Shown: positions 1-64,000 of the stretch, piece after piece
Position numbering within the stretch: position 1 is the stretch's first letter
Layout: every line of letters begins with the position of its first letter
Origin: an uncultured Elusimicrobia bacterium
Lineage (GTDB): Bacteria > Elusimicrobiota > Elusimicrobia > Elusimicrobiales > UBA9959
Length of the DNA stretch: 64,000 nucleotides
Assembly (NCBI GenBank): GCA_903873295.1
Contig: CAIQNV010000082.1
Coordinates: 1-64,000, forward strand
Direction: 5' to 3'
Position numbers and translations under genes: made by a program
The notes under the pieces: model-generated
What the model was told of the DNA's origin: nothing
Database searches by the model: none
Seen by the model: only the letters and a program-made list of their open reading frames with translations

Positions 1-3000
1 CAAAGACTCGGCCGGATAGCCGGTCTGCGAGGAAACTATCTCGAGCAGAACTTTGGCGACGGTTAAGCCGGCGTTGGCCCCTGTTTCAGCGGCAGGCTGC
101 GCGGAGGGCTGCGGCATTCCCGCCGAAAGGTAGGCCGTCACTTGGCGCAGGGTGCGGATGGAGCCGAGCTGCTCCGGCGTGATGCGGGGGGCGGAAGGCA
201 GTTTTTCCTGAAGCTCGGAAAGTATAGCCACGCGCTTGATGGAATCGATCCCCAGATCGGATTCCATATCCATATCGGTGTTCAAGGATTCCGCCGGGTA
301 GCCGGTCTGGGAGGAAACTATACCGAGCAGGACCTTTTCTATGTTCGTTCCGGCGCCGGTGTGGTTGGCGGCCGCTGTCTGCGGCGGCAGCGCGGGTTGC
401 GTTATCGCCACGGGCCGGTATGCCGGAGCAGACTGGAAAACGGGGAGCTGTCCGGCCGGCGCGCCGGTGAAAAGCTGCTGCTGCTGATCGACCAGGGCCT
501 GAAAAGAGCGCTGGGCGGCCTCCTGGCCTTCAAGGAACCGGGCGTGCAGCAGAGCCGTCTGCTCCTGCATTTTCTGAAGTGCGGCCATGCTTTCCTGCGC
601 GATGTGCAGGGCGTCGGAGGCGACGGCGTAAGACGGCGCGGGAGCCTGAAGGGGCTGTGCCGTCTGGAACGCCGTTATCTGCCGTATAACTTTTTTTGTA
701 GCGGAAGCGGGGCGGGGAGAACGGTAGTTAGCGCCGGTAAGTTTCACCGCGAGTCTGGAGACTTTCTTTTCCAGGGCGTCCTTCGCGCCGGCTTCGCCGT
801 TCTCCCAGGTTTTAAGGTCCAGGCGGCAGCCGAGCGAGGCGAGGCGGGCCAGGGCGCGGGCAGCGTCGGCGATGCCGGAGCGTTTGCCTGAAGAGGCATC
901 AAGGGCGAAGGCGGTGTGCTCCTTGCCCGCGAGGATGGACGCGGTCAGACCGGTGAGGCGCGCGCCGGGGCCCACTTCCAGGAATATGCGCAAACCGGAG
1001 ACATGCATCTTTTCTATCATCGCCGTGAATTCCACTGGGGAAGCGAGCTGCGAAGCAAGTATCTCGCGCGCTTTGTCGGCGGAATCCGGGTAAGCGGCCC
1101 CGGTCTTGTTCGCGTAAACACCTGACTGAGGCTTATTGAATTTCACCTTTCCCAGCGCCGCGGCGAATTCTTTCTGCGCCCCGGCTACAAGGGGGCTGTG
1201 GAAAGCGGCTGAAACCTGGAGAACGGTGTTCTTCATTGAGCGCTTAGTGAAAACTTCGGCGGCTCTCTTTATCTCCCCGGTGCTCCCGGACAGCACGAAC
1301 TGCGCCGGGGCGTTCTTATTGGCTACGATCAGGTCGAGCTTCTCTTCCTTCATGACTTTCTCGATCTCGGCAAGGGCAGCCTGCACCGCGAGCATGCCGC
1401 CGCGGTCGCCTTCGCCGCGGGCCATCAGGCTGCCGCGCAGTTTTGACAGGGAGAACAGGGAAGTCTCGTCGAAAACCCCGGCGGCGCACAGCGCCGTCAG
1501 TTCGCCGTAGCTGTGCCCGGCGAAAGCGTCGGGGGACAGGCCGAAGCCGGACAGGACCCGGTAAGCGCCCAGTTCCGCCGCGCCCAGCGCGGGCTGCGCG
1601 ATATCGGTTCCCCGCAGTTCGTCGGCCTGCGCCTGCTTTCCCGCGGGGGTGAAAGCGGGCCGGGGGTAGATGAAGTCGGACAGAGGTTTATCCCCGCCGA
1701 AATTTTTATCGGCCGCGGCGATCGCGTTCAGCGCCGCGGGGAAGCGGCAGACAAGGTCGCGCTGCATACCGGGGTACTGGGCTCCCTGGCCGGGGAACAG
1801 CACGGCGAGCTTTTCAGGAGCGCCGGAGGAGAAGAATATCCCGTCCGGGGTCGTCCAGGTCTTATTGGCCTTCTGTGAATCCAGGTTCGAAAGGGCGGAA
1901 TCAATGAGCTTGCAGGCGTCCTGCTTCTCGCGCTCGAGCACAAAGGTCAGGCGTGCGGTGTCCGAGGATTCGAAAGCGGCGCGGGAACGCATCGCTTTCA
2001 CGCGGATGCCGTCCCAGTCCAGACCTTTCCAGGAATTCAGTTCACGCTTCAGGACTTCGGTGTCGGCTCCCGACAGGGCGGCTATCTGCACGTCGCCGTC
2101 CCAGTCCGGCTGCAGTTTCTCCGGGGAGTACTCTTCCAGCACGGCGTGGAAATTAGCGCCGCCGAAGCCCAGCGCGCTTACCGCCGCCCGGCGGGGATGG
2201 TCCTTTTTAATCCAGGGGCGAAGCTCGGTGTTCAGGTAAAAAGGCGTAGTTCCGGCCATCAACTGCTTTAGAGGGGTGTTCGCCTTAATGGTGGGAGGCA
2301 GGGTTTTATTATAAAGCGAGAGGGCGGCCTTGATGATGCCGGCCGAACCCGCCGCGGCTTTGGTATGGCCTATCATGGATTTGACGGAGCCGAGGGCGCA
2401 CCATTCACCTTCTTTTTTCGCGTCCCGGTAAACCTCCGCCAGGGCGCCCAGTTCCACGCCGTCGCCGACAGTAGTCCCGGTGCCGTGGGCTTCTACAAGT
2501 TCTACCGTGGAGGGAGAGACGCCGGTCACTTCGTAGGCGTTCCTGAGCGCGCGCGCCTGTCCTTCTGAGCTGGGCGCGTAGATGGCTTTGCCTTTGCCGT
2601 CGGAGGAAGACCCTACGCCCTTGAGCACTGCATAGATCCTGTCGCCGTCCTTTACCGCGTCTTCAAGGCGCTTCAGAACTATCATGCCCAGGCCTTCTCC
2701 CAGGGCGGTTCCGTCCGCGGAGGCGTCGAAAGGTTTGGCGTCGCCCGAAGCGGAGAGGGCGGGCGTTTTGCTGAAGCACATGTACATAAAAATATCGTTG
2801 AAGCAGTCCACCCCGCCGGTGACCACCATGGAAGAGCGCCCGGCAGCGAGTTCCAGCGAAGCCATGTGTACGGATGCCAGCGAACTGCCGCAGGCGGCGT
2901 CGACGACGCAATTGGTTCCGCCGAGGTTAAAGCGGTTGGCTATGCGGCCGGATACCACGTTGCCGAGCAGGCCGGGGAAGGAGCTTTCCTGCCAGGGGAC

Positions 3001-3522
3001 ATAGTCCTCCTGCATGCGGGAAATGATCGCCTCGGCGTCCTCGCCGGCGATGCCGAATTCGGAAAGGGCTTTGCGCCACTTGGGGTGGCCGAGCCGCGCG
3101 CCCAGGGGGATAACGAGCTCCAGCGCGCCGGTAACGCCCAGCACTACGCTGACGCGGCTGCGGTCGAACTCGCGGCCGGGGCCGTAGCCCGCGTCCTCGA
3201 GGGCCATCTTGGCGGCCAGCAGGCCGAGCAGCTGGGCGCTGTCCGTGGCTTCCAGAGCGTTCGGGGCCAGGCCGAATTCCGACGGGTCGAAATCTACGGG
3301 CAGGATGAAGCCGCCGCGGCGGGCGTAGGTGCGGTCGGGGCTTTTGGGGTTCTTGTCGTAATAATCTTCGGGCAGCCAGTGGGAGGCGGGTACTTCGGTG
3401 ATGGCGTCGACGCCGGTCTTAATATTGGCCCAGAACCGGCGCGCGTTCTCCGCTTTGGGGAATAAGCAGCCTATGCCCACAATGGCTATGGGTGACTGGA
3501 CTGACTTGTCTTTAACGCTCAT
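1..3522 (-). CDS. pfaA: PfaA-like multidomain lipid/polyketide synthase (3' part outside window)
   Basis: Large iterative synthase subunit that builds a polyunsaturated or other secondary lipid chain. The start ATG is at 3522, with an AGAGG ribosome site 8 bases upstream, and the frame stays open to the left edge (1174 codons visible). Domains in order: ketosynthase (about residues 10-450; active Cys211 in DAACGSS, then EAHGTGT and GHTKAAAG), malonyl/acyl transferase (about 565-880; Ser671 in GHSYGE), a Gln-rich linker (about 950-1010), an acyl carrier domain (Ser1094 in LGIDSIK) and the beginning of a second carrier domain at the edge. Tandem carriers after KS-AT are the PfaA pattern; a ketoreductase would be expected further on. 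pfaD lies 12 bases upstream in the same operon. A related type I PKS is the alternative, but the PfaD neighbour argues for a Pfa-like system. Product unknown. Confidence 0.9.
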   Translation of the reverse strand, partial: MSVKDKSVQSPIAIVGIGCLFPKAENARRFWANIKTGVDAITEVPASHWLPEDYYDKNPKSPDRTYARRGGFILPVDFDPSEFGLAPNALEATDSAQLLGLLAAKMALEDAGYGPGREFDRSRVSVVLGVTGALELVIPLGARLGHPKWRKALSEFGIAGEDAEAIISRMQEDYVPWQESSFPGLLGNVVSGRIANRFNLGGTNCVVDAACGSSLASVHMASLELAAGRSSMVVTGGVDCFNDIFMYMCFSKTPALSASGDAKPFDASADGTALGEGLGMIVLKRLEDAVKDGDRIYAVLKGVGSSSDGKGKAIYAPSSEGQARALRNAYEVTGVSPSTVELVEAHGTGTTVGDGVELGALAEVYRDAKKEGEWCALGSVKSMIGHTKAAAGSAGIIKAALSLYNKTLPPTIKANTPLKQLMAGTTPFYLNTELRPWIKKDHPRRAAVSALGFGGANFHAVLEEYSPEKLQPDWDGDVQIAALSGADTEVLKRELNSWKGLDWDGIRVKAMRSRAAFESSDTARLTFVLEREKQDACKLIDSALSNLDSQKANKTWTTPDGIFFSSGAPEKLAVLFPGQGAQYPGMQRDLVCRFPAALNAIAAADKNFGGDKPLSDFIYPRPAFTPAGKQAQADELRGTDIAQPALGAAELGAYRVLSGFGLSPDAFAGHSYGELTALCAAGVFDETSLFSLSKLRGSLMARGEGDRGGMLAVQAALAEIEKVMKEEKLDLIVANKNAPAQFVLSGSTGEIKRAAEVFTKRSMKNTVLQVSAAFHSPLVAGAQKEFAAALGKVKFNKPQSGVYANKTGAAYPDSADKAREILASQLASPVEFTAMIEKMHVSGLRIFLEVGPGARLTGLTASILAGKEHTAFALDASSGKRSGIADAARALARLASLGCRLDLKTWENGEAGAKDALEKKVSRLAVKLTGANYRSPRPASATKKVIRQITAFQTAQPLQAPAPSYAVASDALHIAQESMAALQKMQEQTALLHARFLEGQEAAQRSFQALVDQQQQLFTGAPAGQLPVFQSAPAYRPVAITQPALPPQTAAANHTGAGTNIEKVLLGIVSSQTGYPAESLNTDMDMESDLGIDSIKRVAILSELQEKLPSAPRITPEQLGSIRTLRQVTAYLSAGMPQPSAQPAAETGANAGLTVAKVLLEIVSSQTGYPAESL

Positions 3523-3534
3523 GGTAGCCTCTTT

Positions 3535-5160
3535 TTACGCGAAGAATCGGGAGAGCTGCTCCCTTGTCTGCGGTTCCTGCCGCGCCAGCCTGGGGTCTAC
3601 GGAGACTCCCTGGCAGCGCAGCGCGTGCAGGCGGGTAAGCGCCGCCGCACCGGCGAGTAAATTGTGGGCGACGGTGACCGCGTCGCGGGCCTGGGGCTGT
3701 TCGAGGAAAGAACCTTTCGCCCATTCGTTGAAGGCTCCCATCGAAGGACCGCACCAGATCTGGTAATCCAGTTTGCGGGATTCGTCGCCGGCCAGCGGCC
3801 AGCGGGAAGACCGGCTCAGATACCAGCGAAACACCAGGGCCATTTGATGTTTAGGGTCTCTGTCGGCGCGCTCCGCCTGCGCGGGGTCCCTGCGCAGAAA
3901 AAAATCGCGCGTGCCCTGCCAGATCTCGGCAAAAGGCGCGCGGAAATAATCCTTCTCCAGCACGGCGCGGATCTCGGAGGGGATCTCCTCAAAGCCGTTA
4001 TAGGCGCGGTAATAATCGTAAAGCTTGTTGGCGCGCATGGCGAACATGGTGCCGCGCTTCAGGACTTGGACTTTTACGCCCATCTCGAACATATCGGCGG
4101 CGGCGGCCATGGCCACGTCGGCCTGCTCGGCCTCGGCCAGGAGTTTTTTGACGAGGCCGGAGGCGCCGGACTCGATGCAGGCCTGGTTTACCGAGCCGGT
4201 AACTATATAGGCTGCGCCCATCATGAACGCCGCGGCGGCGGCCTCGGGAGTGGCTATGCCGCCCCCCGCGCCCACGCGGAGCGGCCTGGAGTATGAGTAA
4301 CGCTCCTGCAGCCTGTTCCTCAGGGCTATTATCGTGGGAAGGAGGTTTACCAGCGGCCGGTTGTCGGTATGTCCGCCTGAATCAGCCTCGGCGGTCACAT
4401 CTTCCGCCATCGGTATTTTAGCGGCGAGTTCGGCCTGCCCGGGGGTGAGTTCCCCGCGCGACACAAGTTCCTTCAGGAACTTCTCTTCCGGGGGGGAGAA
4501 AAAACGGGCGGCCACTTCCGTCCGGGAAACCTTGCCTATTACGCGGTTCGGGGTTTCTATTTCTCCGCCGGAGTTCCTGCTGATGCCGGCCGTCCGGAAG
4601 CGGACAAGCGGCAGCGTCAGGGTTATAAAAGCGGAAGCTTCTATAAGCCGCACGCCGCGGCGCAGGTATAAGTCCGTAAGCGCCGTTTCAAGCGCGGGGT
4701 CGGACGGGCTGTGAATGAGGTTGAAACCGTAAGAATAGGGAACATTCCGGAGACGGTCGATGGCTTTTTCTATTTCCTCAAGCGGCTGGCCGGCGGCGCC
4801 ATAAAAGCTTAGCATTCCCGCCCGGCCCAAAGCCTCGGCGAGCTGCGTGGAACTGATGCCGTTGGCCATGGAGCCGCCCACATAGGCGTATCTCAGGTTA
4901 TGGGTGCCGCAAAAACCGGGATCGCCGAGATTTTTCGGGCGGCAGGCCGGTATGACCGCGGCTGAAGACGAAAGGCCGGGGACCAAGGACAGGCGGCCGT
5001 CGCCGCTGATCACCGAGAACGGCGTGGCGAGATCACGCAAACAGGAGAGCGTTTCAGCCGAATAAGGCAGAAAAGGCTGCGTTTCAGTTCTTGGCGCTGA
5101 GGCGGTCAAACGGTTCTCCGTACCCGGCTTAGTTTTATGGAAAGGAAACAGCGATATCAT
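3535..5160 (-). CDS. pfaD: PfaD-family trans-acting enoyl reductase (FMN-dependent, nitronate monooxygenase fold)
   Basis: PfaD family protein of 541 residues, the usual length. Family members are flavin-dependent reductases that act in trans on double bonds of the growing chain on PfaA-type synthases. Visible features are the motif YVGGSMANGISS near residue 95, the TIM-barrel region with the glycine-rich stretch RVGAGGGIATPEAAAAAF, and the ITGSVNQACIESG-like phosphate-binding segment (here IVTGSVNQ). The ATG at 5160 is preferred to the in-frame TTG one codon earlier. A TATAAT-like sequence lies just upstream on this strand. It is the first gene of the operon, whereas in classical marine pfa clusters pfaD is usually last; such reordering is known for non-marine Pfa-like clusters. 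The upstream region is shared with the divergent radical SAM operon. Confidence 0.93.
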   Translation of the reverse strand: MISLFPFHKTKPGTENRLTASAPRTETQPFLPYSAETLSCLRDLATPFSVISGDGRLSLVPGLSSSAAVIPACRPKNLGDPGFCGTHNLRYAYVGGSMANGISSTQLAEALGRAGMLSFYGAAGQPLEEIEKAIDRLRNVPYSYGFNLIHSPSDPALETALTDLYLRRGVRLIEASAFITLTLPLVRFRTAGISRNSGGEIETPNRVIGKVSRTEVAARFFSPPEEKFLKELVSRGELTPGQAELAAKIPMAEDVTAEADSGGHTDNRPLVNLLPTIIALRNRLQERYSYSRPLRVGAGGGIATPEAAAAAFMMGAAYIVTGSVNQACIESGASGLVKKLLAEAEQADVAMAAAADMFEMGVKVQVLKRGTMFAMRANKLYDYYRAYNGFEEIPSEIRAVLEKDYFRAPFAEIWQGTRDFFLRRDPAQAERADRDPKHQMALVFRWYLSRSSRWPLAGDESRKLDYQIWCGPSMGAFNEWAKGSFLEQPQARDAVTVAHNLLAGAAALTRLHALRCQGVSVDPRLARQEPQTREQLSRFFA

Positions 5161-5276
5161 CAATTATATATGTTTCCTTTATGGCCCGTCCAATAAAAGA
5201 CTGAAAAAGAGGCTGTTCATGTGTTGTCGAAGAAGGCGGGGGTCCTTCGCGCTCCGGGACCGGGTTTGCGCCTGGC

Positions 5277-5404
5277 GGGGCGGCACGGTGACCGGAACGC
5301 AAAACGCGGTCGGCCACACCGTGGCCTCCCTCATCTTTCGCCCTCGGCGCTATGCAAGCTTCGGGCTCAAGAAGGTTTTGCTGACCCGGTCACCGCATCG
5401 CCCC
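5277..5404 (+). repeat. Structured repeat family, copy A
   Basis: Foldable element lying between the divergent pfaD and radical SAM genes. Outer stem: GGGGCG (5277-5282) pairs with CGCCCC (5399-5404), and CGGTGACCGG (5286-5295) pairs with CCGGTCACCG (5386-5395). Next come the conserved internal loop AAC/TGAC and the inner stem GCAAAAC/GTTTTGC. Inside are hairpin 1, GGCCAC-ACC-GTGGCC (5312-5326), and hairpin 2 closed by GCCC/GGGC (5340-5366) with a loop containing TATGCAA. Four further copies occur at 30969, 31147, 44627 and 44799. This is the only unpaired copy. Function unknown. Confidence 0.8.
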
Positions 5405-5430
5405 GTTACTTAAAAAATGTATTATTTGTC

Positions 5431-6579
5431 ATGCCTCCTGTGAAATACGATCTTGCCTGCGTGGTGTGGGAACTTACGCTGGCGTGTAATTTAAAATGCC
5501 TGCACTGCGGGTCCACGGCGGGCGGCAGGCGCGCGGAGGAGCTTTCCACCCGGGAAGCGCTTGACCTCTGCGCCGATCTGAAAAAGAGCGGCTGCCGGGG
5601 AGTGGCGCTGATGGGGGGCGAGCCGCTGCTGAGGAAGGATTTTTTTGAAATAGCGGCCCGCGTGCGGGAGCTCGGCATGGAGCTGTCCGTCATCACCAAC
5701 GGCACTATACATTCCGAAGAAATTTTTGCGAAGCTTAAAAAGCTTAAACCGCGCGCCGTGGCCGTCAGTCTGGACGCCGCAGACCCGGCTCTGCACGATA
5801 AAATAAGGGGTTTGGCGGGCGCTTTCAGGAAAACCACTGATTTCATGAACCGCTGCCTTAAAGAAGGCCTGCCGGTCAGCGTCATTACCACCGTCCACAA
5901 GCTCAATATCGGAGAGCTGGCCAAGCTGCGTGACCTGATAAAAGGCCGCGGCATTGCCTGGCAGGTGCAGACCGCCGGAGGCGAGGGCGGCCGCTTTTCG
6001 AAGGAATTCCTGCTCGACCCGGAGGAGTTTTACTCCGTGGGACTTTTTGTCGAGGCCTGCCGCCGCGAGTACAGCCCGGAAGAACTGCCCGTAATAGGCG
6101 CCCACGACCTGGGCTATAACTCCGCGCTCCTGAAAAACGTTTCGCTTTATGAGAAGTGGGATGGCTGCCAGGCCGGGATCTCGGTGGCGGGCGTGCGCAG
6201 CGACGGGGGCGTAACGGGCTGCCTCGCTATTAACGACGATAAATTTATGGAAGGCAATGTGCGGCAGAAAAATTTTTTCAGGATCTGGAACAGCCCGGGA
6301 TCTTTCCTTTATACGCGGGGCTTCAAACAAGAGCAGGCGGGGCTCAATTGCGCCGCCTGTGAACATATAGAAACCTGCAAGGGCGGCTGCAATGAAATGT
6401 CGCTCATGAAAACCGGCGTGTCGCACAACGACCCGTATTGTTTCTGCCGGCTCGAGAAGGAAATCTTTCGCGACGAGCTCAAAAGTCCGCTTAGAAAAAC
6501 AGGTCTTAATATTTCCTGGCCGTCGGGCGGGGAAGCCTTCCGGCGCCTGGGCCGCATATTCTCGGGAAGACGCGGCTGA
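5431..6579 (+). CDS. Radical SAM/SPASM domain protein
   Basis: Radical SAM enzyme of 382 residues. The [4Fe-4S]-SAM motif is CNLKCLHC (Cys19, Cys23, Cys26), followed by a GGEP motif (MGGEPLL). The C-terminal half is a SPASM domain, rich in cysteines from about residue 250: GC...GC, then CAAC-x5-C-x3-C and a final CFC. These would hold auxiliary Fe-S clusters, as in PqqE, MftC and AhbC/D-type enzymes. The frame is open upstream to 5221, but that part lies inside repeat copy A, so I place the start at the ATG at 5431, shortly before the conserved core; no clear ribosome site is visible. It is the first gene of a six-gene operon with U32-family proteins and a methyltransferase. The substrate cannot be read from sequence; peptide, quinone or lipid precursor are all possible. 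Confidence 0.9.
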   Translation: MPPVKYDLACVVWELTLACNLKCLHCGSTAGGRRAEELSTREALDLCADLKKSGCRGVALMGGEPLLRKDFFEIAARVRELGMELSVITNGTIHSEEIFAKLKKLKPRAVAVSLDAADPALHDKIRGLAGAFRKTTDFMNRCLKEGLPVSVITTVHKLNIGELAKLRDLIKGRGIAWQVQTAGGEGGRFSKEFLLDPEEFYSVGLFVEACRREYSPEELPVIGAHDLGYNSALLKNVSLYEKWDGCQAGISVAGVRSDGGVTGCLAINDDKFMEGNVRQKNFFRIWNSPGSFLYTRGFKQEQAGLNCAACEHIETCKGGCNEMSLMKTGVSHNDPYCFCRLEKEIFRDELKSPLRKTGLNISWPSGGEAFRRLGRIFSGRRG

Positions 6580-6598
6580 TTTATAATAGAATATCCCC

Positions 6599-7438
6599 AT
6601 GCTGATAGTGGCAGGCGCTAAAACTTACGATGAGGCCGATTGGCTGCTCGCCAACGGCGCCGCCGAGGTTTACTGCGGCGTCCCCGGCCTGCCCAACCAC
6701 CGCGACGCCGACCAATGCCTTGAAAACGACGCCGAATTCCTCCGCATCGCGCGCCTGGCCGGCGCCCGCGGCAAAAGAGCGCTGCTGGCCCTTAACGAGG
6801 CCTGCTTCGAGAAAGATTACCCCGCTGTCGCCCGGCGGGTCAGGGCGATAGTGAAAACCTGCGGCTGCCCGGTTATAATACGCGAACTCCCGCTGTTCCA
6901 TTACCTCTACAACAGCGGCCTCAGGGCCGAATTCATCATAAGCAGCCTGTCGCTGGTTTTTAATTCCCGCGCGCTCGACTATTACAATAAGCTGGGCGTT
7001 AAGCGCGTGATACTGCCCTTCCACCTGCTGCCCGGAGAGGCCGGCCGCATAATAAACAACCGTCGCGGCCTGGAGACGGAGATCTTTTTTCATGCCGATT
7101 TCTGCTGCCCCAATATGGACCCCGCCTGCCGCCTGGACGGCTGGCTTAAGTCCTTCCAGGTCTGCCGGTTTCCCTATACCTGCGGCGGGAAGCCGCACCG
7201 CATGCCCGAGGCTAACGTGCCGCAGAAGCTGGATATCGTCTACGACTCTTTTCATTCCGGGATAAAATATCTGAAGATAATACGGGTGACCGACTTCAAG
7301 GACCAGAAGGAAGTATTGAAAGAGGCGCGGGTGATGCTCGCCCTGCTGGAAAAAGGCGTGAGCCGCGAAGATTTCCGGAAACTGGGAGAGAAGCTTTATT
7401 TCTCGGTCTCCAGGCATGGCGGGAGGACAGGCAGGTGA
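6599..7438 (+). CDS. U32 family protein, UbiU-like subunit, first copy
   Basis: Protein of 279 residues of the U32 'peptidase' family, whose studied members (UbiU, UbiV, TrhP, RlhA) are Fe-S proteins acting in oxygen-independent hydroxylation rather than proteases. Begins LIVAGAKTYDEAD and runs as a TIM-barrel-like fold. The cysteine cluster near residues 167-192 has the spacing C-x6-C-x11-C-x5-C (CCPNMDPAC, then VC, then TC), resembling the iron ligands of UbiU. The gene at 8142 is a clear paralogue with the same spacing, so this is the first half of a duplicated gene pair. A TATAAT sequence (6582-6587) lies 11 bases before the ATG, so an internal near-leaderless promoter is possible. It overlaps the next gene by 4 bases, suggesting coupled translation and a complex. 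Confidence 0.85.
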   Translation: MLIVAGAKTYDEADWLLANGAAEVYCGVPGLPNHRDADQCLENDAEFLRIARLAGARGKRALLALNEACFEKDYPAVARRVRAIVKTCGCPVIIRELPLFHYLYNSGLRAEFIISSLSLVFNSRALDYYNKLGVKRVILPFHLLPGEAGRIINNRRGLETEIFFHADFCCPNMDPACRLDGWLKSFQVCRFPYTCGGKPHRMPEANVPQKLDIVYDSFHSGIKYLKIIRVTDFKDQKEVLKEARVMLALLEKGVSREDFRKLGEKLYFSVSRHGGRTGR

Positions 7439-8145
7439 AAACAGAAAAAGCCGTAGCCATTAGCGCCCCTGAATTCCGCGGTGTCCGCGCCGCCGCGCTC
7501 AAAGGCTTCGATCTGCTTTATCTCGGCGACGAATTCTGCCAGAACCTGCTGCCGGCGCGCACCGATTTCGGCGCGGCGGCGGAAAAATTCAAGGGCCGCG
7601 TAATTCTTGTGACGCCGCTCCTTACCGATGCGGTCTTTGACGAGATGGAGAGGGTGATAACTTCTTTCTCGTCCGCAAAGAACAGGCTGGAGGTGGTGGT
7701 AAACGACCTGGGCCTGCTGCATACCGTGAAGCGGCGCTACGCCCTCCGGGTAAATGTGACCTTGGGCCGGCTTTTCGCCCACCGGGTAAAGGTTATGCCG
7801 CCGGGCTTTGCCGCCCGTTTCCTTAAAGAGCACGGCGTAAAAAGGGTGGAGCTGGACGACGCTTCGCTGCTGTCCAGGTTCGAAGGGATTAAAGGCCTGA
7901 AATTTTCATTCCATTCCCCGTTCCGGTATCTTTCCGCTACCCGGTTCTGCCCGTGGGAGCGCCATTGGCCGGCTTCCTGCGCGCTGTCCTGCCTTGGGAA
8001 AACGCAAAAACTGGAGCATCCCCGCCTGCCGCGGCCCCTGCTGCTTAAAGGCCAGGCTTACGGCCTGAGGACCTCCGGGGTTCCCGCGCACCCCGCCCTG
8101 GACCGGCTGGTTAAAGAATCCCTGCCCGCAGCGGGGCGGGGATGA
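7435..8145 (+). CDS. U32 family protein, UbiV-like subunit, first copy
   Basis: Protein of 236 residues, shorter than and different from its upstream neighbour, and paralogous to the gene at 8963. It carries one Cys near residue 37 (GDEFCQNLLP) and a C-terminal group C-x9-C-x3-C in TRFCPWERHW...CALSC. This one-plus-three layout resembles the four cluster ligands of UbiV (one N-terminal, three C-terminal). Together with the preceding gene it would form a UbiU-UbiV-like heterodimer, which in known systems hydroxylates aromatic ring precursors without oxygen. The segments NDLGLL and VELDDASLL are shared with the second copy. Overlaps of 4 bases on both sides show tight operon packing. The actual substrate is not known. 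Confidence 0.83.
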   Translation: MKTEKAVAISAPEFRGVRAAALKGFDLLYLGDEFCQNLLPARTDFGAAAEKFKGRVILVTPLLTDAVFDEMERVITSFSSAKNRLEVVVNDLGLLHTVKRRYALRVNVTLGRLFAHRVKVMPPGFAARFLKEHGVKRVELDDASLLSRFEGIKGLKFSFHSPFRYLSATRFCPWERHWPASCALSCLGKTQKLEHPRLPRPLLLKGQAYGLRTSGVPAHPALDRLVKESLPAAGRG

Positions 8146-8978
8146 AGACGGTCGTCGGCGTTAAGACTTTCGCCGAGGCGGAAACCATGCTGCGCCTTGG
8201 CGCCGACGAGCTTTACGGCGGGCTTGCCGCCGTGCCCAACCACCGCCTGCCCGCGCAGTCTTTTCAGACCCTTGAAGAGCTTAAGGCCGCCGTGCGCCTC
8301 GCGAAAAGCGGGGGGAAGCGGTTTTCTTTCCTGTTGAACCAGCCCTGCTTCGGCCCGAAGTACGGCGAAGTCCTCGACGTGGTCGCCGCGCTGGACCAGG
8401 AGGGTCTGGGCGCCTGTATCGTGCGCGAACTGCCCATGTTTGAGAAATTGACCGCCATGAAGCTGCGCGCGAAACTTACCGTCAGCAGCCTGGCGCTGTG
8501 CTTCAACCTGCCCGCCATGCGCCGTTTCCGCCAGCTGGGCGCGAGCCGCGTGGTGCTTCCTTTCCAGCTTACCCCCGAGGAGGCGGCTCCGCTGCTTAAG
8601 AACCGGCTGGGGCTCGAGACCGAAGTGTTCTTCCACGGCGATTTCTGCTGCGTCAACGTCGACCCCGCCTGCCGGCTCTGGAGCCTGAAGCGCGTCATCC
8701 AGACCTGTCGCTACACTTACTCCTGCCGCGGAGGGCAGTGGAAAATGCCCGAGGCGAACGCGCCGGAAAAAATGCGCTCGGTCTACGGTTTTTATCACGG
8801 CGGAGCCGGGTACTTGAAAATGGTGCGCATGGAGAACTTTAAAGATGAGATCGAGGTCTTTAAATTCTCGCGCATGCTTACGGAACTTTTAAAAAGAGGT
8901 TTGGGCGAACAGGAATTTATCCGCATGGGCGAAAAACTTTATTCTACGGTTTCAAGGCACGCATGGAAAAAGCGCTAG
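8142..8978 (+). CDS. U32 family protein, UbiU-like subunit, second copy
   Basis: Protein of 278 residues, the second copy of the UbiU-like subunit. It aligns with the protein at 6599 from end to end: VGVKTFAEAETM against VAGAKTYDEADW, the PNHR motif near residue 33, the FFHGDFCC / FFHADFCC cluster region, and the shared ending RMGEKLYSTVSRH / KLGEKLYFSVSRH. The Cys spacing C-x6-C-x11-C-x5-C is unchanged, so an iron-sulfur cluster is likely retained. The copies have diverged well beyond a recent duplication, which suggests two separate complexes or substrates. It overlaps the next gene by 16 bases. Confidence 0.85.
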   Translation: MKTVVGVKTFAEAETMLRLGADELYGGLAAVPNHRLPAQSFQTLEELKAAVRLAKSGGKRFSFLLNQPCFGPKYGEVLDVVAALDQEGLGACIVRELPMFEKLTAMKLRAKLTVSSLALCFNLPAMRRFRQLGASRVVLPFQLTPEEAAPLLKNRLGLETEVFFHGDFCCVNVDPACRLWSLKRVIQTCRYTYSCRGGQWKMPEANAPEKMRSVYGFYHGGAGYLKMVRMENFKDEIEVFKFSRMLTELLKRGLGEQEFIRMGEKLYSTVSRHAWKKR

Positions 8979-9649
8979 CGCTGGACGCCTCCGTCCTTAA
9001 AAAGCGGCCGCTTCGAATACCGGCCTGTTACGGCGCCGTCATGCTGGGTTCGGAATTCTGCGCCGGGCTGCTGCCCTCGCCGCAGGAGGCGCTGGGCGTG
9101 GCTGCGGCTTTCAAGGGCCGCGTTATATTGGCCACGCCCCTGCTTACCGAAGCCGGGCTGGCGGCGGTTAAAAAAATACTTCAGGCCGTCCGTGAAAAGC
9201 GGCGCCTGGAAGTGATAGTCAACGATCTTGGCCTGCTGGAAGTGCTGCGCGCCCGGTTCAGGGACGAGATAGCGGTTTCCTGCGGACGGATACTTACCCA
9301 CAGGGTGAGAATAATGCCGCAGGCTTACGCGAAAGAATTCCTGGCCCGCTACGCCATAAAAACTTTCGAAGTTGACGACGCTTCCATAATAAAACGCCTG
9401 GAGCCGTACGGGCTGGCGCTTTCCTGGCATTATCCTTTCCGATACGCCACCGTGACCCGGTTCTGTCCGTGGGAGGAGCGCTGGGCCTCGGCGTGCGGCA
9501 GGTCCTGCCTGGGCCGCATGGAGCCGCTTACCCACCCCGGCTTGCCGGTAACGCTGTGGCGCATCGGTACGGCCTATTTTGTGCGCGGGCAGAAGAGCAG
9601 GGCCGGAGCGGGGCGGAATATCTTTACCCCGCCTTTTAAGAACAAATGA
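8963..9649 (+). CDS. U32 family protein, UbiV-like subunit, second copy
   Basis: Protein of 228 residues, paralogue of the protein at 7435. The N-terminal Cys is at about residue 33 (LGSEFCAGLLP) and the C-terminal trio C-x9-C-x3-C is in TRFCPWEERW...CGRSC. NDLGLLE and FEVDDASII match the first copy. The ATG at 8963 lies inside the end of the previous gene, and the stop overlaps the next ATG by 4 bases, so all four U32 genes and the methyltransferase appear to be translated as one coupled set. It is expected to pair with the protein at 8142 in a UbiU-UbiV-like complex. The pairing is inferred from gene order and cysteine pattern. Confidence 0.83.
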   Translation: MEKALALDASVLKKRPLRIPACYGAVMLGSEFCAGLLPSPQEALGVAAAFKGRVILATPLLTEAGLAAVKKILQAVREKRRLEVIVNDLGLLEVLRARFRDEIAVSCGRILTHRVRIMPQAYAKEFLARYAIKTFEVDDASIIKRLEPYGLALSWHYPFRYATVTRFCPWEERWASACGRSCLGRMEPLTHPGLPVTLWRIGTAYFVRGQKSRAGAGRNIFTPPFKNK

Positions 9650-10605
9650 AACTTAATATAGGCTGCGGCTATAATCGTCTTGAAGGATACCTTAACCTCG
9701 ACTCGAGCCCGGCTTCCGCCGCCGACAGGCTGATGCCGGCCCATGACCTGGAATTTGAGAGCTGCTCCGTATCAGAGATAAAAGCCCTGCAACTGGTAGA
9801 ACATCTCGGTTTTTTTAAAACCAAATTTTTTCTGTCCGAGTGCTGGCGGGTCTTAAAGCCCGGCGGAACGCTTAGAATAGAGACCCCCTATATAGAAAAA
9901 ACCTTTGAGCTCTTTCTCGCCGGAGACCGAAGGGTTAAAGAGGCGGCGCTGGGCTGGGTGTACGGCTCCGAGACGCCGGGCATGAACCATCTTTATTGTT
10001 TTCCAAAGGAGCTGCTGGCGGAGCTGCTGGCCGGGGCCGGCTTTGAAATTGAAAGCGCCGAAGAATTCCTTTTTCAGCCGTATCGTCCCGCGCTGCGTTT
10101 TGACGCCGCTAAGAAAGACGGCGAAAAACCGGCCCTCAACTCCGCGCTGCGCAGGCGCCTGTTGGACGAACATCTGGCGGATCTTACCTGTGAGCTTGAA
10201 GGCGCGGGGCTGGAGCTAATTATAGGGAAGCTGATGGAGGGCGGCGGCAATTCCGCTGCGGCGCTGGAGCAGGCGCTTTACAGCGTTCCCGCCGCGCTTG
10301 AATATTTTACGCTTAAGGAAGAAACGGAGAAGCACCCGTCGCGGGAGGCCGCGGCCTGCGCCCGGCTGGCGGAGTGGGCTATACAGGGACGGCTTGCGGC
10401 GGAATATGCCGCCGGAATAGAAAACGGGCTTGCCGCCGCGGCGGCTTTTGAGGCGGCCTTCGCGCTGGGCCGGGGGCTTACAGCCCATGCTCTTTCCGGG
10501 AACCCCCGGCCTTACGGGCCTGCGCCGGCCGCGGACGCCCCCCGCGTGCTTACTCTGGAGACAGCAGCGGCCTGGCTGTTTAAAAGACGATTTGAACGGC
10601 CTTGA
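9646..10605 (+). CDS. Class I SAM-dependent methyltransferase, last gene of the U32 operon
   Basis: Protein of 319 residues. Motif I is LNIGCGYNRLEGYLNLD at residues 3-19. The acidic and post-motif regions follow (LQLVEHLGFF, then WRVLKPGGTLRIETP around residue 75), typical of the type 11 (UbiE/SmtA-like) Rossmann methyltransferases. The C-terminal 150 residues are alanine-rich and not recognisable. It overlaps the preceding U32 gene by 4 bases and is followed by a strong terminator, so it closes the operon. In this company a role in methylating the product hydroxylated by the U32 proteins is plausible, as Ubi methylases follow Ubi hydroxylases, but this is an inference from context only. Confidence 0.8.
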   Translation: MKLNIGCGYNRLEGYLNLDSSPASAADRLMPAHDLEFESCSVSEIKALQLVEHLGFFKTKFFLSECWRVLKPGGTLRIETPYIEKTFELFLAGDRRVKEAALGWVYGSETPGMNHLYCFPKELLAELLAGAGFEIESAEEFLFQPYRPALRFDAAKKDGEKPALNSALRRRLLDEHLADLTCELEGAGLELIIGKLMEGGGNSAAALEQALYSVPAALEYFTLKEETEKHPSREAAACARLAEWAIQGRLAAEYAAGIENGLAAAAAFEAAFALGRGLTAHALSGNPRPYGPAPAADAPRVLTLETAAAWLFKRRFERP

Positions 10606-10653
10606 ATTTGCGGCGGGCGGGCAAAATGTTATAACCTATAGCGGATGGAAGGG

Positions 10654-10681
10654 GGCGGACTTCAGCTGTCCGCCTTTTTTT
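10654..10681 (+). terminator. Rho-independent terminator after the radical SAM/U32 operon
   Basis: The 7-bp stem GGCGGAC (10654-10660) pairs with GTCCGCC (10668-10674), with a 7-base loop, followed by seven T. It sits about 50 bases after the methyltransferase stop and separates that operon from the small lipoprotein gene. Confidence 0.88.
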
Positions 10682-10744
10682 GACTTTAGCAAATATTACC
10701 GCGGGCAGAGTGAAGCCTGCGGAATTTCACAGGAGAACCAACAA

Positions 10745-10963
10745 ATGAAAAAGACAGTACTGTTCGCGCTGCCCCTCGTGGCGCTGATGTTAGCCGTAGC
10801 CTGCAAGAAGCAGGAAGCCGTACAGACCGAAGCCCCTGCCGCCGCCGAGCAGGTCGCCGTCCCGGCCGTTGAAGCGACCCCTGCCGCCGCCCCTGCCGTT
10901 ACCCCGGCTCCGGTTGCCGCTCCGGTAAAGGCTGCGAAGCCCGCTGTTAAGAAAGGCAAATAA
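10745..10963 (+). CDS. Small Ala/Pro-rich putative lipoprotein
   Basis: Protein of 72 residues. It has a Lys-Lys start, a hydrophobic stretch and a Cys at about residue 20 (LMLAVAC) that fits a relaxed lipobox, followed by KKQ and then a low-complexity tail of Ala, Pro, Val and Thr ending in lysines. The ATG at 10745 follows AGGAGA in a good ribosome-site position (the sequence cacaggagaacc). It is bounded by terminators on both sides, so it is probably a single-gene transcript. Such small Ala/Pro lipoproteins may tether or space the envelope; no function can be assigned. Confidence 0.72.
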   Translation: MKKTVLFALPLVALMLAVACKKQEAVQTEAPAAAEQVAVPAVEATPAAAPAVTPAPVAAPVKAAKPAVKKGK

Positions 10964-10984
10964 GCCGTATCTTAAAGCAAAACT

Positions 10985-11020
10985 GCCGGCGCTTGTTTTA
11001 ACGGGCGCCGGCTTTTTTTT
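10985..11020 (+). terminator. Rho-independent terminator after the small lipoprotein
   Basis: The 8-bp stem GCCGGCGC (10985-10992) pairs with GCGCCGGC (11005-11012), followed by eight T. Clear intrinsic terminator. Confidence 0.92.
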
Positions 11021-11072
11021 AGCCTCAAAATTGATTAGAATTCAAGTATAGTCGGAAATACGGGGTTAATAT

Positions 11073-11390
11073 ATGAAAAAGTTTTATGAACTGGGAGCAA
11101 AAACCGGCCTCACCAAGGTGGAGATAAACCGCGTTGCCAAATTCGGCATGCTGGGCCTGCTTGCGGTCGGACTGTCCGGGCTCGCGGCCTGCTTAAAGGC
11201 GCAGAAAAACGAAGGTCCAGCCGCGTCGGCAAAGCCGGAAACTCTGCAGGACCTCGCCGACTCCGTGAATAAAAGCACTGCCCCCGCCGAGCGGGACGGA
11301 CAGAATACCAATTGCGGACCCTATCCCGGCTATCCCTGCGGCACGCGCTATTACACGGTTAGCCGCGCCGACTTTTGGCGGGCGGCCTGA
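11073..11390 (+). CDS. Small putative lipoprotein with Cys/Gly/Tyr-rich C-terminus
   Basis: Protein of 105 residues, not recognised. A long basic N-terminus (about 25 residues) precedes a hydrophobic segment ending LSGLAAC near residue 41, which fits a lipobox. The mature part is about 65 residues: a Lys/Ala/Ser linker, then a compact end with two Cys in NCGPYPGYPCGTRYY, then TVSRADFW. The short C-terminal motif looks conserved in style (Gly, Pro, Tyr and paired Cys) and could form a disulfide loop or be a modified core. The stop codon overlaps the next start by one base (TGATG), so it is coupled to the secreted protein that follows. The coding start has no strong ribosome site. Confidence 0.62.
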   Translation: MKKFYELGAKTGLTKVEINRVAKFGMLGLLAVGLSGLAACLKAQKNEGPAASAKPETLQDLADSVNKSTAPAERDGQNTNCGPYPGYPCGTRYYTVSRADFWRAA

Positions 11391-12340
11391 TGAAAATAAT
11401 TTACTTTCTGGCCGCGCTGTTGCTGCTACCTGCTTTTGGCCTTGGTTTCGAATGTCCGCAAAAGGACTCGCAGGAAAAAGCCGAGGACTGCCCCTGGGCC
11501 GGCGCCGCCCGCCTTCTGAGTGAAGCGGCTGGCAGGAACGAAAACCCTGCCCCGGTTTTTTCAGCCCGCGCTCCCGGCATATTGAGACAGCTGGACGCTG
11601 ACCGCGCCAACCCCGCGGTTTTAAAGCTTTGGGGCGAGAGCATAAACTACGATGAACTGGCTAAAGGCGAGATCGTGCAGCCCGGGATACTCGGCTTCAT
11701 CGCCGCCCGCCTGGGCGCGGCCCGGCCGCGGGGGGAAATAATCCACGCCGGTCTTGAACATACCTACGGCTACCTCTTCAGCCTGCTGCCCACCAAGTTC
11801 GGTTTCAAGCGCGCCCGCTGGGTGCGGCCTGACATCGAGGACGGGCTCGGTCTGCCCCGCGGCTCGGCCGGGCCTTCGCCCTCGGAGGGCACGCTGCTGG
11901 CCAATATCACCTGCCTGGCCGGCGGTATCGCCCTTAAAGACGATCCGGCGGCGCTGGCTCTGCTGGAAAAAGCATCCGCCGGCTGCGGCGGCGCCGCCCG
12001 GGCTTTCGTCTCGCGCGGGACCGCGAGGACGCGCCTTACCGAAACCGCAGCGCTGCCCGGCGGGCGCAGGGTGGACCTGCGCACTGATTTCGTGCCGTTC
12101 AATAAAAAAGCAGGAGGAAATACCCACCTCCTTGTCTATTCCGTTTATGATTCGGCCGCCGGGCAGGCTTACCTGATCACCGCCTTTCCGGTTAACGCGG
12201 ACTTCGTGAGGAACGCGCTCGACCCCGCCGGGCTCGGCGGGAACAAACCGGTGCAGACGCGCTATAACGCTTTCGTCGAAGGGCTTACCGACGCCGGCAA
12301 AGTCACAGGCGCCCGTAAATTATCTCAGCCGGAAAAATAA
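11390..12340 (+). CDS. Secreted protein of unknown function
   Basis: Protein of 316 residues with a signal peptide (MKIIYFLAALLLLPAFGLG, then FEC). I do not recognise the family. Features are two Cys within the first 12 mature residues (FECPQK and EDCPW), further Cys at ANITCLAGG and SAGCGG, and a region LEHTYGYLFSLL around residue 125 that could be an amphipathic helix. The start at 11390 is chosen because it overlaps the stop of the small lipoprotein and directly begins the signal peptide; the five extra in-frame codons upstream are less likely. Its coupling to the 105-residue lipoprotein suggests that the two act together at the envelope. Confidence 0.7.
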   Translation: MKIIYFLAALLLLPAFGLGFECPQKDSQEKAEDCPWAGAARLLSEAAGRNENPAPVFSARAPGILRQLDADRANPAVLKLWGESINYDELAKGEIVQPGILGFIAARLGAARPRGEIIHAGLEHTYGYLFSLLPTKFGFKRARWVRPDIEDGLGLPRGSAGPSPSEGTLLANITCLAGGIALKDDPAALALLEKASAGCGGAARAFVSRGTARTRLTETAALPGGRRVDLRTDFVPFNKKAGGNTHLLVYSVYDSAAGQAYLITAFPVNADFVRNALDPAGLGGNKPVQTRYNAFVEGLTDAGKVTGARKLSQPEK

Positions 12341-12603
12341 AAAAGCCCCGGGCCGGGAAAGCCGCGGGCCGAAAGCTGCGGCTGCGTATTAAAATACGCA
12401 TACCGCACAGACCCTGCGTACAGGCCTTTTCCGGCAGGTGACGAAAAAACTCCCTGATTTCCTAGAGCGATAACGCGCCGCGTCAGGTCAATATGTAACA
12501 AAAAGGACATACGCGGGCGCGTTTCGTATTATATAATATGATGTACGCGAACCAAGGCGGGCGTCGCCCGGCGGGATGTGTTGCTGGTTTCACCAATTTA
12601 ACG
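12341..12603. other. Structured intergenic region upstream of the secretion operon
   Basis: 263 bases without a gene. It holds several hairpins: TGCGG and TGCGTATT (12377-12390) pairing with AATACGCA and CCGCA (12393-12407); CCTG-CGTA-CAGG (12413-12424); and a pairing GCG-ATAA-CGC near 12466. No riboswitch class I know matches. The AT-rich TATAAT near 12532 is a likely promoter element. The hairpins lie before that promoter, so they are either the tail of the preceding transcript or part of a longer leader. Confidence 0.5.
12532..12537 (+). promoter_or_regulatory. Candidate -10 element (TATAAT) for the secretion operon
   Basis: An exact TATAAT in a locally AT-rich stretch within GC-rich DNA, about 67 bases before the chosen start at 12604. 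No convincing -35 box is present at 16-18 bases upstream. Confidence 0.35.
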
Positions 12604-13965
12604 ATGATACGCAAACTTATTGCAGTTCTGGCGGTGTCCGTGTCGGCCTTGCTGCCGGTCCCCGGCCGGTGCGGCTGGGAAAATATACGCTATTCCGACG
12701 CCCCGCTGGCCGTTGTTTACGCCTCCACCGGCGCTTATGAAGTCGCCTATACGGTCGGAGAGAACTGCGCCAGCCCGTATGAAATGGTCTCCTCCCCGGC
12801 TTCGGTCTGGTCGGGCTACCTTTCGCTAGTCCCCGCCGAGATAGTGAACCAGGGTCTGGCCGGCTTCGACTCAGGCTCCGCCGTAGCCATGGACGGGGCG
12901 CTCTGGGGGCAGCCGCCGGACGAGAGCGTGAATCTTCTCTTCTCGACTGAAATTTCTTCCGGCATTTCCCGCCCGGGCGTAAATGTAACGAGGGTCTATG
13001 ACAACATGGGCGGCGAGGTCAACGCCGGCTGGCCGGTAACGGTCAGCTATTCCGGCGGTGATAAGAAGAAGCTTGTGATATTCCCCTCGGCCGACTGGCC
13101 AAAGGGAAGCGTGTTCTCCGTGTATTATTCCGGGGCTATAGTGGACATAAACGGCTCGCCTGTTTCAGGCGCGACCACGGTTTATTTCTCCGTGCTGATG
13201 GATTCAGGCACCGACAATACCGCGGCGGCTTTTTCCGACCGCCGGGTGCGCGTGGTTATCCCGGCCAACTCCTACTCGCAGGACTTCTACCTGACCATCT
13301 CTACCGACGCCTCCAGGCCGGAAATTATCGCCGCGAACACCAAGCTGACCGCGCTGCCCGGCTCGCCTGAGTTCCTGAATTCGGTGAGCGTGCGCTCGTA
13401 TGACGGCGCCGGAGCCGCTGTGCAGCCTAATTCCTCCTGCATGGTCACGCTGCCCTACACCGACTCCGGCGGGGACGGGATAATAGACGGCTCGCCTTCA
13501 AAGCTCAGGGCCGCGAACCTGGCGGTCTGGAAACTGGACGAAGCGCGCGGCCTTTGGGTGAAGCAGACCGGGGCCGCTATAGATACGGCAGGCAGGCGCG
13601 TCTCGCAGCCGGTGTCCCATTTCTCCGACTACGCGCTGATGGCCCTGCCCGATATGGACGTCCGCCCGGTTTACGCCTTCCCTGTGCCATTCAGGCCCAA
13701 CGCCGGCAATCCGGCAAGATACGGCAGCTGGGCTGACGGTATAAGGTTCACCAACCCGCCGATCTCCGGGAAGATCAGGATTTACACCATAAGCGGAGCG
13801 CTGGTGCGGGATATCGATATAGCGGCTACCCCCCTGACGGCGGAGGGGTACATCAAATGGGATGTGAAGAATTCGGACGGCCAGCCGGCAGCCAGCGGCG
13901 TTTACCTGTGGGAGGTAACCGCCGGGAAGAACCGCAAGACCGGAAAACTGGTGGTCATCAAGTAG
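12604..13965 (+). CDS. Secreted protein with FlgD-like C-terminal domain, possible type IX cargo
   Basis: Protein of 453 residues with a signal peptide (MIRKLIAVLAVSVSALLPV). The middle is beta-rich, with Ig-like and invasin-like segments. The last 80 or so residues form an FlgD-Ig-like/sorting-type domain: KIRIYTISGALVRDID, then WDVKNSDGQPAASGVYLW, then KTGKLVVIK. In Bacteroidota this C-terminal fold marks type IX secretion substrates. The ATG at 12604 is chosen because it starts the signal peptide; an open frame continues upstream to 12538. It is the first gene of an operon with a PorV-like barrel, a TPR protein and a giant repeat protein, consistent with surface export. Confidence 0.75.
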   Translation: MIRKLIAVLAVSVSALLPVPGRCGWENIRYSDAPLAVVYASTGAYEVAYTVGENCASPYEMVSSPASVWSGYLSLVPAEIVNQGLAGFDSGSAVAMDGALWGQPPDESVNLLFSTEISSGISRPGVNVTRVYDNMGGEVNAGWPVTVSYSGGDKKKLVIFPSADWPKGSVFSVYYSGAIVDINGSPVSGATTVYFSVLMDSGTDNTAAAFSDRRVRVVIPANSYSQDFYLTISTDASRPEIIAANTKLTALPGSPEFLNSVSVRSYDGAGAAVQPNSSCMVTLPYTDSGGDGIIDGSPSKLRAANLAVWKLDEARGLWVKQTGAAIDTAGRRVSQPVSHFSDYALMALPDMDVRPVYAFPVPFRPNAGNPARYGSWADGIRFTNPPISGKIRIYTISGALVRDIDIAATPLTAEGYIKWDVKNSDGQPAASGVYLWEVTAGKNRKTGKLVVIK

Positions 13966-13980
13966 TGCGGGTTTAAAGCG

Positions 13981-15132
13981 ATGAAAAACAGATCTTTGCT
14001 TAAAATTTTAGCGGCCGCCTGCTGCGCGCCGGCGCTCCTGCCCGCGCCCTCTTTCGCGGGAGCCGGCACGGCGGGCGGAGAATTCCTGCGCATAGTACAG
14101 AGCCCCCGGGTCGTCGGGATGGGCGAATCCGGGGCGGGCGGCTACGGCGATCTGCTCGGGGCGCTGGCGCTTAACCCCGCCGCTCTGGCGCGCATCGCCT
14201 ACAAGGAAGCCGCTTTCACTTATAATTCCTGGCTTGAAGGAATAACTTCCCAGCAGGCCGCTTACGCCCACCCGCTGGCCAACGGCAAGGGCGTGCTGGC
14301 AGGTTCGCTGTCCATGCTGAACGTCCCGCCCATAGACGGCTATAATAATTCGGGCGTTTATTCCGGCAAGGTTGACGCCGGCGACATGGCCGCTTCGGTA
14401 AGCTATGCGGCCAGGCTGGGCGGCCCCTGGGATGACAGGCGCTCCGGTATCTTCGCCGGGGGCTCGCTTAAATACGCAAGGGAAAAACTGGACTCGGTTT
14501 CTGCCGGCGCGGCGCTTTTTGACGCCGGCGCCCTTTGGATAAAAAGGGTCAGGGGCGGTGTGCTGGGCCTGGGCCTTTCGGCGCAGTCGCTGGGCGGCGG
14601 CTTCAAATTCGATTCAGTGACCGACGCCGCGCCCTCGGTGTACCGGGCCGGGGCTTCATACATTATCCTGGTCTCCGGCGATCCCGTCACCTTTTCCCTG
14701 GATCTGAAAAAACCCCGGGATTCTGGCGCCGCCGTCTGCGCGGGGGCCGAATACCAGGCCTGGCGCATCCTGTCGCTGCGCGCCGGCTACCTCTCCGGCG
14801 AGGACCTGGGCGGCGGCCTGCGGCTGGGCGGCGGGGTAAGCCTGAAACTGCTCCAGTTCGATTATTCTCTCTCTTCTTACGGCAAATTCGGGCCGGCCCA
14901 CAGGTTCAGCCTGTCCTATAAATTTGACAAGCCCGTGGCGGTTACCAAGTACCTGACCCGGGAACAGGAACAGGCCAGGCAGAAGACGGAGCAGGCGCGC
15001 ATAATGATGCAGGAAAGCCGCTACTACGAGGCCGTGCTGGAGCTTACCGGGGCGCTTACCCTGGACCCCGGCTACAAAGAGGCGCTTGAGCTTATGCGCA
15101 AGGCCAGGGCGATGGTGGAGGTCTCAAAGTAA
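13981..15132 (+). CDS. PorV/PorQ-like outer membrane protein with C-terminal TPR
   Basis: Protein of 383 residues. A signal peptide (to about residue 26, SFAGAG) is followed by the sequence GEFLRIVQSPRVVGMGESG and LGALALNPAALA, characteristic of the PorV/UPF0164 barrel family. Alternating beta strands follow to about residue 315 (RFSLSYKFD), then a helical TPR-like tail of about 65 residues. In type IX secretion PorV shuttles cargo from the SprA translocon; a SprA-like protein is encoded at 32103-37484. The TPR tail is an unusual addition and may bind the product of the next gene, with which it overlaps by one base (TAATG). Confidence 0.8.
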   Translation: MKNRSLLKILAAACCAPALLPAPSFAGAGTAGGEFLRIVQSPRVVGMGESGAGGYGDLLGALALNPAALARIAYKEAAFTYNSWLEGITSQQAAYAHPLANGKGVLAGSLSMLNVPPIDGYNNSGVYSGKVDAGDMAASVSYAARLGGPWDDRRSGIFAGGSLKYAREKLDSVSAGAALFDAGALWIKRVRGGVLGLGLSAQSLGGGFKFDSVTDAAPSVYRAGASYIILVSGDPVTFSLDLKKPRDSGAAVCAGAEYQAWRILSLRAGYLSGEDLGGGLRLGGGVSLKLLQFDYSLSSYGKFGPAHRFSLSYKFDKPVAVTKYLTREQEQARQKTEQARIMMQESRYYEAVLELTGALTLDPGYKEALELMRKARAMVEVSK

Positions 15133-15977
15133 TGGCCCTGCTTTGGCTCGCGCTGCTTTTGGCCGCGCCTCAGCCGGCGGCCGCACAGCCCGCGGAACGC
15201 GGGGCCGAAGCCGGCGGGAAGGCGGCGGCCGGAGCCGCGGAAGACGATCTCCGCGCCGGGATACTGAAGCTTATGGACCGGGTGATAGCCGACCCCTCCG
15301 ACGAGGCGGCCAGGGCGGAGCTGCTGGCCGCGTCCGGGCGCGCGGTGGAGAAGGAAAGGAGCGCGTCCGTTGCGGAGCGGGAGGCGCTCCTGGCCGGCGC
15401 GGGGCGCGACCGGGAAAAAATGCTGGCGATGAGCGCGGCCAAAAAAAAGCGGCTTGACGCGTGGAAAAATGATTTTTCAAAGGCCTGCTCGCTGGCGTCC
15501 GGCGCGGATACCGTCAAAGAAGCCGTGGCCGCCTACGAGGGCCTGCTCGAAACTTTTCCGGTCTATTACGACGACAGGGCCGACCTGCTCGCTTCCGGGA
15601 CCAGGATCAGGGGAATTTTTTACAGGGTCATAAAGAAAACGTATCCGTACCTGGTGGAGGGGCGCAACAGCATCGACGAGCGCACTTTAGCCGCGCTGCA
15701 GTTCTCCAGGGCCGCCGTACGGCAGGAATTCGGCGGGGCGCCCGATACCGACGCCGCCGAAAAAGAGCTGAAAAAGGCGGAGAGGTTCAGGCAGCTCGAG
15801 AGGGAGCTGTTCAAGAAGCACGAGAACATCAAGACCGCCATGGACCTTTTTGGGATCAGGCGCTACGCCGAATCGCTCAAATATTTTGATGAGGCGCTGG
15901 TCTATGACAGGACTAATGAAGAGGCGCTGTTTTACCGCGCGCTGGCAAAAAAGAAAGCGGCCGTAGACGAGAGGTGA
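15132..15977 (+). CDS. Periplasmic TPR/helical protein
   Basis: Protein of 281 residues with a signal peptide (MALLWLALLLAAPQPAAAQ). The following 100 residues are Ala/Glu/Arg/Lys-rich and probably coiled coil. The C-terminus carries a TPR-type repeat (RRYAESLKYFDEALVYDRTNEEALFY). The start ATG overlaps the stop of the PorV-like gene, and the following giant gene starts 4 bases after its stop. It may be an assembly or adaptor factor for the barrel and giant surface protein. No named family recognised. Confidence 0.72.
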   Translation: MALLWLALLLAAPQPAAAQPAERGAEAGGKAAAGAAEDDLRAGILKLMDRVIADPSDEAARAELLAASGRAVEKERSASVAEREALLAGAGRDREKMLAMSAAKKKRLDAWKNDFSKACSLASGADTVKEAVAAYEGLLETFPVYYDDRADLLASGTRIRGIFYRVIKKTYPYLVEGRNSIDERTLAALQFSRAAVRQEFGGAPDTDAAEKELKKAERFRQLERELFKKHENIKTAMDLFGIRRYAESLKYFDEALVYDRTNEEALFYRALAKKKAAVDER

Positions 15978-15981
15978 GTCT

Positions 15982-18900
15982 GTGAAGATAAAACATGGAA
16001 TTGCGATTGCGGCCGCGCTGGCTTTTCTGTTCATAACAGGGGCTGAAACTTTCGCCGCCTCACCCGGCCGCGTGAGTTACCAGGGGACGCTCAGGAAGGA
16101 CGGCAGGCTTTTCAGCGGCACCACCGCCATGGAGTTCCGCATAACCAGCGCCGACGGCTCGGTCAGCTACTGGGCTTCCGGCTCCACCGAAGTGTTCGTC
16201 TCGACCGGCCTTTTCCGCTACGCGCTCGGCTCGCCCAACGAGGCTGATTTCGCGGGCATCTCCTGGAAAGAGATCACCCCTTACGTGCAGATGAAGCTGG
16301 ACGGCGCCTGGCTGCCGGCCGAGCCGCTTTACGCCTCGGTCTACTCGCTGCACGCTAATACCGCCGAGGCCTCCACCGGCACTTTTACCGTCAATAACGG
16401 CGACCTGCGGCTCACGGCCGTCTCCGGCAGCAAGGGCATCATTTTCCCGGACGGCACGGCGCAATACAGCGCCCCCGGCTGGGCCGTAACCGGCTCCTAC
16501 ACTTCTTTCGTCGGCGGGGTCGGCGTGGGCACCCTTTCCCCCGAAACCAGGCTGGACGTGAAGGCGGCCGCAGGTGACGCTTATGCGCAGTTTTGGCGTG
16601 ATTCCGCCGGAGTCATACGGGCCACTATGACGGCCGCAGGCGTGCTTTATGCCAACGGCTCTCAGTTGAGCGGAGCCGATAACCTGGGCAATCATACCGC
16701 CACGAAGGTTCTGCAGATGGCGGGTTTCCCGATAATCAACTCCGGGGCGATAACCGCCAATGGCCAGGTTACTTCTTATTCCAGCGTCACCGTTACCGGG
16801 GCGCTGGGTCTTGGCGCTCCCAGGCTCAGACTTGCCGGCGGAGTTGAGCTCTCCTCGTCCGCGGCCAACGGCGGGATTTACATTTCAAGCAACGTGTCCC
16901 TGTCCGCCGGGGCCAGGTATTACGGCGACGGCTCGGCCCTGACGGGAGTGATCGGGAATGACAATCTCGGGAACCACACGCTTACCCAGAACCTGGTGAC
17001 CGGCGCCTACTGGATCTCATATGACGGCTCCCCTAACTTTGGAATTAACCAGGACGCGCTGGGCAATGTCGGCATAGGCAATACTGCCGGCGCCGCCAGG
17101 CTGGATGTGCGCGGCGCGGCCAATAACTACATACAGATCTGGCGCCCTTCCGGCGGCACAATAGTCGCCTCCATGACGGTGGCGGGGGTGCTTTATGCCG
17201 ACGGCTCGAAGCTCCGCAATCTCCCGGCCGGCGGCACCGCCAACCGGGCGCTGGACATGGCCTCTTTCAATATCAACAACGTCTCCACCGTGACCGCGGG
17301 CTATCTCTCCAGCCCGGGCGCGGGGGTGATCTTCACCACCAATGCGCTGGTGATGGGCGGGCGGCTGGGCGTCAATACCAGCGCGCCCGGGGCAAGTCTG
17401 GACGTGAACGGCAGCGTAAAGAGTTCCAGCCTCTCCGGCGCCGGAGATCAGTGCGTTTACGCCGATAATACGGGCCGGCTTCTCCTGTCCGGGGGCGGAG
17501 CGTGCGGAAGCGCCGCCGGGCTTGATAATCTGGGCAACCATACCATGCTCAGCAATCTTATAACAGGCAGCCACTGGCTGTCTTATGACGGCAGCGACGG
17601 CGGGTTATCGGTCGGGCCCGGCAACAACGCGGGGATAGGCGTTTTATCGGCCGCCACCCGTCTGGACGTTCAGGCCGGCTCCGACGGCTACGTGCAATTC
17701 TGGCGCGATTCCGGCGGCACTATTATCGCTTCCATGACTTCTACCGGGTTGTTTTACGCCGACGCTTCTAAACTGCGCAACCTGCCGCCGGGGTCGGACA
17801 ACCTGGGCGACCATACCGCTACCACGGCCCTGCTGATGGCGGGGTTCCCGATAAACAACGCCGGCGCCATAACCGCCGCCAGTCTTGCCGCGCCCCGACT
17901 GAACTTTGATCCCGCCGTGGAGATCTCCTCCGAAGCCTCAGCCGCGCTGGGCGCCGGCGTGCGCATCTCCTCGAACGTGTATATAGTAGGCTACTCCTCC
18001 GCCGCGAAGTATTACGGCGACGGCTCCGGCCTGACCGGAGTTATCAGCTCGCCGGACGACCTCGGTAACCACACGGCCACGCAGAACCTGAATATGGCCG
18101 GCAACGAGATAGTCGGCGTTTCCACGATCACTCTCAGTTCCGTGACCAGCTCCGGCATAGGGGTGGTATTCAGCACTAATGTGCTGCTTATGAGCGGGCG
18201 GCTGGGTGTCAATACCAGCGCGCCAGGGGCAAGTCTGGACGTGAACGGCAGTGTAAAGAGTTCCAGTCTCTCCGGCGCCGGGGATCAGTGCGTTTACGCC
18301 GATAATACGGGCCGGCTTCTCCTGTCCGGAGGCGGGGCGTGCGGAAGCGCCGCCGGGCTTGATAATCTGGGCAACCATACCATGCTCAGCAATCTTATAA
18401 CAGGCAGCCACTGGCTCTCCTTCGACGGCAGCGACGGCGGGCTATCGCTGAATATAGCCAACAATGCGGGCATCGGCGTTCCGTCGGCAGGGACCCGGCT
18501 GGATGTTCAGGCGGCCGGCGGGGACGCTTACGCGCAGTTCTGGCGCAATGCGGGCGGCACTATTGTCGCTTCCATGACTTCTGCCGGTTTGCTTTATGCC
18601 GACGCCTCCAAGATGCGCAACCTGCCGTCCGGCGCGGATAATCTGGGCAGCCACACGGCGTCGCAGAACCTTAATCTGGCCTCGCACGATATCATAAACG
18701 TTTCGACCATAACGGCGGGCTATCTGACCAGCGCCGGCCCCGGCGTGGTTTTCAGCACTAACTTGTTTCTGATGGACGGCAATCTGGGCGTGAATACCCT
18801 GGCGCCGCAGGAAAAACTGCATGTTAACGGAAAGATCCTCAGCTCCGACCTGGCCGGAGCTGCGGACCGCTGCGTCTATGTTACCGCAGAAGGCGTATTT

Positions 18901-21900
18901 CACGCGAAGAACTCGGACTGCGGTACGGCGGCCGGGGCGGCCGACGATCTTGGTTCGCATATAATGACCCAGAACCTGGAGACAGGCCCGAACTGGATAA
19001 GCTACGACGGCACGAACACGGGCATACGGATAGATCCGCTCGGGAATGTTTCGATCGGCGACGATATTGCAAATGCGCGGCTTGACGTGCGCGGCGCGGC
19101 GGGTACGGGCAATAATTATATACAAACCTGGCGCAACGTGGCGGGCGTGGCGCAGGCTTCGATGACCGTCTCGGGCATCCTGTACGCCGACGGCTCGAAG
19201 CTGCGCAATCTGCCTCTCGGGGCCGATAATCTGGGCAGCCATATCGCCACTACCACTCTGCAGATGATGAACTACCCGATAGTTAACGCCGGGGAAATAA
19301 CGGCCAATGGCCAGATCACTACTTACTCCAGCGTTACGGTGGCCGGGGAACTGGGTTTGGGCGCGGCCAGGCTGAGCCTTTCTCCCAATGCGGAGATCTC
19401 CTCCGAGACGGCCGCCGCGCTGGGCGCGGGGGTACGCATCTCGTCGAACGTCTATATAGTGGGCTTCTCTTCGGCCGCCAAATATTACGGCGACGGCTCC
19501 GGACTTTACGGAATGCCCAGCGGGAACGTTATCGATAACCTTGCGGCCACGCTGGGCGCCGGCAGCGACGCCGGCGGCCTTGATATCTCCAATGCCGGGG
19601 CTATGACCGCCGTGAGCGTGGGCGCTCCCAAGCTGAGTCTTCGTCCCAAAGTGGAGATCTCGTCCGAAACGGCCGCCGCGCTGGGCGCCGGCGTGCGCAT
19701 TTCGTCGAACGTGTATATAGTGGGCTTCTCCTCGGCCGCCAGATATTACGGCGACGGGTCCGCGCTTGCAGGGGTACACGACAACCTGGGAAACCATACA
19801 ATGGGGCAGAACCTCGTTGTGGGGAACTGGTGGCTGTCAGGCGATGGAACCGCCAAGGGCATTTCCATAAATTCCAGCGGTAACGTCGGGGTGGGTATTA
19901 ATCCCGCCACGGCGAAGCTGGAGATAAACGATGGCGACGGCAGCGCGTTCACCAGCGGCCTCAGGTTTACCAATTTCGCCTGCTCCGACACCGAGAAATT
20001 AACGGTGGGCGTGGACGGGGACGTGATATGCTCCGCTGACCAGACCAGCAGCGGCGGCAGCGGAAACGTGGTTGACAACCTTTCTGACACTTTAAGCGCC
20101 TCTAATAATGCCGGCGGGCGCGGTATCCTGAACGCCGGCAGCTCGGCTTTCGGACGTGTTACGCCCGGCACGAGATTGGATGTGCAGGCTGCTCCAGGAG
20201 ACAGTAACGCGCAATTCTGGCGGAATTCCGACGGAGTTGTAAAGGCGACCATGACGGCGGAGGGCGAGCTTTACGCCGACGGCTCCAAGCTTACCGGCAT
20301 CGTCGGCACCGGCGGGAATATCGTGGATACTCTTGCGGCCACGCTGGCCGCCGGCGCGAACGCGGGAGGCGCCTACATAAGCAATCTCAGCAGCGCGGCC
20401 CTGGGCCGGGCCATTGCGGCAGCCAGTCTGGATGTGCAGGCTGCGGCCGGGCCCGGCACTTACGCGCAGATCTGGCGTAATTCCAGCGGCGTCGAGGTTG
20501 CTTCGATGACGGCCGCGGGCGTGCTTTACGCCGACGGCTCCAAGCTTACCGGAGTCACCGGGAGCGGTGGGAATATTGTGGATACTCTTGCGGCCACGCT
20601 GGCCGCCGGCGCGGACGCCGGGGGCGCCTACATAAACAATCTGAGCAGCGCGGCCCTGGGCCGGGCTACCGCCCAGGCGCGGCTTGACGTGCAGGCGGCC
20701 GGGGGAGACACTTACACGCAGATCTGGCGCAATTCGGGCGGCATCGAGGTAGCTTCGATGACGGCCGCGGGCGTGCTTTACGCCGACGGGTCCAAGCTTT
20801 CCGGAATGGGCGTCTGGAACATCGTCGATACTCTTGCTGCCACGCTGGCCGCCGGAACCGACGCGGGGGGGCTTGATATTTCCAATGCCGGCACTATAAC
20901 CGCAGCAGGCGTGGGCGCGGCCAAACTGAGCCTCCATTCCAACGTCGAGATCTCGTCCGAGACCTCCGCCGCGCTGGGCGCCGGCGTGCGCATCTCGTCG
21001 AACGTGTATATGGTCGGGTTCTCCTCAGCCGCTAAATATTATGGCGACGGGTCCGCCCTTGCAGGGGTACATGACAACCTGGGAAACCATATAATGCAAC
21101 AGAACCTCGTTGCAGGGAACTGGTGGCTGTCAGGCGATGGAACTGCTAAGGGCATTTCTATAAATTCCGATGGGAAAGTCGGAGTGGGTATTAATCCCGC
21201 CACGGCAAGGATGGAGATCAACGATGGGGACGGCAACCCGGTCACCAGCGGCCTCAGGTTTACCAATTTCGCCTGCTCCAGCACTGATAAATTAACGATA
21301 GACGGGGGCGGGAACGTGGTATGCGCCGCTGACCAGACCAGCAGCGGCGGCAGCGGGAACGTGGTAGACAACCTTTATGATACTTTAGGTGCCTATAATG
21401 ACGCCGGCGGGCGCAGTATCTTGAACGCCGGCAACTCGGCTTTCGGACGGACCACGGCCGACACGAGATTGGATGTGCAGGCTACCCTCGGCGACACTTA
21501 CGTGCAATTCTGGCGGAACTCGGACGGCGTTGTAAAAGCGACCATGACGGCCGCGGGCGAGCTTTACGCCGACGGCTCGAAACTGAGCAACCTGCCGGAG
21601 GGGAACGTTATAGATACTCTTTCGTCCACGCTGGGCGCCGGCAACAATGCGGGCGGCCTCAGTATAGTCAACTCGGGGGCCATAACGGCGAACGCGGCTA
21701 TCACAACTTACTCCAGCATGACGGTGGCGGGCATCGACGCCGTCAGCGGCTACAGCCTTGTGCTCAGCTCGGGCATAAACATGCCCAATGGCACGGTTAA
21801 CGCCGGGCTGGTGGCGGCGGGCGGGGCCGGCGATAACTATTTTGCCGGCAATGTCGGCATCGGGACCGCCGCGCCGGGGCAAAAACTGTCCGTCGCCGGC

Positions 21901-23607
21901 GGCAATATCGGTCTTAGCGGGGACCGGAAGATAGTTTTTTCCGACATAGATGTGACAGATAACCTTAAGTTGCAATTAAGGGGGGGCTTCGGGCTGGGGA
22001 TCAATACCGCCACCTTGTTTTACGCCGCCGACGGCAGGCATTCCTGGCGGGACGCCAACGGGGCCAGCGAGCGGATGGCGCTGACTACGGCGTACAACGG
22101 CGGTTTGATCGTAAACGTCACCGGGAACTCCTCGTTTGCCGGCAGCCTCGGCATCGGGATGGGCGATCCGAAGGGCAGGCTGGACGTGCAGGCCGCGGGC
22201 TCCGCCCAGACGGACATGGCGCAGATCTGGCTCAACTCCGGCGGGGTCGTAATTTCCTCCATGTCCGCCACCGGAGTTATGATGGCCTCCCGGTTCGTGG
22301 GAGACGGCTCCGCGCTTGCAGGAGTGCACGATGACCTGGGCAACCATATCGCCACCAAGGACCTGAACCTTAATACCTTCAACCTGGTCAATGTTTCCTC
22401 GATAACGGCCAGGCAGCTCAATGTAGCCACCATAACGGCCAGCGGCGCTATAACCTCTTATTCCAGCGTAACCGTGCTTGGCGAGCTGGGCGTGGGGGCT
22501 GCTTTGCGGTTTGGCGGCAATGTGGAAATTTCTTCCGCCACCGGCCTTTACAGCGGAATTTATATTTCCACCAACGTGAACCTGGTCGCGGGCGCTAAAT
22601 ATTACGTCAACGGTGTCGAGCTTGCCGGCGGCTCCGGCGGCGGAAATATTGTCGACACTCTTCAGAATACGCTGATAGCCGGTGCCAGCGCGGGCGGCCA
22701 ATACATAATAGGCCTCAGCAGCATGGCTGTCGGACGAACCAATGCTGAAGCGCCGCTGGATGTCCAGGCGGTCGGCGGAAATACCCGCGTCCAGATCTGG
22801 AGGAGTGAGGGCGGGGCCGAGGTATCTTCAATGACGGCAGCCGGAGTGCTTCACGCTGACGAAGCCGATCTGAATAACGCTAATATAACCGGCCTGTTGA
22901 CCGGGAATTACGTTGAGGTCAACCGCTTAGGAGTGGGTGCCGAGGCTGGGGCTGGCTCTTCAGTCATTATTCAGGCTACGGCGATTTTGGGTGAGTCGGA
23001 TATTAATGATTCCAATCCGGAGAATATTGCAGCTGTCGGTGTCCTAGGCGCCGCCCTTATTAACCCCACCACTAATAGAAGTGGCAGCCAAATGGTGATT
23101 GGCGGTAATTTCCGCGGAGGAATAGCCCCTGGCATGGGGAATACGAAGAATTTTCCTACGATGATAGGCCTGAGGACCGCGGCCTGGACTAACACTTCCG
23201 GAGGCGTAACAAGGGCTTATGGCTTATTTGTGCAGAACGTGGTGACTGGGGACGGGGCGGTCGGAACCAATTCCGGAATAAATGTGGAAGCGCCCGATTA
23301 TACAGGCATTGGCGTTATAACCAATAATTTCGGTATTGATATAAAGAATCAAATCGGGTTCGGTACGACAAAAAGCTACAACATCTATTCGGAAGGCACC
23401 ACTTCGGTTAATGTTTTTGAGGGCGAGGTTAGAGTGGGCGGTGCGTTAAGGCTAACCTCTAAAAATATGTCCAATCTGTTGACTACTGTCCCGCAGGCGG
23501 AGGGGGAGATGTACTATTGCAATAACTGCTCGCCTAAGAAAATTGTGGTTTCAACCGGGACCTCCGCGGGGAATTTTGCCGACGTCGCGGGTGGAACTTT
23601 TAAATAA
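15982..23607 (+). CDS. Giant surface protein (2541 residues) of reiterated tail-fibre-like modules
   Basis: GTG start at 15982, directly after the TPR gene. A signal peptide (to about residue 26, ETFAAS) is followed by an N-terminal domain (about 28-130) beginning GRVSYQGTLRKDGRLF. The rest is some twenty imperfect repeats built from three modules: LDVQAAGGDAYAQFWRN...ASMT..G.LYADGSKL; DNLGNHTATQNL; and EISSETAAALGAGVRISSNV followed by SSAAKYYGDGSAL. These resemble trimeric adhesin or tail-fibre stalks. The C-terminus ends with a distinct two-Cys motif (YYCNNCSPKK) and GTSAGNF. There are no transmembrane segments beyond the signal. It probably forms a long surface fibre exported with the barrel proteins encoded upstream. 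At DNA level some repeats are nearly identical. Confidence 0.88.
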   Translation: MKIKHGIAIAAALAFLFITGAETFAASPGRVSYQGTLRKDGRLFSGTTAMEFRITSADGSVSYWASGSTEVFVSTGLFRYALGSPNEADFAGISWKEITPYVQMKLDGAWLPAEPLYASVYSLHANTAEASTGTFTVNNGDLRLTAVSGSKGIIFPDGTAQYSAPGWAVTGSYTSFVGGVGVGTLSPETRLDVKAAAGDAYAQFWRDSAGVIRATMTAAGVLYANGSQLSGADNLGNHTATKVLQMAGFPIINSGAITANGQVTSYSSVTVTGALGLGAPRLRLAGGVELSSSAANGGIYISSNVSLSAGARYYGDGSALTGVIGNDNLGNHTLTQNLVTGAYWISYDGSPNFGINQDALGNVGIGNTAGAARLDVRGAANNYIQIWRPSGGTIVASMTVAGVLYADGSKLRNLPAGGTANRALDMASFNINNVSTVTAGYLSSPGAGVIFTTNALVMGGRLGVNTSAPGASLDVNGSVKSSSLSGAGDQCVYADNTGRLLLSGGGACGSAAGLDNLGNHTMLSNLITGSHWLSYDGSDGGLSVGPGNNAGIGVLSAATRLDVQAGSDGYVQFWRDSGGTIIASMTSTGLFYADASKLRNLPPGSDNLGDHTATTALLMAGFPINNAGAITAASLAAPRLNFDPAVEISSEASAALGAGVRISSNVYIVGYSSAAKYYGDGSGLTGVISSPDDLGNHTATQNLNMAGNEIVGVSTITLSSVTSSGIGVVFSTNVLLMSGRLGVNTSAPGASLDVNGSVKSSSLSGAGDQCVYADNTGRLLLSGGGACGSAAGLDNLGNHTMLSNLITGSHWLSFDGSDGGLSLNIANNAGIGVPSAGTRLDVQAAGGDAYAQFWRNAGGTIVASMTSAGLLYADASKMRNLPSGADNLGSHTASQNLNLASHDIINVSTITAGYLTSAGPGVVFSTNLFLMDGNLGVNTLAPQEKLHVNGKILSSDLAGAADRCVYVTAEGVFHAKNSDCGTAAGAADDLGSHIMTQNLETGPNWISYDGTNTGIRIDPLGNVSIGDDIANARLDVRGAAGTGNNYIQTWRNVAGVAQASMTVSGILYADGSKLRNLPLGADNLGSHIATTTLQMMNYPIVNAGEITANGQITTYSSVTVAGELGLGAARLSLSPNAEISSETAAALGAGVRISSNVYIVGFSSAAKYYGDGSGLYGMPSGNVIDNLAATLGAGSDAGGLDISNAGAMTAVSVGAPKLSLRPKVEISSETAAALGAGVRISSNVYIVGFSSAARYYGDGSALAGVHDNLGNHTMGQNLVVGNWWLSGDGTAKGISINSSGNVGVGINPATAKLEINDGDGSAFTSGLRFTNFACSDTEKLTVGVDGDVICSADQTSSGGSGNVVDNLSDTLSASNNAGGRGILNAGSSAFGRVTPGTRLDVQAAPGDSNAQFWRNSDGVVKATMTAEGELYADGSKLTGIVGTGGNIVDTLAATLAAGANAGGAYISNLSSAALGRAIAAASLDVQAAAGPGTYAQIWRNSSGVEVASMTAAGVLYADGSKLTGVTGSGGNIVDTLAATLAAGADAGGAYINNLSSAALGRATAQARLDVQAAGGDTYTQIWRNSGGIEVASMTAAGVLYADGSKLSGMGVWNIVDTLAATLAAGTDAGGLDISNAGTITAAGVGAAKLSLHSNVEISSETSAALGAGVRISSNVYMVGFSSAAKYYGDGSALAGVHDNLGNHIMQQNLVAGNWWLSGDGTAKGISINSDGKVGVGINPATARMEINDGDGNPVTSGLRFTNFACSSTDKLTIDGGGNVVCAADQTSSGGSGNVVDNLYDTLGAYNDAGGRSILNAGNSAFGRTTADTRLDVQATLGDTYVQFWRNSDGVVKATMTAAGELYADGSKLSNLPEGNVIDTLSSTLGAGNNAGGLSIVNSGAITANAAITTYSSMTVAGIDAVSGYSLVLSSGINMPNGTVNAGLVAAGGAGDNYFAGNVGIGTAAPGQKLSVAGGNIGLSGDRKIVFSDIDVTDNLKLQLRGGFGLGINTATLFYAADGRHSWRDANGASERMALTTAYNGGLIVNVTGNSSFAGSLGIGMGDPKGRLDVQAAGSAQTDMAQIWLNSGGVVISSMSATGVMMASRFVGDGSALAGVHDDLGNHIATKDLNLNTFNLVNVSSITARQLNVATITASGAITSYSSVTVLGELGVGAALRFGGNVEISSATGLYSGIYISTNVNLVAGAKYYVNGVELAGGSGGGNIVDTLQNTLIAGASAGGQYIIGLSSMAVGRTNAEAPLDVQAVGGNTRVQIWRSEGGAEVSSMTAAGVLHADEADLNNANITGLLTGNYVEVNRLGVGAEAGAGSSVIIQATAILGESDINDSNPENIAAVGVLGAALINPTTNRSGSQMVIGGNFRGGIAPGMGNTKNFPTMIGLRTAAWTNTSGGVTRAYGLFVQNVVTGDGAVGTNSGINVEAPDYTGIGVITNNFGIDIKNQIGFGTTKSYNIYSEGTTSVNVFEGEVRVGGALRLTSKNMSNLLTTVPQAEGEMYYCNNCSPKKIVVSTGTSAGNFADVAGGTFK
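17361..17604 (+). repeat. Internal near-identical direct repeat 1, first copy
   Basis: About 244 bases that recur at 18198-18441, offset 837 bases (279 codons), with only a few base differences. Both lie inside the giant protein gene and keep the reading frame. Confidence 0.9.
18198..18441 (+). repeat. Internal near-identical direct repeat 1, second copy
   Basis: Second copy of the 244-base segment at 17361-17604. The near identity down to silent positions points to recent duplication or gene conversion. Confidence 0.9.
19751..20156 (+). repeat. Internal direct repeat 2, first copy
   Basis: About 406 bases that recur at 21044-21449, offset 1293 bases (431 codons), with moderate divergence. 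They encode the module with GNWWLSGDGTAKGISIN and the C-S-D/S-T segment with CSADQTSSGGSGN. Confidence 0.85.
21044..21449 (+). repeat. Internal direct repeat 2, second copy
   Basis: Second copy of the 406-base segment at 19751-20156, in frame, inside the giant protein gene. Confidence 0.85.
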
Positions 23608-23612
23608 GTCGT

Positions 23613-24893
23613 TTACTCCCGCTCGAACACCAGCAGGGTTTCGGCGTGGGGGGTGTTGGGGTAGAAGTCGAAGCCGGCGGCGCGGACAATTTTGTATTTC
23701 TCAAGGAAGAAAGCCGCGTCCCGGCCCTGCGTGATGGGGTTGCAGGACAGATAGATTATCCGCTTGGGCAGTATTTCCATTATCCGCTTTATCACCTTAT
23801 TGTGCAGGCCCGCGCGCGGCGGGTCCAGCACCAGTATGTCCGTGCCGTCGAACAGATCGTCGGCGGTCTTCTCCGAAAGCGAACAGACCATCTCGAAATT
23901 AGAGGCGCCGTTGGCCGAGGCGTTGAGCGCCGCGTATTTGGCCGAATTCGAGGAGGATTCCACCGCGTAAACCTTGTCCGCCAGGTCCCGCAGCGTCAGC
24001 CCTATCACGCCCACGCCTGAATACAGGTCCACCAGCTTCCCGCATTTAAAAGACGCGTCCCGTATTTCCTTCAGCGCTTCCGCGAAAAGGTCCATGTTGT
24101 TCTGGAAGAAGCAGTCGAAGCCGTATGAAAACTTGCTGCCCAGGATCTCCTCGGTCACGAAGTCGTTCCCCCAGGAGTTCACTATCCCGTCCACCTGGCT
24201 GACCGAGCTTATCGGGTTCGAGTATATAGCAAGGAAGCCGTCGAGGCCTTCGATATTCATTTCGGGCAGGGCGATGTCCTGCCGCTTCATGAACAGCGCT
24301 GCCACGCGCGAGCCGGGATTCTTGGCTTCGCGGATTATCAGCGTCTTCAGGTCCGCCGTGGAAAGTTTAAGGTCATTGAGTATTTTCAGCACTTTCAGCG
24401 CGGCGGCGTTGGTTTCGGGGCTTATCAGCGCGCAGCCTTCCGGCAGCAGGTATTTCTCGCGGTAGTTGCCTCGCTTGTGGAAGGCGAAGGACAGCGCGCC
24501 GGGCTCGCCGGTGAAGCTGTATTCTATCTTGGTGCGGTAGCCGAAGGTATTCTTCGCGGCGTAAAACTTGTCCAGGCGGATGGTCTCCTTGGTGGTCTGG
24601 TAAAGCAGGTCCTCTATGAGGCCTTTTTTCGTTTCGCACTGGAACTCATAATCCATCACCTGCCAGGGCGAGCAGCTGAGGTAGTGGTCCTCTTTCGGGG
24701 CCACGCGCTTCGTGGACGGCTTTATTATCTCCAGGAGCTCGGCCTCGGCGAAATTCTTTTTTTCAAAAGTGATGTTCACACGGGCGGTCTCTTCCGGCAG
24801 CACGCCGTAGCAGAACACCACCTTGCCCTCGCTCCGGCCCAGGGCCTTGCCCTCGCCCACTATTTTTTTAAACTCCAAAGTGATTTCCCGCAT
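23613..24893 (-). CDS. TrmA/RlmD-family RNA (uracil-5-)-methyltransferase
   Basis: Protein of 426 residues. An N-terminal TRAM-like OB domain (residues 1-55) is followed by a central RNA-binding region and a Rossmann methyltransferase domain: LVDLYSGVGVIGL (about 290), DPPRAGLH (about 354) and the catalytic Cys in YLSCNP (about 383). It makes 5-methyluridine in rRNA or tRNA using SAM. The usual four-Cys Fe-S site is degenerate: the CGGC part reads CSPW, leaving one Cys there and one at EGCAL. RlmD-like enzymes are the best guess but TrmA-type specificity cannot be excluded. It is convergent with the giant gene, with only 5 bases between the stops. Confidence 0.88.
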   Translation of the reverse strand: MREITLEFKKIVGEGKALGRSEGKVVFCYGVLPEETARVNITFEKKNFAEAELLEIIKPSTKRVAPKEDHYLSCSPWQVMDYEFQCETKKGLIEDLLYQTTKETIRLDKFYAAKNTFGYRTKIEYSFTGEPGALSFAFHKRGNYREKYLLPEGCALISPETNAAALKVLKILNDLKLSTADLKTLIIREAKNPGSRVAALFMKRQDIALPEMNIEGLDGFLAIYSNPISSVSQVDGIVNSWGNDFVTEEILGSKFSYGFDCFFQNNMDLFAEALKEIRDASFKCGKLVDLYSGVGVIGLTLRDLADKVYAVESSSNSAKYAALNASANGASNFEMVCSLSEKTADDLFDGTDILVLDPPRAGLHNKVIKRIMEILPKRIIYLSCNPITQGRDAAFFLEKYKIVRAAGFDFYPNTPHAETLLVFERE

Positions 24894-25030
24894 ATGAATT
24901 TCTCCTGAAAGCGGCTATAAAAGGCCTTACTCCGCGCGCCTCTTTTTTATATACTACAATACTTGCAGGTATGCTTACTCGGGCGGACACCGTAAGCAGC
25001 CGCGTTACATAGGGAGACCGTTTAAGATCA

Positions 25031-26209
25031 ATGATCGATTTTTATAATACTTTTACCAGAGCTGACCTTCCGCGGCTTTTCCGCGGTATAGTCCTTGTAA
25101 TGGCGGCCCTGGCCCTGGTTTTTAATCTTGCGATCTGCTGGAAAGTTTACCGGAACGAGCCCCTGCGGGAGGCGTACTCCCGCTCGCTCATGGCCGCCAA
25201 CTCCTCCGTTTTTTACAGCTCGGGCCTGGCCGAGCCGGTGCCCGTGGAGGCGCTGAAGCTGGCGATGGCGGCGGGCGCCGATCCGGAGAAGGCGCTGCGG
25301 CTCGAAGGCCTGGCGGTGTTCATAATTATCGTAGCGCTTACGTTTTTCGTCCTGCGGGGCCGCTTCGGGGAAGTGACGGCCTCTATGGCGGTCCTTTTTC
25401 TGTCCGTTAATCCATACATGGGCTATTACGCCATGCAGGGGTCTTCCCACCTGTTCGCGCTCGCTTTCCTGCTCCTGTTCTGGCACTACTTCGACGCTCC
25501 TGAAAAGCGCCGCGCCGATCCTCTGCTCGCCGGTCTTTACGGAGGCCTGGCCTGCCTGTGCCGGGTGGACGCGGCTTTGGTGCTGTTGGTTATAGCCGCT
25601 ATTTCCTGGGCGGTAAAGCGCCGCGCTTTCGGCCTGAAGGAGGCCGGCCTGGCGCTGGGTCTGGCTTTCCTGCTGACGCTGCCCTATGTGCTTTACCAGA
25701 AGGCGCAGTACGGCAGCTTTTTTTACGCGCAGGAGCTAAGTCTCCGCCGCTGGGCGAACATTGACAGCTACGGCTACAAGCCGCTGACCCCGGCTCCCTC
25801 CGGCCCGCTCGGCACCGCCGCCTTCCTGCTGCGCGACGGGCCCGCCGGCGCGTTGGGCGACGCCTTCAGGGGTCTGGGCCGCTGCCTGGCCTATGAGCTG
25901 CCGCGTACGCTCTATTACAAGGCGCTGCTGGTGCTGGTTTTTCTGGGGATCTACGCCGCTTTTATCTTTAAAAAAGACCGCCTGCTTTTTTTTCTGGCGG
26001 CGGCGCTGCTGCCGGTGCTGCCGCTGGCGGCTATAAAGCAGGTGCCTGCTACCGGAGGGATAGAGCTGCGGTATTATCTCTGGTCCCTATGGGCGCTCTG
26101 CGCCCTGGCCGCGCTGGGCTTTCATGAAACGCTGGACTGGGCCGAGGCCGGGATAGATAAATGGGCGGCGGAAAAGGCGAGGGCTTCCGCGCGCTCCGGT
26201 AAAAAATAA
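25031..26209 (+). CDS. Multi-pass membrane protein, GT-C/ArnT-like
   Basis: Protein of 392 residues with about nine hydrophobic helices and a soluble tail rich in Ala and Lys. The arrangement (first helix at about 20-40, a luminal loop, then LSVNPYMGYYAMQGSSHLFALAF and CRVDAALVLL) resembles polyprenyl-linked sugar transferases of the GT-C fold (GT39/ArnT-like), but the usual acidic pair near the first loop is not obvious. It may use a lipid-linked sugar for envelope glycosylation. No ribosome site is evident except GGGAG about 15 bases before the ATG. The 137 bases upstream, shared with the divergent RNA methyltransferase gene, hold AT-rich promoter-like sequence (TATACTACAAT near 24950) and nothing else recognised. 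Confidence 0.6.
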   Translation: MIDFYNTFTRADLPRLFRGIVLVMAALALVFNLAICWKVYRNEPLREAYSRSLMAANSSVFYSSGLAEPVPVEALKLAMAAGADPEKALRLEGLAVFIIIVALTFFVLRGRFGEVTASMAVLFLSVNPYMGYYAMQGSSHLFALAFLLLFWHYFDAPEKRRADPLLAGLYGGLACLCRVDAALVLLVIAAISWAVKRRAFGLKEAGLALGLAFLLTLPYVLYQKAQYGSFFYAQELSLRRWANIDSYGYKPLTPAPSGPLGTAAFLLRDGPAGALGDAFRGLGRCLAYELPRTLYYKALLVLVFLGIYAAFIFKKDRLLFFLAAALLPVLPLAAIKQVPATGGIELRYYLWSLWALCALAALGFHETLDWAEAGIDKWAAEKARASARSGKK

Positions 26210-26264
26210 ACTCCGTATTCTTCTGTAGACGGCTTAAGCGCGGAGTAAAAAGGATGGCTTTGAA

Positions 26265-27203
26265 ATGACCGGAAGCAACAAATACAAATTTATAGGCGCG
26301 GTAATAGGCCTTTTTCTGGTGCCTTTTCTTATATTGAGCAGGCACTTTATCTACGGCGAGAGCGAGCTGCAGAAGAAGGACACGCTGAGCTACCTGGAGC
26401 TGCGCACCACTACCGGAGCGGGAATAATATCCGGCGTGCTCAATCTGAACTACAGTCTTTCCAGAGCGGCCGGGGCGGCCGCCGGGACCGCGGCGCTTAA
26501 GGAGGAACTGGCCGGGAGGGTCAAAGCGAACCCTTTCATCTATTCGGAGCTGGCGCTGCTGGGTCCGTCCGGAGCCGAACTTGCCCGCTTTTCAGCCGAC
26601 AGAAGCGTTAAGTCGCATCTGGATTATTCAAAAAGCCAGGTCTTTGCCGAGGCTAAGCAGACGCTCTCGCCGGCCGGAGCCGTCGAATACGGGGAATATA
26701 CGCCCCCGGCGCTGGTGCTGGCCGAGCCGCTTATGAAGGACGGCCCGGCGCCGGCTTATTACCTGGCCGGCAGGCTCAGCCTCGCTTATGTAGGCGAGGT
26801 AGTGCGGCTGATGGGGCGCAATTCTTACGGGAATTTCGGCCTTGTGGACATGGGCGGGCAGGTGATAGCGGACTCGATGAGCATGTCCATAATTAAGCCC
26901 GGGCTCAGAGCTCCCGCCGAGGTTATAAAATTGCTTTCCCTGGCCGCGGAGCGCGATACTCTCAGTTTTTCGAGCGAGGTTTATTTCCACGGCCGGGTTT
27001 TTCTGGTTTCTGTTTCCAATGTCGGCGGCTCAAAGTGGTGGATATACGAAATAATGGACTCCGGAAATATTCCGGTCCGCCGGGCTTCTTCCTGGGCCTG
27101 GAGGGTCGTTCTGTCCGGCATCCTTCTGATCGTTCTGTTCGGCGGGATAACCTACTGGCTGGCCCTGCACTGGCTTAAACCGGAGAATTCGCCTGTAAAC
27201 TGA
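26265..27203 (+). CDS. Orphan membrane sensor with extracytoplasmic Cache-like domain
   Basis: Protein of 312 residues. One transmembrane helix (about 9-26) and one near the C-terminus (about 280-302) enclose about 250 residues outside the cytoplasm, with the alternating pattern of a double Cache domain: FIYSELALLGPSGAELARFS in the first half and YGNFGLVDMGGQVIADS in the second. Only about 10 residues follow the second helix, so there is no kinase, HAMP, GGDEF or chemotaxis output. It could sense a small ligand and signal through a partner, or be a truncated receptor. The GH13 genes follow 112 bases later. Confidence 0.65.
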   Translation: MTGSNKYKFIGAVIGLFLVPFLILSRHFIYGESELQKKDTLSYLELRTTTGAGIISGVLNLNYSLSRAAGAAAGTAALKEELAGRVKANPFIYSELALLGPSGAELARFSADRSVKSHLDYSKSQVFAEAKQTLSPAGAVEYGEYTPPALVLAEPLMKDGPAPAYYLAGRLSLAYVGEVVRLMGRNSYGNFGLVDMGGQVIADSMSMSIIKPGLRAPAEVIKLLSLAAERDTLSFSSEVYFHGRVFLVSVSNVGGSKWWIYEIMDSGNIPVRRASSWAWRVVLSGILLIVLFGGITYWLALHWLKPENSPVN

Positions 27204-27253
27204 AAAAAGTCCGACTGAAGAGCTTTAGTTTATTCCGGGCGACTAGGCCTTTC

Positions 27254-27279
27254 GGGCAAAAAACCGGGCCTTTTTGCCC
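27254..27279. terminator. Hairpin with A/T flanks, probable bidirectional terminator
   Basis: GGGCAAAAA (27254-27262) pairs perfectly with TTTTTGCCC (27271-27279) across an 8-base loop, following the sensor stop at 27203. The GC base with T-rich arm fits an intrinsic terminator, although the U run is part of the stem. Confidence 0.55.
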
Positions 27280-27315
27280 TTGCCTTGCAGTCTTCTGTAA
27301 GGTATTACTATAGTA

Positions 27316-29298
27316 ATGACCTTATCCCGCTTTTTATTTAAATCGATCAGCCTGCTGCTGCTGGCCCTGCCGTCGGGCGTTTTGGCTTCCGGCCTTGAAG
27401 CCGACCGCAGCGATGCCTCCGCGCTTTTTGACGGGGGCCTCCCCCTTCCTCCCCGGGATGGCCCTTCCGCCGGGAGCGCGCGCGACGCCAACTCAGATTT
27501 TCTCAGGCAGATGAAGGAAGTGCTCTCCACCGGGGTCTGGGACGGGCCGTCCCCGCAGACCCGCCATTTCATGTTCAAGAACGCCAGCGAAGGCTGGACG
27601 GCCCAGGCCCAGAGCGTGGGGCTGGAGGGCTTCCTCTGGACCAAGAAAGAGCTGGAGGGGAAATACGGCGAGGCGGCCTTCTCCGGCCAGCTTAACGATT
27701 ATTTTACTTACCTTGACGGATTGCTTAAGCCCGCCGCCTGGACGGGCGAACTGCGCGCGGCGCTCGCCGACCTGAAGAATTCGCAGCTGCCCGACGGCGA
27801 GAAGAACGCCCGCCTGAACGCCATGCTTGAAAATTATGTCTCCGGCCTGCAGGCCAATATGGAGAAATACGACGGCGCGGCCTGGGCCAAAAAAGCCCGC
27901 ATTTACGAACTTTTCCCGCGCGCCTATAACCTGGACGGCCGCCGCTCGGCCTCCGGTTTTAAGTCGCCTTCCGATCCTTCTAAAACGCTTTTCTTCCGGG
28001 ACTTCCGGGCTTCGGATTTCGACGTTATCAAGCGCATGGGCTTCGACGCCGTGTGGCCCATGGGCATACTGCCAATCGGAGTGCGGGGACAGACGGGCGC
28101 CGGCGGCGGCTCGCCGTACTCCATAAGCGACCATGGCACGGTTAACCCGGACCTGGGGACCGAGGAAGATTTTAAAAACTTTGTAAACAGGGCGCATCAG
28201 GCCGGGCTGAAAGTTATCGTGGATTTTGTGGTTAACCACACTTCGCTCGACTCGAAGCTGCTGGCGGAGAACCCCGACTATTTCGTCAGCTTCCGCTACG
28301 ACGGGCCCTGTCCCAAGGACGGCTATTTCGAAAGCTACTGGAACGGCGGAAAATACTGCGTGCACCACGGCGGCTTCGAGTACGGCGGCGGGGTCTCCAG
28401 CTGGATAGACACCGCCCAGATAAACTATTCCAACAAGGGGCTGCGCGACAGGATGACGGCGACGATCAAGGGCTGGGTGACCAAGTTCGACGTGGACGGG
28501 TTCCGCGTGGACATGGCTTATCTGGCGCTGAACAACGTTTTCGCGCGCACCTGGCAGAAGAGCATGCCGCACGAAGAATTTTACCGCCAGCTTATCTGGA
28601 CGGTGAAGGCCGCCAAGCCTTCCGCCGCCTTTATGGCCGAGGCCTACGCCTATCAGGAAGACCTCGGAGCCTGCGGTTTCGACACTATCTACAGCAAGCA
28701 CGAGGAGGCCAGGCCGGAGGGGCAGACCGGCTGGTATAACTCAACGGAAAGCGGAAACGCCTACCAGGTGCAGAGCTCGCTTAACCGGGCGGCCTTCCTG
28801 GCCTGGCAGACGGGGGGCGCCGGCTCCGTCATGTTCATAGGCAACCACGACGAACCGGCCCCGGAGAAAGTTTACGGCCGGCGCCTGCCGGCGGCGCTGG
28901 CGCTGACGCTGCTTTATCCCGGCGCAGTTATGATGTATTCGGGCGCGGAGATAGGCTACGACGCGGCCGTCCCGACGGAGCATAAGCCGCTGCCTTTCAG
29001 CGCCCCCTGCGAGGTCGATTGGAGCGGGGGAGATCCCGCGGTAAAGAAGATTTATCAGGAAGTCCTGGCCCTGGCCGCCCGCGTCCGCGCGGAACTGGGG
29101 GACTACGATATGGAGCCGCTCTGGCCGGGCCCCGGCCAGACCTGGGCCGGCTATATTCTCAAGTCGAAGGCCGCGCCCGGACTGCGGCGTATCTTGATAG
29201 GCAATGTAACCTGGAACGGCACCCGCGCCGAAGTTCCGCAGGCCGGCTTCAGCGGCAGCCTCGAGCCCGGCGAATACCGCCTCCTGGACCCGCGCTGA
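27316..29298 (+). CDS. Secreted GH13 alpha-amylase family enzyme
   Basis: Protein of 660 residues with a signal peptide (about 1-25, ending VLAS) and an N-terminal region of about 180 residues before the catalytic barrel, which starts near IYELFPRAYN. GH13 conserved regions: VDFVVNHTS; GFRVDMAY with nucleophile Asp399; FMAEAYA with acid/base Glu442; and IGNHDEPAP with Asp512. A C-terminal beta domain ends the protein. It is likely to cleave alpha-glucans or a disaccharide outside the cytoplasm. The ATG at 27316 lies directly after TTGCAG-18 bases-TATAGT, so the transcript may start at or within the first codons. Exact specificity (amylase, maltogenic or sucrose type) cannot be read. Confidence 0.88.
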   Translation: MTLSRFLFKSISLLLLALPSGVLASGLEADRSDASALFDGGLPLPPRDGPSAGSARDANSDFLRQMKEVLSTGVWDGPSPQTRHFMFKNASEGWTAQAQSVGLEGFLWTKKELEGKYGEAAFSGQLNDYFTYLDGLLKPAAWTGELRAALADLKNSQLPDGEKNARLNAMLENYVSGLQANMEKYDGAAWAKKARIYELFPRAYNLDGRRSASGFKSPSDPSKTLFFRDFRASDFDVIKRMGFDAVWPMGILPIGVRGQTGAGGGSPYSISDHGTVNPDLGTEEDFKNFVNRAHQAGLKVIVDFVVNHTSLDSKLLAENPDYFVSFRYDGPCPKDGYFESYWNGGKYCVHHGGFEYGGGVSSWIDTAQINYSNKGLRDRMTATIKGWVTKFDVDGFRVDMAYLALNNVFARTWQKSMPHEEFYRQLIWTVKAAKPSAAFMAEAYAYQEDLGACGFDTIYSKHEEARPEGQTGWYNSTESGNAYQVQSSLNRAAFLAWQTGGAGSVMFIGNHDEPAPEKVYGRRLPAALALTLLYPGAVMMYSGAEIGYDAAVPTEHKPLPFSAPCEVDWSGGDPAVKKIYQEVLALAARVRAELGDYDMEPLWPGPGQTWAGYILKSKAAPGLRRILIGNVTWNGTRAEVPQAGFSGSLEPGEYRLLDPR

Positions 29299-29358
29299 TA
29301 CCGTATTTGCTATAATCAACCTTGGGATCACCTAATTTTTATAAGTCAGGGAGGCAAT

Positions 29359-30855
29359 GTGCTGCGTTCAAACCCGCATTTGATCGAGATCAACACGAGA
29401 CTGTGGCTTAAGCAGCTGCGGGTCAAATATTCCCTGCCCGAGATGAAGCTTTCCTCCGTGCCCGACGAGGAGTGGCAGGAGCTGCGCCACCTGGGCTTCG
29501 ACATAGTCTGGCTGGTGGGCGTGTGGGAGCCCAGCCCCGAATCGGAACGCATAGCGCGCGGGGACAAGGCGCTGCTGGAGGACCTTAAAGCTCTGCCGCC
29601 CGGCTTCGGGCCTGAGGCGGTGGGGGCCTCTCCCTACTCGATCCACTGGTACCGCCTTAATGACGAGCTCGGCTTCGAGTGGGAATTGAAAGCCCTCAAA
29701 GAAAAACTTAACTCCATGGGCATGAAGCTGATGGTGGACCTGGTCTCCAACCATACGGCCAAGGACAACCCGTACATAAAAGAATGCCCCGACTGTTTTA
29801 TCAACGGCTCCGAAGAGGATTTTAAGGCGCATCCGGACTGGTTCTTCGAAATTCCGGACGGCGAGAAGAAGCGCTATATCGCCTACGGCCGCGACCCCAA
29901 TTTTCCGGCCTGGACCGACAGCGCCCAGCTTAACTATTTCAACCCGGCGACGCGGGACCGCGTCCTTTCCGTGCTTCTGCGCATAGCCGACATGGCCGAC
30001 GGCGTGCGCTGCGACATGGTGATGCTGACGCTTAACGAAATACACGAGACCACCTGGGGCGCTCTCTTGAGCCGCGGCGGCTACAAGCGTCCCGAAGACG
30101 AGTTCTGGGAGAGCGCTATCAGAACCGTGAAGGAAAAGCACCCCGAGTTCGTCTTCCTGGCCGAGGTTTACTGGGGGCTGGAGTGGCGCGTGCAGCAGAT
30201 AGGTTTCGACTATACCTACGACAAGGGCACCTACGACCGCCTGCGGTTCCAGGGCCCCCAGGAGCTGCGCGGCCACCTGCGCGCCGAGAAGCTTTACCAG
30301 AAGCGCTCCGCCCGCTTTATCGACAACCACGACGAGCAGCCCTCGCTTATCGCTTTCGGCAGGCAGAAGGCCATGGCCGCCGGCGTGGTCGTATCCACCA
30401 TAAAAGGCCTGCGTTTTTACAATGATAACCAGGTGGACGGCATAAAGGTGCGGGTGCCGCTGCAGCTTAATGAACTTTACGAGCGGGTCCCCGACCAGGA
30501 AGTGAAGAAGTTCTACGCCAAACTGCTGAAGATCACCGACCATCCCGCGTTCCACGGCGGGGAATGGGCGCTGCTGGACGTGCGTCAGTGCGAACCCGAA
30601 AACCACTCCAACGCCAATATACTGGCCTGGTCCTGGGCCCAGCGCCGGACGCTTAAGGTCGTCGTAGTAAATTATTCGAACGAGGCTTCCTGCGGCGTGG
30701 TGAACGTCTCCATAAAAAGCGAAGGCGAAACTACCGCCATCTTCGAGGAGCTTTCGGACCGCTTCTTCTCGTTCAGATCCGCGGAGCTGGGCGGCGGTTT
30801 GAAGCTGCAGAAGATGGCCCCGTATTCCGCCTACATCTTCGACGTGGAATTCTAA
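29359..30855 (+). CDS. Cytoplasmic GH13 alpha-amylase family enzyme
   Basis: Protein of 498 residues without a signal peptide. GTG start with a strong AGGGAGG ribosome site 5 bases upstream; a TATAAT (29311-29316) may drive it separately. The catalytic regions are complete: VDLVSNHTA, GVRCDMVM with nucleophile Asp219, FLAEVYWG with Glu269, and FIDNHDEQ with Asp325. Related to GH13 enzymes that act on short malto-oligosaccharides or glucosides, with a typical C-terminal beta-sandwich. Paired with the secreted enzyme upstream, it may process sugars taken up after external hydrolysis, or modify an internal glucan. Followed by a strong terminator. Confidence 0.86.
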   Translation: MLRSNPHLIEINTRLWLKQLRVKYSLPEMKLSSVPDEEWQELRHLGFDIVWLVGVWEPSPESERIARGDKALLEDLKALPPGFGPEAVGASPYSIHWYRLNDELGFEWELKALKEKLNSMGMKLMVDLVSNHTAKDNPYIKECPDCFINGSEEDFKAHPDWFFEIPDGEKKRYIAYGRDPNFPAWTDSAQLNYFNPATRDRVLSVLLRIADMADGVRCDMVMLTLNEIHETTWGALLSRGGYKRPEDEFWESAIRTVKEKHPEFVFLAEVYWGLEWRVQQIGFDYTYDKGTYDRLRFQGPQELRGHLRAEKLYQKRSARFIDNHDEQPSLIAFGRQKAMAAGVVVSTIKGLRFYNDNQVDGIKVRVPLQLNELYERVPDQEVKKFYAKLLKITDHPAFHGGEWALLDVRQCEPENHSNANILAWSWAQRRTLKVVVVNYSNEASCGVVNVSIKSEGETTAIFEELSDRFFSFRSAELGGGLKLQKMAPYSAYIFDVEF

Positions 30856-30874
30856 AGCCAAAAAAACAAGAGAG

Positions 30875-30902
30875 GCCGGCGTTAACCCGCCGGCTTTTTT
30901 TT
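30875..30902 (+). terminator. Rho-independent terminator after the GH13 genes
   Basis: The 7-bp stem GCCGGCG (30875-30881) pairs with CGCCGGC (30888-30894), then eight T. The preceding A run (AAAAAAC) could let it work in both directions. Confidence 0.9.
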
Positions 30903-30968
30903 ATATTTATAATCGCGAGATGCGAAGTCGGGGCCTACCGCGCGCACAGTGAGAGCCAAAACGCGTTT

Positions 30969-31106
30969 GGCGGTCTACCGTGTGGGCCGGAACGCAAAAA
31001 CAGGGTCGGGCACACCGTGCCCGCCCTTCCCTGCCTCGCCCTCCGCGCTTACGCAAGCGTCGGGCTCCGGCGGGGTTTTGCTAACCCGGCCCGCACGGTC
31101 ACCGCC
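30969..31106 (+). repeat. Structured repeat family, copy B
   Basis: Outer stem GGCGGT (30969-30974) with ACCGCC (31101-31106), continued by a 14-bp stem (30977-30990 with 31086-31099, one G-T wobble). Then the AAC/TAAC loop and inner stem GCAAAA/TTTTGC. Hairpin 1 is GGGCAC-ACC-GTGCCC (31008-31022). Hairpin 2 combines GCCC/GGGC with CGCTT-ACGC-AAGCG (31038-31065). Upstream lie the segment GATGCGAAGTCGGGG (from 30919), shared with copy E, and a small hairpin GCCAAA/TTTGGC (30955-30971). It forms a convergent pair with copy D. The gap 30856-31332 between convergent gh13 and comF holds only the terminator and this pair. Confidence 0.85.
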
Positions 31107-31146
31107 AGTCGCGCATTTGTAGCAGTTTAATTAAAAATATGCGGAG

Positions 31147-31278
31147 GGGAGACCGCGGGGGCAGGATAAGAAAAACCGTCGTTGAGCCCGCCGCTTGCAT
31201 AAGCGCGGCGGGCGAATACCGAGTGAGGCCACGGTGTGGCCGAACGTGTTTTTCGTTCCTGCCCTCGCGGTCGGCCCC
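31147..31278 (-). repeat. Structured repeat family, copy D (minus orientation)
   Basis: Outer stem of 15 bp (31151-31165 with 31258-31272) with a single mismatch, extended by GGGG/CCCC. On the minus strand the internal loop reads AAC, and the inner stem is GAAAAA/TTTTTC where other copies have GCAAAA/TTTTGC: a base pair changed on both sides. Hairpin 1 is GGCCAC-GGT-GTGGCC on the plus strand (31227-31241). Hairpin 2 spans 31186-31213 with a loop containing TGCAT. It faces copy B across a 40-base AT-rich spacer (31107-31146). Confidence 0.82.
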
Positions 31279-31332
31279 GACTGGGCTTCTCGCGGTCCGA
31301 ATCGGGAGAGTCTGCCGAATGAAGTGCGAGTG

Positions 31333-32061
31333 CTACGGTTCGCGGGCCAGGGTGTAGGCGGCTACGGATCTGGCGCCGGCTTTTTTGAGTTCGGAGGCCA
31401 GCTCTTCGAGCGTGGCCAGCGTGGTGGCCACGTCGTCCACCAGCAGGATCTTCCTTCCTTTTACGAGCTCAGGCTTCGAAATGATGAAAGCTCCGGCCAT
31501 GTTGCCCTTTCTTTCCGCTTTGGAAAGGGCGGTCTGGCTGGGCGTATTCCTCGTCCTGGCGGCGGCGCCCCGCAGGTGGAAAAGGTTGCAGCGCGCGGCC
31601 AGGCCGGCCGCCAGCAGTTCGGCCTGGTTAAAGCCGCGCTCCCTGCGCTTGGCCGGATGCAGCGGCACCGCGGCCGAGAAATTATAGGGCGCCAGCTCCG
31701 GGAAGCCGGCCAGGGCGGCGGCCATCTTTCCGGCCAGGAAGCCCGCCAGATCCTCGCGCGCCCTGTATTTGAAAGCGTGCACCAGGGAGCGCAGCTGCGG
31801 GTTAAAAACATAAGCCGAGCGCGCCAGGGCCAGCGAGCGCGGGCCGCCGCCCCGGCAGTCGCGGCAGGCCTGTCCGCCGTCGTTCAGCGGCAGGCCGCAG
31901 GTTTTACAGTGAAGCTCAGGCAGCGGCTCCAGGCCGTCCTCGCAGGCGGGGCAGAGCGGAGAGGGCTCAAGGTAATGCAGGTCCAGCCCGCAATGCGCGC
32001 AGGTCTTGGGCAGCAGGACGTTCAGTAAATATTTTCCGATATTTATAGCATTGAAGTTCAT
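31333..32061 (-). CDS. comF: ComF-family phosphoribosyltransferase-like protein
   Basis: Protein of 242 residues, the normal ComF length. The N-terminal 75 residues carry four CxxC-type pairs (CAHC, CPAC, CKTC, CRDC), a zinc-ribbon-like pattern. The C-terminal type I phosphoribosyltransferase domain has the PRPP loop ILLVDDVATTLATLEE near residue 203 and the motif RGFNQAELLA. ComF is needed for DNA uptake in naturally competent bacteria, probably in handling incoming single-stranded DNA. It lies 41 bases downstream of the SprA-like gene on the same strand, so probably co-transcribed. Confidence 0.92.
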   Translation of the reverse strand: MNFNAINIGKYLLNVLLPKTCAHCGLDLHYLEPSPLCPACEDGLEPLPELHCKTCGLPLNDGGQACRDCRGGGPRSLALARSAYVFNPQLRSLVHAFKYRAREDLAGFLAGKMAAALAGFPELAPYNFSAAVPLHPAKRRERGFNQAELLAAGLAARCNLFHLRGAAARTRNTPSQTALSKAERKGNMAGAFIISKPELVKGRKILLVDDVATTLATLEELASELKKAGARSVAAYTLAREP

Positions 32062-32102
32062 ATCATTGCTGCCGGTATAGGTACCGGTTCTCCGTCTCCG
32101 CC

Positions 32103-35100
32103 TTAGAACTGGAACGTCAGCGTGCTGCCGGCCTGGTAGGAGACGTATTCTTCCTGTTTAAGATATTTGTGCCAGAAGCGCTGCAGCCCGAGGTTGAAAG
32201 TGAGGCGCAGGTTCTTTGCCGCCTCGTAATCGGCGCTGGAGTTGAGCGAGAACAGCCGGTTGTTCTCCGCTATGACGATGGGCGAGGATTTTATCGCGTA
32301 GCTGAGCGTCGTGGTCCAGACTATGCGGTTGGTGAAGATGATGGCCTGCTTCATAAAGGGCAGCTTCAGCCCTTTCGGCAGCTGGAAGTCCGATTTGATA
32401 AGCAGGCTCGGAGTTATGGTCTTGGTGTTGGCTGTTACGACGCCCAGCGCCGCTTTGGTCTTGTCCGAAACATAATCCGCTTTGGGCGTGAAACGGAATT
32501 TCTTGTAGTCGAAAGTCCCCTGCAGCGTGGCGTCGTCGTGCTTGGTGACCTGTGTGCGCTGGTTTACCCGCAGGTCCTTCCTGTCGGTTAGACGCAGATT
32601 GTAGCTGGCCGCCGCATCCACCTTGTTCAGCAGCTTGAAGCGCAGGTCCGTCCCGTAGGTGCCGGAAGTGTCGAGCGAAATGCCTTTTGCCTCGTTGGTG
32701 TTGCGCGAATACTTCAGGTTGATGGTGGCGCTCTGCGCCCAGCGGCGGGCGCGCACCAGGGCTTCAAGCTGCGAGAGGGAGAGAATGACGTCGGGAAAAG
32801 TGCGGTTGACGCTTTTTGAAATAGTGCCGGTCACTTCGGAGCGCTGCACCGAGTTGCTGAAATTGTTCGTTAATGAAAGAGTGTTGAGCGGCGCCGCCGA
32901 CCCTTTTAAGCTATACCCCTCGAAAGGCTGCCAGCGCTGGGTGGAATTCACCGTGTCGCGCAGAGTGACGGAATTGCGCTGCGCGAAGGGGTTGGAGGGC
33001 TTCATGGAATCCCTCAGCCAGAGCAGCGGCCTGGTATTAAAGTCTTTTTCCACATTGGCCCAGGAGTCTCCGTCCTGTATCTGGTAGTTGGAGGAGAGCA
33101 CCAGCGAGCGCAGCAGGCGGTTGCGGGGCGCCAGGTCGTTCATGCTCAGGGTAAGGCTCACGCCGCCCTGCGCGGTGCGGGTTACCGATTTGATCATGCC
33201 CGGAGCGTAGAAGGTGGACCGCTGGGCCAGCGTGACGGTGGTGATATTGAGATTGTTGTTCTCCATGGTGGTGACGGAGTAGTTCGCCGACGGGTTCAGC
33301 CAGCGCGCTATCAACAGGTTGGAATTGAGGTCAACTGTCTGCTGCATGGACTTGTTGTAGCGCTCCGTGTTCAGCGGGTCGGAGATGGGAGCGCGCTCCT
33401 CTCGGGCGGTCTGCAGCGAGTAGCCGGGGTTGAAAGAGGAGCCGTTCCAGGGGATGAAGGCCAGTTTTGCGCCGTAGGCGTCGGTGCGCTCGTCGGTGTT
33501 ATAAAGGCCGTCCCTGAGCACCAGCTTGGCGGGGTCGTAGTCAACCTTGCTAAGGCCGAGAGAATAGTTAAAGTTGAGCGTACGCGGCAGGACGGGCAGC
33601 GAGCCCGGCACCGAGTAGTCCAGGTTTGCGGCATAGATGGCCCGGTCGTCCTTGCGGCTGAGGAGGCCGTAGTCAGTTATGCCTTTGGAATAGTTAAGTC
33701 CCAGCCTGGGCAGCGAGGTGATGTTAAGGCTGCCCGAGGCCGTGCCGTCGAATTTCTTTACGCGCCCCTGCTGCAGGGAGTTCACCAGGTTGTTCGACCC
33801 GGTAGCCAGCGTGTTGGGCGTCACGGTTATCTGACGCGCGGCCGTGACGTTCACAGGGAAGAAGGCCAGGCGGGTGATATTGAGGTAGCCGGTCTGCTGC
33901 TCATTGTCCTGGTTGGCTATGGCGGTAACCGGCGTCTGGAAGCTGCGGTCCATGAAGCGGTGCTTGCCGCCGAAGCTGAGCCAGCCGGGGATCTCAAACG
34001 ACCCTTCCACCTTGCGGGCGTTGCCTACGCGGGTGAGCGGCTTGGCCAGGTGCAGCTCGTTAAAATAAACCAGGCCGCTGTGGCTGCCGCCGTCGGTCGC
34101 CTCTACGCCCACTATGAACTGCGGTATCTGCTGAAGGCTGGGAGTTCCCCTTGAGGAGATAGCCACTCCGGGGGCCGAAGGGGACCAGATATCAGGGATC
34201 TTATCGCCGGTTATGTCTTCCTGGTTTACCGTGATAAGGCGCCAGCCGGTGAAGTCGAGCGGCACCGAGGCTTTGAAATAATTATTGGCGTCCCCGGCCT
34301 TTATGTAAAAGCTCGCGCCGGGATCCGTAGCGTCATACTCCGGGTCGGATTTTTTCGGGCTCCTGACCAGAAAGCGGAGCTGCTCGTGCTGGGAAATGTC
34401 AATGGCCGTGCTGAACTTTCGGTAAACATAGACCGCGGACGTGGAGTTAATGTTGTCATAGTTCAGGGCCAGGGTCTGTTCGGTGAGGGAGCTGGAATTA
34501 CTCTTCTGCTTCTGTTCCGAGACCGACCCGTAGAGGTTGTTGAAGACTGCGGTCGCGTCTCCGCCGGCCTCATGGATGGGCGTATAGCCGGGGTTGTCCT
34601 GGTTGTTGACTCCTATAGCCTGCATGGAGCCGGTGTTGGTGCTTGACTGTACCGTCCAGGTATTTCCTACGGCCGAGATGCGGGCGAACTTCACCACGCC
34701 GGTTTTCCCGTTGACGCCGTCCCAGTGCAGCGTGATGCGCACCTGCTTTATCGCGTTCCACTTGAAAGTGTCGGTGGAGGTGATGGCCAGCGGGAGGTAG
34801 AGGGTGTGCCATCTGGCGTCGGTGAAGTTCACCCGGTTCTTAGTCGCGCCGTTGTCGTTGTTGTCTATGAATTTAGTGCCGGTAACGTAGCCGAAGCTGC
34901 CGCCGGTGAAATCCTGCGCGTCGAGCCGGCCGTTCTTGTTGAGGTCCTCGGAATCCAGCCGTCCGTTGCCGGCGCCGTAGCGCTTTGAACTCAGGCCGGC
35001 GGGGGCGTAAAGCCAGCCGATGTCCTCGGAGCTGGAGACCTGCTCGTCGCAGTTGAGGTCTTCGCTGTTGGGCGCGTGGGTGAGCCTGAGCCCCGAGGCG

Positions 35101-37484
35101 CAGGTGAAGGACTCTCCGCCGCTGTTGTCGGCGTCCTCGCTGACCTGGCCAAGGTGGATGTTGAACTCCGGCCCGTCGCTGGGCCCGTATACCACCAGCT
35201 CCAGGACGTTCTTCTGCGAGAAATCCAGCCCCGTGGTGGAAAGCGGGTAGACTATCGAAACCTCGTGCGAGACGTTGAAGTCATATTTGACGGCCAGCAC
35301 CTGCTGGGTCCCGTCGGAAGTCGCGGCCGAATTTATGTCGGTGGATTTTATGTTCTCGTTGTACCAGTCCAGCGCCAGCGGGTCCGCGGGGCCCTGTATC
35401 GGGTTGGCCGCTATGAACCAGAAGTTCTTGTCCATCGACGGGGAATCTTCCTGCTTTACGCCTTCCATGTTGTCTATCAGGGCGTAGTCGTTCAGGTTGG
35501 GATTCATGCGGCTCTGCGCGGCCTCCGCCCCGAGAGAGGTTTTTAGGCCGAACAGGTTCAGCCCCTTAAGCTGGGCGTCGCCTTCATAGACCATCATGCT
35601 GTTGGTGAGGTCCGTAACGTTGGGCACGGTGTTGGATTTAATTCCGCCCTGATAAAGCAGAGTGGACCCGACCGAGAAATGGCTGCCGAAGTCGTAGGAG
35701 GCGCGGCCCCCGACGAGCGACTGGTTGCCCACCCCGCCGAAGGGCGAGACCTCGTAGACTATTTCTATCTTGGAGTCCTGGCCCACGCGCTCCGGGTAGT
35801 AAAAAGTTATGAAGCCCGAGTCGTAGTCGATGAAGTAATCCTCGTTGCGGCCCAGCTTTTTGCCGTCCACCCGCACCACCTCGGACTGCAGCACTATGCT
35901 CGGCTCCAGCAGGAAGGTCTTGAACCTGAAGGAATATTCCACGCGGATTATGCGCTTTGAATTCGGCGCGGCCGAGTAGATCTGCTCGTCGGCCGTATTG
36001 GTGGATTCCGAAAGAAAAGGATTTACAAGATGTATTATGCCCTGCTCGAAATCAACTTCTATAGTGTCGGGATATTTTATGAGCGGATTGACGTTCGCCG
36101 GGTCAGGGTTATAACCCTTCACCAGTACGGGGGTGCGGTTGAGATCCTGCACCTTCAGGATGAAATTGCCGCTGCCGTTGTCGCGCACTATATTGCTCTG
36201 GCCGATGGAATAATATGTTTTCAGCTCGCATTTGTGCGAAACCCGGAGATCGGAGAGCGACGGCGCCGTGGAAAGGGAAATATCGTTGGGGGTTTTTATG
36301 ATAGCCGGGAAGACCTGCCCGGCCGGGGCGTCGGCGGTAACGGAACCCGGAGAGCCGTTCTCCCTGAGGTAGGTCCCGCCGAAGTTCTGGTAGTCTATTA
36401 TCACCACTTCCTGCGGGTTAAGCGTGCGGTTGAAGGTTACCAGGCCCTTGGAGTAGTCCATCACGTAGTCTATGCCCGGGCTGAGGAGCTGGAAGCGGCC
36501 GGTATAGGTAGAGTTCTGCACCGCCATGTCTTTGCCGGTAAGCTCTTTGATCGTAACCCCGTCCACCTGGGCCAGGGTCTGCTGGTCCAGGTAGACGCGC
36601 TCCGTGCCTGACTTGATGGGCAGGCGCGCGGTGTTGCCGAAGGTGACGTCGTAATATTTGCGGCGCAGATAATTGGTGTCCAAGATGTCCGCGCCCTGGA
36701 ATTGCGTGTTGCCGGTGAACTGCCGGGTCTTGGTCAGACCCTTAGTGCGCGAGCCTACGAAGGTGAACTTGAGATGGTTGGTCTTCAGGTCCGCCCTGAT
36801 GCCGAACAGCTGCTTGTTGTAGGAGACGAATTCGGTAGCCGGCAGCGAGAGGTCGATGTCGCCGAAGGAGACGCTCTGCACCACTTCGTTGGGGTCGCCC
36901 TGGTAGACCACGGAGATGTCCTGCTTGTCCTGCTTCGTGTCGTCGTAATCCACGTTCACCGTTATTTTCTGCCCCACCTTGCCCTGCATGCGCACCTGCA
37001 TCTGCTGGGTTATCTCGAACAGGCTGAGACTGCGAGCCCTGGTGTTGGTGGTCTGTTCGTTAAGGAATTTTTTAGCGGTGTAGTTTAGGGTTATGAGTTT
37101 GCGGCCGGTTACGGAAAGGCTGGTGCCGGATTCCCGGAATTCAACCTGCTGTTCCGGGGCCGCCGGAGCCTCGGTGGAGACCTCGACCTCCGACAGGGGG
37201 GACAGTTCCTCCTGGCGGAAACGGCCCGTCTCCACGGCTTCGCGCGCGGCGTTCCAGGAGTCTTCGCTGTAGGAAAAAGGCAGGTCCACCGAAAGATCAC
37301 CGGAGCCGCCGGTTTCAGCGGCGGTGGAAAGCTCCGTGCCGCCCAGCAGTTTTCCCGCGTCCTTCCTTTCCAGGAGCAGAAAGCGCCCTCCGCCCGGCGA
37401 AGGCGCGGTGAAGTCGCCGGCGCGCGAAGGCGCGGCGCAGGTCAGGGCCGCGAGGAATAAAAATATTTTTGCCGTAGCTTTCAC
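32103..37484 (-). CDS. sprA: SprA-like giant outer membrane protein (type IX translocon candidate)
   Basis: Protein of about 1793 residues with a signal peptide (KIFLFLAALTCAAPSRA). Motifs seen throughout SprA proteins are IDYQNFGGTYLRENG, EVVRVDGKKLGRNEDYFIDY, IEIVYEVSPFGG and long runs of alternating strands to a terminal Phe (LTFQF), as in barrel proteins. A segment near residues 820-860 (CDEQVSSSEDIG; NGRLDSEDLNKNGRLD) looks like calcium-binding dockerin or EF-hand loops. SprA forms the large type IX secretion pore and works with PorV, a homologue of which is encoded at 13981. It is shorter than typical Bacteroidota SprA (about 2300-2400 residues). The GTG at 37484 is preferred to the TTG at 37499 because the signal peptide begins there. 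The identity as a true translocon is inferred. Confidence 0.82.
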   Translation of the reverse strand: MKATAKIFLFLAALTCAAPSRAGDFTAPSPGGGRFLLLERKDAGKLLGGTELSTAAETGGSGDLSVDLPFSYSEDSWNAAREAVETGRFRQEELSPLSEVEVSTEAPAAPEQQVEFRESGTSLSVTGRKLITLNYTAKKFLNEQTTNTRARSLSLFEITQQMQVRMQGKVGQKITVNVDYDDTKQDKQDISVVYQGDPNEVVQSVSFGDIDLSLPATEFVSYNKQLFGIRADLKTNHLKFTFVGSRTKGLTKTRQFTGNTQFQGADILDTNYLRRKYYDVTFGNTARLPIKSGTERVYLDQQTLAQVDGVTIKELTGKDMAVQNSTYTGRFQLLSPGIDYVMDYSKGLVTFNRTLNPQEVVIIDYQNFGGTYLRENGSPGSVTADAPAGQVFPAIIKTPNDISLSTAPSLSDLRVSHKCELKTYYSIGQSNIVRDNGSGNFILKVQDLNRTPVLVKGYNPDPANVNPLIKYPDTIEVDFEQGIIHLVNPFLSESTNTADEQIYSAAPNSKRIIRVEYSFRFKTFLLEPSIVLQSEVVRVDGKKLGRNEDYFIDYDSGFITFYYPERVGQDSKIEIVYEVSPFGGVGNQSLVGGRASYDFGSHFSVGSTLLYQGGIKSNTVPNVTDLTNSMMVYEGDAQLKGLNLFGLKTSLGAEAAQSRMNPNLNDYALIDNMEGVKQEDSPSMDKNFWFIAANPIQGPADPLALDWYNENIKSTDINSAATSDGTQQVLAVKYDFNVSHEVSIVYPLSTTGLDFSQKNVLELVVYGPSDGPEFNIHLGQVSEDADNSGGESFTCASGLRLTHAPNSEDLNCDEQVSSSEDIGWLYAPAGLSSKRYGAGNGRLDSEDLNKNGRLDAQDFTGGSFGYVTGTKFIDNNDNGATKNRVNFTDARWHTLYLPLAITSTDTFKWNAIKQVRITLHWDGVNGKTGVVKFARISAVGNTWTVQSSTNTGSMQAIGVNNQDNPGYTPIHEAGGDATAVFNNLYGSVSEQKQKSNSSSLTEQTLALNYDNINSTSAVYVYRKFSTAIDISQHEQLRFLVRSPKKSDPEYDATDPGASFYIKAGDANNYFKASVPLDFTGWRLITVNQEDITGDKIPDIWSPSAPGVAISSRGTPSLQQIPQFIVGVEATDGGSHSGLVYFNELHLAKPLTRVGNARKVEGSFEIPGWLSFGGKHRFMDRSFQTPVTAIANQDNEQQTGYLNITRLAFFPVNVTAARQITVTPNTLATGSNNLVNSLQQGRVKKFDGTASGSLNITSLPRLGLNYSKGITDYGLLSRKDDRAIYAANLDYSVPGSLPVLPRTLNFNYSLGLSKVDYDPAKLVLRDGLYNTDERTDAYGAKLAFIPWNGSSFNPGYSLQTAREERAPISDPLNTERYNKSMQQTVDLNSNLLIARWLNPSANYSVTTMENNNLNITTVTLAQRSTFYAPGMIKSVTRTAQGGVSLTLSMNDLAPRNRLLRSLVLSSNYQIQDGDSWANVEKDFNTRPLLWLRDSMKPSNPFAQRNSVTLRDTVNSTQRWQPFEGYSLKGSAAPLNTLSLTNNFSNSVQRSEVTGTISKSVNRTFPDVILSLSQLEALVRARRWAQSATINLKYSRNTNEAKGISLDTSGTYGTDLRFKLLNKVDAAASYNLRLTDRKDLRVNQRTQVTKHDDATLQGTFDYKKFRFTPKADYVSDKTKAALGVVTANTKTITPSLLIKSDFQLPKGLKLPFMKQAIIFTNRIVWTTTLSYAIKSSPIVIAENNRLFSLNSSADYEAAKNLRLTFNLGLQRFWHKYLKQEEYVSYQAGSTLTFQF

Positions 37485-37594
37485 GTTATATAAAGGCAAT
37501 AAAGCCGTTAGCCCGCCAGGTTTTCCGGGCAGGCAAAAGGACCCGCGCCGCGAAAGATTTCCACGGCGCCGTCGATATATAATAGAATAAATAA

Positions 37595-38707
37595 ATGCCC
37601 GTGCCTATAGCCCGTTTTTATATACTCAGGGTGTTCTCCAAATTCCTCGGGCTTTCCCTTTTTATCTTCATCTCGCTGCTGGTCATGCTCAACTTCGTGC
37701 AGGTTATAAACCAGGGCGTGCTGTCCGGGTTTTCTTTTTATTTCCTCGCCAAGAGCATGCTCTATCTGCTGCCCAACATCGTGGGGATGTCGCTGCCGCT
37801 CGCCTTCCTGCTGGCCATGCTGCTGAGTCTGGGGCAGATGTCTCAGGACGGGGAGATAATAGCCCTGCGCGCGGGCGGCTTTTCTTTCTATGAAATACTT
37901 TCCTGTGTCTTTTATGCCGCGCTCCTGGCTTCGCTGCTGCTGCTGGCGGTGAATAACTGGGTGGGGCCGGTGGCTTTCCGGCGCTCCACCGACTATACCA
38001 TCTCCATGCTCAACAGGGTGACCAAGCTGGAGCTTAAGCCGCGCACCTTCCAGAAAATTTCCGACTGGGTGCTTTACGCCTCTGAAGTGAACTCTCTTAC
38101 CGGCGAGATGCGGGGCGTAAAGCTGATCAGGCGGATAAACAAGGGCGAGACGCCGGCTTTCGTGAATAAGATAAACGCCTCTTCGGGCCGCTACAGGATG
38201 GTGAATGAAAGCGGCCTGGAGCTGGAGCTTTCCGACGGGCAGTTCAGTCAGACGGACTGCAGGAATTCCGAGAAGATACTTTACGGCAGGTTCGGCGCCT
38301 ACAAGACCCTGCTGCCGTTCTTTTCTGAAGGCGGCTCCGGGCGCAAGCTGAACCAGCGGGAAATTTCCACCCCGGGCCTGCTGGCCCGGCTGGAGGAGGG
38401 GATCCCCGATCCCCAGGCCGCCGCCAAATACGGCATAGAAATAGCTTCGCGCTTCGCCCTCGCTCTGGCGCCGCTGGTCTTTTTCCTGGTGGGCGCGCCG
38501 CTGGGGGTGGCGCTTGACAAGCGCGGCCGCTCCGCGGGCTTCGGGCTGAGCCTGCTGATAATTTTCTTTTACTACGGGCTTACCATAAGCGGCATGGTGC
38601 TGTCCCGCAAGTATCCGGCGCTTTTCCCCTGGGCAATTTTCGCGCCGGCGCTGCTGACCGGCGGCGCCGGGCTCTGGCTGTGGAAGCGCAACCTCTACGC
38701 AAAATGA
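37595..38707 (+). CDS. lptF: LptF/LptG-family LPS export permease, first
   Basis: Protein of 370 residues of the YjgP/YjgQ family, a permease of the LptB2FG machine that extracts lipopolysaccharide from the inner membrane. Six hydrophobic helices, three near the N-terminus (about 15-35, 50-85, 100-125) and three near the C-terminus (about 285-365), enclose a beta-rich periplasmic domain (about 140-260). Motifs LPNIVGMSLPLAFLLAMLL and DGEIIALRAGG are typical. A TATAAT-like element lies about 10 bases before the ATG, leaving almost no leader. It overlaps lptG by 4 bases. Confidence 0.93.
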   Translation: MPVPIARFYILRVFSKFLGLSLFIFISLLVMLNFVQVINQGVLSGFSFYFLAKSMLYLLPNIVGMSLPLAFLLAMLLSLGQMSQDGEIIALRAGGFSFYEILSCVFYAALLASLLLLAVNNWVGPVAFRRSTDYTISMLNRVTKLELKPRTFQKISDWVLYASEVNSLTGEMRGVKLIRRINKGETPAFVNKINASSGRYRMVNESGLELELSDGQFSQTDCRNSEKILYGRFGAYKTLLPFFSEGGSGRKLNQREISTPGLLARLEEGIPDPQAAAKYGIEIASRFALALAPLVFFLVGAPLGVALDKRGRSAGFGLSLLIIFFYYGLTISGMVLSRKYPALFPWAIFAPALLTGGAGLWLWKRNLYAK

Positions 38708-39792
38708 ACAAGACTTTTTCCCGGTATATCGCGCGCAGTTTCTGGGGGCCCTTCGGCTTCGGGCTGGGCGTTTTCTGCCTGCTGCTTATCTTCGGCAGCC
38801 TTTTTGATAAGCTGAATTTTTTTATGAAGAGCGGAGCCGGGGCCGGGCTCTTCGCCAGATATATCCTCTACCAGGCGCCTTACTTTATCGTCAAGATGAC
38901 GCCGATGGCCACCCTGCTGGCGGTGCTGTTCTCGCTCGGCGGCCTGATGGCGAAGGGCGAGTGGAAAGCCGGCCTGGCCGGCGGCTGGCGGCCTTTTGAT
39001 ATGATCAAGCCGCTGCTGGCCTGCGCCCTGCTGACCGGACTGGGGCAGCTGGTCCTGCAGGAAACGGCCGCACCGGAGCTCTATATGCGCTCCGAATATC
39101 TTTTTGAGGGCAAGATGCGCGGCCGCGACGACTGGCAGCGGCTGGTAAAACAGGACGTCTCCTTTTCGGCCGGCGAGGAGGTTTTTGTCACGGCCCATCT
39201 CTTTGACGGGCGCCGCAGGACGATGGAAAAAGTGATAGTCAACATTTACAGGAAGGGCAGGCTCTCGCTGGAGCTGAACGCGGCGGCCGCCGACTGGCAG
39301 CCCGGGGTCAGGCGCTGGGCCTTCTCCGACGGAGTCATGATAAAATACGACGGAGATCTGAAGCCGGCCACGAAGCGCTTTGACCGCTATCTGTCCGCGA
39401 TCTCGGTGCGGCCTGAAAACCTGGTGCTGGAGAAGCTTGTGCCGGACGGCGTTTCGACTTTCGACGTGCTGCGCCGCCTGCGCCGCCTGGAGGCGGTGGG
39501 CGCCCCGGCCGCCGCCGAGCGCACGCTGCTGTGGGTAAAGATCGCCGCGCCGCTGGCCAATCCGGCCATGGCGCTTATAGGCGCCGCTATGGTGCTGCTG
39601 ATGCGGAAAAACAACCTGTATTTAAGCTTCGGGCAGGCGGTGGGTTTCGGCTTTTTCTTCTGGGCCGTGATAATAATGACGCAGGAGGCCGGCAACGCCG
39701 AACTGCTGCCGCCTTTTATCGCCGGCCTGGGCCCGGCCGCGCTGTTCGCGCTGCTCTCCCTCTGGGGCCTGCGCCGCGCCAGAGCTATATAG
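38704..39792 (+). CDS. lptG: LptF/LptG-family LPS export permease, second
   Basis: Protein of 362 residues, partner of the preceding permease. The ATG at 38704 overlaps the previous stop (ATGA), which decides the start over an in-frame upstream ATG. It has the same six-helix layout with a periplasmic domain. Conserved pieces are SFWGPFGFGLG, the region FIVKMTPMATLLAVLFSLGGLMAKGEWKA, and the C-terminal helices after LLWVKIAAPLANPAMALIGA. It completes the LptF-LptG pair and implies that the cell makes LPS or a similar lipid for its outer membrane. Its stop faces the pgl stop 12 bases away. Confidence 0.92.
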   Translation: MNKTFSRYIARSFWGPFGFGLGVFCLLLIFGSLFDKLNFFMKSGAGAGLFARYILYQAPYFIVKMTPMATLLAVLFSLGGLMAKGEWKAGLAGGWRPFDMIKPLLACALLTGLGQLVLQETAAPELYMRSEYLFEGKMRGRDDWQRLVKQDVSFSAGEEVFVTAHLFDGRRRTMEKVIVNIYRKGRLSLELNAAAADWQPGVRRWAFSDGVMIKYDGDLKPATKRFDRYLSAISVRPENLVLEKLVPDGVSTFDVLRRLRRLEAVGAPAAAERTLLWVKIAAPLANPAMALIGAAMVLLMRKNNLYLSFGQAVGFGFFFWAVIIMTQEAGNAELLPPFIAGLGPAALFALLSLWGLRRARAI

Positions 39793-39804
39793 AAGCCGTT
39801 TTAT

Positions 39805-40482
39805 TTATTCTTTTTCGCTGAAAAGGAAGCGGAGTTCCCCGCGGGGGTTTAAAAGACCCGCGGGGATATTTTTATCCCGGAGCAGCGCCCGTTTAAAAAC
39901 TTTTTTCTTGGCCGGGCCCGAAGCCAGCAGGACCACGGTTGACGCCTTGTTTATCGTTCTCAATGAAAGTGTTACGCGGCGGCGCGTTTTAACTCCTCGC
40001 GGGGCCAGGACGGCGCAGACCGGCTCCTTATTTTCCTCCAGCGCCGGGGAGCCGGGAAAAAGGGAGGCGGTGTGGCCGTCTTCGCCCAGGCCGAGAAGAA
40101 TAAAATCAAGCCGCCCGGAGCCCCCTGTCTCTTTGAAAAGCTCCCTGCCGTAGCGGGCGGCGGCCCCGGCGCCCGGGGCTGCCGGGTGCAGGTTGCCGCG
40201 CGGGATCGTTATTTTTGAAAACAGCAGCGCGCGGGCCGCTCCGAAATTGCTTTCCGGAGAAGAGAGCGGGACAAGGCGCTCGTCGGCCATGAAAAAAACC
40301 ACCCTGCTCCAGGGCAGGGGCATGGCGGAAAGTTTTTTAAACAGCCCGGCCGGAGTCCGGCCGCCGGAGAGCGCGACAATAAATTTGCCGGATTTTTCGA
40401 GTAAAGCTTTTTTGAAAAGGCGGGCCGCGAAGTCCGCCATGGCTCCGCCGGTCTTAAAGCTTCTGGCCGCGCTTTTTTTCAT
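39805..40482 (-). CDS. pgl: 6-phosphogluconolactonase
   Basis: Protein of 225 residues, DevB/Pgl type. It hydrolyses 6-phosphogluconolactone in the oxidative pentose phosphate pathway. Motifs: ALSGGRTPAGLFKKL near residue 41, FFMADERLVPLSSPESNF near residue 66 (the family D-E-R), and LLGLGEDGHTASLFPG near residue 130. The ATG overlaps the stop of zwf by 4 bases (ATGA), making this the last gene of the operon NUDIX-tkt-zwf-pgl. The product acts directly after Zwf. Confidence 0.93.
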   Translation of the reverse strand: MKKSAARSFKTGGAMADFAARLFKKALLEKSGKFIVALSGGRTPAGLFKKLSAMPLPWSRVVFFMADERLVPLSSPESNFGAARALLFSKITIPRGNLHPAAPGAGAAARYGRELFKETGGSGRLDFILLGLGEDGHTASLFPGSPALEENKEPVCAVLAPRGVKTRRRVTLSLRTINKASTVVLLASGPAKKKVFKRALLRDKNIPAGLLNPRGELRFLFSEKE

Positions 40483-41963
40483 GCCCAGGCCCTGCCGTCT
40501 TTCTTTATCAGCTCTTCCGCCGCCGCCGGGCCGGGGGAGCCGGCCGGGTATGGGTGCAGCGGGTTCGCCTCCGGAGCCTCCCGCCAGGCTTCAAGCAGGG
40601 GGGAAAGAAATTCCCACAGGAAGCGTATCTCAAAAGAGCTGAGAAAAAGGGTCTGGTCTCCGGACATGGCCTCTATCAGAAGGCGCTCATAATCCGTGGG
40701 GTAGCCGGCCGCCTCCTGCCCTTCGGCGCGGTAGTCCAGCGCCATTGTCCGCGGCACAAAGCAGAGCTTGGGGCCGGGGTGCTTGCTGATAAGCGAAAAA
40801 GTCACCTTCTCTTCAGGCTGTATGCTGAAGGAGAAGACGTTGGGATAGCCGATGTCGATGGACCTGAAAATGCCGCGGCCGGGTTTTTTATAGACCAGGT
40901 CGATCCTCGTGCTCTTCAGGCCGGTTTTTTTCCCGGCCCTGACGTAGAAGGGGACGCCGCGCCAGCGGTCGTTATCCACCTGGAACTTGAAAGCGAGAAA
41001 GGTCTCCGCCGCGGAGTCCGGCGCGACTCCCGGTTCGTCCCGGTAGCTTTCATACTGGGCCCTCACCGACTGTTTCGCCGCCGCCTCCCGGTCAAGCGGG
41101 CGGACGCTTTCAAAGAAACGTTTTTTTTCTGCTTTAAAATCGGTGTCACTGAAAGTGGCGGGCAGGTCCATGGCCGTTATCGCGGCCAGCTGCAGGATAT
41201 GGCTCATCATATCGCGCGCCAGGCCCATGCGCTCAAAGAAATTAGCGCGGCCCTCCAGCCCCAGCTCCTCAAAAATAGTCAGCTGCACGTGGTCTATGAA
41301 CCGGTTGTTCCAGGTGGCGTCGAACACACTATTCGCGGAGCGCAGCGCCATAACGTTCTGCACGGTCTCCTTGCCGGTGAAATGGTCGATGCGGTAGACC
41401 TGCGCCTCGGCGGCGGCCGCCTTCAGCCCGTCGTCCAGCGAGGCGGCGTTTTCCAGGCTTGAGCCGTACGGCTTCTCGATTATTATCCTTGACCAGCGGG
41501 AGCGGTCCCCGGGGTCAAAAAGCAGGCCGCAGGACTTCAGTCTGCCGGCGATAGGCTCGAAGGCCGCCGGCGGCGTGGCCAGGTAGAAAAGGCGTTTCTT
41601 TTTTACGCCGGACAGCGCGTCCAGCGCTCCCAGGCGCTTTAAAAGGTTCCTGTAAAAATCTTCGCTGTCGTAATCGGCCTGTATGTATTCAACACGCTCC
41701 AGGAAAGCGCGGAAGCTTTCCCGAGAGGGAAAGAAGCCGGCTTTTGTCAGGGAGGCCCGTAGGCGGCTTTCAAGCGCGGCCCGGTCGAGCGGGGTCCGCG
41801 CCGCCAGGACGATATAAAAGTTCTTAGGGGCGATCTTCTTTTCACAAAGCCCGAACAGGGCCGGTACTATTTTGCGCCCTGCCAGGTCGCCGGTGGCGCC
41901 AAAAAGGATAAAACCGCAGCTCTCCGGCCGCATCTCCTGGCAAAAGCCGAGTGTTTCGGTCAT
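40479..41963 (-). CDS. zwf: Glucose-6-phosphate 1-dehydrogenase
   Basis: Protein of 494 residues, the family length. The N-terminal NAD(P)-binding motif is FGATGDLAGRKIVPAL (residues 22-37). The active-site motif RIDHFTGKETVQNVMALR occurs near residue 193, with the catalytic His as in RIDHYLGKE of other members. The C-terminal substrate and dimer domain is present in full. It oxidises glucose 6-phosphate to the lactone, which Pgl then opens. It lies 60 bases downstream of tkt with no visible terminator between them, so it belongs to the pentose phosphate operon. Confidence 0.95.
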   Translation of the reverse strand: MTETLGFCQEMRPESCGFILFGATGDLAGRKIVPALFGLCEKKIAPKNFYIVLAARTPLDRAALESRLRASLTKAGFFPSRESFRAFLERVEYIQADYDSEDFYRNLLKRLGALDALSGVKKKRLFYLATPPAAFEPIAGRLKSCGLLFDPGDRSRWSRIIIEKPYGSSLENAASLDDGLKAAAAEAQVYRIDHFTGKETVQNVMALRSANSVFDATWNNRFIDHVQLTIFEELGLEGRANFFERMGLARDMMSHILQLAAITAMDLPATFSDTDFKAEKKRFFESVRPLDREAAAKQSVRAQYESYRDEPGVAPDSAAETFLAFKFQVDNDRWRGVPFYVRAGKKTGLKSTRIDLVYKKPGRGIFRSIDIGYPNVFSFSIQPEEKVTFSLISKHPGPKLCFVPRTMALDYRAEGQEAAGYPTDYERLLIEAMSGDQTLFLSSFEIRFLWEFLSPLLEAWREAPEANPLHPYPAGSPGPAAAEELIKKDGRAWA

Positions 41964-42026
41964 ACAGGTCTCTTCTGCCTTGACGGCGTCAGCGGCTAAG
42001 ACACTTCGCCCGGCGCCCCAAAGCTG

Positions 42027-43991
42027 TTACTTCACCAGTTTCCTGACGGCGGCCGCTATTTTTTCAGCCGTAAGGCCCAGCGCCGCGTAGGCCTGCCCCG
42101 CCGGCGCCGACCTGCCGAAAGTCTCCACCCCTATAACTTCCACGTCCGCTCCCACAAGCTCCATCCAGCCGATGCCGCGGCCGGCTTCCACGGCCAGTTT
42201 GGGCAGGTTCGGCAGGAACACGGAATCGCGGTAAGCCTTCTCCTGTTCGCGGAACAGTTCGAAAGAGGGCACGGAGATTATCCGCGCGCCTATGCTGCTT
42301 TTTTCCAGCAGGGCCGCCGCCTCGAAAAGCAGGGAAACTTCCGAGCCGGAGGCTATCAGCTCTATCGACGGCACAGTGGAAGGGCCGCGCAGCAGGTAAG
42401 CGCCGCGCTTCACGCCGGCGGCTATTTTCTCCCGGTACTGCGTCATCAGCGGCAGCTTCTGGCGGGACAGGGCGAGGCAGGCCGGCCGCTTTGAGCGCAC
42501 CGCGGTCTCCCAGGCGTAAAGCGTCTCCCAGGCGTCGGCCGGGCGCAGCACCAGCAGGCCCGGTATCAGGCGCAGGCTCATCAGCTGCTCCACCGGCTGG
42601 TGGGTGGGGCCGTCCTCTCCCACCCCGATGCTGTCGTGGGTGAACACGAAGACCGCCGGAGCCTGCATCATGGCGGCCAGCCGCAGCGCCGGGCGCATAT
42701 AGTCTGAGAACACCAGGAAGGTGGCCCCGAAAGGTATAAGCCCGCCGTGCAGCGCGAGGCCGTTGAGTATGGCCCCCATCGCGTGCTCGCGTATGCCGAA
42801 GTGCAGCGTGCGCTCAGGCTCCCTGATAAAATCGGTCTTCGTGGAAGGGCCCAGGTCGGCGGAGCCGCCGGTGAGCCCGGGGAGCGCGTCCGCCATCAGA
42901 TTTATCACCTTGCCGGAGGCTTCGCGGGTGGCCACGGGCTTGTCGAAGAAAGCCGCGTCGGGGTTGAAAAGTCCTTCGGGGATCTCGCGGCCCAGCATAG
43001 CCTTGGCCAGCTCCGCCTTCTCAGGCAGGGCCCCGGAGTATTTTTTCCAGAGCTTCAGCCAGCGCTTCCGGGCGTTCTCTCCGGCGGCGGCCTGTCCGGC
43101 AAAGCGCGCCTTCGCTTCTTCGGGCACGAAAAAAGACTCCGTAGAAGGCCAGCCGAGGTTCTTCTTGGTGGCCAGTATCTCTTCGGGCTTGAGCGGCTCG
43201 CCGTGCACGGAATTCCTGTCCTGCTTGGGGCTGGCGAAGCCTATATGGGTTTTGGCTATTATTATGGAGGGGCTGCCGGTTTCGCGCTTGGCCTTTTTTA
43301 TGGCGGCGTCCAGCTCGTCGAGGTTATTGCCGTCCTCCACTTCCAGCACCTGCCAGTCCTGCGCGAGGAAGCGCTTTTTAACGTCTTCCGTGAAGGCCAG
43401 GTTCGTGGACCCCTCTATGGTGATGCCGTTGGAATCGTAAAGGCAGATGAGCTTGCCCAGCTTCAGCGTGCCGGCCAGCGAGGCCGCCTCGTAAGAGACG
43501 CCTTCCATCAGGTCCCCGTCGCCGACGATGACGTAGGTGAAATGGTCCACCAGCGCGAACTCCGGAGTGTTGAGCTTCCCGGCCAGCAGCTTCTCGGCCA
43601 GCGCCATGCCCACGGCGTTGGCGAAACCCTGCCCGAGGGGGCCGGTGGTGGTCTCGATCCCGCGCAGATGCCCGTATTCGGGGTGGCCCGGGGTCAGGCT
43701 GTCCAACTGGCGGAATTTTTTCAGGTCCTCCAGGTTCAGGCCGTAGCCGTAGAGGTGGAGCATGGAGTAAAGCATCGCCGAGCCGTGGCCCGCCGACAGC
43801 ACGAAGCGGTCGCGGTCGAACCATTCCGGAGCGGAGGGTACGAAATTCAGGTGGCCGGCCCAGACGGCGTAGGCCAGCGGCGCGGCGCCCAGCGGCAGGC
43901 CGGGGTGGCCGGAATCGGCCTGGCCCACCATGTCTATGGAAAGGGTCCTGATGGTATTGACGCATAAATTATCGGTAGCATCGAATTTCAT
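42027..43991 (-). CDS. tkt: Transketolase
   Basis: Protein of 654 residues. Thiamine diphosphate-binding motif GDGDLMEGVSYEAASLAG near residue 150, followed by LYDSNGITIEG; pyrimidine-domain region HDSIGVGEDGPTHQPVEQL near residue 460; and a C-terminal domain. It moves two-carbon units between sugar phosphates in the non-oxidative pentose phosphate pathway. The ATG at 43991 is chosen over an in-frame one 27 bases upstream because it has GGAG in place and overlaps the stop of the NUDIX gene by 4 bases (ATGA). Confidence 0.95.
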   Translation of the reverse strand: MKFDATDNLCVNTIRTLSIDMVGQADSGHPGLPLGAAPLAYAVWAGHLNFVPSAPEWFDRDRFVLSAGHGSAMLYSMLHLYGYGLNLEDLKKFRQLDSLTPGHPEYGHLRGIETTTGPLGQGFANAVGMALAEKLLAGKLNTPEFALVDHFTYVIVGDGDLMEGVSYEAASLAGTLKLGKLICLYDSNGITIEGSTNLAFTEDVKKRFLAQDWQVLEVEDGNNLDELDAAIKKAKRETGSPSIIIAKTHIGFASPKQDRNSVHGEPLKPEEILATKKNLGWPSTESFFVPEEAKARFAGQAAAGENARKRWLKLWKKYSGALPEKAELAKAMLGREIPEGLFNPDAAFFDKPVATREASGKVINLMADALPGLTGGSADLGPSTKTDFIREPERTLHFGIREHAMGAILNGLALHGGLIPFGATFLVFSDYMRPALRLAAMMQAPAVFVFTHDSIGVGEDGPTHQPVEQLMSLRLIPGLLVLRPADAWETLYAWETAVRSKRPACLALSRQKLPLMTQYREKIAAGVKRGAYLLRGPSTVPSIELIASGSEVSLLFEAAALLEKSSIGARIISVPSFELFREQEKAYRDSVFLPNLPKLAVEAGRGIGWMELVGADVEVIGVETFGRSAPAGQAYAALGLTAEKIAAAVRKLVK

Positions 43992-44554
43992 TTTTTCTCC
44001 AGTAGTTTTATCTTCCATGCCTGCAAAGCTATTATGGTCTTGGCGTCCTTTATAACGCCCCTTTTGATCAGGCCCAGAGCTATTTCCAGGCTGAGCGCCG
44101 CCGTGCGGATAAATTCATCCTCGTCGGGACAGGAGGCGCCGGGCAGCAGGCCCTCTGCCGTGAATATGTGCAGAACCTCGCTGGAAAAAGCAGGCGTGGG
44201 CCAGAAGGATAAAAGCGGTCTTATCTTCGCCGCCGTGTAGCCGGTCTCCTCCTTCAGCTCCGCCTTCGCGCGCTTCAGAAGTCCGTCGGAATCCGAGTTC
44301 AGCTTGCCGGCCGGCAGCTCCAGCGTCTCCTGCCCCACCGGGTAGCGGAACTGGCGCACAAAAACTATCCTGCCGTCCGGCAGCACCGGCAGCACCGCCA
44401 CCGCCCCGGGGTGGTCCACGAATTCCCTTGTGGCCTTTTTTCCGTTCGGCAGCACCACCGTATCCGCCCTGAAATTCACGGTCCCGGAGAAAACGAGTTT
44501 CTTCTTATAAAATTTTTCCGTAAGCCCCTCATGCATTTTTGCATTTCTTCCCAT
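43988..44554 (-). CDS. NUDIX hydrolase, ADP-ribose pyrophosphatase-like
   Basis: Protein of 188 residues. A NUDIX box is present as GKLNSDSDGLLKRAKAELKE followed by ETGY. The metal-binding AELKEE glutamates are kept, but the first Glu of the box and the usual Arg are replaced, as seen in some ADP-ribose and GDP-sugar pyrophosphatases. The preceding VRQFRYPVGQETLELPAG is typical of the ADP-ribose group. The frame is open far upstream, but that part lies in repeat copy C. I choose the ATG at 44554, which sits exactly 7 bases after a TATAAT, so the mRNA may be leaderless; an alternative ATG is at 44536. First gene of the pentose phosphate operon. Confidence 0.85.
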   Translation of the reverse strand: MGRNAKMHEGLTEKFYKKKLVFSGTVNFRADTVVLPNGKKATREFVDHPGAVAVLPVLPDGRIVFVRQFRYPVGQETLELPAGKLNSDSDGLLKRAKAELKEETGYTAAKIRPLLSFWPTPAFSSEVLHIFTAEGLLPGASCPDEDEFIRTAALSLEIALGLIKRGVIKDAKTIIALQAWKIKLLEKK

Positions 44555-44626
44555 CCCATAATTATATAACTTCCGTAAAAGGTGCCGGCTCAATAAATAA
44601 TCAATTCTTAGCAAGGTCCACTCTTG

Positions 44627-44761
44627 GCGAGCGGGCGCCGGGAGGGCCGGAACGCAAAACGCGTTCGGGCACACCGTGCCCTCACTCGGTATTCGCCCGC
44701 CGGGCTATGCAACCGGCGGGCTCAACGACGGTTTTGCTAACCCGGTCCTCCCGTCGCTCGC
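44627..44761 (+). repeat. Structured repeat family, copy C
   Basis: Outer stem GCGAGCG (44627-44633) with CGCTCGC (44755-44761), then a small bulge, then a 12-bp stem (44639-44650 with 44742-44753, one G-T wobble). AAC/TAAC internal loop and inner stem GCAAAAC/GTTTTGC. Hairpin 1 is GGGCAC-ACC-GTGCCC (44667-44681). Hairpin 2 is a perfect 9-bp stem GCCCGCCGG/CCGGCGGGC (44695-44721) with loop GCTATGCAA. It faces copy E across 37 bases. The gap 44555-45076 between the NUDIX gene and dnaE holds this pair plus promoter-like sequence. Confidence 0.87.
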
Positions 44762-44798
44762 AGAGCTGTTTATAGAATGTGAGCGTCTATCTTTCGGA

Positions 44799-44937
44799 GG
44801 GGGAGACCGCAGGGGCCAGGTTAGCAAAAGCCTGTCGGAGGGCCGAGCTTGCGTAAGCGCGAGGCCCGAGGCGGGCAGGCCCGCGCACGGTGTGCGCGAC
44901 GCCGGTTTTGCGTTCTGGCCCCTGCGGTAGGCCCCCC
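44799..44937 (-). repeat. Structured repeat family, copy E (minus orientation)
   Basis: The best outer stem of the family: 14 bp without mismatch (44806-44819 with 44915-44928), extended outward by GGGGG/CCCCC. The inner stem is GCAAAA/TTTTGC with the TAAC/AAC internal loop. Hairpin 1 is GCGCAC-GGT-GTGCGC on the plus strand (44883-44897). Hairpin 2 is GGCC...GCTT-GCGT-AAGC...GGCC (44841-44866). An 18-base segment shared with the 5' flank of copy B, GATGCGAAGTCGGGG, lies at the far end (up to 44948, minus strand). Confidence 0.85.
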
Positions 44938-45017
44938 GACTTCGCATCCCGCGGTCCCCTTCCCCTGTAGAATCCCCATATTCCCCCCGGAAATTCCTTA
45001 AGGTCTTAATTAATTTA

Positions 45018-45023
45018 TATAAT
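45018..45023 (+). promoter_or_regulatory. Candidate -10 element for dnaE
   Basis: TATAAT in an AT-rich stretch (45005-45030), 53 bases before the dnaE ATG. No clear -35 box. It is separate from the repeat pair. Confidence 0.35.
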
Positions 45024-45076
45024 TATAGCCTGTGGTTTAGTCTGACCGTTAGGGATTTTCTCTTTTTTAATCATTA

Positions 45077-48000
45077 ATGCCACCGAGCTTCATACATCTT
45101 CATAACCACTCCGAGTACTCGCTGCTCGACGGGATGCTGCGCATCACCGACGGCGAAGGGCACGCCTCCGAATTCCTTAAAGGCCTTGCCGCCCACCCCG
45201 GCAACGCCCTCGCTATCACCGACCACGGCAATATGTACGGCGCCATGGAGTTCTACTTCATGGCCCAGTCCGTCGGCCTCAAGCCCATAGTAGGCTGCGA
45301 ATGCTATATCACCCGCGGCTCCCGCAAGGACCGGGACAAGAGCCACGGCCGCAAAGACAACGGCCACATGACCGTCCTCGCAAAGGACAATACGGGCTAT
45401 CGCAACCTTATAAAAATGGTCTCCTCCGCGTACCTTGAGGGCTTTTACCACGACCCCCGGATAGACAGCGAAATTCTCTCCAAACACGCCGAAGGCCTTG
45501 TCTGCCTCTCCGGCTGCCTTAAGTCCCATATCGCCAGGAACTGCGCCGAAGGACACCTCGATGAAGCCGCCAAGATGGCCATGGAGTACCAGGACATCCT
45601 CGGCAAAGGCAATTTTTACCTCGAGCTGATGGACCACGGCATCCCCGAAGAAACAGCCGCCATGGCCGGCCTCATAGAGATCGCCAAGCGCACCGGCATC
45701 CCCCTGGTGGCCACCAACGACTGCCACTACCAGAAAAAAGAAGACTGGGAGGCCCACGCGGCCCATGTCTGCATCTCCACCGGCAAGATCCTGGACGACC
45801 CCGACCGGATGAAGTATCCGCACGAGCTTTACTATAAATCCCCCGAGGAGATGATAAAGCTTTTCTCCCACAGCCCGGAGGCCATAAAGAACACCCTGCA
45901 CATAGCCGCCATGTGCGACCTCAAGGTCGAAACCGGCAAACTGCATCTGCCGGCTTTCGACATCCCGGCCGAAGCTAAAGTTAAATACCCCGAGGAAGGC
46001 GATTTTTATTACCTCAGAGAACTTTGCGAAGCCGGCCTGAAGCAAAAAGTGCCGAACGCCGGGGAAGACTACCGCAAGCGGCTGGAGTTCGAGCTCGGCG
46101 TCATCCGGAGCATGGGCTTCGCCAGCTACTTCCTGATAGTCATGGATTTCATAAACCACGGCCGCAGCATAGGCGTGCCCGTGGGGCCCGGCCGCGGCTC
46201 CGGCGCCGGCGCGCTGGTGGCCTATGCGCTGGACATCACCCGCGTCGACCCGCTGCCCAACGGCCTGCTCTTCGAGCGCTTCCTGAACCCGGGCCGCAAG
46301 AGCATGCCGGACCTCGATATAGACTTTTCCGACGACGGCCGCGAGAGGGTGGTGCAGTATGTGCGCGAAAAGTACGGCGCGGCGCGCGTGGCCAATATCA
46401 TCACCTACGGCACCATAAAGGCCAAGAGCGCCATCCGTGACGTGGGCCGCGTGATGAACATCCCGCTCTCCGAGATAAACGCCATAGCCAAACTGGTGCC
46501 CGCCGACCCCAAGGCCAAGCTTTACAAGGCCCTCAGCGAGGTTAACGAGCTGAAAGAGTTCGCCCGCGACCCGAAGATAAAAAAGATGTTCGATATCGCC
46601 CTGAAGGTGGAGGGCCTCCGGCGCCATACCGGCGTTCACGCGGCCGGCGTGGTCATCTCCAAGGAAGAGATCACCAACTATGTGCCGCTCTCCAACCGCA
46701 ACACCAAGGAGATCGTGACCACGCAGTACGACGGGAACATGCTGGGCAACCTCGGCATGCTCAAGGTGGACTTCCTGGGGCTGCGCACCCTTACCATTAT
46801 CGAGACGGCCTGCGAATTCCTCCGGGCGGCGGGGAAAAAAGATTTCGACATCTATTCCATACCGATGGACGATAAAAAGACCTTCGACCTGCTGTGCGAG
46901 GGCAAGACCACCGGCGTGTTCCAGCTTGAAAGCGAAGGCATGAAGAAGCTGGTGAAGGGGCTCAAGCCCACGGTCTTCAGCGATATCGCCGCCCTGGTGG
47001 CGCTTTACCGCCCCGGGCCCATCAACAGCGGCATGCTCGAGACCTTCGTGGAGCGCAAGCACGGCCGCAAAAAGATCACTTACGACCACCCGCTGCTGGA
47101 GCCCATCCTGAAGGACACCTACGGCACGATGGTCTACCAGGAACAGGTCATGGAGATAGCCAAGAGCCTGGCCAAGTTCACGCCGAGCGAGGCCGACGAT
47201 TTCCGCAAAGCGATGGGCAAGAAGAAACTGGACGTGATGGAGAAGATGCGCGCCAAGTTCGTGGATCAGGCCAAGTCCATGAACGACATCCCCAACAAGC
47301 TCTCCACCAAGATCTTCGACCAGATGGCGCAGTTCGCCGAGTACGGCTTCAATAAGTCCCATTCCGTGGCCTACGCGCTGGTGGCCTACCAGACCGCCTG
47401 GCTTAAGGCCAATTACCCCGTGGAGTATATGGCCTCCCTCCTCACCAGCGAGATCGGGAAGAGCGCCGTGAACTCGGAGGAGAAGGAGAATAAACTGGTC
47501 ACCTATATAGGCGAGGCCCAGGAGATGGAGATAGGCATACAGGGCCCCAACGTGAACCATTCCCAGAAGAAGTTCTCGATAGAGGAGCTCCAGGGCAGGC
47601 CCGCTATCCGCTTCGCGCTGACCGCCGTGAAGAACGTGGGGGAGGGCGTGGTAGAGGCCATGGTGGCCGAGCGGGACAGGAACGGCCCGTTCCGCTCTTT
47701 CGAGGAATTCACCCTTCGCGCGGATTCGAAGCAGCTGAATAAGCGCGTAGTGGAATCGCTGGCCAAGGGCGGGGCTTTCGACAGCTTCTATCCAGCCGAA
47801 AAACCGGAAATTTCGCGCACGAAGGCGATGGCGGCGGTGGAGGCCTTCTGCGGCGGCGGCGCGCGCGACATCAACCAGGCCATGCTCTTCGGCGAGGAAA
47901 AGAAAGCTTCCGCCGTGATGAGCGAGCACGCGCTGCTTAAGAACGAGCGCGAGGTGCTTGGCTTCTATTTCTCCGGCCATCCGCTCAACAGCTACCGCCG

Positions 48001-48580
48001 TCACCTCGCGATGGTGTCCAACGCGCAGGCGGAGAAGGTGCTGGCGGGCGGCTTCGCCGAGGGGGCAATGGTGCGCGTGGCCGGCATAGTGACGCAATTT
48101 AAGAACATCCAGACCAAGAAAACGGGCGAGACGATGGCCAAGTTCGAGGTCGAAGACCTGACCGGAAACCTGGGTGTCGTCCTTTTTCCGTCCAAATATA
48201 AAATATACGGCCCGCAGCTGGGGCCCAATAAAGTGGTGGTGGTGACGGGCAAGGTGCAGAAATCGGATTTCGGGGAGCAGAACTACGAGCTGATAGCCGA
48301 AGAGGCCTACAGCCTCTTTGACGCGATGAACAAATGGGCCCGCGGCCTGGTGGTGAACCTGCCCGAGGGGATACTTTTTGACGAGAAGCAGCTGCACGAG
48401 CTGAAATCGGCGCTGGGCAAAAGCCACGGCATGTGCCCGGTTTATTTTCAGGTGAACGCCAAGGGGCGCGGCACCTATATGATAGAAACTACCGAGCGGG
48501 TGGCGCTCAGCGACGCCCTGCTGCACGACATAGAAAAGCTGCTGGGAGACAAGACCTGGAAAGTGGAAAGCGGCTTCTGA
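45077..48580 (+). CDS. dnaE: DNA polymerase III subunit alpha
   Basis: Replicative polymerase of 1167 residues, the normal DnaE length. The PHP domain begins at once with HLHNHSEYSLLDG (metal-binding His). Motif PVGPGRGSGAG (near residue 371) and the catalytic Asp pair in PDLDIDFSDDGRERV (near 412) mark the C-family palm. Later come the tandem helix-hairpin-helix region and an OB-fold domain (about 985-1060). It synthesises the chromosome with the beta clamp. No strong ribosome site precedes the ATG. A single-gene transcript from the AT-rich region upstream is likely; the next gene follows 40 bases later. Confidence 0.96.
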   Translation: MPPSFIHLHNHSEYSLLDGMLRITDGEGHASEFLKGLAAHPGNALAITDHGNMYGAMEFYFMAQSVGLKPIVGCECYITRGSRKDRDKSHGRKDNGHMTVLAKDNTGYRNLIKMVSSAYLEGFYHDPRIDSEILSKHAEGLVCLSGCLKSHIARNCAEGHLDEAAKMAMEYQDILGKGNFYLELMDHGIPEETAAMAGLIEIAKRTGIPLVATNDCHYQKKEDWEAHAAHVCISTGKILDDPDRMKYPHELYYKSPEEMIKLFSHSPEAIKNTLHIAAMCDLKVETGKLHLPAFDIPAEAKVKYPEEGDFYYLRELCEAGLKQKVPNAGEDYRKRLEFELGVIRSMGFASYFLIVMDFINHGRSIGVPVGPGRGSGAGALVAYALDITRVDPLPNGLLFERFLNPGRKSMPDLDIDFSDDGRERVVQYVREKYGAARVANIITYGTIKAKSAIRDVGRVMNIPLSEINAIAKLVPADPKAKLYKALSEVNELKEFARDPKIKKMFDIALKVEGLRRHTGVHAAGVVISKEEITNYVPLSNRNTKEIVTTQYDGNMLGNLGMLKVDFLGLRTLTIIETACEFLRAAGKKDFDIYSIPMDDKKTFDLLCEGKTTGVFQLESEGMKKLVKGLKPTVFSDIAALVALYRPGPINSGMLETFVERKHGRKKITYDHPLLEPILKDTYGTMVYQEQVMEIAKSLAKFTPSEADDFRKAMGKKKLDVMEKMRAKFVDQAKSMNDIPNKLSTKIFDQMAQFAEYGFNKSHSVAYALVAYQTAWLKANYPVEYMASLLTSEIGKSAVNSEEKENKLVTYIGEAQEMEIGIQGPNVNHSQKKFSIEELQGRPAIRFALTAVKNVGEGVVEAMVAERDRNGPFRSFEEFTLRADSKQLNKRVVESLAKGGAFDSFYPAEKPEISRTKAMAAVEAFCGGGARDINQAMLFGEEKKASAVMSEHALLKNEREVLGFYFSGHPLNSYRRHLAMVSNAQAEKVLAGGFAEGAMVRVAGIVTQFKNIQTKKTGETMAKFEVEDLTGNLGVVLFPSKYKIYGPQLGPNKVVVVTGKVQKSDFGEQNYELIAEEAYSLFDAMNKWARGLVVNLPEGILFDEKQLHELKSALGKSHGMCPVYFQVNAKGRGTYMIETTERVALSDALLHDIEKLLGDKTWKVESGF

Positions 48581-48620
48581 CGGCGGACTGCGCCGCGGAG
48601 CTAATAACAAGGAAGGTAAA

Positions 48621-49370
48621 ATGAAAATAATTAATTCTGTTCTGGCTCTGCTGCTGCTTGCCGCGGTTCCCGCTCTGGCCGCGAAAGTCAGCGACAAGAG
48701 GGAGGCGCTCGTGCTTCCCGATGTGGAGATGATAGACGTCCCGACGGCCGGCATCCTTGACTATTACGGCTTTATGCTTAAAACCCGCTTCTATTCCGGC
48801 GGGGGAGTGCTCGGCGGACTGAATTTCGGCGTGCAGGAGCGCCTTAACCTGGGCGCCTCCATGTCGGTGGACAAGCTTATCGGCTCGGAGACCGGCATAA
48901 AAATGCGCCGTCCCGAGATCCAGGTGAAGTTCCGGTTCTTTGACGGCGGATATTACATCCCGGCGGCGGCCATCGGCTACGACGGACAGGGGTACTATTA
49001 TAACCAGAGCGACAAGAAGTATCTTGAGAAGGGCAAGGGCCTTTACCTGGCGGGGTCGAAGGAGATAGGCGTGCCCGGCCTGGCGCTGCACGGCGGCTTC
49101 AATGTGCCGGATTTTGACAATAATTATCTTTTCGGTTTTCTCGGCCTGAATTATACGCTGGAGGACAAGATAGCCTTCATGCTGGAATGCGACAGCATGT
49201 TCCACTCCGCGGACCCGTCCAGGCTTAACGCCGGAACGCGCCTCTACATAACCCCGTATTTCCAACTGGACCTGGGCCTGCGCGAGCTGGGGCGCAACGG
49301 AACCTTTGAGGGCGGCCAGAAGCGGAAATCCGAGCGCATAGTGCAGATGAGGTATAACACTAATTTCTAA
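48621..49370 (+). CDS. Outer-membrane beta-barrel-like secreted protein
   Basis: Protein of 249 residues with a signal peptide (MKIINSVLALLLLAAVPALA). The remainder is rich in short alternating strands with aromatic girdles (LGGLNFGVQERLNLGASMSV, YIPAAAIGYDGQGYYY, NYLFGFLGLNYTLEDK) and ends in Phe, the usual barrel end. It resembles YjbH/YbjH-like and porin-like barrels seen in many Gram-negatives, with no specific function. A good AGGAAGG ribosome site lies 6 bases before the ATG at 48621. Confidence 0.68.
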   Translation: MKIINSVLALLLLAAVPALAAKVSDKREALVLPDVEMIDVPTAGILDYYGFMLKTRFYSGGGVLGGLNFGVQERLNLGASMSVDKLIGSETGIKMRRPEIQVKFRFFDGGYYIPAAAIGYDGQGYYYNQSDKKYLEKGKGLYLAGSKEIGVPGLALHGGFNVPDFDNNYLFGFLGLNYTLEDKIAFMLECDSMFHSADPSRLNAGTRLYITPYFQLDLGLRELGRNGTFEGGQKRKSERIVQMRYNTNF

Positions 49371-49419
49371 AGACTTAAGGATCGAAGAGCCAGGACCAAT
49401 ACTCAACGGAGGAGAAAAT

Positions 49420-50454
49420 ATGAAGAAAAGAATCGGCATACTTACCGGCGGCGGGGATTGTCCCGGGCTTAACCCGGCCATACGCGGCTGCGTTTACGCG
49501 GCGGAAAAGCGCGGCTATGAATGCGTCGGGCTGACCGACGGCTGGAGGGGCCTTCTCGAAGGCACCACCATCCCGCTCAGCAGGGAAATAACCGAGTATG
49601 TCGTAATGAAAGGCGGCACGATGCTGGGCACTTCCCGCACTAACCCCGTAAAGATGGAGAACGGCGTTCAGAAATGCCTTGAGAGTTTTAAAAAGCTGGA
49701 CCTGCACGCGCTGGTCGCCATGGGCGGCGACGATACCCTGGGCGTGGCCACTAAGCTGTACCGGGACCATAAACTTAACGTCGTGGGCGTGCCCAAGACC
49801 ATGGATAACGATCTGAACAACACGGATTACACTTTCGGCTTCGACACTTCGGTCACGCGCGCTATGGAAGCCGCGCAGTCCCTGCTGGACACCGGCGCCA
49901 GCCACCACCGCATCATGGTCCTGGAAGTCATGGGCCGGCACGCGGGCTGGGTGGCGCTTTACACGGCCATCGCCGCGGCGGCCGATTTTGTCTGCATCCC
50001 GGAGCGGAAAATAGACACCGCGGATATGATAAAAAAGCTTAAGGAAGCCTATGCCCGGAAGCGTTTCGCGCTTGTCATCACCAGCGAGGCGGCGGAAATG
50101 CCCGAGGCCGGCGAAGATAACATCAAGCATGCCGTGGACCAGTTCGGCCACCGCATCCTTAAGGACAGAGGCATGGGCGAACATATCGCCCAGTTCATCG
50201 AGAAACAGACCGGCATAGAGACCCGGGTTTCCGTCATCGGGCATATGCAGAGGGGAGGGGCTCCCACTCTTTTTGACAGGATGCTCGCCACGCGCGTGGG
50301 CATGAAGGCCGCCGACCTGGTGCACGCCGGACAGTTCGGCATGATGAGCGCTCTGGTCGGCAACCAGATAGTGGGCGTGCCGCTGGAAAACGCCACCGGC
50401 GAATTGAAAGTCGTTTCCAAAGAATGGTTCGACATGATGGAAGTGCTGTTTTAA
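49420..50454 (+). CDS. 6-phosphofructokinase, pyrophosphate-dependent type
   Basis: Protein of 344 residues in the PfkA fold. Glycolytic phosphorylation of fructose 6-phosphate. Motifs: TGGGDCPGLNPAIRG near residue 8, MGGDDTLG (101-108), PKTMDND (125-131, catalytic Asp129), VMGRHAGW and GHMQRGG. Position 105 is Asp where ATP enzymes have Gly (GGDGS), and position 126 is Lys where they have Gly (PGTIDND). These two changes are the known signature of PPi-using enzymes, so reversible PPi-dependent activity is expected. A GGAGG ribosome site lies 9 bases before the ATG. A large inverted repeat follows the stop. Confidence 0.88.
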   Translation: MKKRIGILTGGGDCPGLNPAIRGCVYAAEKRGYECVGLTDGWRGLLEGTTIPLSREITEYVVMKGGTMLGTSRTNPVKMENGVQKCLESFKKLDLHALVAMGGDDTLGVATKLYRDHKLNVVGVPKTMDNDLNNTDYTFGFDTSVTRAMEAAQSLLDTGASHHRIMVLEVMGRHAGWVALYTAIAAAADFVCIPERKIDTADMIKKLKEAYARKRFALVITSEAAEMPEAGEDNIKHAVDQFGHRILKDRGMGEHIAQFIEKQTGIETRVSVIGHMQRGGAPTLFDRMLATRVGMKAADLVHAGQFGMMSALVGNQIVGVPLENATGELKVVSKEWFDMMEVLF

Positions 50455-50467
50455 TAAGAAGTCCGGA

Positions 50468-50543
50468 GTCTGAGAGTCAGGAGTCGAGGGTCACGGAGTT
50501 CTTCTTCCCGGCTCTCCGACTCTAAGACTCCCGGCTCTTAGAC
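50468..50543. repeat. Imperfect inverted repeat between pfk and the HAMP gene
   Basis: The 18-base arms 50468-50485 and 50526-50543 pair, with two G-T wobbles and one mismatch. An inner stem CGGAG/CTCCG (50494-50498 with 50514-50518) is also possible. The arms contain GAGTC-type short repeats. There is no U run, so it may be an mRNA stability or processing hairpin rather than a terminator. Confidence 0.65.
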
Positions 50544-50561
50544 CAGCTTGAAAGGAGTTTT

Positions 50562-51107
50562 ATGACCGAAATCACACAAGTAAAGGCGCCGGCGCAGTTC
50601 CAGCGAAAGACCATCCTTATCAAGAAGCGCCTTCAGTACCACTACATGGCCCTGATCCTGCTGAGCGTGCTGCTGGCGTTCGTCGTCTTCGGCCTGGAGG
50701 CTCTCTGGACCGTTTCCAAAGTGGTTAACGAGAATCCTTACCTGATGCCGCTGCTCGACATAATAAAAGAGATGGCCCCGCTGTTCGCCATAAAGATAGC
50801 GGCGTACATGGTGATAGTGATCATCATGTCGGCAGTGATCTCCCACCGCATGGCCGGGCCTATCTTTAAGTTCGAGAAGAGCTGCGCCACGGTGGCGGAG
50901 GGCGACCTGACCCACAGGGTCTATCTGCGCCGGGGCGACCAGCTTACCGACCTGCAGGATAATTTCAACAACATGGTCGGAACGATCAACGATGTCGTTA
51001 AAGAGTACGAGAAATTCCGCGCCGAGGCCGCCTTGGCCGGGCAGGGAGACAAGGCTGAGGCCCTCTCTAAAAAAATAGCGGAGCTAATGCCCAAATTAAA
51101 GCTATGA
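50562..51107 (+). CDS. Two-helix membrane protein with a HAMP domain only
   Basis: Protein of 181 residues. A cytoplasmic N-terminus of about 25 residues, two transmembrane helices (about 28-50 and 73-95) with a short loop, and then a HAMP domain (about 95-150: RMAGPIFKFEKSCATVAEGDLTHRV...DNFNNMVGTIND). The last 30 residues are helical and end KLKL. There is no kinase, cyclase or methyl-accepting output and almost no sensory domain, so it probably transmits or modulates through contact. An AAGGAG ribosome site precedes the ATG. The stop overlaps the TolC-type gene by 4 bases. Confidence 0.78.
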   Translation: MTEITQVKAPAQFQRKTILIKKRLQYHYMALILLSVLLAFVVFGLEALWTVSKVVNENPYLMPLLDIIKEMAPLFAIKIAAYMVIVIIMSAVISHRMAGPIFKFEKSCATVAEGDLTHRVYLRRGDQLTDLQDNFNNMVGTINDVVKEYEKFRAEAALAGQGDKAEALSKKIAELMPKLKL

Positions 51108-52387
51108 CCCTGATAGCAGCCGCGCTGGCCCTGGCGCTGACTCCCTGGCCCGCCGCGGCCCAGAAAAACGGCGAGATCCTCACCATCGACGACGCGGTCT
51201 CTATAGCCGTGAAGAACAGCCCGGCCGCCCTGGCGGCGGAGCAGGACATAATCATAGCCAGGCAGCGCATGAGGGAGGCCCGCTTCATGGCTCTGCCGCA
51301 GTTCACGCTGTCGGGCACGCTCAGCCGGGCCAGCCTTGAATACCCGGCCCTGCTCGGGCCGGAACTCGGCGACCACTATGTGGATCCCCGGGGGGGAGGC
51401 AATTTCTACACGCTGCGCGCGCAGGCGCTTCAGCCGCTGTATACCGGCGGAAAGAACACCAATACGCTTAAGCTGGCTAAAACCGCCCACAACCAGGCCA
51501 AAGTGAATTTTGAAGCCGTCAAGGCCGACGCCGCGCTGGCGGCCAAGAAAACTTTTTACACTCTGCTTTATCAGCGCCGTCTGAAGGAGTCCCTGACACA
51601 TTGGCTGAGCCGCGCCCGGGGACTCGATTCCTCGCTGCGGAAGGACGCTTTTGAGGACCTGGAAGCGGCCATGCTTCTGTCCGGCCTTTCCGACCGCGCC
51701 GGGCAGGCCGAAAGCGGGGTCGCGGCCGCGCTCTCCGACCTGCTTAAGGCGCTGAACCGCGAGCCCGGCAGCCAGATAGAGGCGGAGGGCGGGTTCGAAC
51801 CTCTCCCGGTGCGGACCGACGTCAGCCGCAGCCTGGTCACGGCCATGGAGGCGCGTTCCGAACTGAAGAGCGAGGTGTACAAGGCGCAGATGGACGATAT
51901 CGCGGTTAATATGGCCATGATACGCCGCTATCCCACCATTTATCTCGGGGCCAGTTACGACGTGAACGCTTTTAAGTTTTCCTCGCTTGTAGACGATTCT
52001 GAAAGGGCCAATAACTGGCTGGCTTCCATCGCCATCCGTTTTCCGCTCTCTTACGACATCTGGACCCAGGTGCAGCAGCGCAAGGCCCAGCAGCGCCAGG
52101 GCGAACTGAAGCGCGCGGAACTTCAGGATACGGTACGCTTTGAAATAATTTCCGCACACCGGGAAGCCGCCGCCTGGCAGGCGGAAGCCGAGAAGCTCGG
52201 GGCCGAGGCGGCAAGGATGGCCGACGCCTATGAGGCGGCCTCTTTGACGGCGCGGCCGTCCATGGCGGCGCTGCGCGCGCTGTGCGCCCTCAGCGAACTT
52301 GAGAAGAAGTCCATCGACGCCGTTTATAATCAGCTGCTGGCCCGCATCAGGCTGGAATGGGCCCAGGGCCGCGACTTTGTGAAGTGA
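51104..52387 (+). CDS. TolC-family outer membrane efflux protein
   Basis: Protein of 427 residues with a signal peptide (MTLIAAALALALTPWPAAA). The rest is two long helical-hairpin halves with the outer membrane efflux repeats (LTIDDAVSIAVKNSPAALAAEQDI; QALQPLYTGGKNTNTLKLAKTAHNQ; second half from about residue 225). TolC trimers form exit channels for type I secretion or RND/MFP efflux. No inner-membrane pump is encoded beside it. It is coupled to the HAMP gene by a 4-base overlap and followed 10 bases later by the patatin gene. Confidence 0.85.
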   Translation: MTLIAAALALALTPWPAAAQKNGEILTIDDAVSIAVKNSPAALAAEQDIIIARQRMREARFMALPQFTLSGTLSRASLEYPALLGPELGDHYVDPRGGGNFYTLRAQALQPLYTGGKNTNTLKLAKTAHNQAKVNFEAVKADAALAAKKTFYTLLYQRRLKESLTHWLSRARGLDSSLRKDAFEDLEAAMLLSGLSDRAGQAESGVAAALSDLLKALNREPGSQIEAEGGFEPLPVRTDVSRSLVTAMEARSELKSEVYKAQMDDIAVNMAMIRRYPTIYLGASYDVNAFKFSSLVDDSERANNWLASIAIRFPLSYDIWTQVQQRKAQQRQGELKRAELQDTVRFEIISAHREAAAWQAEAEKLGAEAARMADAYEAASLTARPSMAALRALCALSELEKKSIDAVYNQLLARIRLEWAQGRDFVK

Positions 52388-52397
52388 CAGAACAACT

Positions 52398-53345
52398 ATG
52401 CGGTTTCTATTTAAGATAATAATTCTTTCCGTCGCCCTTGTGCCCGCCTTGGCCGCCGCGCAGGAAACGGACGACGAGATACTGCGCGACGCTCTGTGGA
52501 CGCGCCTGGCCTCGTCAAAGCCGCCGGCCCGGCCCTCGGTGGGCGTCGCCCTTTCCGGCGGCGGCGCGCGCGGTTTCGCGCATACCGGCGTCCTGGAGGC
52601 GCTTGAGTACGCCGGCTTCCCGGTGGACTACATCGCCGGCACCTCCATGGGGGCGGTGATAGGCTCCCTTTACGCCTCCGGCTTCCCGGCTTCGGACATC
52701 TGGAAATTCGGCCGGGATGTCACGGAGCTGAAGATCTCCAGAGATTTTAAAAGCATAAAACTTCTAAGCCTGCTTATCACCGACAGCCTGATAACGCCTA
52801 CGCATATAAACCGGTTTCTCGAAGGCCGCCTGGGAGCGCTTACCTTCGAAAAGCTTAAAATCCCGTTCGCCTGCTCCGCCATGGACCTGCGCACCGGAGA
52901 GAAAATAATTTTTACCGAAGGACCGCTGGCCATAGCGGTGCGGGCCAGCGTTAATTTGCCGGGGATCTTCGCCCCGCTGCAGTACCGCCACCGCTATCTG
53001 GTGGACGGCGGGGTGGTGGACTTTGTCCCCGTTGGCGCGGCCAAGCAGCTGGGCGCGGACTGGGTGCTGGCCAGCGTTACCGGCAGCGTCTCCAACCGCC
53101 TGCCTGAGAACGTCCTTATGTCCCTGCTGCAGGTCATCGACATACGCGGTTCCCTGCTGGCCCGCTCGGCCGAGAAAGAGGCCGGCTTTGTGATCGAGCC
53201 CGAGGTCGGGGATATCAGCATAGCCGATTTCGAAAGGTGCGAGGAGGCGGGCGAGGCCGGGCTGGTGGAAGCCACGCGCCGCATCGACGCCGCGCGGGAG
53301 GCTTTGTTGATCTATTCCGCCCCCCGGCTGGCGGAGAAAATATGA
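52398..53345 (+). CDS. Patatin-like phospholipase, secreted
   Basis: Protein of 315 residues with a signal peptide (MRFLFKIIILSVALVPALAAA). The patatin domain begins at about residue 45. Oxyanion loop SGGGARGFAHTGVL, nucleophile Ser83 in GTSMG, and catalytic Asp203 in VDGGVVDFVPV. A lipid acyl hydrolase related to RssA/NTE-type esterases, here outside the cytoplasm and possibly active on envelope lipids. The stop overlaps the next ATG by 4 bases, suggesting coupling to the TPR protein. Confidence 0.9.
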   Translation: MRFLFKIIILSVALVPALAAAQETDDEILRDALWTRLASSKPPARPSVGVALSGGGARGFAHTGVLEALEYAGFPVDYIAGTSMGAVIGSLYASGFPASDIWKFGRDVTELKISRDFKSIKLLSLLITDSLITPTHINRFLEGRLGALTFEKLKIPFACSAMDLRTGEKIIFTEGPLAIAVRASVNLPGIFAPLQYRHRYLVDGGVVDFVPVGAAKQLGADWVLASVTGSVSNRLPENVLMSLLQVIDIRGSLLARSAEKEAGFVIEPEVGDISIADFERCEEAGEAGLVEATRRIDAAREALLIYSAPRLAEKI

Positions 53346-54313
53346 GAGCGCTCTTTCTTCCGCTGCTCCTGCTTTTTTCCGCGGGCCCCGCCGGGGCTTT
53401 TCTGTTCGGCGGCGCGCAGGAGGAGAAAGCGGCTGTCGGGCTGGCGCAAATGCGCTCCGCTTTTGAGGCCGGCGACTGCGCTTCCGTCCTGAAGCTTTCT
53501 GAAACTTTCCTTAATGAAAAGCCGCCTCTCGCCATGCGCGGGGAGGCCTACGGCTATATCGGCCGCTGCTACGAATCCGCGGGCTCCGCTGACAAGGCTA
53601 TAAGCTTGTATACGCTGGCGCTCGGCTTTTACCCTGAAAACATACTTTTCGCCTCCAGGCTGGCCCTGATCTATGATCAGGCCGGCTTCCCGGAAAAAGC
53701 CGCCCCGCTTTTTCTGAAGGTGCTTGCAGTTAAGACCGACGACCTGGAAGCCAATCTCGGCCTGGCCAGAGCTTACGCGTCGCTCGGTTTTCTTTCCCGC
53801 GCCAAGGATTTTTACTCCCGCACGGTCATTCTGCAGAACTTTCTTGACGCCGTGGCCCTGAAGGAATACGCGCTCTGCATGCTGCGTAAGCGCGACTGGC
53901 CCGAGGCCCTTTTTATCGCGAAGATGGGGGCACAGGCGGCGCCGCGCTCCGCTTTCTGGCCCCTTGTCGAAGCCAGGGTGAGCGCGGGGCAGGGAAACTA
54001 TTACAAGGCCCTGTCGGCCGTCGAGGCGGCCATACTTCTTGAACCTTCACGGCAGCTGCGGCTTGAGCGCTCCCTTTATCTGCTGCTGGGCGGTCTGCCC
54101 GGACGGGCAGCGGACGCGGCGGACTCCGAGCTGGCCGCAGACGGCAAAGACCCGCTGGCCTCCGCCGTAAAAGGTATGGCGCTTTATTCCCTGGGGCAGA
54201 AAAGCGAGGCGGCGCCCTATTTTCTGGCGGCCCGATGCGGCGGCCCATTCACCGCTAAAATAGCCGGGGCCTTCCTGCCCGCCGGCGGCGCGGAGGGCGC
54301 ATGCAAAAAATAA
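53342..54313 (+). CDS. Secreted TPR protein
   Basis: Protein of 323 residues with a signal peptide (MRALFLPLLLLFSAGPAGA). Six or more tetratricopeptide-like repeats cover the rest (for example AYGYIGRCYESAGSADKAIS; NILFASRLALIYDQAGFPEK; YASLGFLSRAKDFY). The ATG at 53342 is chosen because it overlaps the patatin stop (ATGA) and begins the signal peptide; an open frame continues upstream but lies inside the patatin gene. It probably scaffolds periplasmic or lipoprotein assemblies. It overlaps dapF by 13 bases. Confidence 0.82.
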   Translation: MRALFLPLLLLFSAGPAGAFLFGGAQEEKAAVGLAQMRSAFEAGDCASVLKLSETFLNEKPPLAMRGEAYGYIGRCYESAGSADKAISLYTLALGFYPENILFASRLALIYDQAGFPEKAAPLFLKVLAVKTDDLEANLGLARAYASLGFLSRAKDFYSRTVILQNFLDAVALKEYALCMLRKRDWPEALFIAKMGAQAAPRSAFWPLVEARVSAGQGNYYKALSAVEAAILLEPSRQLRLERSLYLLLGGLPGRAADAADSELAADGKDPLASAVKGMALYSLGQKSEAAPYFLAARCGGPFTAKIAGAFLPAGGAEGACKK

Positions 54314-55107
54314 AATTCTGGAAAGTGTCGGGGGCCGGCAATGATTTCATCCTGTTGACCGGCGGGCGGCGCAATACCGCCGCGCTTAAAAAGCTGGCGC
54401 TGAAGCTGTGCGCGCAGAAGCTGGCCGTCGGGGCCGACGGGCTGCTTTACGTCAACAAAGCCGGGGCCGGCGCGGTAAGCATGCGCTATTTCAATTCCGA
54501 CGGCTCCGAGGCTTTCTGCGGCAACGGCTCGCGCTGCTCCGCCTGGTGGGCGCATTGCAGCGGCGTTATGAAGCGGAAGAAATTCCTGCTTCAGACCGTG
54601 AGCGGCGTACTGCCTGTGGAAATCATCTCCTCCGAGAGCGTAAAAATGCGTATGCCCGACGTGCCGGAAGTGAAACCCGGCTTTAAAGGCAAGTACCCGC
54701 CCGGAGTTAAAGCCGTACATTTCCTGAACACCGGCGTACCCCACGCAATTGTTCCGGTTGAGGACCTTGAGAAGACCGACGTGAAGGGCCTGGGCCGGGC
54801 TCTCAGGTTCAACAAGGCCTTCGGGCCCGAAGGGACCAATGTGGATTTCGTGAAAGCCTCCGCGGGCGGGGTTTATGTGCGCACCTATGAGCGGGGGGTC
54901 GAGGACGAAACCCTGGCCTGCGGGACCGGCATAACGGCCAGCGCCGTGGCGCTGACCCTCGCGGGACGGGTCAGCTCCCCGGTCGCGCTGATCGCCCGCA
55001 GCGGAGAAAAGTTCCGGGTCTGGCTTAAGACGGCGGGACGCGGCGCCCGCGAGATCTATATCCAGGGCCCGGCGAAAATTGTTTTCGAGGGAGAGATAAA
55101 ATGCTGA
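54301..55107 (+). CDS. dapF: Diaminopimelate epimerase
   Basis: Protein of 268 residues. It interconverts LL- and meso-diaminopimelate for lysine and peptidoglycan. The two-base mechanism needs two Cys, both seen: the first in FCGNGSRC (near residue 75) and the second in LACGTGITASAV (near residue 208). The N-terminus FWKVSGAGNDFILL matches the family. It overlaps the upstream TPR gene by 13 bases and dapA by 7 bases, so it is in an operon with dapA. The presence of meso-DAP enzymes supports DAP-type peptidoglycan, in line with mtgA nearby. Confidence 0.95.
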   Translation: MQKIKFWKVSGAGNDFILLTGGRRNTAALKKLALKLCAQKLAVGADGLLYVNKAGAGAVSMRYFNSDGSEAFCGNGSRCSAWWAHCSGVMKRKKFLLQTVSGVLPVEIISSESVKMRMPDVPEVKPGFKGKYPPGVKAVHFLNTGVPHAIVPVEDLEKTDVKGLGRALRFNKAFGPEGTNVDFVKASAGGVYVRTYERGVEDETLACGTGITASAVALTLAGRVSSPVALIARSGEKFRVWLKTAGRGAREIYIQGPAKIVFEGEIKC

Positions 55108-55991
55108 AACTTAAAGGCTGCTTTACCGCTATCGTAACGCCGTTCAGGAACGGCAGGGTAGATCTTGAAGCGCTTAAAAAAATAGTCCGCTTTCAGCTGG
55201 AGAACGGCGTGAGCGGCCTGGTGCCCTGCGGCTCCACGGGCGAGGCTGCCACCCTCGCACCGGAAGAATACCTGGCGGTGATAAAAACCGTGGTGGCGGC
55301 GGCGAAGGGGAAGATCCCTGTGGTCCCCGGGGTCGGGACGAACTCCACGGCCAAGTCGATAGAAATGGTAGTTAAAGTTTCAGCCCTGGGCGTGGACGGC
55401 CTGCTGGCCATAGTGCCTTACTACAACAAGCCCACGCAGGAAGGGATGACAGCGCATTTTTCCGCGCTGGCCGCGGCCACCAGCCTGCCTATAATCCTTT
55501 ACAATATTCCCGGCCGCACCGGCGTCAACATGCTGCCGGCCACCGTGCTCGCGCTGAGAAAAAAATTCTCCAATATAGCCGGCATTAAAGAGGCCTCCGG
55601 CAATCTGGATCAGGTGAGCGAGATAATAAACGGCGCCGATGCGGATTTCGCCGTTATGAGCGGCGACGATTCCTTGACGCTGCCGATGCTGTCCGTCGGG
55701 GCCAGGGGCGTTATTTCGGTGGTCTCGAACGTGGCCCCCGCCGAAGCCTCCCGGCTGTGCGGGCTCTTTCTCGAGGGTAACCCGGCCGGAGCAGCGAGAC
55801 TGCACCACAAACTGTTCCCGCTCATTAAAGCGCTGTTCGTAGAAACCAATCCCATCCCGGTCAAATACGCGGCCTCGCTCCTGGGCCTCTGCCTGCCCGA
55901 GCCCCGCCTGCCGCTTACGCCGCTGACGGAGCAGAACCGCGGGGCGCTTAAGGGAGCCCTGGCCGCCGCGGGCGTTAACAGGTGCCATTGA
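55101..55991 (+). CDS. dapA: 4-hydroxy-tetrahydrodipicolinate synthase
   Basis: Protein of 296 residues, the usual DapA size. Condenses pyruvate with aspartate semialdehyde. Motifs: VPCGSTGEAATLAPEEY (about residue 40), YYNKPTQEGMTAHF (about 110), LYNIPGRTGVN (about 135) and the Schiff-base Lys in IAGIKEASG (about 163). The start overlaps dapF by 7 bases. Its pairing with dapF gives a compact lysine/DAP module without dapB. Confidence 0.95.
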   Translation: MLKLKGCFTAIVTPFRNGRVDLEALKKIVRFQLENGVSGLVPCGSTGEAATLAPEEYLAVIKTVVAAAKGKIPVVPGVGTNSTAKSIEMVVKVSALGVDGLLAIVPYYNKPTQEGMTAHFSALAAATSLPIILYNIPGRTGVNMLPATVLALRKKFSNIAGIKEASGNLDQVSEIINGADADFAVMSGDDSLTLPMLSVGARGVISVVSNVAPAEASRLCGLFLEGNPAGAARLHHKLFPLIKALFVETNPIPVKYAASLLGLCLPEPRLPLTPLTEQNRGALKGALAAAGVNRCH

Positions 55992-57586
55992 ACACTTCCG
56001 GGTCCGCTTTTAGAATTCTGGCCGCGGCGGCGCTGGCGGGTTGTTTTGTCTGGCTGTCTTTTCAAAGCGCTGTGAGGGAATCGGCCACTTTCGATGAATC
56101 TTTTAATATCGTTTCCGGCTGGGCTCTGCGGCAGACAGGGCGGCGACCTCCGGCCCAGCCCAGTCCCCCTCTTTTGCTGAGGTGGCTGGCCTCGCCCCTG
56201 CCCGCGGCCCGGCTAAGGCCTTTTGACGAGGCGGTATACCGGGCCGGGCCGAGGACCTACGGTTTTAATTTCATTTATTCCAATACGGTCGAACCTGATA
56301 TACTCTTAAACCGCTGCAGGGCCGCTAATATTTTACTGGGCGTCCTGCTGGCGCTGCTGGCGGGACTTTGGGCTTTCCAGCTTGGCGGGACCGCCGCCGG
56401 CTTTTCCGGCCTTGGCGTTTTTGTCTTTATGCCGCCGCTGCTGGGCCACGCTCATCTGGCCACCGGCGATATTGGGAACGCCTTGCTCTGCACCGCCGCG
56501 ATTTATTTTCTTTGGAAAGGCTCCCTGGCGCCGGGTCGTAGAGCCGCTATGACCGCCGGTTTTATCGTCGGCCTGGCCTTGTCGGGTAAATATACGGCCG
56601 GCGTACTGGTGCCGCTCGGCCTCTTTTATCTTTACACCTGGAGCGGGTCGAGGCTTAAATGGCTTGTCTTCTGGACAGCGGGAATCGCGCTGGGGCTTTG
56701 CCTGGGCTGTTTCCCTGTTTCCCCGCGCGAATGGTTAACGACGGGACTTTCCGTTGCCAGGGAACTTAACTCGGGACATATTACTTATTTTCTGGGAAAA
56801 GTAGATACAGCCGGAAGCCGGTACTATTTCCCACTGGCATTTTTACTCAAAACCCCTCTGCCCGCTTTGTTGCTGGCGCTGGCGGGATTTTACGGCTTTA
56901 ACCCGCGGTGTCCCGGCGGCAAAGCGCGGCTGCTATATTTAGTAGTTCCTGCGGCAGGCTGGATGCTGCTTGGGATATTTTCAAACACGCAGGTGGGGAT
57001 AAGGCATATACTGCCTGTTTATCCTCTTTTATGCGTCTGGGCCGGCCTGGCCGCAGCCGCGCTCTGGTCGGACGGGAGGTTGTTTCCCAGGGGTGCGGTC
57101 TGCCTGCTGTTCGGCTGGCTGTCGGCCTGCACGCTTTTGGCTTTCCCCGGTTATGTCTCCTACTTCAACGAAGCGGCGGGCGGGGCGCGCGGCGGGTATC
57201 GGTATTTGCTCGACTCGAACCTGGACTGGGGACAGGGCCTGAAAGAGCTGGGAGTCTATGTTAAAGAACAGGAGGCCGGACATATCTACCTCAGCTATTT
57301 CGGCTGCGCGGACCCGCATGCCTACGGGATAAAATACGCCCCCGCGCTGATGACCGCCTGTTCTAAATTACAGGGCGACGGACTGCCTCCTGCAGGGCAG
57401 AAAAAGAAACTTCTGGCGATCTCTGTCACCAACCGGCTTGGCGTATATTATACTCCGCGCAGCCTTTTCAACTGGCTGGATAGCCGCCGTCCGGTTAAGA
57501 TAATAGGGGACTCGATCTGGGTTTATGACCTGACAGAGGATAAAGAAGCTCAAAAGCTCCTGTCTTATCCCGGCTTGGCTCAGTAG
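55982..57586 (+). CDS. GT39-like (dolichyl-phosphate mannosyltransferase fold) membrane glycosyltransferase
   Basis: Protein of 534 residues. GTG start overlapping the end of dapA by 10 bases. An N-terminal helix is followed by a loop with the acidic group ESATFDESFN, typical of the catalytic loop of GT-C enzymes (Asp/Glu pair), then many helices to about residue 410 and a soluble C-terminal domain of about 120 residues (WDxxG-type LDSNLDWGQGLKEL). It transfers a sugar from a polyprenyl phosphate carrier to an acceptor outside the membrane. The stop overlaps the stop of mtgA on the other strand by 7 bases. Confidence 0.8.
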   Translation: MPLNTSGSAFRILAAAALAGCFVWLSFQSAVRESATFDESFNIVSGWALRQTGRRPPAQPSPPLLLRWLASPLPAARLRPFDEAVYRAGPRTYGFNFIYSNTVEPDILLNRCRAANILLGVLLALLAGLWAFQLGGTAAGFSGLGVFVFMPPLLGHAHLATGDIGNALLCTAAIYFLWKGSLAPGRRAAMTAGFIVGLALSGKYTAGVLVPLGLFYLYTWSGSRLKWLVFWTAGIALGLCLGCFPVSPREWLTTGLSVARELNSGHITYFLGKVDTAGSRYYFPLAFLLKTPLPALLLALAGFYGFNPRCPGGKARLLYLVVPAAGWMLLGIFSNTQVGIRHILPVYPLLCVWAGLAAAALWSDGRLFPRGAVCLLFGWLSACTLLAFPGYVSYFNEAAGGARGGYRYLLDSNLDWGQGLKELGVYVKEQEAGHIYLSYFGCADPHAYGIKYAPALMTACSKLQGDGLPPAGQKKKLLAISVTNRLGVYYTPRSLFNWLDSRRPVKIIGDSIWVYDLTEDKEAQKLLSYPGLAQ

Positions 57587-58425
57587 GGCGCCGGGGCGTC
57601 GGCCGGGGTTGAACTGACGGCGACTTCGGCGCCGGAGGAGACCAGCAGCTCGAACGATTCGCTCATCTCTTCTACGTCGGCTTCCTCCGGCAGATAGCCG
57701 GAAGCGCGCATCCGCGCGATGATGGAGCTCTTGCGCTTTTCCATAAAGCGGGTGCCCTTTACCGGGCTGTAGCGCCGCGGGCTCGGGAGCGCCGCCGCCA
57801 GCGCCGCCGCTTCCTCGGGGGTAAGCTCAGCCGCGCTTTTTCCGAAATAGGCCCGCGCGGCCGCCTCCGCCCCGTAAATACCTCGGCCCCATTCGGCCAC
57901 GTTCAGATAGATCTCAAAGATCCGGCGCTTGCCCAGCACCTTCTCAAGCCGGCGGGCGATAAGCAGTTCCTTTATTTTGCGCAGCGGGTTCTTGGAGGGG
58001 GAAAGGTAGAGATTGCGCGCCAGCTGCTGGGTTATGGTGCTGCCGCCCTTGGCGAAGCGCTTTTTCTTCCAGTCCGTCTCGATGGCTTTGCGGGTGCTTT
58101 CCCAGTCCACCCCGTTATGCCGGTAAAACCCGTCGTCCTCCGCCACCAGCACGGCGTGCTTCAGGTTCTCCGAAATCCCGTCCCAGCCGGTCCAGACCAT
58201 ATCGCGGCCGAGTTTCTTTCCCTGCTTCCGCGCCTGGCTTTCCTTGATGCGCATGAAAGAAGTCTCGGCCGGATTCTTTTTCTTCAGCTCCGAAACATCC
58301 GGCAGCCAGAGAACATAGACGGTGCTAAGCAGCAGCAGGATTCCGGCCAGGCCAGAAAGAAGCAGGAGCTCCGGGCCGCCAAAAAGGCGAAACTTGCTCT
58401 TTGTACGCAGATTGAATTTTGTCAT
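57580..58425 (-). CDS. mtgA: Monofunctional peptidoglycan transglycosylase
   Basis: Protein of 281 residues of the GT51 family. One N-terminal membrane anchor (about 18-42) precedes the glycosyltransferase domain, with the catalytic Glu in VAEDDGFYRHNGVD (near residue 95) and the motif GGSTITQQLARNLYL (near 127), then EIYLNVAEWGRGIYGAEAA. It polymerises lipid II into glycan strands and lacks the transpeptidase domain of bifunctional PBPs. It is the last gene of the minus-strand envelope operon, 24 bases after the FAD oxidoreductase. The tail of about 40 residues is Ser/Ala/Pro-rich. Confidence 0.94.
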   Translation of the reverse strand: MTKFNLRTKSKFRLFGGPELLLLSGLAGILLLLSTVYVLWLPDVSELKKKNPAETSFMRIKESQARKQGKKLGRDMVWTGWDGISENLKHAVLVAEDDGFYRHNGVDWESTRKAIETDWKKKRFAKGGSTITQQLARNLYLSPSKNPLRKIKELLIARRLEKVLGKRRIFEIYLNVAEWGRGIYGAEAAARAYFGKSAAELTPEEAAALAAALPSPRRYSPVKGTRFMEKRKSSIIARMRASGYLPEEADVEEMSESFELLVSSGAEVAVSSTPADAPAPY

Positions 58426-58449
58426 GTCGCAGTTGCCGGCGGCAGCACG

Positions 58450-59766
58450 TCAGCGCTTTAAAAGGGCGGCGGCGGCTTCCAGGCCTTCCTTCACGCTTTC
58501 TTCCATGAAGGAGTACTTCCAGGCTCCGTAGCGCCCTATGGAGAGGGCTTTCCTGGATTTAAGCCAGTCAAAGATGACGGGCAGGGCTTCGGCGCGCTCG
58601 CGGTTGTAGATGACGTAGGCGCAGGGGATCTTCAGCCAGAGTTTCTCTACTATCTGCCCCGCGCTTTTAATGAGGCCGCAGGCTTTGAGCCCCTTTATGA
58701 CGGCCGCCTCGGCGGAGGCCATATCAAGCGCGTCCCCCGGGGTCGCGATCTCGATATAGAAAGAGGCGCAGCCGCGCGGCGCCAGGCTCTTTGAAAAATT
58801 AGACGCGATGCCGGCGCGGTAAAAAGGGAAAAGGCCCTCGGGAAAATAGCCCCAGTGCATATCGGACTTTACGCCTTTTACTCCCAGGTTCAGCACATAG
58901 ACCGTGTTGTGGCGGAGCCTGGCGGAGGCGCGTTGAACCGCGGCCGGGGCGTCCTCGGCGCGGGCGATGAACTCGTTAAGGGGGGAAGTGTTTATCAGGC
59001 GCTTGAAATGTACCGGCCCGAAGTGCCGCACATCGGCCACGCCTTTTTTTAAGTTAATGCGCTCGACCTCAAGCCCCAGGCGCAGCCCGCCCAGGTCCCT
59101 GGCCAGCGCGGTTGACAGCGCTCCGATGCCGCCGTGTTTCGGATAGCTGAATACCGTGTTATAGCCCAGCCCTTCCGAGTTTTTGCCGTAGGCGCCCTTA
59201 ATAATTTCTTCAGGTCCGGGCACGGGCACAAAAGGAGCGCACCATTCCGTAGTCAGCCGCTCAAGCGGGTACTGCCACAGCTTGGCGTTATAGGGCAGCA
59301 TGAAATATTTTGAGATACCGTCCCCGAACACCCGCCGGGTCCAGCGCGAAAAAACTTCAGGCCTTTCCTGCGTGCGGCTTATGGCGCGGGGCCCGCGGCT
59401 TTCATTGTACGCTTTCAGGAACCCGCTTACGCATTCCGACTTTACCCGCGCCGGCATGCCGGAGAGGTTGGCCTGGAACGGATAGGGCGTCCAGCTCTTG
59501 TGCGCGTAAATACGCGCGTCGCGCTTTATACGGGCGCAGTTGCCGCCGAGGGCTTCAAATATGAATTTGGAGGTTTCAGGCCAGCGCAGGTGCAGCAGGT
59601 GGCCGGAATAATCAAAATGAAAGCCGCCTTTCCTGACCGTGGCGGCCAGCCCGCCGGGCCGGTTTTCCCGCTCGGAGATAAGGTAGTTCTTTTTGCCTTC
59701 CAGCGCCCTGGCCGCCGAAAGGCCCGCAAGTCCTCCGCCGATTATTAAAACGTCCGTTTTTAACAT
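58450..59766 (-). CDS. FAD-dependent oxidoreductase (protoporphyrinogen oxidase/UGM-like)
   Basis: Protein of 438 residues. FAD-binding motif IIGGGLAGLSAARAL at residues 8-22, a second GG motif (RPGGLAATVRKGGFHFDYSG) and a C-terminal flavin segment GRYGAWKYSFMEESVKEGL. The overall plan resembles amine oxidase/protoporphyrinogen oxidase-like enzymes and UDP-galactopyranose mutase relatives found in polysaccharide clusters. It follows the GT9 gene with no gap, so it is in the same operon. The substrate is unknown; sugar nucleotide or polyprenyl intermediates are the best guesses from context. Confidence 0.8.
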   Translation of the reverse strand: MLKTDVLIIGGGLAGLSAARALEGKKNYLISERENRPGGLAATVRKGGFHFDYSGHLLHLRWPETSKFIFEALGGNCARIKRDARIYAHKSWTPYPFQANLSGMPARVKSECVSGFLKAYNESRGPRAISRTQERPEVFSRWTRRVFGDGISKYFMLPYNAKLWQYPLERLTTEWCAPFVPVPGPEEIIKGAYGKNSEGLGYNTVFSYPKHGGIGALSTALARDLGGLRLGLEVERINLKKGVADVRHFGPVHFKRLINTSPLNEFIARAEDAPAAVQRASARLRHNTVYVLNLGVKGVKSDMHWGYFPEGLFPFYRAGIASNFSKSLAPRGCASFYIEIATPGDALDMASAEAAVIKGLKACGLIKSAGQIVEKLWLKIPCAYVIYNRERAEALPVIFDWLKSRKALSIGRYGAWKYSFMEESVKEGLEAAAALLKR

Positions 59767-60843
59767 TTATGGCCTCGGTTCTTTCATAGCTTCGGAAACG
59801 GTTTCTTTAAGCGCGTTAAGGTCTATTCTTTTCAGGCATTCCGGCGCGGAACATTTCAGCCTGGGGTAAGTGCTGCCGTAAGGGTAATCATAACAGGGCG
59901 CGCATTCCGCGGAGGGGGCGATAATCTTGTTGGCCGCCCCGTACGGGGAAGTCATCCCGGGGTTGGCCGGGCCGAATACGGTTACCGCGGGAGTTCTCAC
60001 GGAAGCCGCCAAATGGCCCAGGCCGGAGTCCGTATTTATGAACAGGCGGCACTTCTTGATAAGGGCGGCTGTCTGGTTAATAGTCGCACCTTCGCAGACG
60101 GCCGGGCGCGTCCCCGTCAGGCGCAGCGTATCCGCGGCCGCTTCTTTTTCATCGGGCCCGCTGAAGAGAATGACCTTCGCGCCGAAAGCAGAGGCGAGCC
60201 AGTCCGTGAGCCCGGCGAAGACTTCGGCGTTGCCGGTCCCCCAGGCCTTGTAGATCTGTCGCGGGTTTATGGCCGGGTGGAGGCCTACTACGGGGGAGCC
60301 GTCGTTAAGCCCGTGAGCGGCCAGGAAATTTTCCGCGTACTGCCCGTCTTCCGGGGAAAGCCAAGGGGACAGGTCTTTTTCAGCCCCCGGGTCCAGTCCG
60401 AGGCAGGAAAGCAGGTTCAGATTATTCTCCAGTTCATGCCGCGCCGGGTCCGCCGCCACACGGCAGTTCTGCAGGAAGGACAGGGTCCGCAGGGCGGCGC
60501 GGGGATAAGAATGCGTTATCCTCTTAGGGGCTCCGGTCCAGGCGGCCAGGAGGTTGTACCACACCCGGTTGGACGGAAAAGCAGTTATCGAGGCGTCGAA
60601 TTTTTCCGCGCGCAGGAAATAAAGCAGTTTCATGACGGCCGCCGCCAGCTCCGGGCCGGGCTGCCGGTAGGCTATCGTGACCGCCCGCACGTAAGGGCAG
60701 TTCTTGAAAATATCCGCGCAGGCCCCGTCCGGGACGAGCACGGTTATTCCGCTCCCCGGGTGCGCGCGGTTCAGCGCGCGGATAAGCGGGATCTGCATCA
60801 GCGTATCGCCGAGGCCTTTGAGAGAGAAGATGGCTATTTTCAT
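59767..60843 (-). CDS. Glycosyltransferase family 9 (heptosyltransferase-like)
   Basis: Protein of 358 residues. It starts MKIAIFSLKGLGDTLMQIPL, the family N-terminus, so the ATG at 60843 is preferred; an in-frame ATG 21 bases upstream with an AGG before it is possible. The donor-binding region includes VVGLHPAINP and FINTDSGLGHLAASV near residue 270. The C-terminus carries the CAPC...KC...C group usual in this family. It adds heptose or a related sugar to lipid A core in LPS pathways, which agrees with the LptFG genes in this window. Confidence 0.88.
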   Translation of the reverse strand: MKIAIFSLKGLGDTLMQIPLIRALNRAHPGSGITVLVPDGACADIFKNCPYVRAVTIAYRQPGPELAAAVMKLLYFLRAEKFDASITAFPSNRVWYNLLAAWTGAPKRITHSYPRAALRTLSFLQNCRVAADPARHELENNLNLLSCLGLDPGAEKDLSPWLSPEDGQYAENFLAAHGLNDGSPVVGLHPAINPRQIYKAWGTGNAEVFAGLTDWLASAFGAKVILFSGPDEKEAAADTLRLTGTRPAVCEGATINQTAALIKKCRLFINTDSGLGHLAASVRTPAVTVFGPANPGMTSPYGAANKIIAPSAECAPCYDYPYGSTYPRLKCSAPECLKRIDLNALKETVSEAMKEPRP

Positions 60844-60883
60844 TGAAACGCCGCTATTATCCATATGCCTGCGGTAAAGGGGC

Positions 60884-62284
60884 TTAATCTGACGGCCTCA
60901 GCCGTTTAAAGTAAGCCCGTACCTTATATAACACCTCATAGCCGTACCTCGGGGACTTAAGAGCTACGAGCATCAGCCTGAGATAGCGCAACTTCAGCAC
61001 GTCCAGGAAAAATCTCCTGAGGATCATTTTCCTGAATTTGGTGTGCAGGGACCTTATTTTGTGCTCGTCGAGGGCCTCTGTCCTTACTATGATCTTGTTG
61101 ACCGAGAACTGGCTGTAATCGGAGATAAGTTTATGCCCCGCCTTCGTCACTATCTTGTCGAACTCCGTGTTCGGGAAAGGGATAGCCGTTACGCAGCCGG
61201 TCACGTAAGGCGTTATTTCTTCCCAGAGCTTTATGGAGTCGTTCACCGTTTCCTCGGTCTCTCCCGGCATGCCGATGATGAAAGAACCGATCGTTTCGAT
61301 GCCGGCCTCATGCGTCAGCTTGAAAGCCCTTTTTATCTCCTCTATGGTCAGCCCTTTTCCCATGCTGTCCAGCATCTTCTGGTTCCCGTTCTCTACCCCG
61401 TAGAAGATGAGCCAGAAGCCGGCGGCTTTAGCCAGGCGAAGCAGCTTTTCGTCCACCAGTTTTTCATTGGCCCTGAAAGGCGTTTTGTAGACTATGTTCT
61501 TGTTCAGCTTCTTTTCGATTATGAGGTTGAAGATCTTTTCCGCCCATTCCCTATTCAGGTTGAACGTGTCGTCCTGGAAAAATATCTCGCGGATACCGTA
61601 CTTGTTGTGCAGCCATTCTATTTCCTGGACTATCAGTTCCGGCTTTCTGAACCTGACCTTGCTGCCCCAGATGGATTTGTTGCAGAAACAGCACTGGTAC
61701 GGACAGCCTCTCGAAGCCATGATGAACATGCTCGGATATCCGCCGACCGGGTCTGACCCGGAAAAATCATTGATGTCCACCAGGTCCAGGTTCGGCAAAG
61801 GTATGTGGTCCAGGTCGGCGGAAAATCCCCGGGCGGGATTTTCCCTGCCCGCGTAGCAGATCCCTTTTATGTCCTTTAAGTCCTTTCCCTCCGCTATTTC
61901 CATGAAGGTGTGCTCGCCTTCGCCGACTACCACTACGTCGATATTGGGGAAATGGCCGAAGATCTCCGTCTTTAAAGCGGAGGGATGAGGCCCGCCCGTG
62001 ACGACCAGCGCGGTCTTGCTTGTTTCCTTAACTAAGTCGCTGACCTCCCTGGCGGACCTTGTCTGGAAGGTGTTCATCGTTATCCCGACGATCTCCGGTT
62101 TAAAAGAAACCAGAATATTCTTAAGCTCGGGGAGTTCCAGCTTCCCGGCGGCCATATGCGTTATTTTTACTTCATGGCCTTTGTTCTGCAGCATGGTACC
62201 CAGCAGGAGTAGGGCTCCGGCCGGGTAGGCCTCGCGCTGTACCATGGAATCCGTTTCCTTCGGGCGAATAAGCAAAATTTTCAT
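60884..62284 (-). CDS. B12-binding radical SAM protein
   Basis: Protein of 466 residues. The N-terminal cobalamin-binding fold (about 1-140) has GPHPSALKTEIF and VVVGEGEHTFMEI. The radical SAM domain follows with CPYQCCFC (Cys194, Cys198, Cys201). The C-terminus contains IIGMPGETEETVNDSI, a standard element of the class. Members of this group methylate, or otherwise modify, unactivated carbons, often in lipid, hopanoid or polysaccharide pathways. It sits among glycosyltransferases and a methyltransferase, so an envelope lipid or glycan substrate is likely. The substrate is not readable from sequence. Confidence 0.9.
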   Translation of the reverse strand: MKILLIRPKETDSMVQREAYPAGALLLLGTMLQNKGHEVKITHMAAGKLELPELKNILVSFKPEIVGITMNTFQTRSAREVSDLVKETSKTALVVTGGPHPSALKTEIFGHFPNIDVVVVGEGEHTFMEIAEGKDLKDIKGICYAGRENPARGFSADLDHIPLPNLDLVDINDFSGSDPVGGYPSMFIMASRGCPYQCCFCNKSIWGSKVRFRKPELIVQEIEWLHNKYGIREIFFQDDTFNLNREWAEKIFNLIIEKKLNKNIVYKTPFRANEKLVDEKLLRLAKAAGFWLIFYGVENGNQKMLDSMGKGLTIEEIKRAFKLTHEAGIETIGSFIIGMPGETEETVNDSIKLWEEITPYVTGCVTAIPFPNTEFDKIVTKAGHKLISDYSQFSVNKIIVRTEALDEHKIRSLHTKFRKMILRRFFLDVLKLRYLRLMLVALKSPRYGYEVLYKVRAYFKRLRPSD

Positions 62285-62326
62285 GCTTTCCTCAGCTTTG
62301 CTGAAATTCCGGAGCGGGCCGGCGCG

Positions 62327-63133
62327 TTATTCCTTCCCGGGCGGGCAGAGCGCCGCTTCTATCCAGAGGTCCAGCCCGTTCCTGTCTTCGTTTATCACGC
62401 TGAAGTCCGAAGCTTTCGGTTCGAATTTCCCCGGCTCGCTCTTCCTGGAGATAAGGCCGAAGACGGCCTGTTTGAAGCTGTAGGGAACGAGGTTGCGCAG
62501 TCCCAGCGGGTCCAGTTTCTGGGCGAGGGTGGCTATGCGCGCCACTTTTTTTTCCATCTCGTAATATTCCTGCGGCACGGTGATGAATTTTACTTCGCAC
62601 CTGCCAAAGAACGGGGAAAGAACGGCCGGGAGCTCGGCGGCTGAGAATTCCCTTACGTGGAACTTGTACCAGGGCTTCTGGCCTTCTTTCAGACGGTGTA
62701 CCCGGTTCGGGGTCGTCAGGTAAAGGCGCCCGCCCGGCTTCAGCACGCGGGCCGCCTCTCTTACGAAGGCCGCGGTATCAGCTATATGCTCTATCACCTG
62801 GAAGCTTACGGCTATATCGAACCCGGCGTCAGGGAACGGCAGTCTTACCCCGTCGTGGACCAGGAAGTCCAGGTTCACCGCCGCGTACTTGGCGGCGGCA
62901 TGGAGCACTGTGTCCTTCGCGGTGTCGACGGCCGTGACCCGGCCCGCTTTTTTCGCTATGATGGCGCTGCCGTAGCCCTCTCCGCACCCTATTTCAAGCA
63001 CTTTGTCGCCTTCTTTTATGAAATGGCCGGTCACCCAGCAATAGGCGAAAATGTGCCGCGCCAGCAGCGCGCGCTCGTAAGGGCTTTGTATTGAAGCCGG
63101 GTCTACCCGCCCGCCTTCTTCAAGTCTGCTCAT
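62327..63133 (-). CDS. SAM-dependent methyltransferase (type 11)
   Basis: Protein of 268 residues. Motif I VLEIGCGEGYGSAI at about residue 46, motif II DIAVSFQVIEHI near residue 107 and post-motif VLKPGGRLYLTTPNR near residue 131. The N-terminal 40 residues carry a Pro/Ser/Tyr/Arg-rich pattern (SIQSPYERALLARHIFAY) common to sugar or lipid methylases in O-antigen-type clusters. It overlaps the upstream GT39-like gene by 14 bases and precedes the radical SAM gene by 42 bases. Confidence 0.88.
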   Translation of the reverse strand: MSRLEEGGRVDPASIQSPYERALLARHIFAYCWVTGHFIKEGDKVLEIGCGEGYGSAIIAKKAGRVTAVDTAKDTVLHAAAKYAAVNLDFLVHDGVRLPFPDAGFDIAVSFQVIEHIADTAAFVREAARVLKPGGRLYLTTPNRVHRLKEGQKPWYKFHVREFSAAELPAVLSPFFGRCEVKFITVPQEYYEMEKKVARIATLAQKLDPLGLRNLVPYSFKQAVFGLISRKSEPGKFEPKASDFSVINEDRNGLDLWIEAALCPPGKE

Positions 63134-64000
63134 GATTTATCCGCGCCATGCCCGCGTCCAGTGCCAGGGCGGCGGCCATAATAACAAAGGTGTCGATGGG
63201 CACACGGTAGCGCAGGGTGACCACGAAAAAGAGGTGTACGGCCGTGTAGGAGGATAACAGGGCCATAAGGAGCGAGGTGTCCCGGAATTTGCGCCAGGAG
63301 ACCATCATGCCTATCACGCAAAGGGGGATGTATATCCCCGAAGTGGCCATGGCCACATGTTTTTGCCATGGCCAGGCCATCGCCGGGTAAAGCCGCCAGA
63401 AGTGCAGGAACCTCTTATATACGAGGTTGCGGAACTTTTTCGGGTTGGCCTTCAGCCAGGCCAGGGCTTTCTCCTTGCAGTACTTGTCGCGCTCTGGCAG
63501 AGGCAGTGCTGAGATATAAGCCCAATCCTTGGGGATCGCCTGGCTCAGGTTTTCCTTGAGCGGGGTGTCGCGCTCTTCCAGTGACTCCACCCAGACCGCC
63601 TCGTCGCAGGAGGATCCGTACAGGGTGAACCAGGGCGTGCTTACCGGCATGATATAGGACTTGTCGTAATGGAAATAATTCCTGAGCGTCCAGGGGGTTA
63701 TAGTCAGCAGAGTGAAGACCCCCACCATGAAACCGACGCGGAACTTGCCGGTGCGCCACCAGAGCCAGGCGCAGGCCAGTATGAAAAAAGGCAGCGTAGT
63801 GGATTTTGTAAGCCCGGCCAGGCCGATAACTATCCCGGTTGCGGCTATGTTGCCCCAGGAGGGTTTCACTGAAGTCCGGGCAAGCAGGCAGATCGCGGCG
63901 GCCAGCATGAAGGTTATGAAGGTCTCGCTCAGGGCGTCGCCGGCATAAGCTATGAAATACGGGTAGAAGCTTATCAATACAGCCGTTATGCGGGCGGTTC
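63120..64000 (-). CDS. GT39-like membrane glycosyltransferase (5' end outside window)
   Basis: At least 293 residues, open at the right edge on this strand. The visible part has about seven hydrophobic helices, the segment LSETFITFMLAAAICLLAR, KSTTLPFFILACAWL, and a hydrophilic region with WFTLYGSSCDEAVWVE and PERDKYCKEKALAWLKANPKKFRNL. The pattern fits glycosyltransferases of the GT-C/ArnT-like type. The frame continues without a stop to base 64000, so the first residues are missing. It is the first visible gene of the minus-strand envelope operon. Confidence 0.8.
   Translation of the reverse strand, partial: TARITAVLISFYPYFIAYAGDALSETFITFMLAAAICLLARTSVKPSWGNIAATGIVIGLAGLTKSTTLPFFILACAWLWWRTGKFRVGFMVGVFTLLTITPWTLRNYFHYDKSYIMPVSTPWFTLYGSSCDEAVWVESLEERDTPLKENLSQAIPKDWAYISALPLPERDKYCKEKALAWLKANPKKFRNLVYKRFLHFWRLYPAMAWPWQKHVAMATSGIYIPLCVIGMMVSWRKFRDTSLLMALLSSYTAVHLFFVVTLRYRVPIDTFVIMAAALALDAGMARINHEQT

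Follow-up and report, generated by a model that had tools for sequence, protein, structure and literature searches.

Paired U32 proteins of an Elusimicrobia bacterium as candidate oxygen-independent peptide hydroxylases, probably lying inside an older radical SAM-methyltransferase operon

What do two consecutive pairs of U32 proteins do between a radical SAM (rSAM) enzyme and a methyltransferase? The U32 oxidases described so far have ubiquinone precursors or RNA bases as substrates. The locus lies in the window, the whole 64,000-nucleotide stretch analysed here, which comprises positions 1-64000 of contig C82 in a 3.49 Mb MAG. A sequence-only reading had taken the four U32 proteins for two UbiU/UbiV-like pairs and, together with their two neighbors, for a six-gene pathway of anaerobic oxidation. 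The features of the operon are as follows.

~5440..6579, + strand: radical SAM/SPASM gene, 379 aa from the GTG at 5440; an ATG at ~5431 is a possible alternative start
6599..7438, + strand: U1, long U32 protein, UbiU-like, 279 aa (PF01136, 1.3e-7)
7435..8145, + strand: V1, short UbiV-like partner, 236 aa, GTG start
8142..8978, + strand: U2, second long U32 protein, 278 aa (PF01136, 1.2e-12)
8963..9649, + strand: V2, second short partner, 228 aa
9646..10605, + strand: SAM methyltransferase, 319 aa (Methyltransf_11, 5e-4, just under the curated cut-off)
10985..11012, + strand: probable intrinsic terminator of the operon, a 12-pair stem followed by a T run, called from its match to the consensus only

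The four U32 genes that had been described as alternating long and short at 6599-9649 are all present as open reading frames. They are closely packed, with overlaps of 4, 4 and 16 bases at the U1/V1, V1/U2 and U2/V2 junctions. The rSAM/SPASM gene ends 19 bases before U1, and the start of the methylase gene shares 4 bases with the end of V2. Purifying selection acts on all four: their dN/dS values against the orthologs in G281 are low (U1 0.107, V1 0.175, U2 0.084, V2 0.226), so they are real genes. The doubling of the pair is genuine as well, as a second, diverged UVUV block occurs on contig C133 of the same genome. U1 and U2 are ~44% identical and fall in separate subclades of the U tree, so their duplication is older than the present diversity of the genus.

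The placement of the U proteins rests on a tree of 73 U32 proteins that includes UbiU, TrhP and RlhA. Both window U proteins belong to their own 65-row clade (support 100/100), which is sister to UbiU with joint support of 99/96 (UFBoot 99); TrhP and RlhA fall outside it. The proteins do not group with unrelated U32 clades, and the likeness to UbiU and UbiV holds to the extent that U is the sister of UbiU and the cysteines are conserved. With a 100/100 clade of their own, however, they are not UbiU and UbiV themselves. U1 and U2 score 32.1 and 34.0 bits against the UbiU family (NF047963), whose cut-off is 440 bits, and V1 and V2 have no match to the UbiV family (NF047965, cut-off 275 bits) at E 0.1. 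The main groupings of the U tree recur in the V tree, as expected of partners.

Among the four proteins, only the long ones match Pfam U32 (PF01136), both above the cut-off. The AlphaFold2 model of U1 (pLDDT 85.5) has the U32 structure 5D88 as its best PDB match (E 3e-6), with low confidence in the cluster loop at about residues 165-190. The spacing C-x6-C-x11-C-x5-C, noticed earlier in the long proteins, is present in both U proteins of the window, but its last cysteine (C195) is not conserved: it occurs in 12 of 42 U relatives and is lost even in several orthologs. C177 and C189 are found in 42 of 42 relatives and C170 in 31 of 42, and an adjacent CC pair, C169-C170, is kept in the window's own U clade. 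U1 keeps E161, C169-C170, C177 and C189. By alignment, its E161, C170 and C177 correspond to E162, C170 and C177 of TrhP, which are essential in that enzyme (PMC6599085). U shares with UbiU the conserved Glu and all but one of its four cysteine positions. The first three positions of the UbiU pattern CX6CX16CX38C are present in the window U proteins, and the fourth has no counterpart in them or among the 42 U relatives of their family. The cluster in U may therefore be ligated differently or be absent.

Neither V1 nor V2 has a match in Pfam or NCBIfam. The cysteine motif recognised in the short proteins, an N-terminal Cys plus C-x9-C-x3-C, is solid and near-invariant in 40 relatives: C35, C172 and C182 are present in 40 of 40 and C186 in 39 of 40. 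These are C35, C172, C182 and C186 in V1 and C33, C168, C178 and C182 in V2. The resulting pattern CXnCX9CX3C agrees in kind with the CXnCX12CX3C of the UbiV family, and in UbiV the same four-Cys arrangement has been shown to bind a [4Fe-4S] cluster (PMC6747719). When a profile built from 40 V proteins is compared with one built from 42 U proteins, hhalign gives an E of 2e-8; for the V profile against UbiV it gives E 3e-5 (probability 73%). The AlphaFold2 model of V1 (pLDDT 93.4) again finds 5D88 as its best PDB match (E 4.5e-4); a sequence search of the PDB gave no convincing match for U or V. Judged by profile comparison and by the best structural match of the predicted model, V is a member of the U32 superfamily.

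These features make it quite probable that the U-V pairs of the window are Fe-S U32 oxidases. The old name of the U32 family suggests peptidases instead, and the occurrence of relatives near peptide loci would suit proteins that cleave peptides. Conserved Cys sets and a place as the sister of UbiU, though, are characteristic of the branch of Fe-S oxidases (PMC6747719), and the qhp operons discussed below already have their own protease, QhpE. Peptide cleavage is extremely unlikely as the function of these pairs.

If the pairs are oxidases, their product might be a quinone formed under anaerobic conditions, in the manner of UbiU-UbiV, which the methylase would then methylate. The U clade is sister to UbiU, and a UbiA-superfamily gene is present in 7 of 7 genomes tested. 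As for UbiU-UbiV of E. coli, the U and V genes are adjacent and V has the UbiV-type four-Cys pattern. V is only weakly similar to UbiV, the scores of U fall far short of the UbiU cut-off, and there are several pairs per genome. UbiT, recognised by its SCP2 domain, was not found in this genome or six related ones, with a positive E. coli control and a MAG that is ~90% complete for the window's genome. Relatives stand at peptide-maturation loci and not beside recognised quinone genes, and the methylase forms its pair with the rSAM gene whether or not UVUV is present. Thauera and Aromatoleum, moreover, have true UbiV elsewhere in their genomes. This rules out the V-U pairs of these two genera as their UbiUV and makes the clade an additional one there. 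Taken together, we regard quinone hydroxylation as quite unlikely.

A second known activity would be RNA hydroxylation of the RlhA or TrhP kind, directed at a new target base. The proteins share a superfamily, and RNA is the substrate of two known types of U32 oxidase (PMC6599085). The window pairs resemble TrhP and RlhA in the U32 fold, in the essential Glu and two Cys, and in a link to prephenate that is suggested by the shikimate-operon context of their relatives. TrhP and RlhA, by contrast, lie outside the U clade, are larger with extra domains and have no UbiV-type partner. The genome also has a separate RlhA of its own on contig C37 (41.5% identity over 612 aa), and the context of the U-V pairs consists of peptide and rSAM genes. 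An RNA target is thus very unlikely.

The link to prephenate comes from the neighborhoods of relatives. TrhP and RlhA require prephenate (PMC6599085), and a review describes it as supplying the hydroxyl when ubiquinone is synthesised anaerobically (PMC11574389). In G030, V overlaps by 17 bases a chorismate mutase gene that heads a complete shikimate operon, followed by DAHP synthase, aroE, aroC, aroK, aroB, aroQ and aroA. In G123, G212 and G216, about 1 kb separates U-V from chorismate mutase and this operon, in divergent orientation, with His-Xaa-Ser (HXS) genes on the other side. The shikimate operon adjoins a UVUV block in G221 and SKS1.bin71, and the window locus has no chorismate mutase. 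That U-V overlaps chorismate mutase is independent genomic evidence in favor of prephenate as the donor of oxygen, a question on which the field has yet to settle.

Comparison of related genomes tells how the six genes came to stand together. The rSAM/SPASM protein matches Pfam Radical_SAM (9e-29) and SPASM (1e-5); its best NCBIfam matches, TIGR03913, TIGR04103 and the AhbC/NirJ type, are all below the cut-off. In 11 related genomes of several genera (L190-L197, L200, L201, L203), the rSAM and methylase genes adjoin each other with no U32 gene. In one of these, G247 (L191), the methylase overlaps the rSAM gene by 4 bases and UVUV is absent between them. Another, G209, encodes the rSAM protein nearest to that of the window (86% identity). 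Orthologous UVUV blocks are found in seven genomes, and they are flanked by the rSAM gene and the methylase only in the window, G221, G155 and SKS1.bin71, an arrangement limited to this genus. UVUV stands without rSAM and methylase genes at the spot in G281 and G057; in G057 it lies between the same neighbors, and in G281 it adjoins the same PfaD gene. In G272, UVUV and the rSAM-methylase pair are on different contigs. In the rSAM tree, the presence of UVUV switches at least 2 times, and the outgroup genera are without it. The simplest reading is that the genus acquired UVUV as a cassette, which some members have since lost. The rSAM-methylase pair is the older operon, inside which UVUV lies and with which it is probably co-transcribed.

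These results bear directly on the proposed six-gene pathway. In the window, G221, G155 and SKS1.bin71, the six genes are closely spaced and probably co-transcribed, which would fit a dedicated pathway in which SPASM enzyme, UVUV and methylase together make a small molecule. Since the rSAM-methylase pair occurs without U32 genes and UVUV occurs without the pair, the six genes are not one conserved unit. Co-occurrence, proposed as a check by the sequence-only reading, thus rules them out as an obligate unit. Oxygen-independent oxidation is still the best reading of the U32 genes, but a single conserved pathway did not survive the comparison, and the apparent closing of the operon by a methylase is an effect of the cassette sitting inside the older one. 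The composite operon counts against the six-gene pathway as a functional unit, which we consider unlikely, though co-transcription may still link the genes.

Two other neighbors of the locus were rejected as partners. The upstream PfaD/PKS genes are, among UVUV loci, adjacent only in the window and in G281, and they also adjoin rSAM-methylase pairs without UVUV in G226 and G205. A small lipoprotein-like peptide at 11073-11390, with the near-invariant C-terminus CGPYPGYPCGTRYY, was ruled out as a dedicated precursor because it is kept with its neighbor c26 in G269, G279 and G087, where no rSAM-methylase pair is adjacent.

The surroundings of relatives point to peptides. HxsB is a His-Xaa-Ser peptide maturase. 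A survey of V in Elusimicrobiota gave 44 genomes with a V match and 92 V loci, of which 37 lie within 10 kb of HxsB, against ~1.5 expected if positions were random; loci from related genomes are not independent, and the Poisson significance of this excess is therefore overstated. In G205, an uninterrupted operon runs U-V-HxsD'-HxsB-HxsD-c4-HxsA with gaps of -35 to 64 bases and ends in the precursor. In G226 and G115, rSAM and U-V genes with overlapping ends run up to an HxsB-family gene. U-V pairs of Elusimicrobiota are thus often inside or beside HxsABCD systems.

Such loci occur twice in the window's own genome, which has five U-V pairs: two in the window, two on contig C133 and one on contig C73. 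The UVUV block on C133 is accompanied by a methylase, an SDR, a deacetylase and two rSAM genes. On C73, a single rSAM-U-V set is present, its U-V genes behind an HxsC-like rSAM gene. HxsB is encoded on both C133 and C73, and an HxsA4 precursor on C133, all over the curated cut-offs. Unlike these HXS-associated relatives, the window locus has no gene of the HXS system (HxsB, HxsC or HxsA) within the 64 kb window, and it has no recognisable peptide substrate.

Relatives outside Elusimicrobiota provide a second peptide context. V-U pairs of the same U clade are found in quinohemoprotein amine dehydrogenase (QHNDH) operons of Aromatoleum, Aneurinibacillus, Desulfobacterales, Desulforhabdus and others. 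These lineages are mostly anaerobic, and their V-U genes stand beside those for the rSAM enzyme QhpD and the peptide subunit QhpC. QhpG is a flavoprotein that dihydroxylates the crosslinked QhpC Trp, with both oxygens derived from O2 (PMC7876137). Using tblastn with three annotated QhpG-type genes, we found QhpG in 3 of 3 control operons, all of them without U or V. The same search returned nothing credible for QhpG in the V-U operons examined, loci that were chosen for carrying V-U and set against three controls only. Because QhpG was not found in the V-U operons and is present in controls without U or V, we place V-U as a putative oxygen-independent replacement for QhpG, judging from position. 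The likely role of these relatives resembles that of QhpG, namely oxidation of a ribosomal-peptide residue beside a SPASM-type rSAM enzyme. QhpG itself, by contrast, is an unrelated, O2-using flavoprotein.

These contexts suggest how the window proteins may work. We infer the pairing of U1 with V1 and of U2 with V2, cluster binding, hydroxylation, prephenate use and a peptide substrate. Each of the two pairs would form a heterodimer, a U32 oxidase that depends on [4Fe-4S] and needs no O2 to hydroxylate its substrate. Within each heterodimer, V would hold one cluster and U, less certainly, another. The oxygen source would be prephenate or a derivative, and the target a side chain, aromatic or heteroaromatic, in a peptide bound or crosslinked by a SPASM enzyme. 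Two tandem pairs may perform two successive hydroxylations. The clade sister to UbiU/UbiV would thus have a different job, acting beside radical SAM/SPASM enzymes on peptides or proteins that the ribosome has made. We give a probability of roughly 0.5 to the whole chain, in which paired Fe-S hydroxylases of peptides or proteins, independent of O2 and using prephenate, form a cassette in an older operon. For the window locus itself, the chances of a peptide substrate are close to even.

The fold and the probable chemistry are those of the known U32 oxidases, while what looks new is the clade, together with its contexts and likely substrates. In the literature searched, no paper reports biochemistry of this clade, and none joins U32 proteins with HXS, with peptides of this kind or with QHNDH. 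It is tempting to speculate, though at somewhat less than even odds, that the clade is a new class of oxygen-independent, prephenate-fuelled, heterodimeric Fe-S peptide hydroxylases. One branch would replace QhpG where tryptophylquinone is formed anaerobically, and another, with five pairs in this genome, would serve peptide systems of Elusimicrobiota. If the clade does hydroxylate peptides, this would explain how anaerobes might assemble a protein-derived quinone cofactor without the O2-dependent QhpG. It would also represent an anaerobic route of peptide C-H hydroxylation that is not described in the literature searched. Several lineages carrying the pair are cultured, which makes the proposal testable.

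V-U pairs of the short and long U32 proteins occur in quinohemoprotein amine dehydrogenase operons at loci L094, L096, L097, L105, L069, L076, L084, L090, L106 and L109. QhpG, the O2-dependent tryptophan dihydroxylase of this enzyme, was searched for in these V-U-bearing operons and was not found. The pairs are therefore candidates for making cysteine tryptophylquinone anaerobically.

U-V also lies near genes of the His-Xaa-Ser (HXS) radical SAM peptide system. In genome G205 (L128:2289-7502), a compact operon has the order U-V-HxsD'-HxsB-HxsD-c4-HxsA, and its HxsA precursor carries long His-Ser-Gly repeats. Signal-peptide proteins with the motif LTLTTYYPAPYG adjoin HXS and U-V genes:

L008:6640-7362, L132:1128-1910 and L128:7504-8205, signal-peptide proteins

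In genome G030 (L139:9127-16753), U-V overlaps a chorismate mutase gene, and both head a complete shikimate operon. At L149 (contig C52 of genome G155), with V at 6402, a 790-aa open frame matches V and is possibly V fused to another domain.

The window's genome carries a second UVUV block, whose U proteins have a different cysteine set from the window's:

L007:10933-15937 (contig C133), UVUV accompanied by genes for an SDR, a methylase and a polysaccharide deacetylase, plus two radical SAM genes

Other genes in the window are:

1-5163, minus strand, divergent from the operon, PfaD and a PfaA-type polyketide synthase, the latter having ketosynthase, acyltransferase and ACP domains
11073-11390, lipoprotein-like peptide, 105 aa
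15982-23607, repetitive secreted protein, 2541 aa

The polyketide synthase/PfaD genes also adjoin the radical SAM-methylase pair in genomes G226 and G205. The lipoprotein-like peptide, present in 17 of 25 related genomes, has a near-invariant C-terminal stretch, CGPYPGYPCGTRYYTVS. Homologues of the secreted protein lie downstream of the radical SAM-methylase locus in several relatives.
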